From Microthyrium microscopicum (taxonomy: Eukaryota; Ascomycota; Dothideomycetes; Microthyriales; Microthyriaceae): DNA of 64,000 nt. The number at the start of each line of letters is the position of its first letter. The first letter of the stretch is position 1. The position numbers and the translations under genes are program-made. Below are positions 1 to 64,000 of this stretch, piece by piece. The stretch is from positions 1,804,070 through 1,868,069 of the forward strand of contig MU004236.1 in the NCBI GenBank assembly GCA_010405405.1. The letters run 5' to 3'. The notes under the pieces were generated by a model, which saw only the letters and a program-made list of their open reading frames with translations, was not told the DNA's origin and searched no databases.

Positions 1-848
1 CCAGGATCCGCCATTTGCTTGATGGTAACATTGTTGTCCGCTCCGAAGATTACTTGGTCAGAGCATCTACCAGACGCATGACAATTTCCGGATAGCAGTG
101 GATCTTTGCTGGTTCCAGTTGTGTATTCCACTGCTATCTTTTCATCATATGCTCCAGTTGTGCTATCAAAAGTCTGCACATCTCCTGGATATGTGCCAGC
201 TTTCACAATGAGCGGGAAATCAACGGAATGGACTCCGCCTAAGGAGTGTCCGCAAACGACAAGTTGTATCATCGCCGCATCTGTCGCGAATCCCATACGT
301 TGGAATTGGTTGCGAAATGTGTCGATCGAGTTTTGAGGTTGTGGTACGCCGGAAGGCCCATGGGCAGTTGCATCAATTCTTCCAGTTCGAATCTGGACAA
401 TGGGTCCACCGCAAGCTCTGACGGCTGTATATACTCCGAGTGATAGCAAATCGGCTATGGATGATCTCGACGACAGGAAAGGCGCAAGATGAACGAGTGT
501 AGAATTGAAGGCTGCTCCCACGTTATCGGCTCCGAAGACTCCAGTGAGCTCGAACATTAGAGAAGCATCCATTCCGCCAATGCCCTTGTTGACTCCAACT
601 GCACTTCCTGGCGAAGCATCATGAAATGCTGATCGGAGCCATTCTGCAGCGGCATTCCGTCCTGCTCCATCAGCGGAAGATCCGCAGGGAGTTACTGGCC
701 CCGAGAAAGCACGAGCGCGATATCCTGTATTAAGAAACATTATATCCTCCAATTCGTCGAAGGCAGATGGCCATGTTGGAGCCGTTGAGGCGCGAAACGG
801 TAACCAGAGAACGCACGAGGCCAGAATCAAAGAGAGTGAGGAAGGCAT
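1..848 (-). CDS. Secreted heme peroxidase (class II-like, plant/fungal peroxidase superfamily), 3' end cut by window
   Basis: The reading frame is open from an ATG at 848 to the window edge (282 codons) without a stop, so the C-terminus lies outside. The first ~22 residues (MPSSLSLILASCVLWLPF, then small residues) form a signal peptide. The distal heme-pocket motif WLRSAFHDA supplies the catalytic Arg and His at about residue 65. CGHSLGGVHSVDF at about residue 200 is the proximal heme-ligand His motif. A Cys-rich stretch follows. This layout fits secreted fungal heme peroxidases that oxidise substrates with hydrogen peroxide; the exact subclass and substrate cannot be told from this fragment. 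No intron is needed in the visible part. It is transcribed away from the neighbouring GH16 gene's upstream side, with about 840 bp between this start and that gene's stop. Confidence 0.85.
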   Translation of the reverse strand, partial: MPSSLSLILASCVLWLPFRASTAPTWPSAFDELEDIMFLNTGYRARAFSGPVTPCGSSADGAGRNAAAEWLRSAFHDASPGSAVGVNKGIGGMDASLMFELTGVFGADNVGAAFNSTLVHLAPFLSSRSSIADLLSLGVYTAVRACGGPIVQIRTGRIDATAHGPSGVPQPQNSIDTFRNQFQRMGFATDAAMIQLVVCGHSLGGVHSVDFPLIVKAGTYPGDVQTFDSTTGAYDEKIAVEYTTGTSKDPLLSGNCHASGRCSDQVIFGADNNVTIKQMADP

Positions 849-1691
849 GATTGAACGAGTGACTTGAGTTAGAAGTGAAAACTAAAATTCTTCAGAGAGT
901 GAATATACCCATCATGACTATTTTCTACTAAGAATAGAGATAATCATGAACGAGCGTGCATCACGACAACAGGAGATAAAAATCTGGATTTTGAGTTAAG
1001 TCGGACCAACTCCGTAGTGCGAATTGCTAACATGGCGTGCATGGCTAGAGTATCCGTAGCGCGTGCGACACTGCCTGCGATGGGAACGGCGACTATGTTG
1101 AAATCAGAAACGACATATGGCTATCTCCCCTTAATGCTTCATGTTGGCCAGAACCCATTCGTGGAGTTTTTGAAATTGTCAACTTACAGGGGGGAGATAG
1201 GCGTTGCCAAAAATGGACAATGGACAAGCCGAGAAGAATCCCATGAAGAGTGCAGTAGGTATTTGAGATGTGGTCGTGAACATGGCTTGCGTTGAAGGTG
1301 AGGTTGGACCCAGGGGTTGGCACTAATCGCTAGCGTCACACTAAGCCTTGCTTTTTTTGTGGCCCGGGCATTTCCACTTCACCAACTGGCAACCACCAGG
1401 TTGACCGTACCACGTTCGACATCCGGTCTAAACTTGTAGGTTGCAACCAATATTATTGTGCGCACAAGACCAATCTGGCATCATTTTATTCATGTTCTTG
1501 GAATCCTCCATTCTACCAAGACTTCATGGATCCAACGCTTGACTGGAGAATCAATTATCATCCCTTATCATCCTTGACATTAATAGGTACTCTCGTCGTA
1601 GAGTTCCTCCAGTAGTATCCGTATTATATGTCCACCCAATGAGAACCCGGATGACGCCCTTTCCGTCCAAGTGATAACGAATGGAAAGAGC
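849..1691. other. Intergenic region between peroxidase and GH16 gene
   Basis: Contains the peroxidase promoter and the GH16 3' flank. Two short opposing open frames at 1017-1323 overlap each other and show no recognisable protein features. I see nothing else here. Confidence 0.5.
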
Positions 1692-3474
1692 TCAACTGCA
1701 CTTGCCTTGCTGCCACATTTTTACCGATTTCACAATCATTCCGGAATCTGAACCTTTTCCCCAGGTTGGGTACCATTGATCTTTGGCTAGAAACTTGTTA
1801 GGCCTGAGCATGATACTGGGATCGATGAAAGTCTGAAATACCTTTGTAAAAGTCTGCGCCTGCAGTAGTTCCATCATCAACCCAAGGCTTTGATCCAGTA
1901 CCGTCTCTGCCAAGCATTGATTAGTATGTACATAAGTTGCACGTCCGAGGTAGCTGTTGACTTACGGGAAGTACCCATTGCGGCCTCCAACTGCAACATT
2001 GAGGATGAGGAAAAACTTTTGATCAAAGGGGGCATTTTTGTGGCCGGTTTTTGACCAAGGGTCATTCAGCAAGGTCTGGTTCTCCATTGCTCCAGCGAAA
2101 TTGCCAAAATCCCACATGTTCTTCTTGAAGTTCATGTACAGAACGGTTTGCAGTCGATTGTCGATGTATGTGAACAGATAGTCCTCACTCCACTCAAGAC
2201 CATAAGTATGAAACCCTTTTGCGAGGGTGGTCCGGCGGAGCAGTTTCGAGTGGGTTGTGCGCCAGTACGCATCTGTTAGAGCACTGGGTCCTGCCAACTT
2301 GGTCAGTCTAATAGCTCGGCAGGATCGGATGATCGAACGTACCCCAATGAAGAGTACTACTGAACGTATCTTTGCCTCCCTTGGGATAGAGCACATCATT
2401 TCCACGGCTTTCCATAATGTCAATCTCGCCAGATGCTGGCCAAGGACCATATGTATCCGTCTCGGGCATCATCCAGATAGCAGGCCATAACCAATCACCA
2501 GATGGAAGCTTTGCGATGACTTCAACTCTCCCGTAGGTAATAGACTTCTTGGACTTTGTGTTCAAACGCGCAGACCGAACCGAAGGGATAACAGATCCAG
2601 TAGTAGAGTTTGAGGAGGCACTGCAGTCCTCTAGGAGCGCCTTCCCTGTATCACTGGATGTGCAAGAACCATCACCAGATTTGGTAAGATTCAGCGAGTA
2701 TCTGCATATATAAGCATATATTTGGGCAAGGATATTCTGACATAAACACCGCTTACCCGTTGAGGATTTGGGCACTGGTGATGGGAGTCGAATCTGTTGT
2801 CAGGATTGGCACAATGTGCAGACCTTCGCTATCAACATAAGCATTGCGAGGATCGGTTGTCGTCCAGTCAAAAGAACCGGTGCCGAATCCATTGACCTAT
2901 ACATTCATTTAAATCGCAAATCTTGAAATATTGTGGAAAAGCCGTTTACCTGCACTTCGTGGTTCCAGACACTTGTATCAAGCTTGCTAAAGTTGTCCTC
3001 CAAAACTAGACAATACTAGAAGTGATGTTGGTTAGTAGGCTTTCCATGCTCGAGCTTAGGGAAGGCATACGTCGTGTTTTACAGCCCTCTTGTAGCCCAG
3101 ATAGTAGTTGATGTATCCTATAAGTGGGATCGAAAATAGAATAAAAGCCCACACAATCCAATTGCTATAGCGTATTCTGGAGAGACGTTTGTCATCTGTC
3201 CATGGCCGGTCATACCTGACAAAGATTTAGCACAGAATGAAAATGATTAATTCGAAAAGGATAGGAATTCGTACTTGTCAGTCAATAGATATGATTTGAA
3301 TTCGCGCTTGGGTGCCCTTGAGGGTGTCGCGTAGCCTGAGTTAGTACCTGTTGTAAGACCAAGTCGTGATGGAAATGGAGTAAGCTCCAAATCTATGGAG
3401 CGGCGAGGGGAAGTAGCACCACTGCTGTTGTAAGCCCCATCATTTCTTTGGAAGGTTTGATCCATTTCTCGCAA
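1692..3474 (-). CDS. Type II membrane-anchored GH16 beta-glucanase/transglycosylase-like protein
   Basis: Eight exons: 3474-3275, 3215-3071, 3015-2950, 2896-2757, 2701-2343, 2290-1966, 1906-1842 and 1786-1692. All have GT/AG junctions and the frame closes. The protein is ~465 aa. A ~65-residue Ser/Pro/Arg-rich cytoplasmic N-terminus precedes one transmembrane helix (WIVWAFILFSIPLIGYI) and then the GH16 fold. The catalytic motif GEIDIMES carries the nucleophile and acid/base Glu. WLWPAIWMMP and LHWGPSA are family blocks, and the end (DQWYPTWG, then MIVKSVKMWQQ) is the normal GH16 terminus. GH16 enzymes act on beta-1,3(4)-glucans, so a role at the plasma membrane in wall glucan processing is inferred. 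The last intron was placed by the family pattern ADFYKAKDQW, because the frame is closed by a stop if that intron is ignored. Confidence 0.88.
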
Positions 3475-5572
3475 TTAGATATTGGCAGGAAATGATTATA
3501 GTTTGGATGTCCAGGACTCAGAACAAGTCTATAACATTCGGATATGCTGGGCTCAATGACAGGATAACTTTCATATTGATTTCAACAATCTATGCCCATT
3601 CGGCGCCTTGACAGGGAAGTTGCAAGAGTGCATCAAACTTGAGGCGTTTACGGTGCACTGCAAGTCGAGTGCGCCTTTTGAGCCACAATATTTGTAGGAT
3701 TCGGTTTCTGTACCAGACTCAAGGGTCGACAGGATCAGGCTGCCAAAACCCAGAGATACCGAAAAACAAATTCTCCAAGTTATTTCTGTAATCAGTATGG
3801 GTACCTGCAGCGTACAGCAAGCAACAACGACTCAGGGGCCCTGGGGAGCTTGTTTGTGATTAGCTGGCAGTTGTTCTAATGCTCGCAGCCTTTCAGGCCG
3901 TTATCTTCAGATAACGATAGAGCGACGGCTTCAAGAAGGATGTGGACATGATACACAGCTTCCATTTCATCCACGGGAAGAACTATGGCGGGCCAAGCAC
4001 GCCTTCATCTCCAGCGCGTTGCTACTGCTGAAACCTCGCCATCAAACGTCGAAGAAGTATCCATCTTGCAATTCTGAAGATGCGAAAGAATTGGCATAAT
4101 CGCTGCCGGTAATTTTGTTGAGAACCGGTGAAGTGACGATCGGGAAGTCCACATGGAATTAATATGGCCCTTCCCAAAGATAGAGTAAGGCTGGAATTCT
4201 TGGAAATGCTGATCGTTTTCTTCAGACAACGTGAAGTAGATGATCCCACCCAACGCATTGAATCTACGAGGGGTGGAACTGCGCTCTCTTCTCGTAGCAG
4301 CAGCACCTACTTGAAAGATTTTCGAGCTTTACAGCAATAACAGGAAACAAAGAGCTGTTGTCTGTCGGCTCTCCCTAAATTGGGCGTCTTCAGTAAAATG
4401 AGATGGCATATTCCGTTGCACCGGGATGACATTTGCCGGCCAAATGATTGGAGTAGACCCAAATACCTGGACTAGGATGGCAAACCTGTTGGTTGCATTC
4501 CGATATCAACTCAAGAGATAAGCGCTTACTTAGGCTTGCGGCGCTTGGCTGGGCGTCATCATATTGTCCTAAACCGTTGAGGTTGGCGGAGAATTGAACC
4601 AGTTGTGGACAAGGGGTCAACTACCGACGGCTCAATGGTGATGTGCTCAGATCGGGCTGAAATCCGCCGCGCACAGTCTATTCCCATCATTCATTATTTG
4701 TTGGTTTTGCTACTGGTGGCTGACTTTAGCGTTCCCGATTCTGGGGAAACCGGGACGGGAGCTTAGATGCACTACGGTAAACTTACTGGGCCTAGACTAG
4801 ACTGGAGCGCCCCCACGTCTCACGATTGCTTTTGAAGCTAAACGCTCCAGCCAATCAAAATGCGGTTTATTCCATTAGGGTGATTCCATCAGGCTGAACT
4901 CTTCCTGCTCCAAAGTTGTAACATTTGGCTGCCAAAGACACGTTTCTGTAGAAGGCTCTCCGGAGCCTCAATACTCTCCTTTTCGTTAAGAAAAGCCATG
5001 ACGGCGACACTTTCGGTAGTGCGCCTGCCTATCACTTCCATCATATCTTGGAGGCGTGGCGTTCTCAGATCGCTCAGCTTGAGTTTATCGTAGTGGCACC
5101 ATACTGCCGCTTCATCAAAGAGGATTCCAGTATCTGCACCGTTTCAATCATTATCTATGTCTTATCGGTGCCAATTTCATCCTAGCTACACGACGCGCTT
5201 AGCTCCTCTGATTTTATTGTGTATTTCTTGCATGTTTGCACTTGTATATTCATAGCCTTCTAGTCGTTCATTCGAACCAATCTCCATCACGAATCATGAG
5301 AACTTAGAGAAGTCCTGATCTCCCAGGATACGTATCTCAGCCTTACTAACCTTTAGCCTTGTACTCCCGTTTAGCGACATCAACCCCTCTGGAAAATCAC
5401 TTCACACACCGGACCATAACACCTTCATTAACACTGTCAAGTTGGTCCGAGTATGCCAAGCCCGTATTGTATTATCACACTCATTTGATACCTTGATAAC
5501 ATTCGCTTCGCCCTACTGCCTCTCATACAAAACAACAGACCAGCTCTTTCGCAACTCTCCTTCCTAGAAACC
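3475..5572. other. Intergenic region, GH16 upstream and GT2 upstream; possible decayed gene at 4005-4620
   Basis: The minus strand at 4005-4620 has several overlapping short open frames. One stretch (residues such as VDFPIVTSPVLNKITG in one frame and GGIIYFTLSEENDQ in another) looks protein-like but is broken by stops and frame changes. I cannot assign a family or a convincing exon set, so it may be a relic. About 4900-5572 is the pyrimidine-rich leader/promoter of the downstream glycosyltransferase gene. Confidence 0.3.
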
Positions 5573-8500
5573 ATGGCTAGTGCACCGATAACTCGGCGTA
5601 ACTCGTCCGACACTGGCTCAAACCATACGTTTACCATCACAGACCCCACTGGGCAGAGTTTATCAAGACCTATTTCAACAGTATCCTCGGAACTAAGATC
5701 TTTCCCGCCGCCGTCAATGGCTCATCTGTCCGGTAACATCTCTCAAGGACGTCGAGGCTCCCTGCCTACTTTGGACAAACGAAATTCAAGTAACAGACTT
5801 ACCATGGCCTCCATCAATGACGAAGCTAGATATCGAGCGGTGAGTTTGAAGATCTCACCCAAATACTTATTGTTCGTGCTGACCAAATCAGATTGCAGAC
5901 TATCTTTACAGCAAAATCTCGGCACAGAATTGGTTCAGTCCATCAGTACCAGGAAGCCCCAGAGGAGTCCTATTGCGCAAGGCCCGGGAAAAGTATGAGA
6001 CGCAACCTCGCACTATCGATTCAATGCTCGGTGCTGCGGTCCTCAAGATGAATGTCGGATGTGCCTTCACCATGTCGACTCAAACCACTTTGGTAATCGG
6101 CTCAACCCTTCAAACATATGAGACAGAGATCTCTCTTCCAGATGGATCTCAAGTTCAGGTCATCGACTCCTTAGCTGACATCGTGGAATCAGGGACTGGA
6201 TTCGTCAAAAAGTTCCAGTATTGTGCATATCTTCGGCAAGAACAATTTCTTCTAGTATGGCACGATGATTTAGAGTGCATCTTGCAAAAGGCAATGGAAA
6301 TCGAAGACAAACTTCTTGGCTTGGTAAGCTCTTCAAAAGCGCCAGATGAGTAAGTAGCTATGACTAACCGATATATAGATCTGGGGATCAACAGCTTCAC
6401 CGTTTGCTCTGAACACCCCTCCATTGTCGAAGCAGAACAGCGCTTATCCATCGACCGTCTACCTACCACTTGACACCAAAGGCCAACCTGGTGTTTCTGA
6501 AACCGAACTTCCGCTCGAAGAAAGCGACGAGGAAGCCGCCACTGCAAGTCAAGAGTCGTTGAGTCGACCCTTGGTCTTCACCAGCTCGATTAACACTGGC
6601 ATGGGAATGTTCTTGATTCTAGTACTCATCCTAGGTCTTGGAGTTTCGTCTCTCGTATTCGAGTCAATGATGGATGGCAATTACATCCGATACGCTCTAA
6701 TCGCCACAATTCCCTTATTCATCATTTTCAGCATGTTCTTCTGTATTGTCTTAGTCTCGGATTTGTTCCGTGCTTTCGGACCCATAACCTCGATGCGCAC
6801 CAACAGTCGTTTCTTCTCTGCGGTTGCACCGAATTACAAAAAGGCTATCGCCACGGGGATGTCACCCCCTCACATCACAATACAGATGCCTGTTTATAAG
6901 GAATCTCTCGATGGCGTTATCATCCCAACACTTCGAAGCTTGAAGAAAGCTATCTCACATTACGAATGTCACGGCGGTACAGCATCAGTGTTCATCAATG
7001 ACGACGGAATGGCCTTCCTAAGTGAGGAAGAGCAAAAAGAGCGAATCAACTTTTATCATGACAACAATGTTGGGTGAGTGTCTCGTGCTGTACCTTACGT
7101 CTTCTAATGCTAATTCACCCTCGTAGCTGGGTTTCAAGGCCTAAACACGGAGAAGACGGTTATCAGCGTAAAGGAAAGTTCAAGAAGGCTTCCAACATGA
7201 ACTTTTGCTTGAACATCTCTTGCCAGGTTGAACAGATACTACGAAAATTCGTTGATCAGAAGATGCAAAGTGAGAAGGCGGAAGCAGCCTTTTTCGATTC
7301 CCGCGAGGAAGAGAGCTTATATCAAGACGCTCTTGAGCAAGTTCTGGAGGGCGATAAAAGAGCTAAAGCAGGTGGCAACATCCGGGTCGGAGAGTTTATT
7401 CTCATCGTTGACTCTGATACCCTAGTAGTAAGTCAAAGGGTTTACCTTTTTAGTTCGCAATATCTAATCCCAGTTCCACAGCCTGAAGATTGCCTCATTT
7501 ATGGTGCCGCCGAGATGTTCTTCTCTCCCGAGGTGGCTATCATTCAGCATGCTACAGGTGTCATGCAGGTTCAACATGATTACTTCGAGAACGGCATCTC
7601 TTTCTTCACAAATCTCATCTACTCTGCCATTCGATTTGCTGTTGGCAATGGCGAGGTAGCGCCTTTTGTGGGCCATAACGCCTTCCTGCGTTGGAAAGGT
7701 ATGAGTTCCTTCCCAAATTCGATCTGTGCGGGCCATAGCTGACAAAAGGTTTGATGTAGCTGTACAATCAGTTGGACGCGTAGAGGAAGGTGGATACATC
7801 GCATATTGGTCTGAAGCCCACGTGTCGGAAGATTTTGACATAGCTTTGCGACTGCAAATCGAAGGTAAATGTGCTTGAATCATAACAATACTGCAATGCT
7901 AACACGAAATCAGGAAGCATCGTCCGCCTAGCAACTTACCAAAACAATGAATTCAAAGAGGGTGTGTCCTTGACCATCTATGACGAACTGAATAGATGGG
8001 AGAAATATGCCTACGGTTGTAACGAGTTGGTGTTCAATCCCATATGGACATGGCTTTGGCGAGGACCTTTTACGAAGCTCTTCATCACTTTTCTCCGATC
8101 TGACATGCACCTGTCCTCTAAAATTACAGTTTTGGGTTACATTTCTTCCTGTAAGAGAACCTCCCCCAATCCTCCAGGCACTAAAGTTCTTCCCTAACAA
8201 TCCTTCCTTTCCAGATTATGCCCTCGCTTCCAGCTTTCCTCTTACCATTCTCAACTACTTCCTGACAGGGTGGATAATAGACGAGCTCGATAAGTTTTAT
8301 CTACCATCTTGGCAGGTATTCCTCTCGGTGGTGTTGGTCTTCAGCTTCAGCGGTAACGTCACTCTTGCAATCATGCGCTATCGGTTGAAGGAGAAAGCTC
8401 TTTGGGCTTCTCTGGTCGAAAACTTCAAATGGGTAAGCATGACCCCTTGTGAACATTTTATCATTCATTCTGCTGTTTTCCTACTTTGTGTTTCTTAACG

Positions 8501-8915
8501 ACAAAGAGTGAAACCGATGGAACCTGAGCATCACGTTGTGAACGTCGACAATATGAATCCCTGCTAACGAAGCTAGATGCCATTCTTTAGCATTTTCTTC
8601 GGAGGTCTCTCTTTCCACCTTAATCTGGCTTTGCTATCCCATATGTTCGGCATTGACATGCAATGGGGAGCCACTCAGAAGGAAGTTGAGAACAGTAACT
8701 TTTTCATGGAAATGCCCAAGATCTGGCAGCGCTTCAAGTGGATGTACGCCATCGTTATCCCGATGTTCGGCTGCATGATTTATCTCGGCTGTTTTGCTCC
8801 TAGAGGATGGGAGATCAATCAGGTCGTTTCGATTGTCCCACTGGCAGTGATGCTGGCTAGTCATGCACTGGTTCCCTTCGTTCTCAACCCCAGCGTTATG
8901 GTTTTCAATTATTAG
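5573..8915 (+). CDS. Multi-pass membrane glycosyltransferase family 2 protein
   Basis: Nine exons: 5573-5839, 5892-6323, 6379-7073, 7127-7427, 7482-7698, 7760-7864, 7914-8150, 8215-8432 and 8577-8915. They sum to 937 codons, so the protein is 936 aa. A ~300-residue Ser-rich N-terminus leads to two transmembrane helices (~308-365). The cytosolic GT-A catalytic domain follows, with NDDG (~440), the DxD nucleotide-sugar motif VDSDT (~560) and the acceptor-site Asp in SEDFD (~660). About five more helices form the C-terminus. Such GT2 proteins polymerise or export a polysaccharide at the membrane. A conserved fungal GT2 of this general kind (ZtGT2/FgGT2) is known to be needed for hyphal growth on solid surfaces; whether this is its orthologue is inference. 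The QxxRW motif of processive synthases is not obvious; the equivalent position reads KYAYGCNEL. Confidence 0.85.
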
Positions 8916-9937
8916 TTTTTGACTTGATGTGAGACTGGACCGCTCTGCTCTTGCCAAGGCTTTGTAATGGTATTTAATGGATCACAGCAGGCTATAGATG
9001 GCCGGTATTTGGTGTTAAGACACGATAGAAAGCGTGAGATAACAATGGACTATAATTAAAGGGATTCATATCACAGTCAGAGTGAATTTCCTACCCACAA
9101 TGTTTTGTGATCTTTGAGAACAAAACACAGATAACCAATGAGTCTGAGATTTGGGAGCGACTCATGCTCTTGAGGAAAGGCCGGTGCTTCGACCTTCCCC
9201 TGGCGACTTCTGTCGAATTGGGTTGGATCAGTAATTAGACAGGTTCTCAATCACTATCAGTGGCTTGAATTACCCGAAAGAGGCTTTGATAGGATCAATG
9301 CTTCTTGGAAGACGGCTATACATTCTTCAATCCTCCAAGCCAAGGACCCATGAGCAGATTGATCCTCTTGGTCTAGCCAGTTTACCGGTGACCAAAATAA
9401 ATAGCACGCTCGCATCGAGTAGGATCGGAGTCGTCGTCGTACTTGAAGTTAAAATAAGTTCTTAGACTCGTCGCTCCCTCTGGGCCCAGAGTCATTCTGC
9501 TCTCTTTGATCATTTATGGACAAGGGCAATAGTCCAGACCTATGAAGTAATTGTGGATCTTGTGAACTGTTTAGCCTTACTGAACAAGTCTAGACCTAGA
9601 TTTATCATGTAGTCAAGTAAAAATGCCCACCTTGCTAGGCTTGAACGTGGCGGTAAAGTCACCTTGACCGTCTGCCAAGCAGTTTTGTTTGACCACAACA
9701 CAATAATTTCTGGATCGTGTAGCGAGAGCTGGAAGCAATATTGACGCCTTTCGCAGAGGCTAGGTAGCTAATGGTCAATTTCATTTCTTACTTTTGTTAG
9801 CGTTTCTACTACAATTTATATCGTGGCAGCCCTCAACTCAATATCTCAATTCGCGCTTCTTCATACATAATTTTTGATTACCTTTCCTCACAGCCTCTGA
9901 TCTGTCTATCTAACCTAGTTCATGACATTCTTTTGAC
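8916..9937. other. Intergenic region between GT2 and WSC genes
   Basis: A same-direction gap of ~1 kb. It holds the GT2 3' flank and the WSC promoter, with pyrimidine-rich tracts at ~9830-9930 just before the WSC start. A 66-codon open frame at 9265-9465 has no recognisable features. Confidence 0.5.
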
Positions 9938-11364
9938 ATGCGTGTCTCTACAGTTATCCTATCTGCAATTGCAGTTGTTTCCGCTGGGCCACTGAATCAA
10001 CGAGACAGTGTTCCAGCTTTTCCAGAACATGCCCACAATCGCTGGAGACTTGACGTCAATGAGTGCTGGAGGTCAGTCTGTGAAGATGCCATCTTTGATC
10101 CGAGAAATTAAAGGGCAATTAGCGACCTCGTCGGAAACGTCAGAGCTCTTGAGCACATAGCTGGAGTCGATGGCAACACGTTGACTCCTCAAAACTGTCT
10201 TGATGCATGCGAGGCCCAAGGCTTTAACTTGGGAGGCCTCGAATTCGGTAGAGAGTTAGTATTACCCAAGCTCTAGCGTGCTGGCTAGAACCATCTTTGC
10301 AATGACAATGGTGTACTAATATGCAATTTAGGTGTTTCTGTGGGAACACAATCATGGGCAACAACAGGCCCATTGACATTGGCAATTGCAATATGCCCTG
10401 CGCCAATAGCTCTGAACGCAGTAAGATACACCCCGTTGCAAATAACAGCTTCCGAAGACAATCGACATACTCCGTATCACAACCAGTGGTGGCTGCCAGC
10501 GCATCCACTTTCTACCTTAAGCGGTGTTTTTGATCGAGTGCTGTGGTTGCCACCAATTGCGCTGGAAGTTATAAGTTTAGACGCCTCAGAGACCGTTTGG
10601 TCTTCTCAGAGCGTGTCAGCTCTTAAAGCAGTCTTCAACTAACAAACGACCTTAGTCTGTGGAGGCGCTGGTGCTTTTGATCTCTACATACTAGACAGCT
10701 ATCCTTTCACCGAAGGTCCTGCGGCACCCATCGGTAGCTACAACGGATGGGGAATGACGCAGTGTTGGGAGTGAGTCCCTTCCGAAGTCTTGCTGCTACC
10801 AATCTGCTGACGCTTTTCTCCAGAGACTCGACCTCGGCACGTATTTTATCGGCCAATGCTAACCCATCCATTCCGATTGACCAAATGACTGTCGGCAAGT
10901 GCATAGACAACTGTGATGCACAGGGATATCTCAGCGCCGGCCTTGAGTTTGGAAGGGAGTGCTACTGTGGATCGCCTGTTTACCCGCCAGGAGAATCAAC
11001 AGATCTCGGAGATTGGTGAGATTGATATGGTAGAGGTATCATCAAACCTGAGCTCTCAGGCTGTTGACCACCTTCTACAAAGTCATTCATATTGTTGACC
11101 TCGACTAACCCACCTTCTAGTTCCATGCCATGCCTCGGAGACGGCTCTCTGTATTGCGGTAAGTCACAAGTTCTTCCAGACTGGGACAGAACGATTTTCA
11201 ATTACGTATGCTCGGCGGAGAGTTGCCATTACATTTGTTGGTTTCTATGACATCCCGATCTCGAAACTGCCTGTTGTCCTCATCCAAAAGTACTCTTTGG
11301 TAATTAGATCTAACGAAGTATAGGGGGTCCCGATCGAATGCTTATCTACCACAAGGAGCCATAA
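9938..11364 (+). CDS. Secreted protein with two WSC domains
   Basis: Seven exons: 9938-10071, 10123-10254, 10332-10420, 10656-10770, 10824-11015, 11121-11158 and 11324-11364. They total 247 codons (246 aa) with the frame closing. The start codon gives a clean signal peptide (MRVSTVILSAIAVVSA). Two Cys-rich modules follow, each with the WSC pattern: CLDACEAQGFNLGGLEFGREC then FCGN, and CIDNCDAQGYLSAGLEFGRE then CYCGSP. The protein ends CGGPDRMLIYHKEP, a typical WSC terminus that confirms the small last exon. WSC domains bind carbohydrate, so the product is probably a wall- or polysaccharide-binding protein with no enzyme domain. No transmembrane segment is seen, unlike yeast Wsc sensors. The penultimate intron (~165 bp) is longer than its neighbours and is supported only by the conserved ending. 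Confidence 0.85.
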
Positions 11365-11887
11365 GGCACCAGGACTCGGTCAAAGCCTTGGAGATTAGTT
11401 GGAGCTCATCCATGCTAAGATTGTTCAAAAGAATATGTGTAAATAGCTTTCCTTGCGATGATTGACGCTTACTTGCTCAAGGCGGTCAGAATGAGTGGAT
11501 TATTCAGATGCTGCGTGTATTAGTTTTAAAATCACTTCAATATCTCCTAATGCAAAGAGAACTTGCCATCTTGAACATTTTCAGGAGTTAAATCATTTGA
11601 GAAAGGGACGAAAATGACACACGTAAAACGTGATAGACCTCGAAGTCTAGGTACCTATATAATCGCCCGCTTAACTCTGATGCCATAGAAACATCATGTC
11701 CTTATTTGAAAAATGTGTGATCAAGTCGAATTCCGAGGGGTATTTCCAAGGCAGGACTATATAGTCGACGCATAAATGACAGAATTTGTCGAGTCAATAT
11801 TTGGGAGTAAGATTTTTGTTGTATTGGGTACATGTCTATGTCTCGTACAAGAACTGCCATCCTATCATCATTGTTTTATTGATAACT
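11365..11887. other. Intergenic region between convergent genes
   Basis: The 3' flanks of the WSC gene (+) and the membrane-protein gene (-) meet here. I see no gene. A short open frame at 11776-11985 overlaps the last exon of the minus-strand gene and is a shadow. Confidence 0.5.
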
Positions 11888-13950
11888 TTATTGTCCATTT
11901 GGTGGTAAGTGTTTTGCTTCTTCAGTATCAAGTCCTGGTCTATTCTCAGTGTTCAGCTTGGTCTTCGCAACGTTCCGGTCTTTGATCCTGTTCACTCCAT
12001 CTTCTGCAATGACGCTGGTTAGTTTAAGAAATCAAGGCCAGAGCTTCGAGGTTGGGCTAACTTACTGATCTGCCCATAGCCATATTCTAACAAAGGTGGT
12101 ATCCAAATGGTCACTGCGACAATCTGTCCAAAGCCCCAGTCCCAAGGATCCATCATGTTCAACGACTTGCTAATTGCAAGAAGTGATAACTGCATGCCCA
12201 TTCCTGCGGTGAGAATCAAAGTCGTAAACCAGAATACAATATTCCAGGGCCTAGGCAGCTCTGCTGCTTTGTTCTCCGTCATTCTCCCTCTGTCATCAGA
12301 GCGGTGACGACCAGCAATGTTTTGTCGTCGACGATTCCAGTGAAACAGCTGCCCTCCGAGAAGGCCCAGCAAGATGATAGTAGATCCGGTCCAAATGATA
12401 GGTGTCAAGACGCGAATTTTGTGTGATGCGTTTTTGACGGGAACGATTCCTGGTGTCGCATTTCCTGGACAAGCTGCCAAAGCTGAATAGAACCCACAAG
12501 CTGGAATGGCGGAGAGCTTATACATGAACTGCTGACTAGAGAATGTTAGTACTCAACCAACAACTATCAAAGCAGTTGCAATGCTGCACTGTTGTAATGG
12601 CAGCTAAGAATTTGGAGACTATGGTTTAGTCTCAACTTACTAAACGGCTCGGTCATCGATGTTGGTCGAGAGTCCGAGAATGTGCGAATATAGCGTCCAA
12701 TATACCACTGAAGATAGGATGTACACGATGATCGTCAGAATCGTAACACCCATCTGAACTTTTCCATAATAAACTAACAGGCAATATGCAAAAACAATCG
12801 GAAGGATGCCGTTTGTCGCCAATGGTGTCAGCATGAATGTGACAAGCATATTCGTTTCGAAGATGCCGTACGCGAAGGAAGCAATCATGAGAGTGCCACT
12901 AAAGTAGCATTGAGCCTTATGGAAATCCAAAAGCATGTCGATCCAAGAGGATTCGTGTTCCCCGAGTTGAACTGGTGCAGAGTCGTCCTTGGCAATTCGC
13001 TTCCTCTTTCTTCTGAAGCGCGTGATCCAGCCAACAATCAAGCCAAACCATAGAATGACCAGGAATATACATTGTAGGATGTACGAGGCAAAGACCTAAG
13101 TCCAATTGTCAGCTCTGATTCTGTTGAAAGCTTGCGATAATCAATGAATAGGCATAATGATGCTGTGTTCCCATCGATAGCGATGTTTGTCAACCATCAC
13201 GCTCTTCTGGGGCGTTTTTGTCTTCCAGCCGTTGACTTTCGAAACCCTTGACTTGATAGAATCGGTAAAGTTCAGAGCATCTGCTTCCATGAAAGCTGGT
13301 GGCTGCCATCACCATTGATGGGACGTCACATTCGAGATGGCCTATGCCGTAAAAACTCAGATCATACTCACTCCAATTCCAAGGACATCGGGATCAGCAT
13401 ATGGCAACGCGGCATATCCACTTCCGCACAGTTGTTGCATACACCGGTTAATTGCTTCCATGTTTGGCGCTGAGCTATTCGTCAATAGCCTGACTGGGGA
13501 GCAGTAGTCATTGTAACAAAGATCAGACCTTCTTGAGTTCCTGCAAGTCGATGATAGGCAGTCCGTCACAGAAGAAGTGATTGTTCGTAAACTGTCCTCA
13601 GTTGGATTAGGGGGAATGTATCGTTTTGTGATGTTGTTGATGTCTGAAGGAAGCGCCCCTTGAGACGAAAGTCTTGCGAGTTTTGGAACATTGACACAAG
13701 TCGCAAAGCGCGAGATCGGGCCATTGCCACTGAGCGACAAGTTGTCGTTTGGGTATGATATGTATATGAGCGATGTGTCCTGACAGTCTTTGATACAGTT
13801 GTCTGAGGGACAACCTTTGGACAGAAGATTGGGCGAGTCCGTAAATATACGGCATGTTTGATTCGAGCCTTGATTATTGGGATAACAACAGGTCAGATTC
13901 CCTGCCAATCCGAAACCCGTACATAAAGCATTATCTGTGTTGTTAGCCAT
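11888..13950 (-). CDS. Cys-rich multi-pass membrane protein, function unknown
   Basis: Four exons: 13950-13372, 13095-12641, 12535-12066 and 12003-11888, summing to 540 codons (539 aa). The first ~190 residues are rich in paired cysteines (TCCYPNNQGSNQTC, CLSSTCRN, CMQQLCGSGY) with several N-x-S/T sites, which suggests an extracellular or lumenal domain. Six or so hydrophobic helices follow, the first being VFASYILQCIFLVILWFGLI and another TGSTIILLGLLGGQLF, with a basic loop RFRRKRKR. The charged tail ends HLPPNGQ. I know this only as an uncharacterised ascomycete membrane-protein type; no transporter or receptor motif was recognised. The final exon was chosen because the alternative read-through past 12066 ends without a charged tail, and the downstream frame stays open with a good acceptor. 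The first intron (276 bp) is unusually long. Confidence 0.75.
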
Positions 13951-14596
13951 TGCTTCAGGAAATTTTCCGTGAATGCTTCAATCTTGTTGACTAGACGATT
14001 TTTCATTCATTGGGGTGTCCCTGTATCGCCATGCCTTGAATAGCGCTGTGTTGAACCTGCGTAGACCTGAGCAAAGAATTGGCTGTGGTGGGAGTGTAAA
14101 ATTGCGCAAAACCAGTGCAATCAGTCTGGGCCCATTGACTTTTGCATTTCTCGCATTTCAAAGCAATAAACAAGAAGATTCAAGAGCTTGTGAGCTCAAA
14201 GGACAGAAGGCAGGCTGAGTGATGTATGTTACTCCGCTGACGTAGTCTGACAGCAAATCCTCTCCATTTGAAGCCGCATGGCATGCATTTCCCGGGGTTT
14301 GAGCCATGGTTTTCTCGTCTTGGGACCTTGCTTAATTCTTCGCTATAAATAAATCCTTGGCCAAAGACAACACAAAAATTAAACCATTGTTTCTACCCTT
14401 CAAGTTCTTGCTAGACCAATGACAGGACCTGAGGATTTGGCCATAACAATTTCAGGACGACGACCTGTCGTATTCCTGCATCACAAATCCCGTGAGCTAG
14501 AAAGCAGGCCAACGTATACTTAAGCTTCCTTTAATTAATGGCACTTACTTACTAGTAAGTCTGTAGGATATTCTGTATTTCGATATCTGACTGGCT
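13951..14596. other. Intergenic region
   Basis: Lies upstream of the membrane-protein gene and downstream of the DUF3669 gene. One 67-codon open frame at 14015-14218 has no recognisable features. Nothing else supported. Confidence 0.45.
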
Positions 14597-15568
14597 CTAT
14601 GATGACGTTGAATTGGCTGAGACTCTGCTGAGCGCCAACTCAATGCATTTCTCTTCCACTAATTGTACCCAGAGAAGAGGAAGCAATGCCTCAGGACCTT
14701 TAACCAAAATCCTTTGGCTAGTTTCGAGGAATCGATTCTTGAACGTCGTCCACAGTTCTTTGCAATAATCTCTGTCTGGACGTGGATAGTAAGGATCGTT
14801 CCCAAGAAAAGCATTCACTGCTTGTTTCACACCATCTTCGTCCATGGACATATCTCTGCACAAATCGAAATCCAAGATCCAAAGGACATGTTTCCCTAGA
14901 ATTTCTGATTCCATAATGGCCACATTGTCGGACTTGCTCGATGATGGGGGAGCAAGCACAAATTCCAGGTCGTTGGCGTCCACATGAGCAATCCAAAACA
15001 GCTGTGCAAGAGTGTCAGCCATGATAGTAGCATAAATTGCGCTATCTAAGTTGAGTTCTTGGATTTGATCGATGTGTAAAGGATAATTGCGTAGGCCGAA
15101 TGCCTTGAGCCGCGACTTCGCCACGAGTTGTCGCTGTTGTCGTCTTCGCCCCAGATATGGCCGGACTATACAGTCTTCATCTGCTTTCGAGGTGTATATG
15201 ACTGCTTTCCCCGTCTCTGGACAAAAAAGGTCGATAAGCTTTTCGCGCACCGGTTTCGAAAATGCTGGTACGCGCTCCGTAATGAGAACGTTACAAGGCT
15301 GGCGACCCTTGGGAAACCTGTGCAGTTGATTGCGCCACCATAATTCATCATCCTGACCAATATATTCATGGCAGTTGGGAACTTGGACAGTAGCCTCAGC
15401 AGGTAGTGTCTCCAACACCTTTTTGTGCATAATGTAGTCGTTATGTAGAGATCTGCCCGGGCCACCATCTTCTCGTTTGAAGCAAAAATTTGCCTCAGAT
15501 GAGGCCCATACCGAGCCGCAGTTGCCTTTGCCAATTTCCCTTAATCGGTCTTTTGCTAGAGGTTCCAT
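14597..15568 (-). CDS. DUF3669-domain protein
   Basis: Single-exon gene of 323 aa. The N-terminus IGKGNCGSVWA followed by CFKREDGGPGRSLHNDY and MHKKV is the start of the fungal DUF3669 region. The central block (LGRRR, then LRNYPLHIDQIQEL) and the C-terminal block (IAHVDANDLEFVLAPP, then WILDFD) are also characteristic. The glycine-rich start and the later DFD recall a degenerate protein-kinase-like fold, but no catalytic HRD or lysine set is convincing. Function is unknown; members are common in filamentous ascomycetes, often in multiple copies. The ATG at 15568 lies ~85 bp downstream of a TATA-like box, which supports the start. Confidence 0.85.
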   Translation of the reverse strand: MEPLAKDRLREIGKGNCGSVWASSEANFCFKREDGGPGRSLHNDYIMHKKVLETLPAEATVQVPNCHEYIGQDDELWWRNQLHRFPKGRQPCNVLITERVPAFSKPVREKLIDLFCPETGKAVIYTSKADEDCIVRPYLGRRRQQRQLVAKSRLKAFGLRNYPLHIDQIQELNLDSAIYATIMADTLAQLFWIAHVDANDLEFVLAPPSSSKSDNVAIMESEILGKHVLWILDFDLCRDMSMDEDGVKQAVNAFLGNDPYYPRPDRDYCKELWTTFKNRFLETSQRILVKGPEALLPLLWVQLVEEKCIELALSRVSANSTSS

Positions 15569-15613
15569 GTATGTTGTATGTATAATGTGGTACTATGTTA
15601 TTTCTGGTTGTTT

Positions 15614-15638
15614 AACAGTTCATTGTTTAAGAACTGTT
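15614..15638. repeat. 8-bp inverted repeat upstream of DUF3669 gene
   Basis: AACAGTTC at 15614-15621 and GAACTGTT at 15631-15638 are perfect inverted copies separated by 9 bp, 46-70 bp upstream of the start codon. This could be a dimeric transcription-factor site or a hairpin in the leader; it may also be chance. Confidence 0.3.
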
Positions 15639-15650
15639 GGGAAAGAAAGC

Positions 15651-15658
15651 TTTATATA
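15651..15658 (-). promoter_or_regulatory. TATA-like box for DUF3669 gene
   Basis: On the minus strand this reads TATATAAA, 83-90 bp upstream of the ATG at 15568, the usual distance for a fungal TATA element plus a short leader. Confidence 0.45.
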
Positions 15659-16327
15659 CCCAACAGAATTGGATATGCGGTGAGTCACTGGCCATTACCA
15701 GTACCAAGGTTGAAAACAGAGCCAGCCAGCTAGCGTACCGCCATATGCTTAGGTACAGATTATGATACATGGCCAGAACATGAAATGAGGAATATAATTA
15801 GTGGCGAGGCCAAAGTCCTTCTGATCGTTCCTTTTTTGGATTCATACATGTCAGCTTTCCTGCGCGTCGATCATCTGGTTTGGAAAACTAACCTGTACAA
15901 AGTAAACCTTTGTTCTGCTCATCAATTCGAGGTATGTATTTCTTGACGTTGTCTTGCTATGAGACTAGTGATAAGTGCAGTCTATTATATCCTTGCCGAT
16001 GATCATTGGAGTTCTCAACCACCAGGTAGAAAAGATCTTGGAGATATACGATAAACGCAAGAAACATTGACATTCAACTCTGAAGATAACTTGCGGAGAA
16101 CGAAGGTGTGGACTACCGTTCTAATGAGATCCAATGTTGCTTTCATTAATTGGTCATGAACGCATCGACAAAACATATGAGTCCTTTCGTCATGAATAAG
16201 TTAGGAATTAAAGTCAAAAGCTTCACCAAAAGTATCTTCGTGATCGCGAAGACGTATTGATAATGAAGTCGTGATAATTTTCCTATTGAAATTGCTTTGA
16301 TATTCATGTCAATTTTACCAAGGCAAT
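15659..16327. other. Intergenic region
   Basis: Upstream flank of DUF3669 and 3' flank of the CFEM-like gene, both on the minus strand. I see no gene here. Confidence 0.5.
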
Positions 16328-17154
16328 TTACGCCATCTCTTGTCTTCGAGGCAATAATTTCTCGTCATTACCGAGCATCTCCACTGGTGATACATCCAGC
16401 TCATGTTGCGGACTAGCGCCGTCCAATTCATGGAGCTCTTCGCCTTGATAATGTCCTGTAACAACCTGCTCCTTCTTGGCCTTTTCAACGTCACGTTCTT
16501 GTGCAACTGCAGGTCCGGCTTCTACGGTACCAGCATTATTTTCCGTCACTGGCTGTTTCCTTCGGCGCATACAGAAAAATAGGGCACCAGCAAGGACTAT
16601 GAGAGCCCCAAGACCTACACCAACACCTAAACCAGCTTTAGCGCCAGTGGAAAGCCCAGAGCTGCTTTTGCGAGCCGCTGAGCTGGTCGCAGACGGTGTT
16701 GAAGAAGGAAGAGCAGTGGTCGAGTTGCAGCTTGAAACGATGGGCAGTAGGTCGGGGATTGAGACATTTGCGCTATAGAAAACTTGTAAGAATCTTTGCC
16801 TATATTGAAATGGAGACTTATCCCACGTTGAACAAAAGTCCAGGTTATATTTCAAGTAGGCTGCAAAGTCATTCGACGAGCACTTCGTCGATGCGCAGCA
16901 CACCGAGTTCTTGACGAAAACAGAACTTTGGCAGGCGCATGCAGTAGGATTGAAAGTGCTACAGTTCGCAACAGTCAGGGCGTTCGCGAGGCATGATGTC
17001 TAAGATCGTGAAAGTTAGCTTCGATCTCGGAGAAAAAGATTGCGGAGGATTTACTGACCCCGCAAGCGGGCAGAACCGTTGATGGCGTCTGGCCGGACAC
17101 CCATTGGGTGAATATCGCGATCTGAAGGATGAGAGCCGCAAAGAATAGTTCCAT
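16328..17154 (-). CDS. CFEM-like type I membrane protein
   Basis: Three exons: 17154-17059, 16999-16827 and 16772-16328, summing to 238 codons (237 aa). The signal peptide is MELFFAALILQIAIFTQWVSG. The mature N-terminal domain has about nine cysteines in CFEM-like spacing: C, TSC, NC, CAC, VCC, KC, FC and SC over ~75 residues. A Ser/Thr/Ala-rich stalk leads to one transmembrane helix (GLGVGVGLGALIVLAGALFF), a stop-transfer CMRRRK and an acidic ~75-residue cytoplasmic tail. CFEM proteins are fungal surface proteins, some involved in heme capture or host interaction. The double-Cys spacing is not a perfect CFEM match, so a related Cys-rich domain is possible. The second intron was placed by frame: reading through 16827 would delay, not stop, the frame, so that junction is less certain. 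Confidence 0.7.
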
Positions 17155-18390
17155 GATGATTAGTCCCCTCCGGGTCCTGAGGTCAAGACAACCTGAAAGT
17201 TAAGATTCACGATAGAGAATGAAATCGGTTGCAATGCAATCGGAAGAACAGAATTGAACGAGTTTGGTGGCTGGCGAGTAGGCCGGACCCGACTGTCTGT
17301 AGGATTGCTTTTAAAGGTTCGTTTACTCTGCATATACATCTGCAGTCTCCAGTTGGATCACATCCGTGATAGGACAAGAACACAAAAATCATGCACACAA
17401 GTTCTGAAAGGCCTTCTAGCGTCGGCCTGTTGCATAACGGAAAGTAAATCTCGGCGATAATGAGGCAGGAGGATTCAAAGCGATGCCAATCTGGGTGAAA
17501 TTTGTAGGTAGAATGTATGCGCAATGGTTTTATGCAGCGCTTACAAAAATGGAGCATGAAGGTGTCGGGAATCATCATGAACCAAGCGTGACGCCGCATC
17601 GTTCTGCAACCGTAGATCAGAAGAAATCGAGTATTGCACAAATGAAGACACCAGTACTCCTCTGCGCAAGATGTAGCATTCAAACTCATCAGTTCAAGCA
17701 CGCTGTGTAGGTAGGTAGGATCAACCGCAGCATCGTAAACAGACGGAACTACAGCGGAACTGAATTTTGGAGTAAAACTATTGGCCCAAGCTGTGGGCTG
17801 TTGGAGTCAGTATTTCATGACGGTTTGGCTTGGAGCGCAAGGGCTTCTATTAAAGAAAGATCGCAAATTCGCAAATTATTCGATGTCTATCAACACGCAG
17901 GTATTGCTACAAGGTCTAGATTTGATGACGGATATTGTTTGACGAGAAGACGCGCGTAGAGATGATACAAAACTCGGTCGGTTGCGCGAGTCAGGTAATG
18001 ATCATGGAGCACTTATATAGCCCCCATTGAAATTGCCCCCCCACGATCATTGATGAATCTAGATTTCTGAGCTTGTGAGCTCTTGATATTTGCAATGTTC
18101 ATGATAGCCAGTCCTTCTCTCTCCCGTCAAATACGGCGGTAAGTAAGTAAAGTACCTAGGCACCTGAGCATATGTCAAAGGCGACGTGGGCTTGCTGTAT
18201 CAAATTGTCTTAACTGTACTGGTTTGGGGAGCGAGTATTGTATAGCCCCTGATCTGCCTGTTTATGCCCCTGCAAGGCTAAACCCATTATCACTTGCACT
18301 CGAGAGATGTTCAAGTGTTCACCAACCCATCCTTTTACCCTGTACCTACACTTCGCAAATTCTTATTGAAAAGACGTCGGTTATCTAGTC
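17155..18390. other. Intergenic region between divergent genes
   Basis: The shared upstream region of the CFEM-like (-) and F-box (+) genes. A 164-codon open frame on the minus strand at 17207-17701 is long for chance, but it is Cys/His/Leu-biased without recognisable motifs. I do not call it a gene. Confidence 0.4.
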
Positions 18391-20532
18391 ATGGCCACCT
18401 CAAATACACTACCTTCTCCTGTACTGAGCTTACCCGATGAGCTGTTGCTCGCAATCTTTGAGGAAGTACGTACCAGTTCTTCGTTCCTATCGTTTCTATC
18501 GTGACTGTCCAGGGACAACATGAGTGAGCCGTTTGATGGAGTTCACATCGATTACGATAGCTGCCATAACACTGCTTAAAAGAGCGACTACTTTGATTAC
18601 CATCATACTCGATCAATCAGTGTCAGTTTTACGACGCTGATGGTAGTTAAAGCAGTCGTTTTCTAAAAAGTGTTATGGCAGCCATTGTCATCGATGGGAA
18701 TACGATTCGAAACGGCTCCTTTTTCTGTCCCCGAAGAGCCAGGAAGGACCAATTCAAGTTTGATTAATACTGACCTCTTCGACTAGCTACAACCTAGTTC
18801 CCTCGAATGCTGCAGTGCAGTCTGCCATCGTTTTTATCGTCTCGCTGTACCCATCATATACAAAGATATTAGACTCTATGTCCATCCAATCAACCACATG
18901 TTTCAGCGATTGACCCGAAATGGCTCCCAATTGCCACGATGGATCGAATCAGCCCAGTTTGATGAGACACTTCCGTCTAATGAAGCCGCGGTAGCCCTCG
19001 TCGCGCTTGTCGAAGCCGCCAAGAGGCTCACAAGAATCAAATATACCGGCGAGTTTCATATGCTACCATCACTGTTGGATACCATATCCAGGCGTCCAGA
19101 GGTGGTACTAGAAGTTCAAGTTCAGCTACGCCCACACAGAGACGATGATGAGCTAGAGTGGATGGATCTGGATGACATGCAAGGCTTTTCCTCCCCGGCC
19201 TTACAAAAACTCGACTTGTTTGTGGCCACTTGGGATCTGGCACCGCACGAGACGATAGTCCGATGTCTCTCACGAACAGTGAAGACATGTCCAAACCTAC
19301 GGAGTCTCAGTTTTGCACCTTATATCTGGCCTCGCAGCCGCAGGATGGGTGGCAACGATTCATTGCTAGACCTGGACATAGCCTCCTCGGACGTCCTCCC
19401 TCAAATCGAAGAATATTCGTATATGCCTCTAAGCTTGGAGACAATTTCAACGTGGGCTTCCGGAGCTGGCTGGCGCTCACTGGCGATTCTTAAGCTTGAT
19501 AATCCAGCCCATTTGGATGCTTTCAGCGGAAGAGTTCCCTCCCTCAACATGCTCGTCATCTCTGGGCGTGATTTCGGCTACCACTATCTCGAAAACATTG
19601 CTCAATTTACTGCACCCATACGGAGACTGCACATCCAGGAACCAGAAAGATTTGATCTTCCGGTACACTTCCTAAGTCAGTTTAGCACCACATTAGAGGA
19701 GCTTGTTGTGCAGCCTCCATCGTGTTTATTTACGCCCACAATGAGCTCCAGGGCGTCTCATGGCATTGATCAGTTACCTCGAGCATGTCCCAAGCTACGG
19801 AAGCTTTACGTTTATCTCCGCGCAGACATAGTTTGGGAACACGCATGTCTAAACGCTATCTCAAAGCTCCAACAGCTTGAACAGGTCATTTTTCTCGTGA
19901 ACACCAAACTTGCAGCGGATCGAGAACCGGGAGAAGAAGTCTCGCTGCGTGCACTTCGGGTTCAAGCTCTTCATTGGCTCTATGTCTTTAAGCTGTTCAA
20001 TCCTAGTAGTCCACTGTCGCTGCTTGGACTGCATGATAAAGACGGATCTCCTACCCTTCAGCAGTCTCGTGAATCGTTCATGGATATAGCCACTGTAACA
20101 GTCGAGGTCCAGGATCTCCTTGAAAACAGCAAGGTCATCCCAAAAGCTGCCGATTCCCTAGCGTCTTTGGATGATTATACCTTTCGAAGCCAGTTGCGGA
20201 AATTGACTATGGCAGAGTGTCGGCCCTTCTTCGTCGAATTTCCTTTCTATACGCGACCAGAATTGATCTTGTTCGCAAGGAAACTAGGAGAAGATTGGGT
20301 TCACGAAGAGCTCGTCCTGGAGGGTCTGATTTCCAGGAACGAATTGACAAGATCTGAACCAAGACCACTCGAGCATCCCATCAGGAACAACGATTCTCGA
20401 ACGAATGCCGAATGGCGGACTACTGTCAAAACTGAGCTTCAGTATCTGAAACGGATAAATGCATACGAGGAGAAGCATGGAAAATATACAACACTATTTG
20501 ACGTTCTGTACCCTTTTGAGGAAATAGCATAG
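18391..20532 (+). CDS. F-box protein
   Basis: Two exons, 18391-18465 and 18787-20532, giving 607 codons (606 aa). The first 25 residues contain the F-box start LSLPDELLLAIFEE. The second exon continues it with LECCSAVCHRFYRLAVPIIY, so the F-box is split by the 321-bp intron. The remaining ~540 residues are leucine-rich with loose repeat character, as in F-box/LRR-like ascomycete proteins. F-box proteins recruit substrates to SCF ubiquitin ligases through Skp1; the substrate here is unknown. The first ATG of the long exon lies within the domain continuation, so the upstream exon is required. The intron contains a long inverted repeat listed separately. Confidence 0.85.
18526..18718. repeat. 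Long imperfect inverted repeat (hairpin) inside the F-box gene intron
   Basis: The left arm at 18526-18605 and the right arm at 18638-18718 are reverse complements over ~80 bp with a handful of mismatches and small gaps (about three quarters identical by eye). Both arms carry the outer block GAGCCGTTT, an inner CATCGAT, a perfect 14-bp block GCTGCCATAACACT and the inner end ACCATCA. The loop is 32 bp. Transcribed as pre-mRNA it would fold into one long stem-loop. It could be a foldback/MITE insertion or an inverted duplication. Confidence 0.85.
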
Positions 20533-21089
20533 ACAATACAACCGCTGGACGAAATACATGGCGTGTCCCACCGACTTCGATGGCTCTCACATAACACGCT
20601 CTGGTATCGAGTATGTTTCGTGCCATATAGAGAGTTCAGCCTAGCATAATTTGACGAGTGCAATAGTAAATACAGCACCTTTTGTTTAGTAGCGTTGGTG
20701 GGAGTAGTGAAGTCGGTTGGGGCACGCCAGTCATTTTGTCCTTCGGTTGACAGCACACGAGAGCAGCATAGCGCAAAGGATCATGTCGTTGAGGGAGAGC
20801 TTCCACATGGCAACACATGAAACACATCGTGGTCGTGTTTTCCACGTCTAGCGCAGAGCTACGGAACAGACCCTTGGATGAGCGGCTGCAACCGAAGTAA
20901 GGCAATGGCGACCGCGGAAATTTCCAACTACCAGCTATCAATCGCAACTCCACGATAGGCAGTTCTCAGTTTCACACAAAACTGCGATGATGGAAAAGCT
21001 TTGCGATGTCTTGACAGCAACCGCAGCGTGTGGAGGTACGTATTTAACTATGCTACCAAGCCTACCTGCAGAACTAGTCTTCCAGACCG
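20533..21089. other. Intergenic region between convergent genes
   Basis: The 3' flanks of the F-box (+) and carboxylesterase (-) genes. Short overlapping open frames on the minus strand have no recognisable features. Confidence 0.5.
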
Positions 21090-23367
21090 CTAAACAGCAT
21101 ATCCCATCTGCGCACTAGCTCCCTGGAAGAAACCCAAGACAAAAGAACATCGACTAAGAGGATTCTTTGTATCCGCAATCAAGCCAAAGCTTGTGTTTCG
21201 CGCTTCAAGCACAGGGAAAGCCAGCTCAGGCAATTGAACCTTCGGCCATTCGATGGTTGCATTCTTGATTCGGTTTGTGTTGGGATCTCCAGTTGTCGCA
21301 TGGCTTACGAGATAACTTTGATATGCCTGCGACATGGGATTTGGAGGAATTCCGTTATAGTACTTGAAGGTTGTTAGCGCCAAATTACGAAAACGTTGTC
21401 CTCGCCAGCAATTTCTTTGAATGATATTTCGCTGAAATGTCAAACAACGACATTTGCCTATTGTACCATCCCAACGGAATGCCGACCGACAACCTCAATG
21501 AAGTTTCGACTGGGGTAGATACTTACAGTAGGGAATACATCACTACCGTGAAGTCCGTCTCCAGTGGAATACTGAATATTCCAACTTTGACCAATATATG
21601 CAACCGAAAGGAAACGAGTATTGCACGTAAATGTGGTATCTTGCAAGAAGATTCTCATCCTGTCAGACTCTGTTTTGTAAGGGCTGCCCGAGGCATTAAC
21701 AGGCGGGTAAACCTGTGCAATTTTCTTAGCCCAGCCATTTTGATCGATGGCAACCTTGGGATACGCCCGTCGTAGCCAGTCGTCAAAACCGGCATCTGTT
21801 GTTACAGTCTGGTCGAAAAAGATCTCGGCTTCGTTCGCCACGTGCGAGGAAATAACGCTCTTGATTCCCTTCCAGTAATTCCCAGATGCATACTCCAGCT
21901 GTGCGAGCTGACGTATGAGTTTTCCATCCGGAGCAGGTCCGAGACGAAAGACACCTCCAGGCGCCGAGGCTTGAACCGCATTGCCAGCCAAAGTAATATT
22001 ATCGGTCGGGACATTTCGTAGACATGCGAGACCTTGGCCGGCACATCCGACATCTTGTTCAATGGTTTTATAGTCTTCAGTGAACTGGCCACGGCTATCC
22101 CACTGTGGGCTGATAGCAGGTGACTGAACTATAGCCTTGTTGAACAAGGGATCTCGCTTTCCGCCTTCGAAAATCATATGGTGGAAGACAGATCCTCCTC
22201 CGGCACTCTCTCCCCAGGCTGACACATCAGTTTTATCGCCTCCGAAGAGTGACGAGTACTTTTGCACCCATTCGAAAACCGCGATCTGATCGTAGAATCC
22301 TGCGTTTGGCTTGCCCTGAGCCTCCACCACTGTTCCCTATGTTTTTTATTAGACAAAAAGACCGAATACCTCGTTGTCATCCTTGGTGGACTTACTGCTA
22401 AAAAGCCGAAGGGACCGAGACGATAATTCCTACGTACAACTTAGCATGAGTTTGACAGTCTTGAACCGGTTTATGGTAGCTAATGCATAGAGCCTTACCC
22501 AGCGACCAGGATTGCATTGCCTATGCCTGTACCATCCGCTGCGTCTTTGTTGCCAATAACGTATGCTCCACCATGAATCGACACGATTATGGGTAATTTG
22601 GAGCTTGGGTTCTTCAAAGCTTTTCCAGGAACGAACAGGTCTAGAACAGTATTAGTTTGTGGCTTCTGTCGAAATAGCTTGCAGGCTGTCTACTCAAGAA
22701 AAGGCAGTCCTCGCTAAATGGTCCAGGCACAAATGCACCTCCTGGAGGCGCTCCTGGAGGAAGTGTTCCCTATTATCAGTTAGCACATGTCTCCCAGTAT
22801 CGATCGAAGCGATGCCGCTGAGGTAATCGAGCATCATCAGATTGAAAACCGCTGGGAAGTTAACGTGAACCCCTCAAAAAGCTTCCGGCGAAGGATATAT
22901 AGAAAGGATGATTATACCGGTGGTAGACCTGGGATCGATGGCGCAGGAATTACTGTTTGTGGGCAGGAGGGCCCATAAGATCCATCACTCAGTGTGCTAT
23001 TATTTTCTGGTGCTTTAGGAAGGGCCCATCGACCGCTTCCCGCTGTTGAGGCTCTGTTAAATCATTTCATTAGCTCCTATATCCATCCGTTCATATGGAC
23101 CTATCACTCTTACCCGTATCGGATATTCCTAAATGTGTAAACCTTTAGAAGTTGTCAGCATTATTATTTTAAAGTATGACTCTATAAAAAACTAACATCC
23201 GTGGCTGGTGTGTAATTGGTTGCTTGATATGATTGGTATGGCAGTTTAAGAATGGGCAATTGGCCTTGCCGCTTTTCGAATTGGAAATCTACCCCAGGTG
23301 CTCCAAGGACAGAAGTGATGGCATATGACGCTAACACAAAGATCTGTGCTGTTCTAGAAGAGTACAT
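21090..23367 (-). CDS. Secreted type B carboxylesterase/lipase
   Basis: Eight exons: 23367-23197, 23142-23114, 23053-22918, 22769-22694, 22640-22499, 22429-22396, 22336-21527 and 21431-21090. They sum to 580 codons (579 aa, normal for the family). A signal peptide (MYSSRTAQIFVLASYAITSVLG) is followed by a KRQ site that could be a Kex2-type cleavage. The alpha/beta-hydrolase blocks are in order: EDCLFL-like CLFLNLF, the oxyanion region IHGGAYV, NYRLGPFGFLA, and the nucleophile elbow GESAGGGS. Candidate acid Glu (VANEAEIFF) and His (GLHGSDVFPT) complete the triad. It hydrolyses carboxylic esters outside the cell; the substrate is not predictable. The very short exons (29, 34 bp) are supported by conserved family blocks. 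The start of the last exon (RNIIQRNCW) is less conserved-looking and may hide a further intron. Confidence 0.88.
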
Positions 23368-24435
23368 TTTGAAATGTCAAAACAATTGAGGTTGAAATGC
23401 AAGCGTAGTGAGTGGTAGCCAGACTCCTCAGCTAACATAATTCATGACGAAACTGAGGAGTAGATGTAGGTATTGCTTGTCCTTGCACATTGGAGGCTGA
23501 ACTGGGGTTAAATTGCTCTCTAAAAATACTTGCCCGTCAACCCATTTCATCATGTTGTCGGATGTGGCAGCAGGCAGTTGAGAAACAGGCTTGCCAAACA
23601 AATGAGGCAATGATCACCAGGATGAGCCTGCGATGTCCTGGCATTTTGGCATCTGGGGTACACACCAGTAGCTTCGTGAATACGAATGAGTTTCGCAATT
23701 GGCCCATTTCTCAGCACTGACATAGCCATAGGAATCATCTGGGTCGTAATTGGCGAGACTCGCGGCAGTCTATATTGCATCGCTGGGTACGAATCGGACC
23801 TACGACCAGGCTTCTCTCAAGTTTTGATGAAGGATGCGGATCCGTTTAGTCCCTTGGTTTCTCATGGGCTTGTGTACACACATCACGATTGCCAATGTAG
23901 GTGTTTCAGTGCGTTTTCAAAGCCTAACGAGTCTGGTAAAATCGGTATCTTTAACTTTACCATTCTTGTAAATGACTACGCGTACCTTACATGCATTCTG
24001 TGTTGACTAAAATTAAGCGCCATCGGGCAATATAATTCAGCAAGCATGCTCCTTGCTCGTCACCTAAAAACTGACCCTACTTAAGATACCTAGGATCCAA
24101 CTTCTTGTTTGAGAGAAGGCCGGCGAGAGAGAAAATTGGAGATAGATTCAGATCCCAGCTATGATTAAATGTGTCGGGCAATCCAGGACCTTTTGGTCAG
24201 AGAATGGTAGCGTGTCGCAATTCTCAGTCCCACAGAGTTGCTATGTTTTTTTCCGTTGCAGCATGTACCCAGGCACTGAGACGCAAGGAGACACGCCAAA
24301 TGCCCGCGAATAAGATGTCAACATGAATGTATTTGCTCGTGTTAACAGGAGTAACGGCGCTAGGGTCCATGATCCGGGAAGCTCAAGATTTTGAGCCGCC
24401 TTGGCCCATAAACGGCGGTAATGGAAGCATTGGCC
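23368..24435. other. Intergenic region
   Basis: Upstream of the carboxylesterase and downstream of the giant gene, both on the minus strand. Short open frames on both strands are unremarkable. No gene supported. Confidence 0.45.
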
Positions 24436-27400
24436 TTATAAAAGCCAATACTTGTCAAGACCTTCCAAAAATTCAAGATCCACGTTGATGAAGCTTTTCC
24501 AAAGATCAATCTCCCTCAGCCACGGACGATCCTGAACTGCATATGTAACACAAGTACACATTTTTGCCAGTTCCTCTTCATTTTCACCCATAACTAAAAT
24601 GATATCCCTCCTACGTGCAATGTTCTTTCTGAATTGAGAATCGTAGGGCTTAAGCGAGAGACCAAGCGAATGATGCATACTCCATTCGGCCCCAACCATG
24701 TCCTTTGGCACGAACTTCCACTCCCAGGTCCGGTCCGCAAAATGCTCATAAAATGATGCACACCGGCGGTTATCGAACGCGATCATAAGAGGCCAGAAAT
24801 GAGGAGCACTCCAAGTTCTCAGCAGCGCAAATCGAGCCTTCCTGTGTGCCGATTTGAAATTGCGGGCTCGATCAAGCAGATCTACATATTTAGTGGGGTC
24901 AACAAATATGTCTGGCGCTTTCAGCGACTGGCATTCTCGAATTCCAATGTCGAAATATAGGTCCCAGTCTCGACCAGGCTCCCGGGCCGCAAGAGCTTGG
25001 CCTGCAGTGTCATTATTTCCACACGATCGTGGACCGATTACTCCTGCCTTGTATACTAGGAAAGTTAGTGTTTGAACTCAACCAAAAAAACATAATGGCG
25101 GATTTGCCAAGCATAAACTCAGCACGCTCTCATCAACTACCACTGCGCAGCGTACAGTTATCTTGACGGATGACTGCGCTGACACTAGTAGGAGTAGCTA
25201 CTAAGTATCGCAATCCAAAACAAGTGGAGGCTGTCGCCATGGTTTGTATTCCTTAGTAGTGGCATTGACTTACACTTAGCAACAGTAGTCCGAACGCACG
25301 ATTCCCATTCGCCAGGGGGAGGAAGCCGCTGAGGGGATGTATCCGCTGCATAACGGTCTTGGAAATCAAACCACTCAGACCAAAGTGACAGATCCATGTA
25401 CCGATTACTGTCATGCCTTCTCCGCTACGATATTGTTAGTTCAAAGCAGCCTGCAAATGATCTGGGGAGTCGAATGAGTGGCTAAAGTGCCGATATGACA
25501 GCTTGCTACTAGAGCATTGATAGCATCTAAATAAACAGATGTACCTAGCAACAAGTCTCAAATGTCATTGATAAGGGATTAGGAAACTCACATCTGGTAT
25601 CTGCTGAGCTCTTTTTTCAGCATTGAGGAGCTCTGAACTTTTGAACTGAAGTCCTTCTTCCAAATCGTAAAAGTCTTTCAATGAAAAAGTAGGTAGCTCC
25701 GGGAAGAAGGGCGTCATTGATATGTAAGCCCGCTGAGAACTTGTTAGGACAAATGGATTGAGGCAGGAGTGTTGGCGGACACAATATGAACTGCTCGTAG
25801 GTCGTTCGCTGGATTGTCATTCAATGGTGTTTCTCCAGAATAGCCATCCAGCGTAGTACCAACTAACACTTTAGAAATAATACTGCACGGGAATGACTTA
25901 CTGCCATGTCTTTCATTACATGCTTGTGATGATCTGGTGTCAGGTTGAGGAAGTAGACGAAAGGAATCCAGTTCCGGGCTCTACTTATACTTTGCATCAC
26001 GCTGTTGTCGATTGCTTGTAAGACAAGTCGTACTTCAGCATATTTTGCTTGTGCGCCAGGTTCGAGATCTCCTGCGTGGAAAGCTCTTTTGAATTCTGAA
26101 CTCTGTTAGCGTGCCATGTGAATAAACAACGTGACATGGCGACTTACGATGAGATTTGTCGCGGTTGAACGTATCAACCATCTCTTTTTGAAAGACAGCG
26201 CTCTTGACTGATTCCGTAGCAGACATCAACTGCTGCCTCTCGGACATTTCATCCCATCGTCGCAACGACCGGAAAGCGGGATCCCGTTTCAAGAACGCTG
26301 GTGCCTGTCGCGGATCATGTATATAACCTGCTAGACAAAGAAGTATACTTTCATAACCTTCGCGCCAGTTTTTTCTTGGCTTTCCTCTTCTCGGAGCTGC
26401 CCAGACTTCTTCTGGCGTCGCATCGGGGTGCCAAAGCCGCTGCATAAGATCGACCAGTTCGTCGTCATCATCAGTGAGCTCGTCACCACTCACCCAACTC
26501 TCATCGTTTTCGTCCTCGCTGTCAATAGATATCGCCTGATCCAGTTCTGCTCTCGCTGCAGCGTCAGCCTCTTCGAGTTCGTCGAAATCAGAGTAGGCGA
26601 AATCCGTATCGTCGTCTGAATCCAAATCAAAGAGAAACTTCTTCATACTTATACCGCTGCTTTCCCAGACGTCTATTGAATTAACTGCTCCCTTGAAAGG
26701 CACCGGTGCCGTTGGGTCAGTAGTTTCTTCTTCAAAGAGACACAAGTCTTCGAGGAGATCAGCTTCGGAATATGCCCATCCGGGTGGCAAGCCTCCTTGC
26801 GGCTTCAAATCATGTCGGCGGAGTCCGCGTCGAGGAGGCGGGTGTTGGTCCAATTGTGAAATCAACATCTTAAAACTCTCACTTTGCAGCTCCTGACAAT
26901 ATGTTAGTGTTACATTCATGCGAAATTCTTAGCCCTGGCTAAATGTACAGAGGCAGCTTTGAATGCCAACTCGTGTCAATATCTTGTCGAGAAAGACTAA
27001 CAGCGCCCATGGATAGAACAATGATTTGGATGGTGAAACTTACATCCCATAAAGTGCTCGCCTCCTCCCCTGGTTTGAGATCTCGTGGTCTCTTGCTTTG
27101 ATCACGAGTGAGTGTCTTCAGTATATGAGCCATGGGCTGATAGGCTTCTTTCATATCGCCGGCAATCCTTCTTGCTTTGAAGGCCAACTTTAATGATCAT
27201 GGTCAGCACTGACTATTTTCATAATGAGCTCAAAGCTTACCCTTTGGACCTCATCATATAAGTTGATAAATGTCAGCCCAGGTCTTCGGTCCCAAAGATA
27301 GACATCGTAGTAGTCCTCAAACCCAAAGTGCCTATTGGCTGTCAGTAAAGAGTGCTGCGGTCCTGGGCGCAAGCTATCATTTTCAACGTCAAACAGTCTG

Positions 27401-30400
27401 TTAGTGCTGGAATGCTGTTGTACTTCATGATAGCCGCCAAGTATCTCAGGAGAATGAACGCTCTGAAGATTTCGATACATGTGTCTTCCGGGGAGTCTTA
27501 CCATTTTCTATGTGCTTCCATCTCCTCGAAGAATTTGCTATCGACTTCCTTGAGAAATTTCCAGGGAGCTTCCGAAGAGCGATATGGGTTGGGAACTCGT
27601 ACTAGCCAGTTATCATTCGATTTAGTAATTATCTCACCCGATTTGCCATCTCTAACGAGGACACCCATGGCATTGCTGGCCATTACGACGTATTGGAGGA
27701 AGCGTCGAGTGACAGGGTCATGACGCTTCATATGGCAGCAGATAAATGAGCGCAATTCGACGTGCATCCCTCCAAAACCTCGTTGTATCGAAGGGGAGTC
27801 CGCTATGTCGCAAGCAAAGTATACAAAGATTCCCTAAAGCACGTTAGAGGTCTCCTGCAAGCAAATTAGACGCATTACATACCAGCCTTTGCAACTGTTC
27901 GTTTTGCACACTACCAGCGAAGCCTTGCCAATTGGAGGAAGGGAAATAGTGAAGCATGGAAAGCATGGAGAGCTCGTAAGCTTCATCCCATGTACGACAC
28001 AGACGAATGGCATCAAAGAGATTATGATCCTTTACCATTATGGAGAAATGATACCAGCCTTTTCTTGTCATGGAGGTATTGCTGGCGTAATTCCAGATGT
28101 ATCTCCCGCACAGCTTCACTTTGATGATCTTCTTCGTGTACACTCCTCGGTCATTTATAGTCTAATGAGTTAGCTCAAAAGCAACATAAGAATGTTTTGT
28201 CGTCCTAGATTACAGAGCTAGCTGATATTCTGTTCAAATGCTGCTTGGAATATCTTCAACACTTGGACAAAATAAATGCTGTGCTGCAACAGCCCTTGCA
28301 ATGCCATCGAAGACATTACGAGCGTCATTTAATTTGTCCACTTGCTGATAGTATCGGAACAAAATATGAAGCCAGAAGATGTAGATGTTATTAGACGAAA
28401 AGGAGAGAAACTTACCCCAAAGTCGACCATGCCTCCATTTTCTTGCGTCGTATCATCAGGTATTGAGGGCATTGCCGGTTTGTTTTTCCCTTTGGGCTTC
28501 CATTTCTCAGGTTCCCCAAGTAAGAACAATTGTTTCCCAATTTGTCCACGGGGCTCTTTGGCTGTGGATTTGACTTCATCTTCGACGACTTTATCGTGCT
28601 CAACGTTCACCTCCTCCTCCTCTGGGCGATGCAAATCGGCGCAAGCGTCTCTGATCTCTTGCAAATCCGGCTGTTCTAGTCTCAAGCACAGATCCCGCAA
28701 ATCAGTTTCCGAGACATCTGGGTTGGCGAGAAATTCTACTACACTGTTCGCTTCCAAAGCAGCTGGGAGAAGGGAAGCGTGTGAGAGCAAGAGTCGGCAA
28801 AAGAGAAGCTCTTTTACTTCGGCGATATCCTTTAAGAGCTGTTCGATCTCATCGCGAGGCAAAGATGCGTTCTTTTTCATCAGCTCAAAGGGGTGCTCAA
28901 AAGTACCGGCAATTCGATAGCCAGAGAAGCCTTCGTATATGACATCGGAGCCTATCCGAAGTCGGGAGGTCATCTCATCCCGAGATTCAATCTTGGCCTT
29001 ATCTGGCTCAGGATCAGAGCTTGGCTGTTCACCTGGAGGTTGTCAGAGAAAAACACTTCAATGAGATAATGAATTCGTTCTGAAGTGAAGCAACAAGCAT
29101 GTAGTTTGGTTTTTGTCTGCTTGCATCTTATCCAACTTGTTCCGATGGAATGGGGAGCGAAACAGCTGGGAAATGATTCACAGTACTGCCACTAGTACCT
29201 ACCGTTTTCATTTTGATTCCGAAGGGCAACGGTCCTAGGCTTGGGACCATTGCCTGAGGTGGCCTTCTTCTTTTTCTTGCCTTTCTTCTTGCTCTTCGGC
29301 TTGGGCTGCCTTTTGACCGATGGCTTACCTGATGATTTGCCCGGTTTGGAAGCTTCTTGCGACTCAGTAGTATCTTCTTGCGAATCTGAATCTTGTTCTT
29401 CGGCTTGATTCGATTCGGCCTCTCCGTTGGCGTCGTTCGACTCATCATCAGTTTCGGGAGCATTCATCCACAGGAAGTATTTAACGAGATCCATGTAATC
29501 GATTCGTCTGTCGTAAAGCTCGTCTTCGATAGGATCCCAGTTGTCTTCGTCTTCGTCCTCTTGGAGGCGCTCTTGATAAGCTTGCTCGAGGAAAGCTTCT
29601 TGGCGCCGTTCGTTCTCTTTGTCGCGCATGGCTTGCATTCTAGCCTGCAGCTGCTTCACTTGTCTCTTAAACATTGCATGTCCAAGTTGAACCTTCTTCT
29701 TCTCCTGTTCTTGCACGATATCATCCTCATCTTGACATTTGCGACTCCATTCGTACCATTTCTGTTTACTGAAAAGGATCTCAGCCAGACGGCGTTCAGC
29801 TCGCTCGAGAGCTCTCAGGACGGTAGATTTGTCTGAAGTGAGCTTATTCACATAGGATTCATGCCCGTAGTCAAGCTTCATAGGGTAGAAGTGATCGTGA
29901 TGCCACCGTCTTGCTTGAATGACCTGAGGGTTGTTAGTGGCATACTAGCTGGACATGTGCGGCAGATAGAAGAACTAGTGCTCAATATGCTAGAGCTTGT
30001 CGCCTCACGTCACGCCACTGATGATGGGAAGGGATGCTTACTCGCGTCAGTAGGACGTGTTTCTTGTGAAGATGATTGCATATCTCGCGCATCGGTTGGT
30101 CATTTTTAATATCATCAAAAGCTACAGACTCCAGCTTTGACTTTGCGAGATATTGTGGCTCATCTGCTGCAAGATCGTCGAGTTTTGCATTTCGCTTCTT
30201 GTACCCCATGTACAAACCTGTTAAAGAATGGTTAGTCAAGGAGATTCTTCAGAGGCTTGCCGCAATGACTGGCGTTCTCATGAATTGTCCGCAATTCCAG
30301 TCAACATGACTTTTATTCGTCAATATTGAATGTTGGGGATTCGAACACGTAACGGGTACCAAGGTCGACGGCCAAAAAAGCCTTTAATGCAACAGTAGTA

Positions 30401-30569
30401 CTTTGAAAGAAATTGAGGAAGATGGTAGCGAATGCCGCCCGTCCATGAACGTACCTTGTACCTGTTTAGCATGGAAATAGCAGAAGACATGATCATCTGC
30501 TTTGGCTTCACTGGTGCACTTTTGGTCATCCGAGAGAGACAGCGCTTGGCAGGTACGCGCAGCCGCCAT
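24436..30569 (-). CDS. Very large uncharacterised fungal protein with N-terminal C-C-C-H zinc-knuckle-like motif
   Basis: Frame-checked exons: 30569-30455, 30217-30042, 29923-29203, 29032-28416, 28161-27883, 27833-27502, 27331-27241, 27187-27044, 26892-26148, 26095-25902, 25732-25592, 25424-25274 and 25055-24436. Two small exons are unresolved, one starting near 28344 and one within 25733-25862. The total is ~1,450-1,510 aa. C7, C18, C30 and H33 form a C-x10-C-x11-C-x2-H knuckle. A long charged coiled coil (~140-230) and a Glu/Asp then Lys-rich tract (SKKKGKKKKK) follow. Several compact segments come next (one begins KLCGRYIWNYAS, another RKWHFGFEDYYDVYLWDRR), then an acidic stretch around DSDDDTDFAYSDFDELEE. 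I do not recognise a catalytic domain or the family. Continuity of frame across most junctions argues for one gene rather than several. Confidence 0.7.
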
Positions 30570-31829
30570 GCTTGATGGTAGATAGGATAAACTTGAGGAG
30601 TGAAGTGCAGGTAGAAGGAGGAAAGAGAGTTGGCAGGAGGTATTTGGTCGTGGGGAGAAGTTTCCACCAGCCGTAAAATCAACTGTACAAGTAGAGGCAC
30701 GCTACCAGATCGGCAGCGGGAAGGTTCTTAGAAGACCGTCCAGATCTAACTGTTCACAAGTGTCGTTGTCTTAGTTTTCAAGACAACTGGCGTCGGATGT
30801 TCACTGCCAAAACTCGGACGTTCTATCAGCGAACCCAGATATGAGCTTCAATTTTCAAAAGGCCTTGAAACCGCTTGCAAAACGTGGATATCATGACGAG
30901 ATACCCCTCGACGCGTCGAATTCAGAGCTAGAGTAATGTTTGTGGCGCGCTTGACCCCTCGTCATCCTTGATTTTCTCAAGGGGCACGCGTTCTCAACCA
31001 CACTTCATCACAATACATTTTGCCATAGAATTTCACGCTATCAGTGTGCGTAAGGTCTCCAGCTAGGAGGTATTTTCATTCAGGAAGGGATATCGCGGCC
31101 ATGATCTTCTGGAACTCTCTTCAGTCAAGTACCCAGGACATTTTGTACGCTTCCAATGTACGAAGTACTACAGTTATATTGATCTTCAGTACTAATAAAA
31201 CCACTGACGAATGTGGTCCCTTTATCTCTAACTGATATGGACGACGTTCTTTTGGGGTAAATTTAGAGTTTGCTGATGAAAAGACGGTGAGATCTTCCAA
31301 AATCCAGCCGATGAAGAGTCTGCGGAGCCAACTCCGACGCCTTGCCACCGCAGATGTCCCTTTGGTTTTAACGTGCAATCGAAGGTTAAGGCTTGTAAGT
31401 AGAGGAAAGTTCAAGTTAACGATTCAAGAATGTACGCATTCTGAAGTCACTCTAACTAGGATCACCTACTCATGACTTAAATGGTTTTTCCATCTGAGCA
31501 ACAATAATCTCCATACCTACCGCCGTACCTGAGAATTGCACTTAAGTGAGATAGCCCATGTTGGAAAGACCTTTATGAATCATTAGTCGACATCACAGAA
31601 AGTGCGATGTGTGGGATCTGGAGCGATAGATTTGAGTTTCATTCCACATCTGCTAACGGAACAAGATACCATTCTGTTAAGAAATCCCGTTGCTTAGAGA
31701 AGGCGTGCACCGTCAAACATGCCTTGCTACTTATCTGATTGCAGCTTCAGGGCACAGAACCTGACATGATGTCCACGTCATTCAAACACATGTCAGTCTG
31801 ACGAGGGCCATGGTGAAGTGCAACGAAGC
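30570..31829. other. Intergenic region
   Basis: Contains the promoter of the giant gene. A 97-codon minus-strand open frame at 31121-31414 and an overlapping plus frame are unrecognisable. I see no RNA gene or repeat. Confidence 0.45.
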
Positions 31830-33249
31830 CTATCCAGACGCCAGGAGCGAAGCATCAACTTGAATCGGAGACGACTGGTGCAAAGTAGCAACAGAAGCGT
31901 GAGGCCAGCTAAGCCCAACGAAGTTGAGCAAGACCATCTGAGAATACTGGATCTGCGTAGAGTGCACTGTGATAGTCTTGGGCTCTGTGATCGCGGTCAC
32001 TGGCTTAATAATAAACTTCACCTGCGGGAAATTGCCAGGAGAAATCACAATATCGGGTTGTCCAGGCTGCCATCTGGGGACTTCAAGGGTATGTTCGAGC
32101 GTCGAGATCTGTTTTCTGTTAGCTTAGCTCATGATACAGGCTTACGCTGGCGTCAATGATGTTTTGATCGAAGGAAAGCTTACCCAGAACTGAGCGGTCA
32201 CCTGCTGGGCATCAGCATTTGGTCCCTTGTTAGTCTGGCCCTCCAAGAAGTCAATATTGGCGATCGTATCGCCACCGCTCTGAGCATTGCGGACCGTCGA
32301 CACTGTGAAGGTCACGCTTTTGACAATATTCTTGCCTTCGTTAGAGTGGCGAAGAAAAGCGTTGGGGTTGTCCAGCATTTCCTGGGTGATGGTGCCAGCA
32401 GCAATGAATTGAGTCAAGTCTTGGGGAATTCTGGGCACATCAGGGAAGCTGGCAGTCTGGCTAGGGAAGTTGATCAAGCTCGTGGGATTGTTGATAATGA
32501 ATGGAGTGATATTGATCGCGGGTATATCTGGAGGACCTGCTACAGCATTTGCATCTGTAGGTGCCACTCCCTGAGCATTGATTGTGGTTCCATGAGGAAT
32601 GGAAGCCATTCTAGAGAGTGTAGGGCCTTCTGTTGGACTGCAATGTGTCAGTGTCATAATAACCAATGTTGCACGAATAATCTTACTTCAATGTAGTGCC
32701 CGGCACATGCATCCACAGTCCCGGCTCAAAGTGAATTGGCACTGCCGGTCCATCTATTCCTCCAGTGCTTGGATTGGATATGTCGGATATTTTCTGCAGA
32801 TATGGTACGCCGTTGAGGGTGATATCAGTCTGTGGTGCGGATCCTCGGTTGGGGACATCGCCAAGCGATCCAGAGAACTCTAGAGTCTCTGACGTGAGGT
32901 TGAGTTCCAGAACGTTGTCGTCAGGGACGCTAAAGCCATGAAGGTTGACTGGCATTGTGGGGAAGTTCGTCTGTCCACTTTGGGGACGGAAAATAGTGTT
33001 GAAGCCATTTCCAGCAAAAGAACCTTGGAAGTGATCTAAGATACCAAGTGGCGCTTCTGTTACTTGGGCCTGGACGGGTTGAACAGCTTGAACGGCATGT
33101 GATGCTTTGGCAGATAAAGCACGATGGAAAGCCGGCGAGGATCTTTGAAACTTGAAATCGACTGGACATATCTTGAAGCCAGCAGAGGCATTGACGGCTG
33201 GAGCACCATCGGTGATAGTCTCCGCGCTGAGGACTTGTTGGTTGGCCAT
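31830..33249 (-). CDS. Uncharacterised 431-aa intracellular protein
   Basis: Three exons: 33249-32687, 32637-32184 and 32108-31830, summing to 432 codons. There is no signal peptide or transmembrane helix. The sequence is rich in Pro, Asn, Thr and beta-formers. Conspicuous blocks are a glycine-rich entry GILDHFQGSFAGNGFNTIF (~70), VLELNLTSETLEF, IHFEPGLWMHVPGTT and SRMASIPHGTTINAQG. These look like a beta-barrel ligand-binding fold, but I cannot name the family with confidence and give no function. The second acceptor was chosen at 32109, since the nearer one at ~32116 breaks the frame. Confidence 0.75.
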
Positions 33250-34966
33250 AATTACTCGAGTGGCTTTATCAATAAATTGGGACGATCTGTTTGGAGAATA
33301 TATTTCTGATATGATTCAGAACAACTCAGTAAAGCAGAGAATCACGAGCCTTAAATACTCCAGAAAGCTTAGAAATCCCAAGGGGCCAGCATCTCCTGTT
33401 CCGGGGTCTTGAGGCTGAAGGATGAAGGCATGGTTGTATTGTGAAATGCAAACGAGTGGGCGGTGCTCGTCAATATCGGGTAATCCAGCATACAAAACCT
33501 GGGCGTAGAGCAACCGTATGATCCCAAGAAAGGTAACATCGTGGAGTTTGGTCTAGATCTGTAGGCTTTCGCGGCTGTCTGCATGTCACAGAAACTGGCC
33601 CTCAGCTTCTCGAGCAATCATCTCAGCTTGAAGCAGCCGCTTCTCAACTTAATGCACTGTGCTCTTACAGACTTACAGCATTCGCTGAAGTATAAAGTTT
33701 GTCCTCTTGCATGATGCACTTACAATACACCGCTCCTAGAGTATGCTCCACAACTGCTGGCTACCACTGTGAAATGCAAATTTCTATCGTCGTCGAGCGC
33801 GGTAAGCTGAGAGACAACAGTGGAAATCAAAGAGAGAAGATAGCATATTTCTCGTGTTCATGAAGGCTCAGCTATAAGCTGTGGAACACAGACACTTCAA
33901 CTGCCTAGCCTATCAACTCATTTAGTCAAGGTCTCAAAGTGATCGGGTGCTTAGCCAAGGATCAAACATGCCGGCATAATATTTCATGGCAAAAAGGTGC
34001 CAAGCCAAAGAGGCCAGGAGATGGCCGCGCATCCTAATAGGTACCTTGGAAGCCTGCCTCACAAACAGTTGGATGGCTATAGTGCGATACGGCGCCGTAT
34101 CAGAGGCGTGATCGACTCAGAGAGGAGGCCAGCACCTGGAGTGCTCGAGAGAATAATGCCGAATCTACAAAAGAAGCGGTAGGACTGCAAGGAGGTAAAA
34201 TCTCGAGCATTGCAGCGCGAGGCAGCTGAGTACTTTCAGCCTTTCAGGCAGCATGTAAGCACCAGGCCAAAGGTGGAAACCTTCCCAAGTAGTAGAAGGA
34301 GCGCGAGGGAATGCTCGAAGAGCAATTTCTCATCATTACCAATGTCGCGATCGGTTGGATGCTTCAGCTCGAGCTCTATTGAGTTGTAGGATGATTGAGG
34401 TGGGTGCTAAAAATAGATTCAGTGTCGGTGAGCATGCAATCTTCCATGATCCAAGCATGCCCCGCACAGACGTACAGACGAATCTCTATCGCAGAATAGC
34501 TTTGCTTCGAACCAAAATAGTCGAGCAAACAAGCCATCGTACCTGTTGAAGACAAAGTACTTGAAAGGAGGGGATGGAATCCAGTAGATAGCAGCGAGGT
34601 CAATGGCTCAGACTAGAGTACGTAGGTACTTTCCCGCTTTTCACATGTACTAGTAGCAAGTGCTTGTTCCTACATCACCTCTCCACATCGAGGGTTCATA
34701 ATGCATGTCTTGCGATATGTAATATGTCAGCTACCAGTAAAGAAGTCGAGCTCCTTCGACCTAACGAAAGTAGTAGGGAGTTAAATTGAGTGCATCGCGT
34801 CTGTCGCGCTAGGCTTCTAGCGCCACGTGATATCGTTTTGCCTAGAAATTTACTGACCTGACAGACTTCAATTCTCACCTAACAATCCTCCTTACCGACA
34901 TACCCTCACCATCCCACCCTAAATTAAGAGCACCTCTTTAACCTCTGCAACGGAATTATCGTAATC
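33250..34966. other. Intergenic region between divergent genes
   Basis: About 1.7 kb upstream of both the 431-aa gene (-) and Snu66 (+). Only short, unremarkable open frames are seen. Confidence 0.45.
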
Positions 34967-36889
34967 ATGGCCGATATCGATATTGAGGCGGCGAACCGCC
35001 TCCGAGTGGCCATGGGCTTGAAGCCCATCGAAATGCCAGGCTCCGGCCCTACCTTCAAAGCGTCCAACGGCGCATCTGACGACGAAGATCCCGCAAGTAC
35101 AGTCGAAACGCGACAAGCGGCCGCGGGCGATAATTGGGATAAATATCTGAATGAGACTGAGTCAAAAAAGAAACGCCTGGCGCAAAAGGAGGCTATCAAA
35201 AAGGCCCGCGATGCCGCCATGCGCGATGCAAAGATGACTGGCAAAACCCTCGGTGCCGATGACGAGGAACAAGATACCTCCACTTGGCTTCGGCAGCAAA
35301 ACAAGCGGCAAAAGAAGATCGAAAAAGCGCGCAAGTTGGAAGCGGAACTGGCTGCTCGAGAGAAAATGGCTGAATACACTGAGAAAGATCTTGCAGGTGT
35401 CAAGGTTGCGCACGAAATCGGACAATTTGATGCTGGCTCAGAGCAGATTTTGACACTAAAAGATGCAATCATTGGGGAAGAAAGCGAAGATGACGAGCTG
35501 GAAAACATCGACATGCGGGCCTCCGAGCAACTGAAAGAGAAGCTCGAGCTCAAGAAGCGAAAACCGGTCTACGACCCAACTAATGAAGACGGCAGCGGAA
35601 ACATACTTGCGCATTACGACGAGGAGATTGATGGCAAGAAGCAAAACCAATTTACCCTTGACGGCTTTGGAAGCACGAAAGAGCATGCCACAGTGCAAGC
35701 GGAAAATGGCAGCAAGAATAAAGGTGTCGTCATAAGTCTTGATTTCCTCAAGGACGACATTCCAATCTCCGATTACGTGGAAGCTAGCGAGATCAAGATG
35801 AAGAAGCCAAAGAAAAAGAAGTCCAAGAGCTCCAAAAAAAAGACGAGAGATGACGATGACGAAATTATTCCCGCCGCCGACAATGCCATGGATTTAGACA
35901 CGAAAGCCGCACCAGCAAAGAAACGATCATATGATGAAGCCAACTTTGTGGATGACGATGACCTCCAAACGAGACTCGCACATCAACGACGTGAAGCACT
36001 GAAAAAGAAAAAGAGAATGCGGCCAGAAGATATGGCGAGACAAATGCGTGAAGAAGCGGAGAACGAAATGGAGGTCACAGTCGAGGATGACGAAGATGGG
36101 CCGGGATTAGTGCTCGATGAAACCTCCGAATTCGTTAACCATCTTGACGCCCCAGAGGATAGAGAGGAAGAGAATCAGACACGCGTTCGGCGTTCCAAAA
36201 GTGCAAAGCCTACGGATTCAGATAGCGACTCGGAAATGGAAGATGCCGCATCACCTGCCAAGGCCGAACAGACCGATGAGAATGCTTCCAAAGCCCCAGA
36301 AGAAGATGATAGAGTTGGTTTGGAAGAAGAGAGCAACTTATCACGCGGCTTGGGCTCGACAATCGCTTTACTACGACAGCGCAAACACCTTGCGTCCGCT
36401 GAAAACGATGATCTAGCGCAGAACTACCGCGGTTACGAAGAATTCCTCGGGAAGAAACGTGCTCGAGAAGATGACGCTGAACGTAAAGCACGACAGCAGC
36501 GTGAACACGATCGAGCAAGTGGCCACCTCGAGCGCATGTCAGTCCGAGACCGAGAAGAGTATGCTCGACAAAACAACACTCGTCGAGAACAGCAAGAGTC
36601 GCGAGCCATGTCCGATCTATACAACAAGGAGTATAAACCCAATGTAGAGCTGAAGTACACCGACGAGTTTGGCCGGTCCATGAACGCGAAAGAAGCATTC
36701 AAGCATCTCTCGCACCAGTTCCATGGCAAAGGCTCTGGCAAACAGAAACATGAGAAGCGACTGAAGAAGATTGAGGAAGAGAGGAAACGAGAATCGGCGA
36801 GTACTTTGGACAGCAGTCAACACGTTTCCAGTGCTGCCATGGGCAATAAAGCAAAGCGCAACCAACAGGCCGGCGTTCGACTGCAATGA
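34967..36889 (+). CDS. SNU66: U4/U6.U5 tri-snRNP protein Snu66/SART1
   Basis: Intronless 640-aa gene. The N-terminal SART-1 block (IEAANRLRVAMGLKPI) is diagnostic. Long Lys/Glu-rich coiled-coil and low-complexity segments follow, including the conserved pieces STWLRQQNKRQKK and VYDPTNEDGSGNILAHYDEE. The C-terminal segment RDEFGR-like YTDEFGRSMNAKEAFKHLSH plus the short basic motif HGKGSGKQKHEKR is the conserved end of the family. The protein is a core component of the spliceosomal tri-snRNP in the nucleus. It is convergent with the RCC1-repeat gene, with only ~170 bp between stops. The long antisense open frame at 34924-35553 is a shadow of this biased sequence. Confidence 0.93.
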   Translation: MADIDIEAANRLRVAMGLKPIEMPGSGPTFKASNGASDDEDPASTVETRQAAAGDNWDKYLNETESKKKRLAQKEAIKKARDAAMRDAKMTGKTLGADDEEQDTSTWLRQQNKRQKKIEKARKLEAELAAREKMAEYTEKDLAGVKVAHEIGQFDAGSEQILTLKDAIIGEESEDDELENIDMRASEQLKEKLELKKRKPVYDPTNEDGSGNILAHYDEEIDGKKQNQFTLDGFGSTKEHATVQAENGSKNKGVVISLDFLKDDIPISDYVEASEIKMKKPKKKKSKSSKKKTRDDDDEIIPAADNAMDLDTKAAPAKKRSYDEANFVDDDDLQTRLAHQRREALKKKKRMRPEDMARQMREEAENEMEVTVEDDEDGPGLVLDETSEFVNHLDAPEDREEENQTRVRRSKSAKPTDSDSDSEMEDAASPAKAEQTDENASKAPEEDDRVGLEEESNLSRGLGSTIALLRQRKHLASAENDDLAQNYRGYEEFLGKKRAREDDAERKARQQREHDRASGHLERMSVRDREEYARQNNTRREQQESRAMSDLYNKEYKPNVELKYTDEFGRSMNAKEAFKHLSHQFHGKGSGKQKHEKRLKKIEEERKRESASTLDSSQHVSSAAMGNKAKRNQQAGVRLQ

Positions 36890-37059
36890 ATGAATTCCAC
36901 AGCGGATGGTCAAGAGGTCTTGAAAGGTTCGTTGTCCTCCTCATTGTACAGAAGCTCCAGAATTAAACACAAATGCTTAGATTCACTTGTTCAACTATGC
37001 GCATAGGTGAAGTTGTGGATTTCTCTTTCATACTAATGTGAAGTTCAACACAGACGCAT

Positions 37060-38475
37060 TTATCTAACTATGAATGTTGTAAGGGGCCCACACATTACGC
37101 TTTTGGCCCGGAATTTGCTCAGCATCCAGTCGCTCATCTTAACAGGCGGTGGAGCGAATGACAGTTGTCTGTAATCATTTTCGCCAACCGAGTACAGCTC
37201 CCCTTCGTCAGTAAGGACCACGATGTGTGCCAATCCCAGTCCAAAATCAACGACTGTCACGTCCAACGGGAGCAAATTGACCGTATCCAGTTCATCCTCT
37301 ACCAGTTCTGACAGACGAAACTGAGATCCATCGTCTCTCGTGAGACCACTCATCTCTCCCCAAAGATACACATCTCCTCCCTCCCTACTTAAGGCACCAA
37401 ACAGGCATGTCTGTGCAACGATCTTTTTCATAGGAAGACCGTCCAAGTAATCAACAATATGTGGCTCTGACGCTCGTTTCTCCTCGGTAGGTATGCGTCC
37501 AAGGGCTTCTGGGCGTCGTGAATCGCCCCAGGTAAGTATGCGGCCAGACTCGGAAAGAAATGCGAATGCTGTTGAGCCTCCCACTAGGCTAGTGCCAGCA
37601 TCCTCAGTGATCTTTCTCGTGAGTACGGCCGCAACGTTGCCTTGGGTCCACCAGTCTTTGAAGCCTTGGAAGTTTGCGAATTGCAATATTTCCCATAACG
37701 TGTTTAGTTCCGGGGTCCGAGTCTCAAGAATGATGGCTATTTGATCGTTTCCTGCGACCGCGATGTGGCATTGCTAATGTTTCCATGGCTCGAGTGACGA
37801 TCAAGTGCGGTAATCAAAAGAAACTGTGTCTCTGAGAATACTAGAAGCTTTCCATCGCCATCTGTGGCTCCCAGAAGTGCTTGGTCTGTTCCAAAGAGAG
37901 ATGATAGAGGTCTTTTCCAGGCGAGGTTCGTTTCCTCGCCGATGAGCACCTTGCTGGGCTGTCCCTCTGATGAGAGACCGTAATACAAGACCTCAGAGTC
38001 GTATCTGACTAGTTTCAATTCAGTATTGGTCAAATGGAATGAGATGCAAAATGGAAGACTAGCGAATTGGCTTTGAGCACTCTACTTGACAGCTGTCTGG
38101 TGACAAATATGTGAGCCATGCAGGAGATGCTCCCGTCGAATGCGATGTCTGCTATACCTCTTCTTGAAGAGTGGGCACTTTAGGAGTATTCCTGCGAAAG
38201 ACTCACTTATCCTGACGCCAGAAAGTCGAACTCGATGAGAGCATCGCAGTGCCTGATTTCAGTTACTTACTAACTGTATATGCCCACTTTTGAAGCAAGA
38301 TTCGCAACTCTAGCGCATCCGACAACGTTACCACTGTAGGTTGACCCGAAATGCTCGTCTCTGGGTCATCTCCAGACGGCGTTACCTCGCCAGTGATTTG
38401 CCCGTGGAGATTGAACCCGCAGCCCACTAAGCAAAGGCGTGAAGCTGGTGGTTGAACTGAGATCTCGAGGTCCAT
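37060..38475 (-). CDS. RCC1-repeat beta-propeller protein
   Basis: Three exons: 38475-38271, 38008-37842 and 37773-37060, summing to 362 codons (361 aa). Repeat signatures include the opening VGCGFNLHGQI, LYYGLSSEG, ILTWGDSRRPEALGR and DVYLWGEMSG. It ends LAHIVVLTDEGELYSVGENDYRQLSF. These are RCC1-type blades, of which about five to seven would be expected; the length is near that of yeast Ats1-type proteins. RCC1-like proteins act as exchange factors or scaffolds; no role can be assigned here. The second junction (donor GTATTC after 37842) is weak but gives the repeat sequence CHIAVAGNDQIAIIL in frame. An alternative reading through it stops at once. Confidence 0.8.
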
Positions 38476-38748
38476 GGTGGGGTGTTTTGGAATTGAGAAT
38501 GGATGGAAATGAAATTGCAACCTCGACCAAAACTAACAAGTCCTCGACATCTTGGATGCCCGAGGATTAGGATGGTATTTGTCTTCAGAGCCCATGACGC
38601 TCCAGGGCGGTTGCCTTTGTAGAGCAATCAGGTAGTCCATCGCTCTTCCCGCTGCTCCATGACGGGCAGTTTATCCAACTGCAAAACCCATTCCCGTCAA
38701 GACTGGCTCCCGAGATATTGAATACAACCAATCGAAACTGCCAATTAA

Positions 38749-39153
38749 GAAATTGAACATTGCACCTCCTGTCGACTAGCTACTGGCTCTATCAATCAGG
38801 CATGGCTCGTGTGCCCCAAGAACTGAGTGTCATGGCAATTGGTTTCAAGAACCGGACTAGTCCATCAGCCCAGAGTATCAGAATACAAGCAATTCAGCAC
38901 CTCAGACGTCGTCGAACCCTCCCAAGATATGCTGGAGAAAACATATCTATCGCATTTTGTCCCATCGACGGATGTGCACCGCGGTTTCTGTGGAAAATGT
39001 GGATCATCGCTTACATATTGCTATACTGGATCAAAACCCGGATGGTCATTGTTAGAGCGCAACTTCAATGTCTCTCTTGGTACAATGGGTCGAGGCTGTT
39101 CGGAAGCCGTACAGCCTGAACGACATGGTTGGTGGACTGATGGAATTGGCTAA
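38749..39153 (+). pseudogene. Decayed GFA-family (glutathione-dependent formaldehyde-activating-like) zinc protein
   Basis: One frame carries HCTSCRLATGSINQAW, then a TGA at 38824-38826, then VSWQLVS, a central region and RGFCGKCGSSLTY near 38985. The paired C-x2-C motifs and their spacing are typical of GFA proteins that bind zinc. Upstream the same frame is closed by TAA at 38746-38748 and TGA at 38719-38721, and no N-terminal GSCHCG-type segment is found. The open part from 38827 (108 codons) lacks an ATG at its start. Both in-gene stops are consistent with C-to-T change (CGA to TGA, CAA to TAA). It is most likely a pseudogene; a short spliced remnant cannot be excluded. Confidence 0.65.
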
Positions 39154-42100
39154 ATCAAGTCAATGTTTCGCCCCGGCTACAATGAGAGCACTGGTAGTGC
39201 TGAAATTATAGGTAGTTATGCACGCTACAGGTTCTTTCAGTTCTGTCATGACCAATGAAGGAATTTGAGCGATGTTGCCATGAAAGTGTTGTAATGTCTG
39301 CTTCGATCTATCTCCCAAGTCCCTGATGATTAGTACATTCCAGTCCATAAATGCTTCCACGAGAGCAATCTTTTGAAATAGATGTTCCCTGAGTAGTTTG
39401 AAAAATCAATCAAGATGATGCCAAGCTCAAGTATCATTCCCAATATTGATCAATGATAAAATCTACAAAGAAGTAAGACTAAGCAAGTTTCTATCTTTAG
39501 CACCACCAAACTCCCGAGTCCCAACCCACTGATCAACCTGTCGTGCCTGTCATGCCGCAACGCAAAACCAAGATCCCACGCCACAGCCAAGGGCGAGACC
39601 TGAAAAGGCAAAAAGTCACGGTACTTACCACAAATATCTCCACGCTTCGCAGAACACACCAAACTCGAAAACGCCTCCAAGATGCGCCGTCAAGATCGAG
39701 TAAAACGCCCGCCAACGCCACATAATGCCCAAAGAAGAAGGTCCTAGCAACCATGCGTCGGTGTGCGCGATGCAGGCAAGGAAGGAAATATATGGATTAG
39801 ATCTTTGTACATACATCGACATCTAGATGCTAAATGGTGGGATAAGGAAGTCAGGCCGAAGGCGAACAGAGCACGTTGGTATTGGACTTGAGTGTAACGT
39901 GGAAGTCTTGGAAGGTCTTGGTATTAAGAAGAAATACTACCGCGGATGTGATATTGTTGGCAAGGCTGGCGCAGGTACGAGATTGTATCACTCGGGGAAG
40001 CGGATCGAGAGCCGGTGTTGTTGGAGTGGCAGCTGAGATATGGTTCGATTTGATTCGAGAAGTTGTTGTTGTTCCTGTTATTCTCTTTTCCTCTTGGTTA
40101 AACATTGAAGGAAAAAGAGTGAACATCATCATTCACAAATCACTACAAACCCTTCTTTCTTGATAAGACAGGAACAGTATTCTACAAGTTCCAAATCTTG
40201 ATTCTCCTTAAGAGAATTGGGATTGAAATATCGATCAAACCAACCAAACCACACAATCTCATCAATTACCATCGGAAACTTATAATCTCAAAGGATTCAC
40301 CAATTATCGGCATAAGATTGGCGATCGACGGCGCAGGCCCGGCTTGTTCACGGGACGGGTAGATCACTAGATTTTCGAGATCCCCTTTTTGTACCGATAT
40401 GTGTCAATTCGTTATACATCAGAAAGTCCATATGCGAACCCCACAAAAGGAACAGAAAAAAGGAACGATGTATGCATCATTGGACTACGGTAACTGACAT
40501 TTACGGCTCATGGGGGCGGGTAGGAGGTGGCGTGGCTGGCTGGCTGTTAGATCGAGAAATTGATGGCGGCCAGAACTTGCGCATGAATTGTGCAGGTTGG
40601 GCGGATAGAGAAACGGATGCACTCTCAGCCTTACGGCAGGTTGTGAGCGAGAAGAGGGAATTGAGCACTGAATGTGGAATAATTTAGCGATTCTTGTGCA
40701 GCTCAATCGCGATGCGAAAAGAGTTATTGAGCATGAGGTGCGTTTTGACGCCATTAGGTACAGCAACATTGTCTCAACTCTCAAATCTCTTGTAACCTCA
40801 ACACCAGATTTCATATCGCGTATTACGATATACTCAATGCAAAAAAGAGATAAGCAATGGGCGCAACAATAATACGATGAGATCTACAACAAACATGCTC
40901 GAGCGGGACTTTGCCCCAACCTTTTGAGCAATTTCATGATAGACGCATCAAAGTCTAAAGAGAGAATTTGAGATATTCTGACAAGCGTTAACAGTCAAAG
41001 CAAGGCAGTTGGGCTGACTACTTGAAAAGAGCCGCTTGAGCTACGTGATGATCGTCGCTATGAGCAATGGTTTCAAGTCATCAAAAGCGCAATCTACAGC
41101 TCGGAAGGCACTCCGACAGCAGTTTCACCAGACATCAAAAGTGACGGAATTTTTAAACACCAATGTAGGCTCCGGGCGCTAGCCTGCTAGTTCGATCAAC
41201 TGGAGGAGAATTTTGACATCTAGACATCTAAAGGCTGAACGGGGAAGCTCGCTGCTCGCTATTCATGACATGGCGAGGCTGAAATGATGTGCCGGGAATG
41301 AGATCTGGATCTGATATATCGGGTTTAAACTCGCCCACAAGTTACAACCACGTACTTCTCCACATTCTCTTTGCGAGTCACAACCTACAAAGAGACAGTG
41401 GGGAAACGTGTGCAAAAAGACTAGTCCGCGGAACATGGGTAGGCCATGAAGTGTATCGTGAGAATAAAAAAAATGCTTCCAGATGTGCGGGTTCTACATG
41501 GATTAAATGTTTTATGCATTGTGAATGACTACGATGCCAGTCGCGCTGGGGCCAGGCCAAGATCAGGCCAAAATTAGTATGGGGGATCGCCCACGATTAA
41601 AGTATCTCAAAGTGGCGAAGGGGGACTATCGCAGGAGTCGGATCCGAGTGCGAAAGGAAGTGAGGAAGTGACTGGATAGGAATGTAGCAAATTGTTTCGT
41701 GGGAGGTTGAGATATGTGCGCTTTGGACATATCTTGGCAATTTAGAACACGAAGTTGAGATACTTGTATATCTTTAGATTGATTGGGCATAAGATACTGT
41801 AGGATACGGAGGTACCGATGTAGTCAAGATGTTAAACAATATCTCGATAGAATAGGTTTGCGAGTATTAGTAGAATGTGAGATATAAAAGTGTATTTAAC
41901 GAAGATTTCTTGCAAGTCAGGCTTGAAAACTGACTCTGTAGAGCTGACAATTTGATTGAGAAATAGAATATATAATAACAAAAATACTCTGGTAGATTCA
42001 TGAATTGTTTAATCCAAAGCACAGGTACCGAAAAATATTGGCGGTACCCCCAACCCATCGTCACATTCTGTCTCCATCGAGTACACAGAAAAGAACTTGA

Positions 42101-43900
42101 TTATGATGGATCATAGAAAGTATGTCCTTATAGTGCGGTGGGAGACATCGCACTCGATCTTGTCATAGCGAATCAATATCAAAATGCGCCAAAGAAACGT
42201 TGGAAGCCCACGTGAGACAAGAATAGCAGGCGTTATCGAAGACTAGCAGGATTGGCAGGCACGCAGGGCAAAACAACACTGAACAGGCAGGGGCGTTGGG
42301 GGAAGACTGTGAGAGTGAGACTGCAAGTGGAAGTGGAAGTCGCGCCCTGCCCTGGTCACAGCTGCAGCGTGGGGAAGTCGCGATAAGAGCCCACAGGCCC
42401 ACGTTGTCCAAAAATCTACCAGATCACCCAACTCCATCTCTCTCCTGTAACATCAAAGATGCTGCTGTATAACCAACCCACCCGCACAGCGCACAAGAAA
42501 GCCTCGATGGCCAATTGCAAGTTTGATATTGGCCTTCAAGATTTATTCAAACCACATTCGATGGTAGGAATATAGCATCGAGTGGTTGATAAGGCATTAT
42601 GCGAAGCTGAATATATCAAGGTCACTTATTCAGCATTTCTGCATTTGAAAAAGTAACGCACTTTCTAACAATGGTAATAGTATTCAGTAAATGGTATAAT
42701 CCATGTGTCAGTCCCGCTGCCCTAAATCGCCCGGAATGTGTCATTCCAATTACTTGCATCCCACGCCTCCCAAACAGGGCCAGCGAACCTCAGGAAGCAC
42801 AGCAGCTGTTGAAAGCCCAACTCCAACTTCAGCTATTCTCCAGCCAAACAACAGGTATCACAAGAATACAAGTCGTAAGCACTTCTTATGTTTCTTCTTT
42901 CTCCATGATATTCAAGTCTGTATCGAATAGGGCCGACAAGCGAACTGCAACAGGGCCCAGGCTACCTAGTCTGTTATGCTCACCAAGCCACAGCCGGTGA
43001 TGCCGTTGGCGTGCAGTTGACTTTACTCGGATTCTCATTGGCCAGCAAGTTTAGGACCCCCATTGCTTAAACCTCTTGTTGCACCTGGTTCCCTTAGCTG
43101 TCACCTGCTGGGCCCTGCCCCCCTTCATATCCCTAACTTGAGTAACTTCCCACGGCTTTATCGCTGTGCCTGGTTATATTTCACGATGTTTCTGCCTCCA
43201 TGAATGATGACAGTGCAACCCATATCAAAAACGTTATCTTGGCAATCTGTCGATGCGGGCGCCTTGGCATTTGATCCAGTAGCAACTCGCCTTCTGTCCA
43301 CCATATCGTGAACTTGCTGTATCGGTGAAACAATGCCTATCTGCTCTATCAATGCTCGAGGTCCACTCGAACAAGACTTTGTGACCGGGCGGATTTGGTT
43401 GTGCTTGGGAGCTATGATGTATTCCCCGGCTTATGATAGAGTCTTTTGGACAAACGTGAACTCAACGATCCCCTGCCATCCCGCACACATCGTTGTACTT
43501 GTTGGGGTTGAGCAGGACGTGGGTTGTCAAAACTGTACTTACTACCGTGCCTACAACGCTTTTCCCACTGTTCTTTTTCCACTCTCACGCATTCGCTCGG
43601 CGTTCATTGCAGACCAGGAACCGCCAGGTACATTTTGATATTCCAAGCTTTTTTGCTTATCCTAGTTCGACGCCACCCTGTCCAACAGAGCTTGTTCAGG
43701 TTCTGGTCTGGAGTCTGGCCCCCTTTGACACTTGCCCAGCTGCATTTGTGTCCTTTTTTCCAATCTTGTTCGAGAACCGCCGCGTTTATCCCCAATTATC
43801 CTCAAATTCATATCATCCCTTCACTATCCCTTACAAACCACGATTCCGCGTTGTGGATTAAGCTGCAAACTAGCACCATACCTGCACCAACGCGCTCACA
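39154..43900. other. Gene-poor region
   Basis: About 4.7 kb with only short, unrecognisable open frames on both strands. Sequence from ~43480 to 43880 is markedly pyrimidine-rich, like a fungal promoter or leader, and is then abruptly cut by the transposon island. No RNA gene was recognised. An unannotated non-coding RNA or heavily spliced gene cannot be excluded. Confidence 0.45.
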
Positions 43901-43904
43901 CTTA

Positions 43905-43931
43905 CCGTAAGAAAGTAGTGAAATAAGTAAT
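43905..43931 (+). repeat. Left terminal inverted repeat of outer element
   Basis: 27 bp beginning CCGTAAGAAA. It pairs with the right TIR with three mismatches, each a C/T or G/A transition. Immediately outside, CTTA on the left and TAAG on the right extend the inverted symmetry by four bases. Confidence 0.8.
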
Positions 43932-45251
43932 ATAAAGACTACTTAAGCCTTATAATTTTAGGTAGCGTTATAAGGGGCATTAAAAATATAGGGCTAGTAA
44001 AATAGGTAGTATCTATTTTTAATGCCCCTTTAGTATCTAGATATTATTACTAAGTAAGCTATTTTATCGTTTTTAAAGCTAATCTAAACTAATTTAAGTA
44101 GAATATTATTATTATAATAGTAGGAGTAGATTTTATAATTAGGCTAAAGCTATAGAAAGATATTTATATATAGATTTTATAGTAGAATTCTATATTATTC
44201 TTTATACTAATTAATATCCTTAAAACCTAATTCTTTTAACTCTAAATTAATTAAATATTAGGAATTTAACTATTACTATACTAAAAGTACTAAAGAAAGC
44301 ATACTAAGACTATTAGCCTTTTACTAAATTAGACCTAAATATTATAAGATTAAACTTTAATTAACCTTCTAGGGCTAAATTATATACTAAAAAGTATAAA
44401 TTACTTTTATTAAGGAAATAGTATACTAAATAGGCTAAAATAAAGTCCTAAAATTATTCTTTTATTAAATACTAACTAGAAATAGTTAAGTAAATAATAT
44501 AATAATATATTCTACTTAAATAGGGTAAATAATAGTATAAACTATCTAATAGTATAAAATAGAGTAAATATCTTAATACTTATTATTAATAGCGTTCTAT
44601 AAGATATAGTAATACTACTAAATTCTTTACTAAATCTTATTTAATAGTATTAAGATAATAGAATTAGTAAGTAGCTTTATAGATTACTAATAATTAAGCT
44701 TATTAAGTTTTTAACCCTAAAAAGTACCTTAAGCACTATTTTAGGCTTAAAGATACTATTTATATTTAGTATTATAAATAAAGAAAATAAAAAAAGTTTA
44801 TTAGTACTTATTAATTACTTTATTATATAAATAACGTATAGTAGTATATTTATACTACTAAGATTACTTATAGTAAGTTTCTAAAAGAGTATAAATTAAT
44901 AAAGGGCTAGCTTTAAAGATTCTTATATTACTAAAGGATTAGTTAAAGAAAGGCTACTTATATTACTTAAGAATTATTATTATTATAAGTAGAATAGTAC
45001 TAAGAATTTATTACTTATATAAAGCTTACTATCTATAGAGCTATTAGACTTACTAGTAGTAAAAGAAGAAATATTAATAGTATCTTAGATAAAGAATTAG
45101 AAGTAATAATATAGCTCTATTAAATAGTTAATATAGATAAGATACTAATACCTTTTTATAACTTTAGTAGTTATACTTTAGTAGATATAGGCTTTAAGAC
45201 TATTACTATTTATACTTATAAAGATAAAGATAAGAAGTATTAGATAATAAT

Positions 45252-45256
45252 AATTC
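45252..45256. repeat. Target site duplication, left copy (AATTC)
   Basis: Identical to 54025-54029 and directly abuts the left LTR. Together they fix the Gypsy insertion site inside the outer element. Confidence 0.8.
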
Positions 45257-45574
45257 TATCACGGACCCCTACAGACTCGCTATAGAAGTATAGGCATCCT
45301 ACTACCTCCTTATTCTCTCTACTCTTATAGTACGCTATAAGAAGACTCTTTGCTAACGAATTGCTAAGTTAACGTAGATAGTGCCTACTCTCTACTATAA
45401 TAGGATAAAGCTAAATAGAGCTAAGAATAAAAAGAAGAGGTAGTCTTATTAAAGAGGAAATAGAGAGGAGTATAAGTAAAGAAGTAGACTTAATCTCTAG
45501 AGAGATTAAGTATTAGTCTTATCTTAATACTAGTTCTTAGAATCTATTTCCCTTACTTTAAACTATCTTTTATA
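45257..45574 (+). repeat. Left LTR (318 bp)
   Basis: Starts TATCACGGACCCC, interpretable as TGTCACGGACCCC with TG changed to TA. Ends TTTTATA, interpretable as a CA end changed to TA. Same length as the right LTR and alignable throughout; the differences are mostly transitions. Confidence 0.85.
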
Positions 45575-46599
45575 ATTCTAATACTTCTTAACGTACTATA
45601 TAGTAGTAAGCTTAATAGATTCTTATAATAACGAAAGGTATAAGAAACTCTAATAGAGGCTAAAATAGAGGTAAAGATAAAGATAAAGACCTAGATAATA
45701 ACTTAGATAATAACTTAGATAATAACTTAAGTTAATATAATAGCTTACTACTACTAATAGACCTAGAAGCTACTTTAGCTATCCTTTATATAGTAATAGC
45801 TTAAATTAATAAATAAGAATAGGTATACGTAGCTAAGACGTAATAGCTTTATAATAAGATTATAGCCTTATTGTAGGCCTCCTAATAGAATCCTTTTCCT
45901 CCTTCTTAACTAAGAGAACTAAAACCTACTAACCTTATGGTCCTTTAATATAAGACTTAATAAGAACTTATTAACTAAACCGTAAGAGTAGAAAACGCTT
46001 TCTATTTAGTACTCTCTTAATTTACTATATAAGAAAGCTATATTAAATAAGTTAGTTAGTTTATAAGTCCTAACCTATAAACTTAATAGAACCTAAAGAA
46101 GAAGAAAATTAAGCTACTAATTTAGACTTAGGAGAAGTTTATAGAATAGTTCTAATATTAATATGCTTATTTTATTATAGCTAAACTTTTAGTTACTAAG
46201 AAACTTAAAGAAGCTAAGTAGCGTTCTACCTAGACTCTTATAAAGTTTAATGCCTACTTAGACTTACTAAAGACCTAACTTAGTATTAATATAATTTATA
46301 AAGAAGATAAATAATACTTAAAATTCCTTATTAAGCTAACCCTAAAACTATAGAAATAAATTAAATTAATAGAGTATATTCTAATTACTAAATTAGACAT
46401 AGTTAATACTACTAAACGCTTTTAGTAAATTACTTATAAGCGCTTATAAGAAGACTTATTAAGTAACGTTAATCCTTAACCCTTATAATTAAATTATAAT
46501 CTATAAGGTAGCTAAGATAAATAATAGGAACGTAAAAGTTGCGTAGAGTATATACTATTAACTTACCTACTAGTAAGTATAAAGCCTAGAAAAGATAGT

Positions 46600-49500
46600 A
46601 AGACGTATAAGGGAATTACCTATTATAATTATAACCTATTTAGATATTATATAAATAAGTATAATAAGCCTCTAAGAGGCCCTTAAGCTATCTAAGAGTA
46701 AGGAAATTTTTTAGGATATAGAGGCTAGAGGAGGAACCTAAATACTATCCTTCTCTCATTAGAATTTAGAATTAACCTAAGAAAAGAGTAAGTATTATAA
46801 GGATTAAGAACCCTATCCTTATAATACTAGATTAGATTATAGAGGCATAAATTTAGATAATAGCTAACCTTCTTCTTATTATAGAAGACTAATCTATAAA
46901 CGTCCTTTTAGATACTAGTAGTTAAATTAATATTATTAATAAATAACTTACATAACGCTATAGCCTTAAGAAAGTAACTATAGAAAGTATCTAAGCTATA
47001 GGTTTTACTAATAATATAATAGGAAATAAATATTATAGTACATATTAGCTACGTTTTTATTATAAGAACTCCTTTAGTATCTATAAGGACGTTAAATACT
47101 ATTTCTTCTCTTTTAATTAGACTAAATATACTTACCTTATAGTATAGGGAACCTTCTTATAAGAGAAATATAATATCTTTATCTACTTAGAGCAGAAGAA
47201 GTAGCTATTTAAGAAAGAAAAGCTAAAATATAAGATTATAGACTAAAGTATATTTAAGAAAGGGCTATAAGAATATAGTAAGGTATTTAAACTAACTATA
47301 AAATTTAATAAGTACCTATACTTAAATAGTAGGAAAGTAGAGATTTCTAATATTAGCTTTAAGCTAAGCTTATAGGTAAATATTAATCTAAAGAATAGAC
47401 TACTATAAGAGCTATAGAATTTAGCCTCTTAAGTTAAGGCTAGAAATAAGAAGGAACCTATCCTTAAAGGTATTAAATATACTATTAAGATAACTATAGA
47501 CCCTCCTTTTAGACCTATCTATAACTTATTAGTAATAAAACTTAAGGTACTATAAGAATATCTTAAGTTAGCCCTTATAAAAGGCTAGATCTAGGAATTA
47601 ATTAGCCTAGCTAGAGTACTTATACTCTTTATACTTAAGAAGAATAAAGGATTATAACTTTATATAGATTACTACCTATTTAACGTAGTTACTATTAAGA
47701 ACTATTACTTACTCTCTTTAATAAGCAAAATATTAGATTAACTTAGTAGAGTAGTATACTATACTAAGATAAACCTTAAAAATACTTATACCTAGATACT
47801 TATTAGAGAATAAGATTAATAGAAGATAGCATTCTATACCTAATATAAATACTATAAATACTAAGTTATACCTTTTAGACTTACTAACGCCCTAGCTACG
47901 TTCTAAGCCTATATTTATAAAGTATTAGTAGAACTCTTAGATATTATCTATATTATCTACCTTAATAACATCTTTATCTTCTCTAAAATATATAAGGATT
48001 ATATTTATAACGTACGTATTATATTAAAATACCTACTAGCCGCTAAGCTTTATACTAACTCTAAGAAGTGCTAATTCTTTACTAATAAGGTAGAATTCCT
48101 TAGTTTTATAGTCTTTATAAAAGAAGTAAAAATAGATCTTAGTTAAGTTAAGTTTATTATAAAATAGCTAGAGCCTAAGAGCTATAATAATATATAAGTA
48201 TTTATTAGCTTTATAAATTTCTATCGTAGGTTTATTAAAGGCTACTTAAAGGTAGCAAAACCCTTAACTAACTTGCTTAAGGGTATATAACTTAGAAAGA
48301 AATATAAACCTTTTATCTAGATAAAGAAAGTAATATAAGCATTTTATACGCTTTATATAGCCTTTAATAAAGTTTCTATTCTTATATATTTTAATCTAAA
48401 GAAGAGGATCTACCTTAAAACTAATACGTTCTAATATATTATTATAAATATCCTTTCCTAGCTATAGAAAGATAGCTAATAGTATCCTATTACTTTCTAA
48501 TTAAGAAAATTAATAGAGGCTAAGATTAACTATTAAACCTATAACTAGGAGCTCTTTACTATTATTAAAGCTATAGAATATTAGTAATATTACCTTAAGG
48601 ATAGTTACTACCCTATTAAGATTCTAACTAACTATAATAACCTAGTAAGATTTATAAAATAGAAGAACTTAAATAAGCGCTAAGCGTACTAGGCAATTAT
48701 ATTAGTAAAGTATAATTTCTATATTAAGTATTAAAGTAGAAAGATAAATCCTATAGATATGTCGTTAAGACGACTTAACTATACTACTATAGAATAGGCT
48801 ATAAATAACTTGCTACCTACTCTTTAAAAGAAGCTAGGACTCCTCTTAAAGAAAGAATAGAAAAAGCTAGTCTTTATAAATAGTCTTAAGTTAATAAAGC
48901 AACTTATTAGTAAGATACTAATAATAAATAAGCATAACTTTATAAATAAGATATTTAATATTAAGTACTACTTAGTACTAAACGTATTAAGAATAGGTAA
49001 AATACCTTATAAGTAAATAAGTAGCTAAGATACTATAAGTAAGGAAAGTAAAGACTTTCTTAGCTCCTAAAAAGTAGTTACTATTCTAGACTACGTCTAT
49101 ATTCTAAGAACTATAATAAGAGAAGCAATATAAGACCTATATATTATAGATAAAGAAGCTCTAAACGCGCTAATTACTTTAGTCTAAGTTACTTAAGATA
49201 GCAATAAGGAACTTAGGCGTATCTAAGAAGTACTTAATACGTAGCTAGAGTCTAAAGAGACCTAATAGCTAAAGAATACTTAGTTAGTCTAAAGAGACTA
49301 CCTCTACTATAAGGGCTAACTATATATACCTTATAAGCCTACCTTAAGAAACGAACTCTTAATAATATACTATAATAACTTACTAACGAAATATCTAAAG
49401 GTTTAAGGCACTATAAAACTACTTTATAAATAGTTTTACTAGCTAAAGATAAAAGAGGACGTATAGGTATATATAAAGACTTGCCTAGTTTACTAAAGAA

Positions 49501-50420
49501 TAAAAGTAAGATAATATTAACTTTATAGTAAGTTAAAGTCTCTACCTTAACTAACTTAACTATAATAAGAAATTACTATAGACTTTATTATAGATTTACT
49601 ACCTTATAAACGTAAACTTATAACATTTAACGCTATATTAATAATTATAGATTAGTATACTAAATAAATAAGATATATTAAAACTATAAAAGATATAACT
49701 ACTAAAGAGCTAGTAGAACTTATAAAAAGAAGAGTTTTCTTAGAAAAAAGCCTACTAGTAAGTATTATATTAGATAGAGGATCTATCTTTATAAGTAAAT
49801 TTTAAACTAAATTATACTAGGCAAGAAAGGTAAAACGTAAGCTATCTATAGCCTAGTATCTATAAACTAATAACTAGACTAAGTAGTAAAACTTAGTATT
49901 AAGATATTACTTATAAGTCTTTACTACTAAAAATTAAATAAATTAGTTAAGCCTCCTACCTATAGCATAATAGGTAATAAATACGTCTTATAATAAGATA
50001 CTTAACTATACTCTAAATATAACTAAAATAAGATATAAACTAACCCTTTTAGTAGACCTCCTTATAAACCTTAAGAATAAGCTTAAAGAAGAGAGAAGTA
50101 AGGTAGTAATAGTAAAGTAAAGAGTAGTAAGAATAGAATAAGACTAAGAAAAGATAGTAGAACGCTAAGAAAAAGTAATAAAATACTAAGCTAAATTCTA
50201 TAATAAGAAGTATACCCTAATATTATTCTATATAGAAAATAAGGTCCTATTATTAATAGAGAATATTAAACTTAAACTACTAAGTAAGAAGCTAGCCCTT
50301 TATTATATAGGACTATTTAGTATCTAAGACGTAGTTAAAGAATAAGCCTACTAACTAAACCTCTTAATAGGCTACTAAATTTATAACGTCTTCTATATAT
50401 CTAAACTTAAGCTATATTAT
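46600..50420 (+). pseudogene. Gypsy gag-pol relic
   Basis: Protein-level similarity is visible only when stops are read through: protease, reverse transcriptase, RNase H and integrase segments in order, all in the LTR-defined sense direction. Diagnostic pieces are listed under the parent element. Most lost residues are explained by G-to-A and C-to-T changes, for example the catalytic Asp pair of RT to Asn-Asn and the protease Gly to Ser. No functional product is possible. Confidence 0.8.
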
Positions 50421-53400
50421 TAAAGAGAAGGTTAAGAAGAACTAGAGCTCTTTATAGCTATTAAGCTAAAAGATAAAGAAGAATAGAAGGTAAAAGCTAT
50501 CTTAAATAAAAGGAAATAGAAAGAGAAAGTTAAATACTTTATCTATTAGTAAAGCTATCTCCTAATCTATAACTCTTAAGAATAAGAAGAAGACTATAAG
50601 AATGCATAAGACTTAATTAAGGTTTTTAAAAAAGCTAGTAAACCTAAGTTTATTATTATAAAGAAAAGAAAAAGAAAAGAATAAAACTATAAAGAAAGGC
50701 GTTATAAGAGAGAGAAGATTTTTATATACTTTTTATTTACTATAGAAAAGTAACTAACTAGTAGAATAAAAAATAGAAAACTAAAAACAAAAATAGTAAA
50801 AATTATAGCTAAGTAAACTACTAGTAAGACGTAAACAAAACCTAAATAAAATTAAGGAGTCTTATAAGAGACTAGTAAGCTAATATTATAAAAAAAGGAC
50901 TCTCCTTTATAGAGATAGAAGGAGTAAACTACTAGTAAATATAATAAAAAATAAGAATTTTTTCTAAACGTTATAACTATAGATAGCAAGTTAATAAAAA
51001 GGCTAGTCCTAAAAAATATTAAGACTAGTAATTTACGCCTAAAGAAATAAATAAATATAGTATTTACGTAATTAAAACGCAACCTAATTACTAGACTCTA
51101 ACTCTATATATTAAAACGCTATAACTTTAAAAGTAAGCATTAGATACTATTAGTTACTCTAGAACTATTAAGAAAAGAGTACGTAATAAATATAGCTAAG
51201 GTAATTAGTACGCTATTAGTAGATAAGTAAGTAGATAAAGAAATATTATAGGTTATAGGTACTATAAGCGTAAGAAAAGGATAAAGATAGCTAGGATTAG
51301 TACTAATAGAATTAATACTACTATCTAGATTATAGTAAGTAGTTACTTTACTAATAATATAATGCTACTAAAATTAGTAGAAAAAATAGGCTATTTTATT
51401 AGTATATTAAGCCTAAGCCTAGGTAGCTAAAGAGGAGCTATAGAAGGGTAGTATAGTTTCTTTATTAAACTACTTAGTCTATATACTACTTATCTCCTTA
51501 TCCTTAACCTCCTTTATAGTAAGTAGATATACTATAAAGCGTAAGGTACTAACGTCTAAAATAAATTTAGGAGGCACATAGGCTCTAAATATAGTAATAT
51601 TCTCTCTATTTTAAACTAAGAGAAATAAGAAGTAGATATAAAAATAATTATCTTATATAGGTAGACTACTAGTAAGTAGAGATAATAGAAAGTTATTAGC
51701 AATAAAACCTAGCTCTTAGTAAGGATTAAGTAGTTTAAAGCTTTCTAGGTAGATTCTTATAAGCTAGATAGGTACTTAAACTTATAACTAAGTATAGGAC
51801 ATAGGTAGAAGATAATTCTAAGAATAATAGTTAGTAGAAGTACAACTTATAAATAAAATATAAAAGAACCTATACTAAGACGCTAGATATTATTAGCTTA
51901 CTTTAGTATATCTCTAATATAACTAAGTATAGCGTAAATATAGAATACTATATCTAAGGCTATAGAATAGCTATAGCCTTCTAAGTAACCCTCTATACAA
52001 CGCTAAGTTATAACGAAAGTATTATAGGTTTATTAATAACGTATTAACTCCTTATTATAGATATAGTACGCATTACTATACTAATAAAACTTAATAAAGG
52101 AACCTAAAGGCGTAATAACTATAATAAAACTTATAGGATTAAGAGATATAAAGTAGATATATAAGTAGATTAGGTTATTTACGATCTTATTAAAGACTAT
52201 AAGTACCTAAACAAAGGTTAATACGTAAGCTATATCTAAATTACTAATAAGATACTTATAATATTATAATAGTACTTTTAATAGGTATAGTAACAGTACT
52301 TAGTAAAGTTATCTTTATAATTATACGTAGTACCTTATAAGATATAGCTATTATTAAGACGATAATAGACTATATTATTAATAATATTCTATAAATATTA
52401 GAGGTAATATAGAAAAAGAAGTAAAGTAAGTATGGCTTAAGAGTAAGATATAATCTAAGTAATATTCTATAAAGGTACAAGTTAGTAAAAGAATTAGGTA
52501 AGTTACTTATAATATACTTACTATAAAGGCCTACTACTAAGTAGTCTAGGCTATAGAACCTAAGTCTATATCTTCTAGCTTATTAAGCAAGTTATCTAAC
52601 TTAGACTCTTTACTATCTAGAAATAATATATAAAGTAGCGCAAGAGTACCTTAGCAAGTAGATTACTTCTTAATTATAAAACGAGTAGTAAATAGCTACA
52701 AAAGCTCTAGTAATAGAGTATCTTTATAATAACGTTTTTTATTAGCCTAAGAGGCGCGCGAAATATAAGTTAGCTACGAAGTAAGGTTAGTAATTAAGTT
52801 AATTATAATAGTATTAAGAGGTACTTAGAGTAAGTAATAAAAGCTATTAATGCTACGTTAGGCTAAATGAGAAATGAATAGCAGATTAGTATTAGTAATA
52901 ATATAGCCTAAGGGTAATAAGACGTAAGGAGTTAATAAGCTTCTCTAAGGCTCTAAGAGAGCTACTTAGTTAATAAGTTAGACTAAGTTATAATTATATA
53001 ACTTAAGCCTTTTAAGGACGCGCTAAGGACTCTACGAAGTATAAAGAGTAGTAGAATGCTAATAAGTTATATACTTAGAAGATTAGCTACTACATTACTA
53101 AGATTATTAGAACTCCTAAAAGGTATAATATATTCCTAAAGAATAATTATCTAGGTTAAGGTTAACTAACTACTTACTCTCCTACGAATTATTATCGTTA
53201 ATAAAGTTATTATTACTAAAGGAATTAATGTTAATAAAGTCCTAATAGGACGAACTATTACTATATAAACTACTAAAATAATAATAGGAAGATATTATAA
53301 GAAAATAATTAAAATACTATTAGAACGTACGTTAAAAGGCTAAAAGTATTAAAAATAGGCAAAAAGAGTATAAATAGAATACGAAAAGGGTATAAATTAA

Positions 53401-53706
53401 ATTAAGAACTCTAAAGAAACATAGTTTTTAAAACTTTTAAAATTTTAGATAGGTAATATGCTTATAAATTACTTATAAGAAGAAGAGGTTATAGTATTAA
53501 GGAGATAGAGTATTATAGTCTTAAAATATTTTAGTATTATATATATACGCAATACCTTTATAATAAATAGAGTTATTATTACCTATATAATAAGTACTAT
53601 AGTAACTCTAAAGGTAAGAATACTATAAGTTAAGACTATACTTACTAAAAAAGGAAAGCATAATAGCTAAGTTATTAAGAGTAACTTCCTTTAAAAGAGA
53701 AGGCTT

Positions 53707-54024
53707 TATTATAGACTCCTATAGACTTGCTATAAAGGTATAAGCATTCTACTACCTCTTTGCTTTCTCTACTCTTATAGTACGCTATAGGAAGGCTCTT
53801 TACTAATAAACTACTAAATTAACGTAGATAGTACTTACCCTTTACTATAATAGGACGAAGCTAAATAGAGCTAAAGATAAGAAGGAGAGGTAGCCTTACT
53901 AAAGAGGAGATAGAGAGGAGTATAAGTAAAGGAGTAGACTTAATCTTTAGAAAGATTAAGTATTAGTCTTATCTTAATACTAGTTCTTAGAATCTATTTT
54001 CCTTGCTTTAAACTATTTTTTATA
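53707..54024 (+). repeat. Right LTR (318 bp)
   Basis: Starts TATTATAGACTCC, a more heavily mutated copy of the left LTR start. Shares blocks such as CTCTACTCTTATAGTACGCTAT and GATTAAGTATTAGTCTTATC with the left copy. A purine-rich tract (AAAAGAGAAGG, ~53693) precedes it, as expected for second-strand priming. Confidence 0.85.
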
Positions 54025-54029
54025 AATTC
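54025..54029. repeat. Target site duplication, right copy (AATTC)
   Basis: Matches 45252-45256 and directly follows the right LTR. Confidence 0.8.
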
Positions 54030-55883
54030 TAACTATTACTACTAATAATATCTTTTAAATTTTACTACTAATTATATTCTATAGAACTAAAAATAAGAAG
54101 AAGAGTTATATTAATAAGATAAAAGGCTTATACTACTATAATAATATTTATATAAAGTATAATAAGATAGCGTAGAATAATAATAAATTAATATAGTAGT
54201 AGTTAAAAGAGATATATTTAAAAGAAATAAATATAGCCTTAGAAGAGTATTCTAGTAGTCTTAATAGTCTTAATAACTCTAAAGATATTCTATAGCCTTT
54301 TATCTTAAGTAATTCTTTTCTTATATCTTCTTAAAATAGAAATATTTTAATACTAATTATAAAATTTAGAGCTTAATTTAATAATATCTTTACTATATTT
54401 TAGCTCTATTATAATATCTTTAATATCTTATACCTCTTTAATATCTATAATATCTATAATATCTACTTTTAATTCTTTTATTCTTATTATAAACGTCTTC
54501 TCTACTTATAAAATAGCTTCTATTAAGTAAATCTATAAAGATAATAATATTATTATTACTATTATTCTTCCTAATTATATATCTAAAATTTAACTATTTA
54601 ACGTTAGTATAAATAAGTTCTTTAATTAAATAGTTAAGAAACTATAAGATATATAGGCCCTTATATTTTACTAATAAGATTACTTTAAAGACTTCTCTAA
54701 TATAAAATTTATAAAATCTTTAGAATAAATAATATCTTAATACTACGTATTTATAATATATATTATAGAATAGGTATAAAATTAAATATATACTTATAAT
54801 ACTAAAGTTATTAGGCGCTTCTTTATAGCTATAAAATTAAATAACTAGTTAAGTACTATTATTATAGAAAAGAAGTATAATATTAGTATTAAAGATTTAT
54901 TAGTACTACTAGACTTTTTAAATTAGTATTTAATAAAGCTAGAATCTATTAAAGCTACTACTACTAAAGAGAATAACTAGTAAAAGAAGGTTAATAATTC
55001 TAAGATATATATACCTAATATTAGTAATAATAATAGTATAGAATATTATAATAAAAATAAGATTAAAAATACTAAAGATACTATAGATATTAAAGTTATT
55101 TAAGATATTAAAAATACTAAAGATACTACTATAAATATTAATTTAAATAAAGATAAAAATAATAGATTTATAATATCCTTTATAATAATAATAAATACTT
55201 TACTATAAAATTTACCTATACTTATTCTACTAAAGATATCTTTACTATTTATTATGCCTTAGCCTATTCTTCTTATTCTTCTAATTCTATAACCTCTTTA
55301 CCTTTAGAATTAGTATTTAATACTACTATCTAATATCCCTCCTTAAATTAAATTCTATAGTAAACTTAAAGAGTTAAATCCTATCTATTTTATATAGTAG
55401 AATATTCTTAAGTTACTAAAATAAATACTTAAAGACTAGTATTAATAGCTTTCTAAATAGGCCTATAATCCTACTCTAGAACCTATTTAAAATATTAAGA
55501 TAGAATATTTAATAGTAATATTCTATTAGTAATAAGACTTATAATATTAGTTATTTAGCATTAAATTAGATAGTATTCTTAATCTATAGTAAATCTAATA
55601 AAGTTAAGAAAATTATTAGTAATAACTAAGTAATATTAGTATTAAAAAAAGCGCTTTAATTTATATACCTATATATAATTCTATATTATCTAGTTCTTAA
55701 TATTTTAAGCTTTAAATATACCTATTTTAGTATTAGAATTCCTTATTTAAGATAATATAAAGTTAAATAGGATTATAGGGTTTATAATTACAAAAATAGA
55801 TTAGTAGTAATTTACTACGGAAGGCATTTTTACATAAACCACGCTAAAAACGCCATTAAACGCCCTCTCTCTATGCACGTCAC

Positions 55884-55910
55884 ATTGCTTATTTCACTGT
55901 TTTCTTACGG
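55884..55910 (-). repeat. Right terminal inverted repeat of outer element
   Basis: Reverse-complements the left TIR (24/27). Unlike the left end, the ~100 bp just inside it (55800-55883) still has normal base composition, so mutation did not spread evenly. Confidence 0.8.
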
Positions 55911-56641
55911 TAAGAGTATCAACTCAAGCTCTGTAGAGTGTTGGACAGCCGGATACCATACACGCCAAGTCCCAGGCTCCCTACGAGCTGGAATCCAGCC
56001 GAAATCCCACCATTATTGACAGGCCTTGATTACCATCTAAAAACGAAAAGGCTCACACTTTGTCCCAGCAGTCTGTAGCGCTTGCTGAATCATTGCCAGC
56101 CAAAGTGTCACTACTGTGGAAGACTGCCCCCGCGCTTCATCAGCCGCTCGCACCTGTTCCTTTCTGTCGGTTTTCTCAGTTTTTGTTGGAATTGCTTGCC
56201 CACGCGCAGCGGCCCAGTCGCTCTTCCGACGTCGTATCCTACTCTACGCTTGACCTCCCTTTTTCTCACTTCCTGACTTCTGACTGCTACTTTTTACGCA
56301 TCTACTGCCCGTTTTCATCCCTCTATTCTCAGTTCAAGCCCACAAGCCCATCGCCCGTCCTCATCCCGTGTCTCCTCTCCTCCATGTAAGTTCAACTCTC
56401 AAAACCCACTTCAGCCTCCCTTTCCTTCTCTCTTCTCTCAACATCTATCATTCAACACCCACCTATATATTCGCCGACCCAGCCACTGATCACCATCACG
56501 ACCTAAGCCATCCTTTCTGAACTAATTGGAAACATAGACAGCTTATTGGTACTTCCTTGCCGGGCCAAATGAACACACGTGTGTAACAATCAAAGGCACG
56601 CGCTCACAAGTTCCGCTGTCTTCAGCGGAACATTTCACACC
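55911..56641. other. Promoter and leader of the downstream polyQ/PPxY gene
   Basis: Normal-composition sequence begins exactly at the transposon end. Strong pyrimidine tracts occur at ~56150-56170, 56230-56290 and 56389-56470, typical of fungal promoters and leaders. CATGTAAGTT at ~56383 could be a leader intron donor. Open frames at 56060-56389 lack protein character. Confidence 0.5.
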
Positions 56642-58423
56642 ATGTTCAATGCCAACGAATCACAAACGCTGATGCTTCGTCCGAGGCAACAACAACAGCA
56701 ACAGCAGCAACAACAACCGCTACATCAACAACCACCACAGCCACAACGTTCTCCAGAGAGCCAATTACCTCGCGGAGAATGCAGATTCATAATTCCTGAG
56801 TTGGATACCGAAGGCAATCGCCAAAGGTGCACATGTGTCTCATATTGCCTCAACAAAGGTGTCCCGGGACTATTATGTGGTTGTGGTCATCAGGCATGGC
56901 ATCATGTCACCGAGCCCACCGGCGCCTTCGTCCCTGTTGCTGACCATCTTGCATTGATTGATCAATTCAAGAAACTCGAAGAGCACACAAGAAAGCTACA
57001 GGATGAGGTTGTGCGGGAACGAAAAGACCGGGATCGTCACCTTCGCGAACTTCAAAGTGTTCAGTTCAATGCTCTTGGCCAGTTGAGATATTACGTTGAC
57101 GATAGGATCGAAAAACTGCGGTTGCATGCTGAAGATAAGATGGAAGGCTTGGAAGATAAAGCAACCGAGCTTGCCGATATAAGAAGACAAGTGTCAGACC
57201 TTGACGAAATTGTCATGCGTCTAGAGGACAGGATCGATTCTGGAAAGCGGGCATCACGATCAATGACCCCACTCCTCGAAGGACAAAAGAGTCCTTCAAC
57301 TCCTCTTCTCCCCGAAAGAGTCACTGCCGAACTTCCCTTCCGGAGCGTAGCACAGTCTGAAGCTTGGGACGTCAGAGTGATACTCGTACCCTCCAAACAC
57401 ATCGCATTCGCCTTCAGCATAGACAGCCTTCCCTACCAGAGATGCCAAACCCGTGGCCTTCACCAAGATATACGGTTAAGAAACCACTCTAGCGAGACAT
57501 TTGTTGCCAGCGTAGAGAACGTTTTCATGGGAATTCTACGCCGACGACCATGGATGCCATTACAATGTCTAAAGTCGTCAGACATGTCTCTCTGCCAGCT
57601 TCGAAGTCGTGCCTTTGATCCTACATCCTGGGACTACGAGTTCCTTGAATCTCAGTGTATGGCTCATGATAAACTCCAAGGCGAGATCATATTTATTGCT
57701 TTGCAGCACGAAGAACTGAGCTGGGAGGAGATTCGGTCGCTTCCAAGCATATTTGGTGCCGATGAATCCTGCTGGGAGTATCATGAGGAGCTAGACAGCT
57801 CCAAGGCCAAGGATTCCATTGCCGCCGAAGACCGAATGGAAACCGAACGCTCACGACCTGCCGATACAGAGTCCATTATAAGCGAGTTCCCACCTCCGTA
57901 CACATCTCGCGCATCGATGTATTCACCGGACACTCCTCGTCAAGGTCCTCTACGCCAGAGCCCTCTCGATGTGCTCGCAGGTGCCGCTGCTGGCTCAACA
58001 GGTCTCGCGGCTCCCAGTATCTCGGAACGCAGCACATACTCTGCACCCAGCATAATATCAGAGCGAAGCGTCACCTCGATGGGTAGCATTGACAGCACTC
58101 TTGCTCTCTCTGAAGCCGATGAGCACCGCACCAAACGCACCAAACGTGGCATGTTCATGGTTCGTTCGCCTTCGCAGCCACATCTTGGATCGCCACCCGG
58201 GACCAGCATTCACTCGGCACCTTCTTCTCCCCCACAAGGTCAAATATACTACTCTGGACGGGCCAAGCGGAAGATCCAGCCAACTCAAAAGGTTCGCGAA
58301 CCAATGGACTGGCGCCCAAGTGAATTTTCACTCAAGAATATACTTCACCGCAACGACAGCAAAGAGAAGCGACCTTCGACGAGTGGAACCGGCTCCATCA
58401 ACCAATCCGAAATGTCTTCATGA
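56642..58423 (+). CDS. Uncharacterised protein with polyQ tract, Cys/His cluster, coiled coil and PPxY motif
   Basis: Intronless, 593 aa from the ATG at 56642 (context CACCATG); the frame is open further upstream but lacks an ATG. A glutamine tract (QQQQQQQQQQ, ~residues 17-26) is followed by a compact Cys/His cluster (C-T-C-x3-C-x8-C-x-C-G-H-x3-H-H, ~residues 63-87) that may bind zinc. A coiled coil spans ~105-220. A globular middle (~245-390) precedes a Ser/Pro-rich tail with FPPPYTS (a PPxY motif able to bind WW domains, as in Nedd4/Rsp5 ligases) and Ser-rich repeats (ISERS). I do not recognise the family. The clean frame and normal composition right next to the transposon island suggest a conserved single-copy gene. 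Confidence 0.8.
   Translation: MFNANESQTLMLRPRQQQQQQQQQQPLHQQPPQPQRSPESQLPRGECRFIIPELDTEGNRQRCTCVSYCLNKGVPGLLCGCGHQAWHHVTEPTGAFVPVADHLALIDQFKKLEEHTRKLQDEVVRERKDRDRHLRELQSVQFNALGQLRYYVDDRIEKLRLHAEDKMEGLEDKATELADIRRQVSDLDEIVMRLEDRIDSGKRASRSMTPLLEGQKSPSTPLLPERVTAELPFRSVAQSEAWDVRVILVPSKHIAFAFSIDSLPYQRCQTRGLHQDIRLRNHSSETFVASVENVFMGILRRRPWMPLQCLKSSDMSLCQLRSRAFDPTSWDYEFLESQCMAHDKLQGEIIFIALQHEELSWEEIRSLPSIFGADESCWEYHEELDSSKAKDSIAAEDRMETERSRPADTESIISEFPPPYTSRASMYSPDTPRQGPLRQSPLDVLAGAAAGSTGLAAPSISERSTYSAPSIISERSVTSMGSIDSTLALSEADEHRTKRTKRGMFMVRSPSQPHLGSPPGTSIHSAPSSPPQGQIYYSGRAKRKIQPTQKVREPMDWRPSEFSLKNILHRNDSKEKRPSTSGTGSINQSEMSS
56690..56722. repeat. CAA/CAG trinucleotide run encoding polyglutamine
   Basis: Mixed CAA and CAG codons give about ten consecutive glutamines, then further interrupted Gln/Pro. 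Likely length-polymorphic. Confidence 0.8.
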
Positions 58424-59439
58424 TACCCAGCTATTTAACGATCAGCTTCTTCCATCACCTAATGTTTTCATATTATCAAACCACGCAATACCATCTCTAA
58501 TCATCATATCCGCCAACATCCCACACCTCACAGATCCGACACATTACAATACATAAATCGCTCAAATGCGATACCAATCCTTCAGCAAATCCACCCTCGT
58601 TCTTTTGTCATCGATTCCAAACATTTTGTCTATGGTCACCGTTCAGCGACTCGTCTTCTTTCGAAAAGCATTGTTATGGAATATACCCGACCCGAAATGA
58701 CATCTCCTTTTCTCTACCTTTCAATATGGACTCAGCCCGCATGGCCCCCTTCACTTCGACTACCCAACAAACTTATAGACTACTTTATTTCCTATCGTCC
58801 CCTGGCCCGTCGGCCGCGGATCTCTACTGGCGAGTAGAAGTGTCACACTGGCACAAATCATGTACCCTTTTTCTCCATCCAAACCAACGCATTATCATGA
58901 ACTAAACCCATGTACCCTTTTTAGCGATTGGAACTTCCTTTTTTAAGCAGAACGTGGTAGCTTTGCTTATACACGCCGGATGGGATGAAATAGGCCGGAA
59001 AGGATATAGATGGTATATATGGAGGTTCAAGACCCTTACAATGACCAACCAAGCAGCTTGGTCATCGTGTGTCTGATTATGTATTTGTAACTAACGAGCG
59101 ACCGATTTATATGCCTTTTGCATACAGCTAGCTGTGTAAAAGGCTCTTTTTGAATATCTACTAGATAGACGCTGGTGGTTTCAATTGCAAATGTCGAAAT
59201 TTGTTACGTAATGGTTTTTGTAAATTGGTGTATATGTTACTCATGTCTCTGACAGCATGCTATGGAGCTTTTCCCACGCTTTGATGCTGCGTTGATTTCT
59301 CGCTTCATACAGGGTAAATCGGAGACCAAACTGGTATCTATGTCACTTTGACTTCAATCCCAGCTGCCATTCCTAGGAGTATCATCGTATTTCGAGGCAT
59401 GAAGTTTCCCTATCTCGTACGACATACCCTCCCTCGCGC
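58424..59439. other. Intergenic region between convergent genes
   Basis: The 3' flanks of the polyQ/PPxY gene (+) and the OPT gene (-). No gene or repeat recognised; the open frame at 58089-58556 is a shadow running out of the upstream gene. Confidence 0.5.
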
Positions 59440-61898
59440 TCACCACGTCTTGGGTCCAAACGTTTCGCCTTTCGGTACCTTGACCTGAATCGCCGTCTGC
59501 ATCTGATCCATTGTAGTCGGCACAACATCATTGCCCCTATCATAGTCGTTAGCACACATCGACCGCGCCCAGGAAAATTGCAAAATAAAACTTACCACCA
59601 CTTTGGCGCCTCAATGTTATTCATCGTAAACACAAAGAAAATAAACAACGTGCTAATCGCCAACCCCGTATCCAACCCACTCGCCGTCAAATAATTCAAC
59701 CGACTCCACCAGCGGAAATTCCGCGTCCGTATAACCTTCTGGAACACAAAGCCCACCACGCCCCACGTCAGATAGTTCAGTGGACTTGCGGGCGGTATAC
59801 TGCCTCCGCCGCCGAGAATTATGGGCGCCATGGCATATTTGATGGAGCTGCGTGGCCACTTCTTGGTCGCGTAGTAGAAGATGACTGGTAGCGCGGCGCC
59901 GATGGGGAAACCGATGAGGAGCGCGCTATATACTTGGCCGGGCGAGAAGATTCGTTGCGGGCCGAGGAGCCCCCAGATGACGCTGGCGGAGAAGAAGACT
60001 TTGGCGCCGGGGCAGGTGAAGTGTTGGGGTTGGGTGATGGTGCAGACTTCTTTGATGTTGGTGAGTGCGAAGTTGAGGACGAGGACTTGCACGAAGCAGC
60101 TGATGGTTGTCGCGACGACTTGGGCAGTGAACATGGTGCGGGGTGGGATTTTCATGTAGTGTCCGAACTTGAGGTCGCCGACGAATCCGAGGGCTTGGGA
60201 GGCGGTGATGTAGCCGTAGGTCTTGAACATCATGAGGGCGAGGGGCTTGCCGGGCTGCATGTAGCCCATGATGAACTCGGTGATGACGTTGAGGCCGATT
60301 TGCTGGTTGGTGATGGCTTGCACGATGCCGATGGGGAGGGTCATGATGGTGCTGAAGGCGACGGCGAAGAGAAAGGCCCACCAGGTGAATTCGGTGGGCC
60401 AGTGGAGGATTGTGACGAATGATAGACCGATCATTATCACGAATAGGCCCATGTACCACCAGGTGGGCGTCTCGGGGTACTTGAGCATGAGTTTCATGTG
60501 GATGTCATGGTCTTCGCCGCGCGATTTCTTGAATTGAGAAATGATTTGGTGTCGGTAATGGATCCAGGTGTACACAACGAGCGAGGCAATAGTCGCAAAC
60601 GACAGTCCGTATGATATGGCGAAAGTTGTCGACAGAAACAGAGGCGAGTATGCTTGATACGCGGCTTCATTGAGGGTCAGATTCTCGGTAACGACTTTCG
60701 TTATGTTGTAATTGAGTCCTGTGTTGTCGTATATCCCCGAATCTGATATCGGTAGGTACTTGCCATACCAAGCTCCACCGTAGTGGAGGGAGATGGCGCC
60801 AACAATGTAAAACAGGAATACGCCGACAAGGGTGTTGGCGATTGCGTGCCATGGTGGAATCATTGGATTGCCGACGAAACCTGCGATCTGGCTCCAGTCA
60901 AAAGTAATCGGGATCAGTGATAAACCTGTAGTGCCGCCAAATAGCTGATTGATAACTGGTCGTTGTGGATATATCCAAGTCATGAAAGCAAAAATGCTCA
61001 TGAACTGGGCCAAGAAGCCAGGAATGAAATAGTAGACGAAGGATCCAAGGAAGATGAGGCCAAACCACTTGTACCGAGACATGCTACCGCCGATGATAGT
61101 CGGGTCTGGTTCTTCATTCTTCTCGTGCATAGCATGCATAAGAGTAACACTGACAAGATTCGAAGGCCAAATCATGGCGGCCGGATACACCAGAAACTTT
61201 CTCAGCATTCCTGCGATTCCATATCCGAGACTCTGGGTTGTGATGACCAAGAGAAGTTGAAATCCAAGACCAAAGTTTTGCTTGTAGAAAGCAACTTGAG
61301 CCAGGATGATATCTGTGGCATACGCAGTACCGAATGATACACCGGCCATAACCACCACCACGCTGTGCTCCTTGACATTGAAGGGTCCAGGATTCAGGTT
61401 CCATTTTAAACCAAAAGTATTGAACTGTCTGTTTGGCAAGACCTTTGCCCATGCTGATCCTATTGCCCATGCAACAAGCTGTGCCACGATAACACCAACA
61501 CTGATTGCTGGATTACGAAGTGAGAAGAGTGTATTGACTGCGGCGCCGAAGATCGATAGTAATATTCCTAATGTCCAGGCTCGGATTGTGTTTGCTGGCA
61601 TCTCCTCATCGTAGTTGGGCACCGCGGCTCGGACTTCTTCGTACGGTGAGTCTTCTTCACCCTCTTTGGCCTTTTCATTCTCCTCCACAAACTCTTTCTG
61701 TATCACTGCTCCTTTCTTTTCTTCATCAGTCGAGATTGACGATACCGATCGTACTTCCGCTTCCGGCAAGTTAAGATCCCATGAATTTGGTCTGTGTCGA
61801 ATCTCTGGTCCAGTGACTTCTGTTGCCGGTGCCGGTGCCGATGCCTGTGTCTCCCTTCCCGTCACCTTACCGACCAATCCCTTGAAATTGGAAGTCAT
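59440..61898 (-). CDS. OPT-family oligopeptide transporter
   Basis: Two exons, 61898-59596 and 59536-59440, sum to 800 codons (799 aa, family-typical). A ~95-residue charged cytoplasmic N-terminus precedes the family signature EEDSPYEEVRAAVPNYDEEMP. About 14-16 hydrophobic helices follow. The second family signature HYMKIPPRTMFTAQ lies near residue 600. The small last exon supplies WWGNDVVPTTMDQ to the conserved GPKTW-type end; without it the frame would stop directly at the donor. OPT proteins are proton-coupled plasma-membrane importers of tetra- and pentapeptides, or of glutathione and siderophore-like compounds in some members. The substrate is not deducible here. Confidence 0.92.
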
Positions 61899-63145
61899 GA
61901 TGAAAAGCCGCCCCAGAAAAATACTAGAAATACAATCCTCGACCAGTGTCGTGCCCGACGACTCTAGTTCGATGGACTAGAATGTAAAATCAAAAGGGGT
62001 ATATCCAGAGACCTTAGCTCATGGCACCACGAAGAGAAAGAAAGTGCAAAGGAATAACAAGTGTACTATTCTACGACGAAAACATGATAGCGGTGGCAAT
62101 GGTAGAGAGAGCTACCACATGCAAGAAACGCGATCACCATTCATGGAAGCTTTGGGTATTGGCAAGTTATGAAAGTCGTGCAAACAAAACCGTCCAGCCG
62201 CCTGGCCAACGGTAGTCCGATTGACTCCATACAGCCTTATCTTACCAAATGAAATGATATGCGACTAGTGGAACTGGTGTTTCTCGCCCACCGAGGCTCA
62301 AGTAGCCGCATGTCATATTCATTGGGTTAATAGACGAACGCATTGAGATACAGAAAGGGGCTCTGACGACGTTTGCGTCAATCTTTTGGCAAACTATTTT
62401 CTTGGAGTCCAGACCGGGCTAGAAAGTCAGAAGTGTTCATCAGAGGTATCAGGGTTATGGCCGATATAATTGGTATGAGGCGAGTTGCTGAAACATCTTC
62501 ACGGGGCAAAACTGGTTCGATGCTGTATCATATGAGGAAACAATGATGCAGACCATTTCCCCGCTTGAAGCATAAACTCTGCAGAAAAATCACTGATAAT
62601 GCAGAGAAATCCCGTTCCACGTTTGGGTCAAGTTCTTTTCTTTGATCATGGCTAGTGCTGCGATGGGACATACCGACGACGATGTTTTATTTTCATGGAT
62701 ATCTGGACTTGAAATTTGCTGTGATCCTTGGAAATTAATGAGTAAAATTCCAAACGTCAAGCTGAGGCCGATGATAATTGAAGGGGAGTGTCTCTAGTAC
62801 TGAACGGATTGTAGTGACCCCGAGGTGATATCCCAATAGCGTTGAGTCTCGTTATCTCTTGAAATATAAGCGGGTTTGATTGTCATCGAGTTCCGGCCTA
62901 ACTCGAGATAAGAGATCTTGGTTTCCTGACTTGGGCTAAAGATTCAAACAAAACAATATGGCTGGTTTCTTCGATGGACAGTCAGTGAATGTCCCAATTT
63001 GTAGAAGCTACCATAGCGCGCCCTTGGGGTTCTGAGATACTCTGTCTTTAGTATGGCAAGCTTCGATAGATGTTATTTCGTGATAGGATTGTAGCAGACA
63101 TTCATTATCGAGATCTACCAATTTTATCTAGAATGTAATAGCATT
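61899..63145. other. Intergenic region upstream of OPT gene
   Basis: OPT promoter and flanking sequence; no recognisable gene or repeat. Confidence 0.45.
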
Positions 63146-63172
63146 ACAGGCTATTAGATAGAAATAGCCTGT
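63146..63172. repeat. Perfect 10-bp inverted repeat
   Basis: ACAGGCTATT at 63146-63155 and AATAGCCTGT at 63163-63172 with a 7-bp loop, just before the tRNA-like fragment and the AT-rich relic. It could be the edge of a mobile element or a hairpin terminator. Confidence 0.5.
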
Positions 63173-63199
63173 CCAAAAAGCTTAAAAAAGCAAAAAAAA

Positions 63200-63261
63200 G
63201 GCGCCTGTAGGGACCCGGAATTGAACTAGTGGCATGTGTATGCACTAACCGATTCGTAGTA
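63200..63261 (-). pseudogene. tRNA-derived fragment (tRNA pseudogene or SINE head)
   Basis: On the minus strand it shows an A-box-like AATCGGTTAGTGC, a B-box-like GTTCAATTCCGGG, a 3' end CTACAGGCGCC and then a run of eight T, as in a pol III terminator. The length is too short for a complete cloverleaf and the T-stem does not pair well, so it is a relic. Confidence 0.45.
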
Positions 63262-63640
63262 CATTATTTATCTTAGCTTACATTACATTACATCACATCT
63301 ACTAACCTACTTAGGCATAACACGCTTACTAATCTGCATAAATCTTACATATTATTTTTACTTATTCGCGCGAACTATAAATAGATATTACCTTTCTCTA
63401 TATAATATAAGCAATTTAAAGGACCTTTATCTAGCTTCTTAAATAAATATTTGACAGACTATCTAGTATAACATAGTATCTAGATAAATAGCTATTAAAT
63501 ATAAGAGAAAACTAGGCTACTAGTAAATTATATAAAATATATTTCTTAAGAGATATATAACTAATATAAAAGCTATTAGCGACTATAGAAGGGTGTTATT
63601 CTATTAATTATTTGCCATAATAGCAACAGAGTGTCTCCAA
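63262..63640. mobile_element. AT-rich, RIP-like relic of unknown repeat
   Basis: About 0.38 kb of sequence with the same TA-rich composition as the large island, lacking CA/TG over long stretches, between normal-composition DNA. No coding or terminal structure is recognised; it probably forms one relic with the adjacent tRNA-like fragment. Confidence 0.45.
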
Positions 63641-63839
63641 AACCCTAGGGCGCGCTATGGTATTCCTACAATTCTGCTGGGTGGAATATCAACCATCAAC
63701 CATTGACCAACTAAGCACATTCCTAGCTCTAATAACAAGATCATTTACCATGATGGTACGATCTCAAAAAGAACTGCTGATGTAGCCCAACTTATCCGAT
63801 TCTAGTAACCATGTCGAACTCATCTCTTAAACAGCCAAA

Positions 63840-64000
63840 TTACAATCGTGAACTCTCCCCAATAGCATAAAACTCCACCTCCCCAATCATCGTCCTCGCC
63901 GGAATAGTAACACAAATCGGAAAATCCCCATAATCCGGATCCTCATTCGGCATAACCGCCACCAACCCACCCCTCGTCTCATCACCATTCAGCGTCCTCA
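63840..64000 (-). CDS. C-terminal end of an unidentified protein, 5' part outside window
   Basis: From the right edge the minus strand is open for 52 codons and ends with TAA at 63840-63842. The residues include RTLNGDETRGGLVAVMPN and FPICVTIPARTMIGEVEFY. This looks like real protein (balanced composition, beta-rich) but is too short to name. Third positions are biased to G/T here. Confidence 0.5.
   Translation of the reverse strand, partial: RTLNGDETRGGLVAVMPNEDPDYGDFPICVTIPARTMIGEVEFYAIGESSRL

Follow-up and report, generated by a model that had tools for sequence, protein, structure and literature searches.

Two nested transposable elements lie in the window, the 64,000-nucleotide stretch of Microthyrium microscopicum DNA that was analysed. 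The outer transposon occupies 43905-55910 and has TA on either side; the two copies of this TA target duplication, which have no strand, are at 43903..43904 and 55911..55912. Its terminal inverted repeats (TIRs) of about 31 bp are found at 43905..43935 on the plus strand and 55880..55910 on the minus strand. The original prediction described an outer element bounded by 27-bp TIRs beside TA. The TA and the bounds stand unchanged, but 27 bp is slightly short, since the aligned ends remain similar over the first 31 positions (26 identities, 5 transitions and no transversions) and show no similarity beyond them. The left part of the outer transposon (43905..45256, plus strand) has a GC content of 0.20 and CA/TG is almost absent. 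In the right part (54025..55910, plus strand) CA/TG is retained in the final ~110 bp. Without the Gypsy element the outer transposon is about 3.2 kb long.

The inner Gypsy element (45257-54024, plus strand) is 8.77 kb long. Its 5' LTR (45257..45574) and 3' LTR (53707..54024), both on the plus strand, are equal in length at 318 bp, as originally predicted, and the perfect AATTC target duplication that was also predicted is present on both sides (45252..45256 and 54025..54029, no strand). The 5' LTR has TA at both ends; some other copies start with TG. The two LTRs align without a gap and differ at 41 positions. Their divergence had been described as almost all transitions, which understates it, as all 41 differences are transitions.

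The internal region of the Gypsy element (45575..53706) has a GC content of 0.25 and contains stop codons throughout, and the features described here are all on the plus strand. The domain order is reverse transcriptase, RNase H, then integrase and SH3. The remnants of the reverse transcriptase (47715..48110; PF00078, RVT_1, 40.4 bits; 2 TAG and 7 TAA codons within) and RNase H (48504..48713; PF17917, RT_RNaseH, 25.6 bits) score over the cut-off. Under it are the remnants of the integrase zinc-binding domain H2C2 (49338..49508; PF17921, 23.6 bits), the integrase core rve (49626..49850; PF00665, E 0.09) and a Tf2-1-like SH3 domain, SH3_Tf2-1 (50241..50417; PF24626, 29.3 bits, just under the cut-off of 30). 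A chromodomain scores over the cut-off in the copy at locus C5 (41.2 bits), at a place that corresponds by arithmetic to 50487..50633, where the window copy reaches 9.2 bits and is under the cut-off. The other 11 copies are not among the listed chromodomain matches, and one of 13 copies shows one. The last 3 kb before the 3' LTR (50650..53706) have no Pfam match on either strand. A hidden gene in this region was considered and rejected, because Pfam gave no match at E <= 1 in any of three reading frames on each strand when the region was scanned as three overlapping segments. When the part at 51200-53600 was searched against the genome, 13 matches were found, 12 nearly whole and 1 partial, in Gypsy copies only.

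Copies elsewhere in the genome

Both the outer family and the Gypsy family are multicopy in the same genome. Thirteen Gypsy copies were found, and all 13 have paired 318/319-bp LTRs at the same ends. The 5-bp target duplications are identical in 12 of them and differ by one transition in the remaining copy. Solo LTRs were rejected, as 26 of the 27 LTR matches make up the 13 pairs; a single 212-bp LTR fragment was excluded from the pair counts. For the outer transposon, alignment located both ends in 7 other close copies. All 7 have TA at these same ends, although in 2 of them one end needed a 3-base extension. Four further relatives were excluded from this count because the string used to locate them itself included TA. 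Copies with non-matching ends had been named as evidence against the boundaries. None were found for the LTRs, where all 13 copies agree; for the outer element, copy C10 has the left end and lacks the right TIR. L032 is fragmentary and has neither end, and the retrieved sequence of L031 stops short of its right end.

The point at which the Gypsy element inserted is unoccupied, with a single target, in 13/13 other outer-element loci tried. The sequence reads through this point without a gap in 11 loci and with a 1-nt gap in 2, so the search for empty sites and further copies that had been proposed bears out the nesting. The results support two nested insertions, the outer element first and then the Gypsy element. 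The nesting is not due to chance, because the outer ends and the LTR ends recur and the insertion point reads through elsewhere. Private transversions were considered as a gauge of the relative age of the outer copy and set aside: the window copy has 3 in 2596 ungapped columns, a count that is suggestive only and may include alignment errors.

Siting of the Gypsy element and state of its target

Repeat-induced point mutation (RIP) changes C to T, favours CpA and is aimed at repeated DNA. It takes place in the sexual cycle and requires RID or DIM-2. AT-rich, RIP-like DNA surrounds each of the 12 Gypsy loci, compared with a GC content of 0.24 or less in 4 of 19 readable 1-kb spot samples taken at round coordinates. 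In the window the Gypsy flanks have a GC content of 0.17-0.20 on both sides, and in 20/20 fetched 300-bp bins beside the 11 other Gypsy loci it is 0.15-0.28. The flanks are repeats themselves, as other copies exist for 4/4 searched; those of C11 are uninterrupted in a copy at C3.

The inner element is probably a chromovirus that homes to heterochromatin made by RIP, because its loci are AT-rich, the target duplications suggest a target that was already mutated and one copy has a chromodomain. Like fungal chromoviruses such as MAGGY, it has the order reverse transcriptase, RNase H, integrase, an integrase end with SH3-like domain and chromodomain, a 5-bp duplication and LTRs of a few hundred bp. 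Unlike them, it is 8.77 kb long including the 3-kb region without a Pfam match and has transitions in every LTR pair found; the likeness is drawn from features, and the reverse transcriptase is heavily mutated. In the available part of one report, a chromodomain-type module binds H3K9 methylation and redirects the Tf1 integrase (PMC2832683). The chromodomain may have steered the Gypsy element to heterochromatin in the same manner. There is a real, if smaller, chance that all 12 loci are AT-rich through loss of genic copies and not through targeting: survivor bias always affects old insertions, and AT-rich DNA is not rare, with a GC content of 0.24 or less in 4 of 19 readable 1-kb spot samples, which is a small sample. 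However, the chromodomain in one copy of the family is of the type that the available text reports to redirect the Tf1 integrase, and 7/8 close outer-transposon copies (the window copy included) adjoin host DNA with normal CA/TG, which means that survival there is possible, at least for another family.

The target duplications suggest that the target was mutated before the Gypsy element inserted. Only 12 of their 65 sites are G or C (P 1.5e-6 against 0.47) and CA/TG occurs in 0 of 52 steps. It is unlikely that both elements were intact at nesting and that RIP then struck the whole island, with the AT-rich target as a consequence. RIP would strike any duplicated DNA and both families are multicopy, and it is noted that RIP, if strong at CpA, could have made both copies of a duplication identical after insertion. 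However, the duplications show 1 mismatch in 65 sites against a rate of 13.45% between LTRs (P(<=1) = 0.0009), and they are already AT-rich, although an integrase that prefers AT could produce a similar composition. The window has AATTC twice, whereas 5/8 other close outer copies have AGTTC; the remaining 3/8 (L019, L024 and L025) share AATTC, so the A in the window is perhaps no fresh mutation and may not reflect earlier RIP. Taken from the sequence features, an outer copy that was already mutated when the Gypsy element arrived would best fit these duplications.

Affinities of the outer transposon

The outer element is probably related to pogo/Fot1. It resembles the pogo/Fot1 DNA transposons of ascomycetes in its TA duplication, short TIR and putative DDE_1-like remnant, and differs from them in its length of about 3.2 kb and in a DDE_1 match that is under the cut-off. 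The remnant was seen in three relatives, L026 (E 0.0028), L031 (E 0.007) and L027 (E 0.11), all below the 22-bit cut-off; the Pfam scan gave no DDE_1 match in L028, L022 or the window copy, and it left out L017-L021 and L025. Another TA-inserting superfamily is an improbable identity for the element. It would explain why DDE_1 never passes the cut-off and why the element exceeds the lengths of about 1.85-2.2 kb tabled for pogo elements in the part of PMC4994206 that is available. However, DDE_1 matches, though below the cut-off, occur in three relatives, with L026 and L027 sharing profile segment 78-128, and the TA duplication and TIR agree with pogo/Fot1. The L026 match sits in the frame with the most variable third positions. 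DDE_1 proteins from elsewhere in the genome were dropped as transposase probes since they gave nothing useful (best E 1.5), and Pfam matches to AGTRAP, Big_15, DUF5466, Get5_C and Phage_g100 were judged to be due to chance.

Transition-only decay, LTR ages and history of the island

The 13 Gypsy LTR pairs contain 557 transitions and no transversions or indels in 4140 sites, and three LTR pairs of other elements contain 67 transitions and no transversions in 747 sites. This differs from RIP regions of Cladosporium fulvum, where, in the available text of PMC10823647, transversions are raised too. The share of sites that are discordant between LTRs is 0.77 for CpA, 0.44 for CpC, 0.28 for CpT and 0.25 for CpG. 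The differences themselves are mainly in CpT and CpC: 75 of the 557 are clear CpA and 272 are CpT, and the CpA count rises to 151/557 if any neighbouring A is included. In the window pair the corresponding CpA counts are 7/41 and 13/41. The CpA share did not fall significantly with rising divergence, either across 13 pairs (Spearman -0.13, P 0.67) or across 16 (-0.38, P 0.15), and this trend was dropped.

The mutation signature points to RIP as the likely cause of decay in both elements. It is highly improbable that methylated cytosines deaminated slowly over a long period and that the LTR ages are partly real: although every one of the 557 differences is a transition and CpT, which is not the favoured RIP context, accounts for half of them, real age should add transversions and indels, of which there are none in the 4140 sites, the transition:transversion ratio is above 185:1 at the 95% bound, and CA+TG is reduced >10-fold in the element body and normal outside, a loss restricted to the elements.

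Retrotransposons are usually dated by the divergence of their LTRs. The pooled LTR K is 0.157, and at a substitution rate of 1.05e-9, as given in the available parts of PMC4994206 and PMC12210899, the Gypsy family would be ~75 million years old. The original prediction warned that RIP makes such ages misleading; this was right, and with 557 transitions to 0 transversions the effect is stronger than claimed. The cure that it offered, splitting CpA/TpG from other changes, fails because the differences are mainly in CpT and CpC: K falls merely to 0.114, or ~54 million years at the same rate. The usable correction is to count transversions. At that rate their bound of 0.00072 per site corresponds to an average of about one million years, on the assumption that one ordinary mutation in three is a transversion. 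RIP-type mutation fakes great age, and this nested insertion, itself an ordinary event, shows it clearly. Any RIP-active fungus can be examined in two simple ways, by counting transversions over pooled LTR pairs and by treating target duplications as a fossil record of the landing site.

The data show both insertions and the order in which they occurred, as well as the unoccupied sites and the transition-only decay of the LTRs. The full history is proposed with considerable confidence. A TA-inserting transposon of ~3.2 kb, probably pogo/Fot1, would have entered GC-normal host DNA and been mutated by RIP, which left it dead and AT-rich. A chromodomain Gypsy element (a chromovirus) would then have integrated into the AT-rich copy with a 5-bp duplication and in turn been mutated by RIP. 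It may also be that RIP makes its own landing pads and that decay, chromodomain targeting and renewed decay ratchet the growth of such islands, although this stands at a little under an even chance. If it is true, the duplications record a mutated target at insertion and the order of events can be tested.

Both elements are real and of known kinds; what is new is the AT-rich siting of the Gypsy loci, the hint of a premutated target and the chromodomain copy. In Mycosphaerella graminicola, 78 nested transposable element clusters mutated by RIP are described in the part of the study available (PMC4522978). As in the window, they include an LTR element inside a base element, a 5-bp duplication and CpA-to-TpA decay (PMC4522978, same part). 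The same available text already cautions that RIP may inflate LTR ages (PMC4522978). In contrast to what that part contains, the inflation is measured here, with 0 transversions in the 4140 sites, and masking CpA proves insufficient.

LTR divergence in the Gypsy family

The nested island is real, and the original prediction read it correctly as a whole. Nested islands mutated by repeat-induced point mutation (RIP) are ordinary in RIP-active fungi. The treatment of Mycosphaerella graminicola in PMC4522978, as far as the part consulted extends, counts 78 nested clusters, figures one with a 5-bp duplication and suggests that LTR ages are perhaps overestimated owing to RIP; a portion of PMC10787394 considers RIP and the dating of LTRs for Podospora. 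What this island adds is a clean demonstration that the LTR divergence of a Gypsy family is all transitions, and that masking CpA does not cure the inflated divergence.

The Gypsy retrotransposon at 45257-54024 has the equal 318-bp LTRs expected of it, at 45257-45574 and 53707-54024, with a perfect AATTC duplication on either side. Their divergence had been described as almost entirely transitional, and all 41 differences are transitions. A genome search with the LTR gave 27 matches, 26 of which pair into 13 elements while one is a fragment; every paired LTR is 318 or 319 bp long. The target duplications are identical in 12 of the 13, the outer of two nested Gypsy copies on contig C4 having a single C/T mismatch. 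Across the 13 pairs (4140 sites) there are 557 transitions, no transversions and no indels. The 5' LTRs of different elements show 127 transversions in 24,819 pairwise sites, from non-independent pairs, and 42 indels; therefore the lack of such changes within pairs does not stem from the sequence itself. LTR pairs of three other elements nested in copies of the outer transposon, among them a perhaps partial pair on C10, gave 67 transitions and no transversions in 747 sites. This differs from the RIP regions of Cladosporium fulvum, where transitions and transversions were compared and transversions were raised too, according to the relevant portion of PMC10823647.

The differences in the 13 pairs fall at CpT (272), CpA (75), CpC (69), CpG (13) and mixed contexts (128), and CpA would reach 151 if all differences with an A neighbour were assigned to it. 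Among sites with C kept in at least one LTR and an agreeing neighbour, the discordant share is 0.77 for CpA, 0.44 for CpC, 0.28 for CpT and 0.25 for CpG. Because this share is highest at CpA, CpA is still the preferred target, but few CpA sites remain. The two window LTRs combined hold 10 CA and TG steps, and by our own arithmetic host frequencies would give about 45-47 per LTR. Both LTRs may have lost CpA after insertion, or the parent element may already have been poor in it. CpA share was also compared with divergence, and the trend was not significant. The split into CpA/TpG and other changes, which had been proposed as an age correction, fails as such, as masking CpA lowers K from 0.157 only to 0.114. 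A limited search of the open-licence literature found no paper that sets pooled LTR transversions against CpA masking.

The outer transposon and its unoccupied sites

The outer element was predicted to span 43905-55910 next to TA, and TA is present on both sides. The ends of other copies agree with these bounds: TA|CCGTA (or its RIP product) at the left and |TA at the right were found in the window and in all seven other close copies with both ends placed by alignment. With the window match included, a genome search gave at least 14 matches for the left end, 15 for the inner right part and 13 for the right end. Without the Gypsy, the window element (43905-45256 plus 54030-55910) is 3233 bp, and uninterrupted copies are about 3.20-3.25 kb long. 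The search for empty sites was also successful, as a 120-base probe lacking the Gypsy aligned through the junction in all 13 other outer-element loci tried (11 ungapped, two with a 1-nt gap). The Gypsy on C11 likewise has an unoccupied counterpart at C3, where its 3-kb flanks match two directly adjoining segments of a different LTR element (90.7% and 90.5%), itself nested in a relative of the outer transposon. Nested LTR elements occur at other positions in three more outer copies or relatives (L025, L029, L023/L024), two of them with 5-bp duplications read by eye.

The outer element is probably a pogo/Fot1 relative, judging from sequence matches. Four relatives show a codon-like transversion pattern with zero gap columns from 600 to 1600, and three of these match DDE_1 weakly, all below cut-off: L031 (E 0.007), L026 (E 0.0074 and 0.0028 in two scans) and L027 (none in one scan, E 0.11 in another). 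DDE_1 was not matched in Pfam scans of L028, L022 or the window copy. Among the outer copies examined, the longest stop-free stretch placed within the transposon proper is 121 codons, in L031.

The TIRs are about 31 bp long. They match within each copy yet vary between copies (window 43905-43935 and 55880-55910, L017-L022, L025). Left and right TIRs within the eight copies show one purine/pyrimidine mismatch in 240 sites, while random pairing gives a mean of 17.75 (permutation P 0.0003). Among four relatives that are less closely related, two show 3 mismatches in 30. The left and right ends seem to change together, via gene conversion or co-selection with the transposase.

Target DNA and the order of events

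At all 12 loci the Gypsy probably lies in DNA that had already been remade by RIP. The 300-bp bins adjoining the 11 other Gypsy loci, with one C4 side left out, have GC of 0.15-0.28 in 20 of 20 cases, and the far side of the C10 Gypsy is a 363-base contig tail with GC 0.18. Only 4 of 19 readable 1-kb spot samples (20 at round coordinates, one being N) have GC of 0.24 or less. The probability of 12 AT-rich loci in 12, assuming independent loci and no selection, is 8e-9 at 4/19, rising to 8e-5 if the upper 95% limit of 0.46 is used. Mutation spreading out from the Gypsy does not seem to account for the AT-rich flanks, because each of the four flanks searched (C15, C7, C12, C9) is itself repeated elsewhere, with matches that start within a few bases of the insertion point, and because 11 of 19 flanks give way to GC-rich DNA within 2.5 kb, several of them abruptly. 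The target duplications, with 12 GC in 65 bases, no CA/TG in 52 steps and one of 65 sites differing, fit insertion into already mutated DNA. At this site AGTTC stands in five of the eight other close outer copies, against AATTC in both window duplication copies; this RIP-type change may be older than the insertion, although three copies (L019, L024, L025) also carry the A.

The element is, on its domain content, a chromodomain Gypsy, because a chromodomain scored 41.2 bits in the family copy on C5, at the corresponding place downstream of the integrase by our own arithmetic. The score in the window Gypsy is 9.2 bits, and no chromodomain match is listed for the remaining 11 copies. Pieces of the internal region matched, in this sequence, RVT_1 and RT_RNaseH with scores above cut-off, then Integrase_H2C2, rve and SH3_Tf2-1 with scores below it. 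The MAGGY chromodomain binds di- and trimethylated H3K9 and redirects Tf1 integrase, according to part of PMC2832683.

The C5 copy (C5:2753379-2762145) is 73% identical to the window in its 3' region vs 84-88% in other copies, and may represent a subfamily. On C4 (L043, L042, L041) one Gypsy copy lies inside another with TATAT on both sides, 15-20 bases into the internal region of its host. The C10 copy (L036) ends less than 400 bp from the contig end, perhaps near a chromosome end.

Composition and setting of the island

The assembly has 36.9 Mb in 20 contigs, and the window lies on contig 7. Host DNA flanking the island has GC of 0.46-0.49 vs 0.17-0.33 in the island parts, except for the final 111 bases (0.38). 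From dinucleotide counts, CA plus TG steps per 100 bases are about 14-15 in the flanks, 0.2-0.4 in the outer element and 0.8 in the Gypsy body. CG and CT steps are retained in the island despite this loss, a pattern characteristic of RIP directed mostly at CpA.

About 110 bp at the right end of the outer element (55801-55910) were spared most RIP. The right-most 50 bp retain at least five CA/TG in seven of eight close copies, and the left-most 50 bp have just one CA/TG left. Over 43905-45256 and 54030-55600, the window copy has 0.06-0.09 CA plus TG per 50 bp vs 0.41-1.31 in six uninterrupted close copies, as if it had undergone more RIP rounds. The GC-normal DNA to the right of the island has open frames at 56579-58423 (614 aa) and 59592-61898 (768 aa), the latter resembling an oligopeptide transporter by eye.
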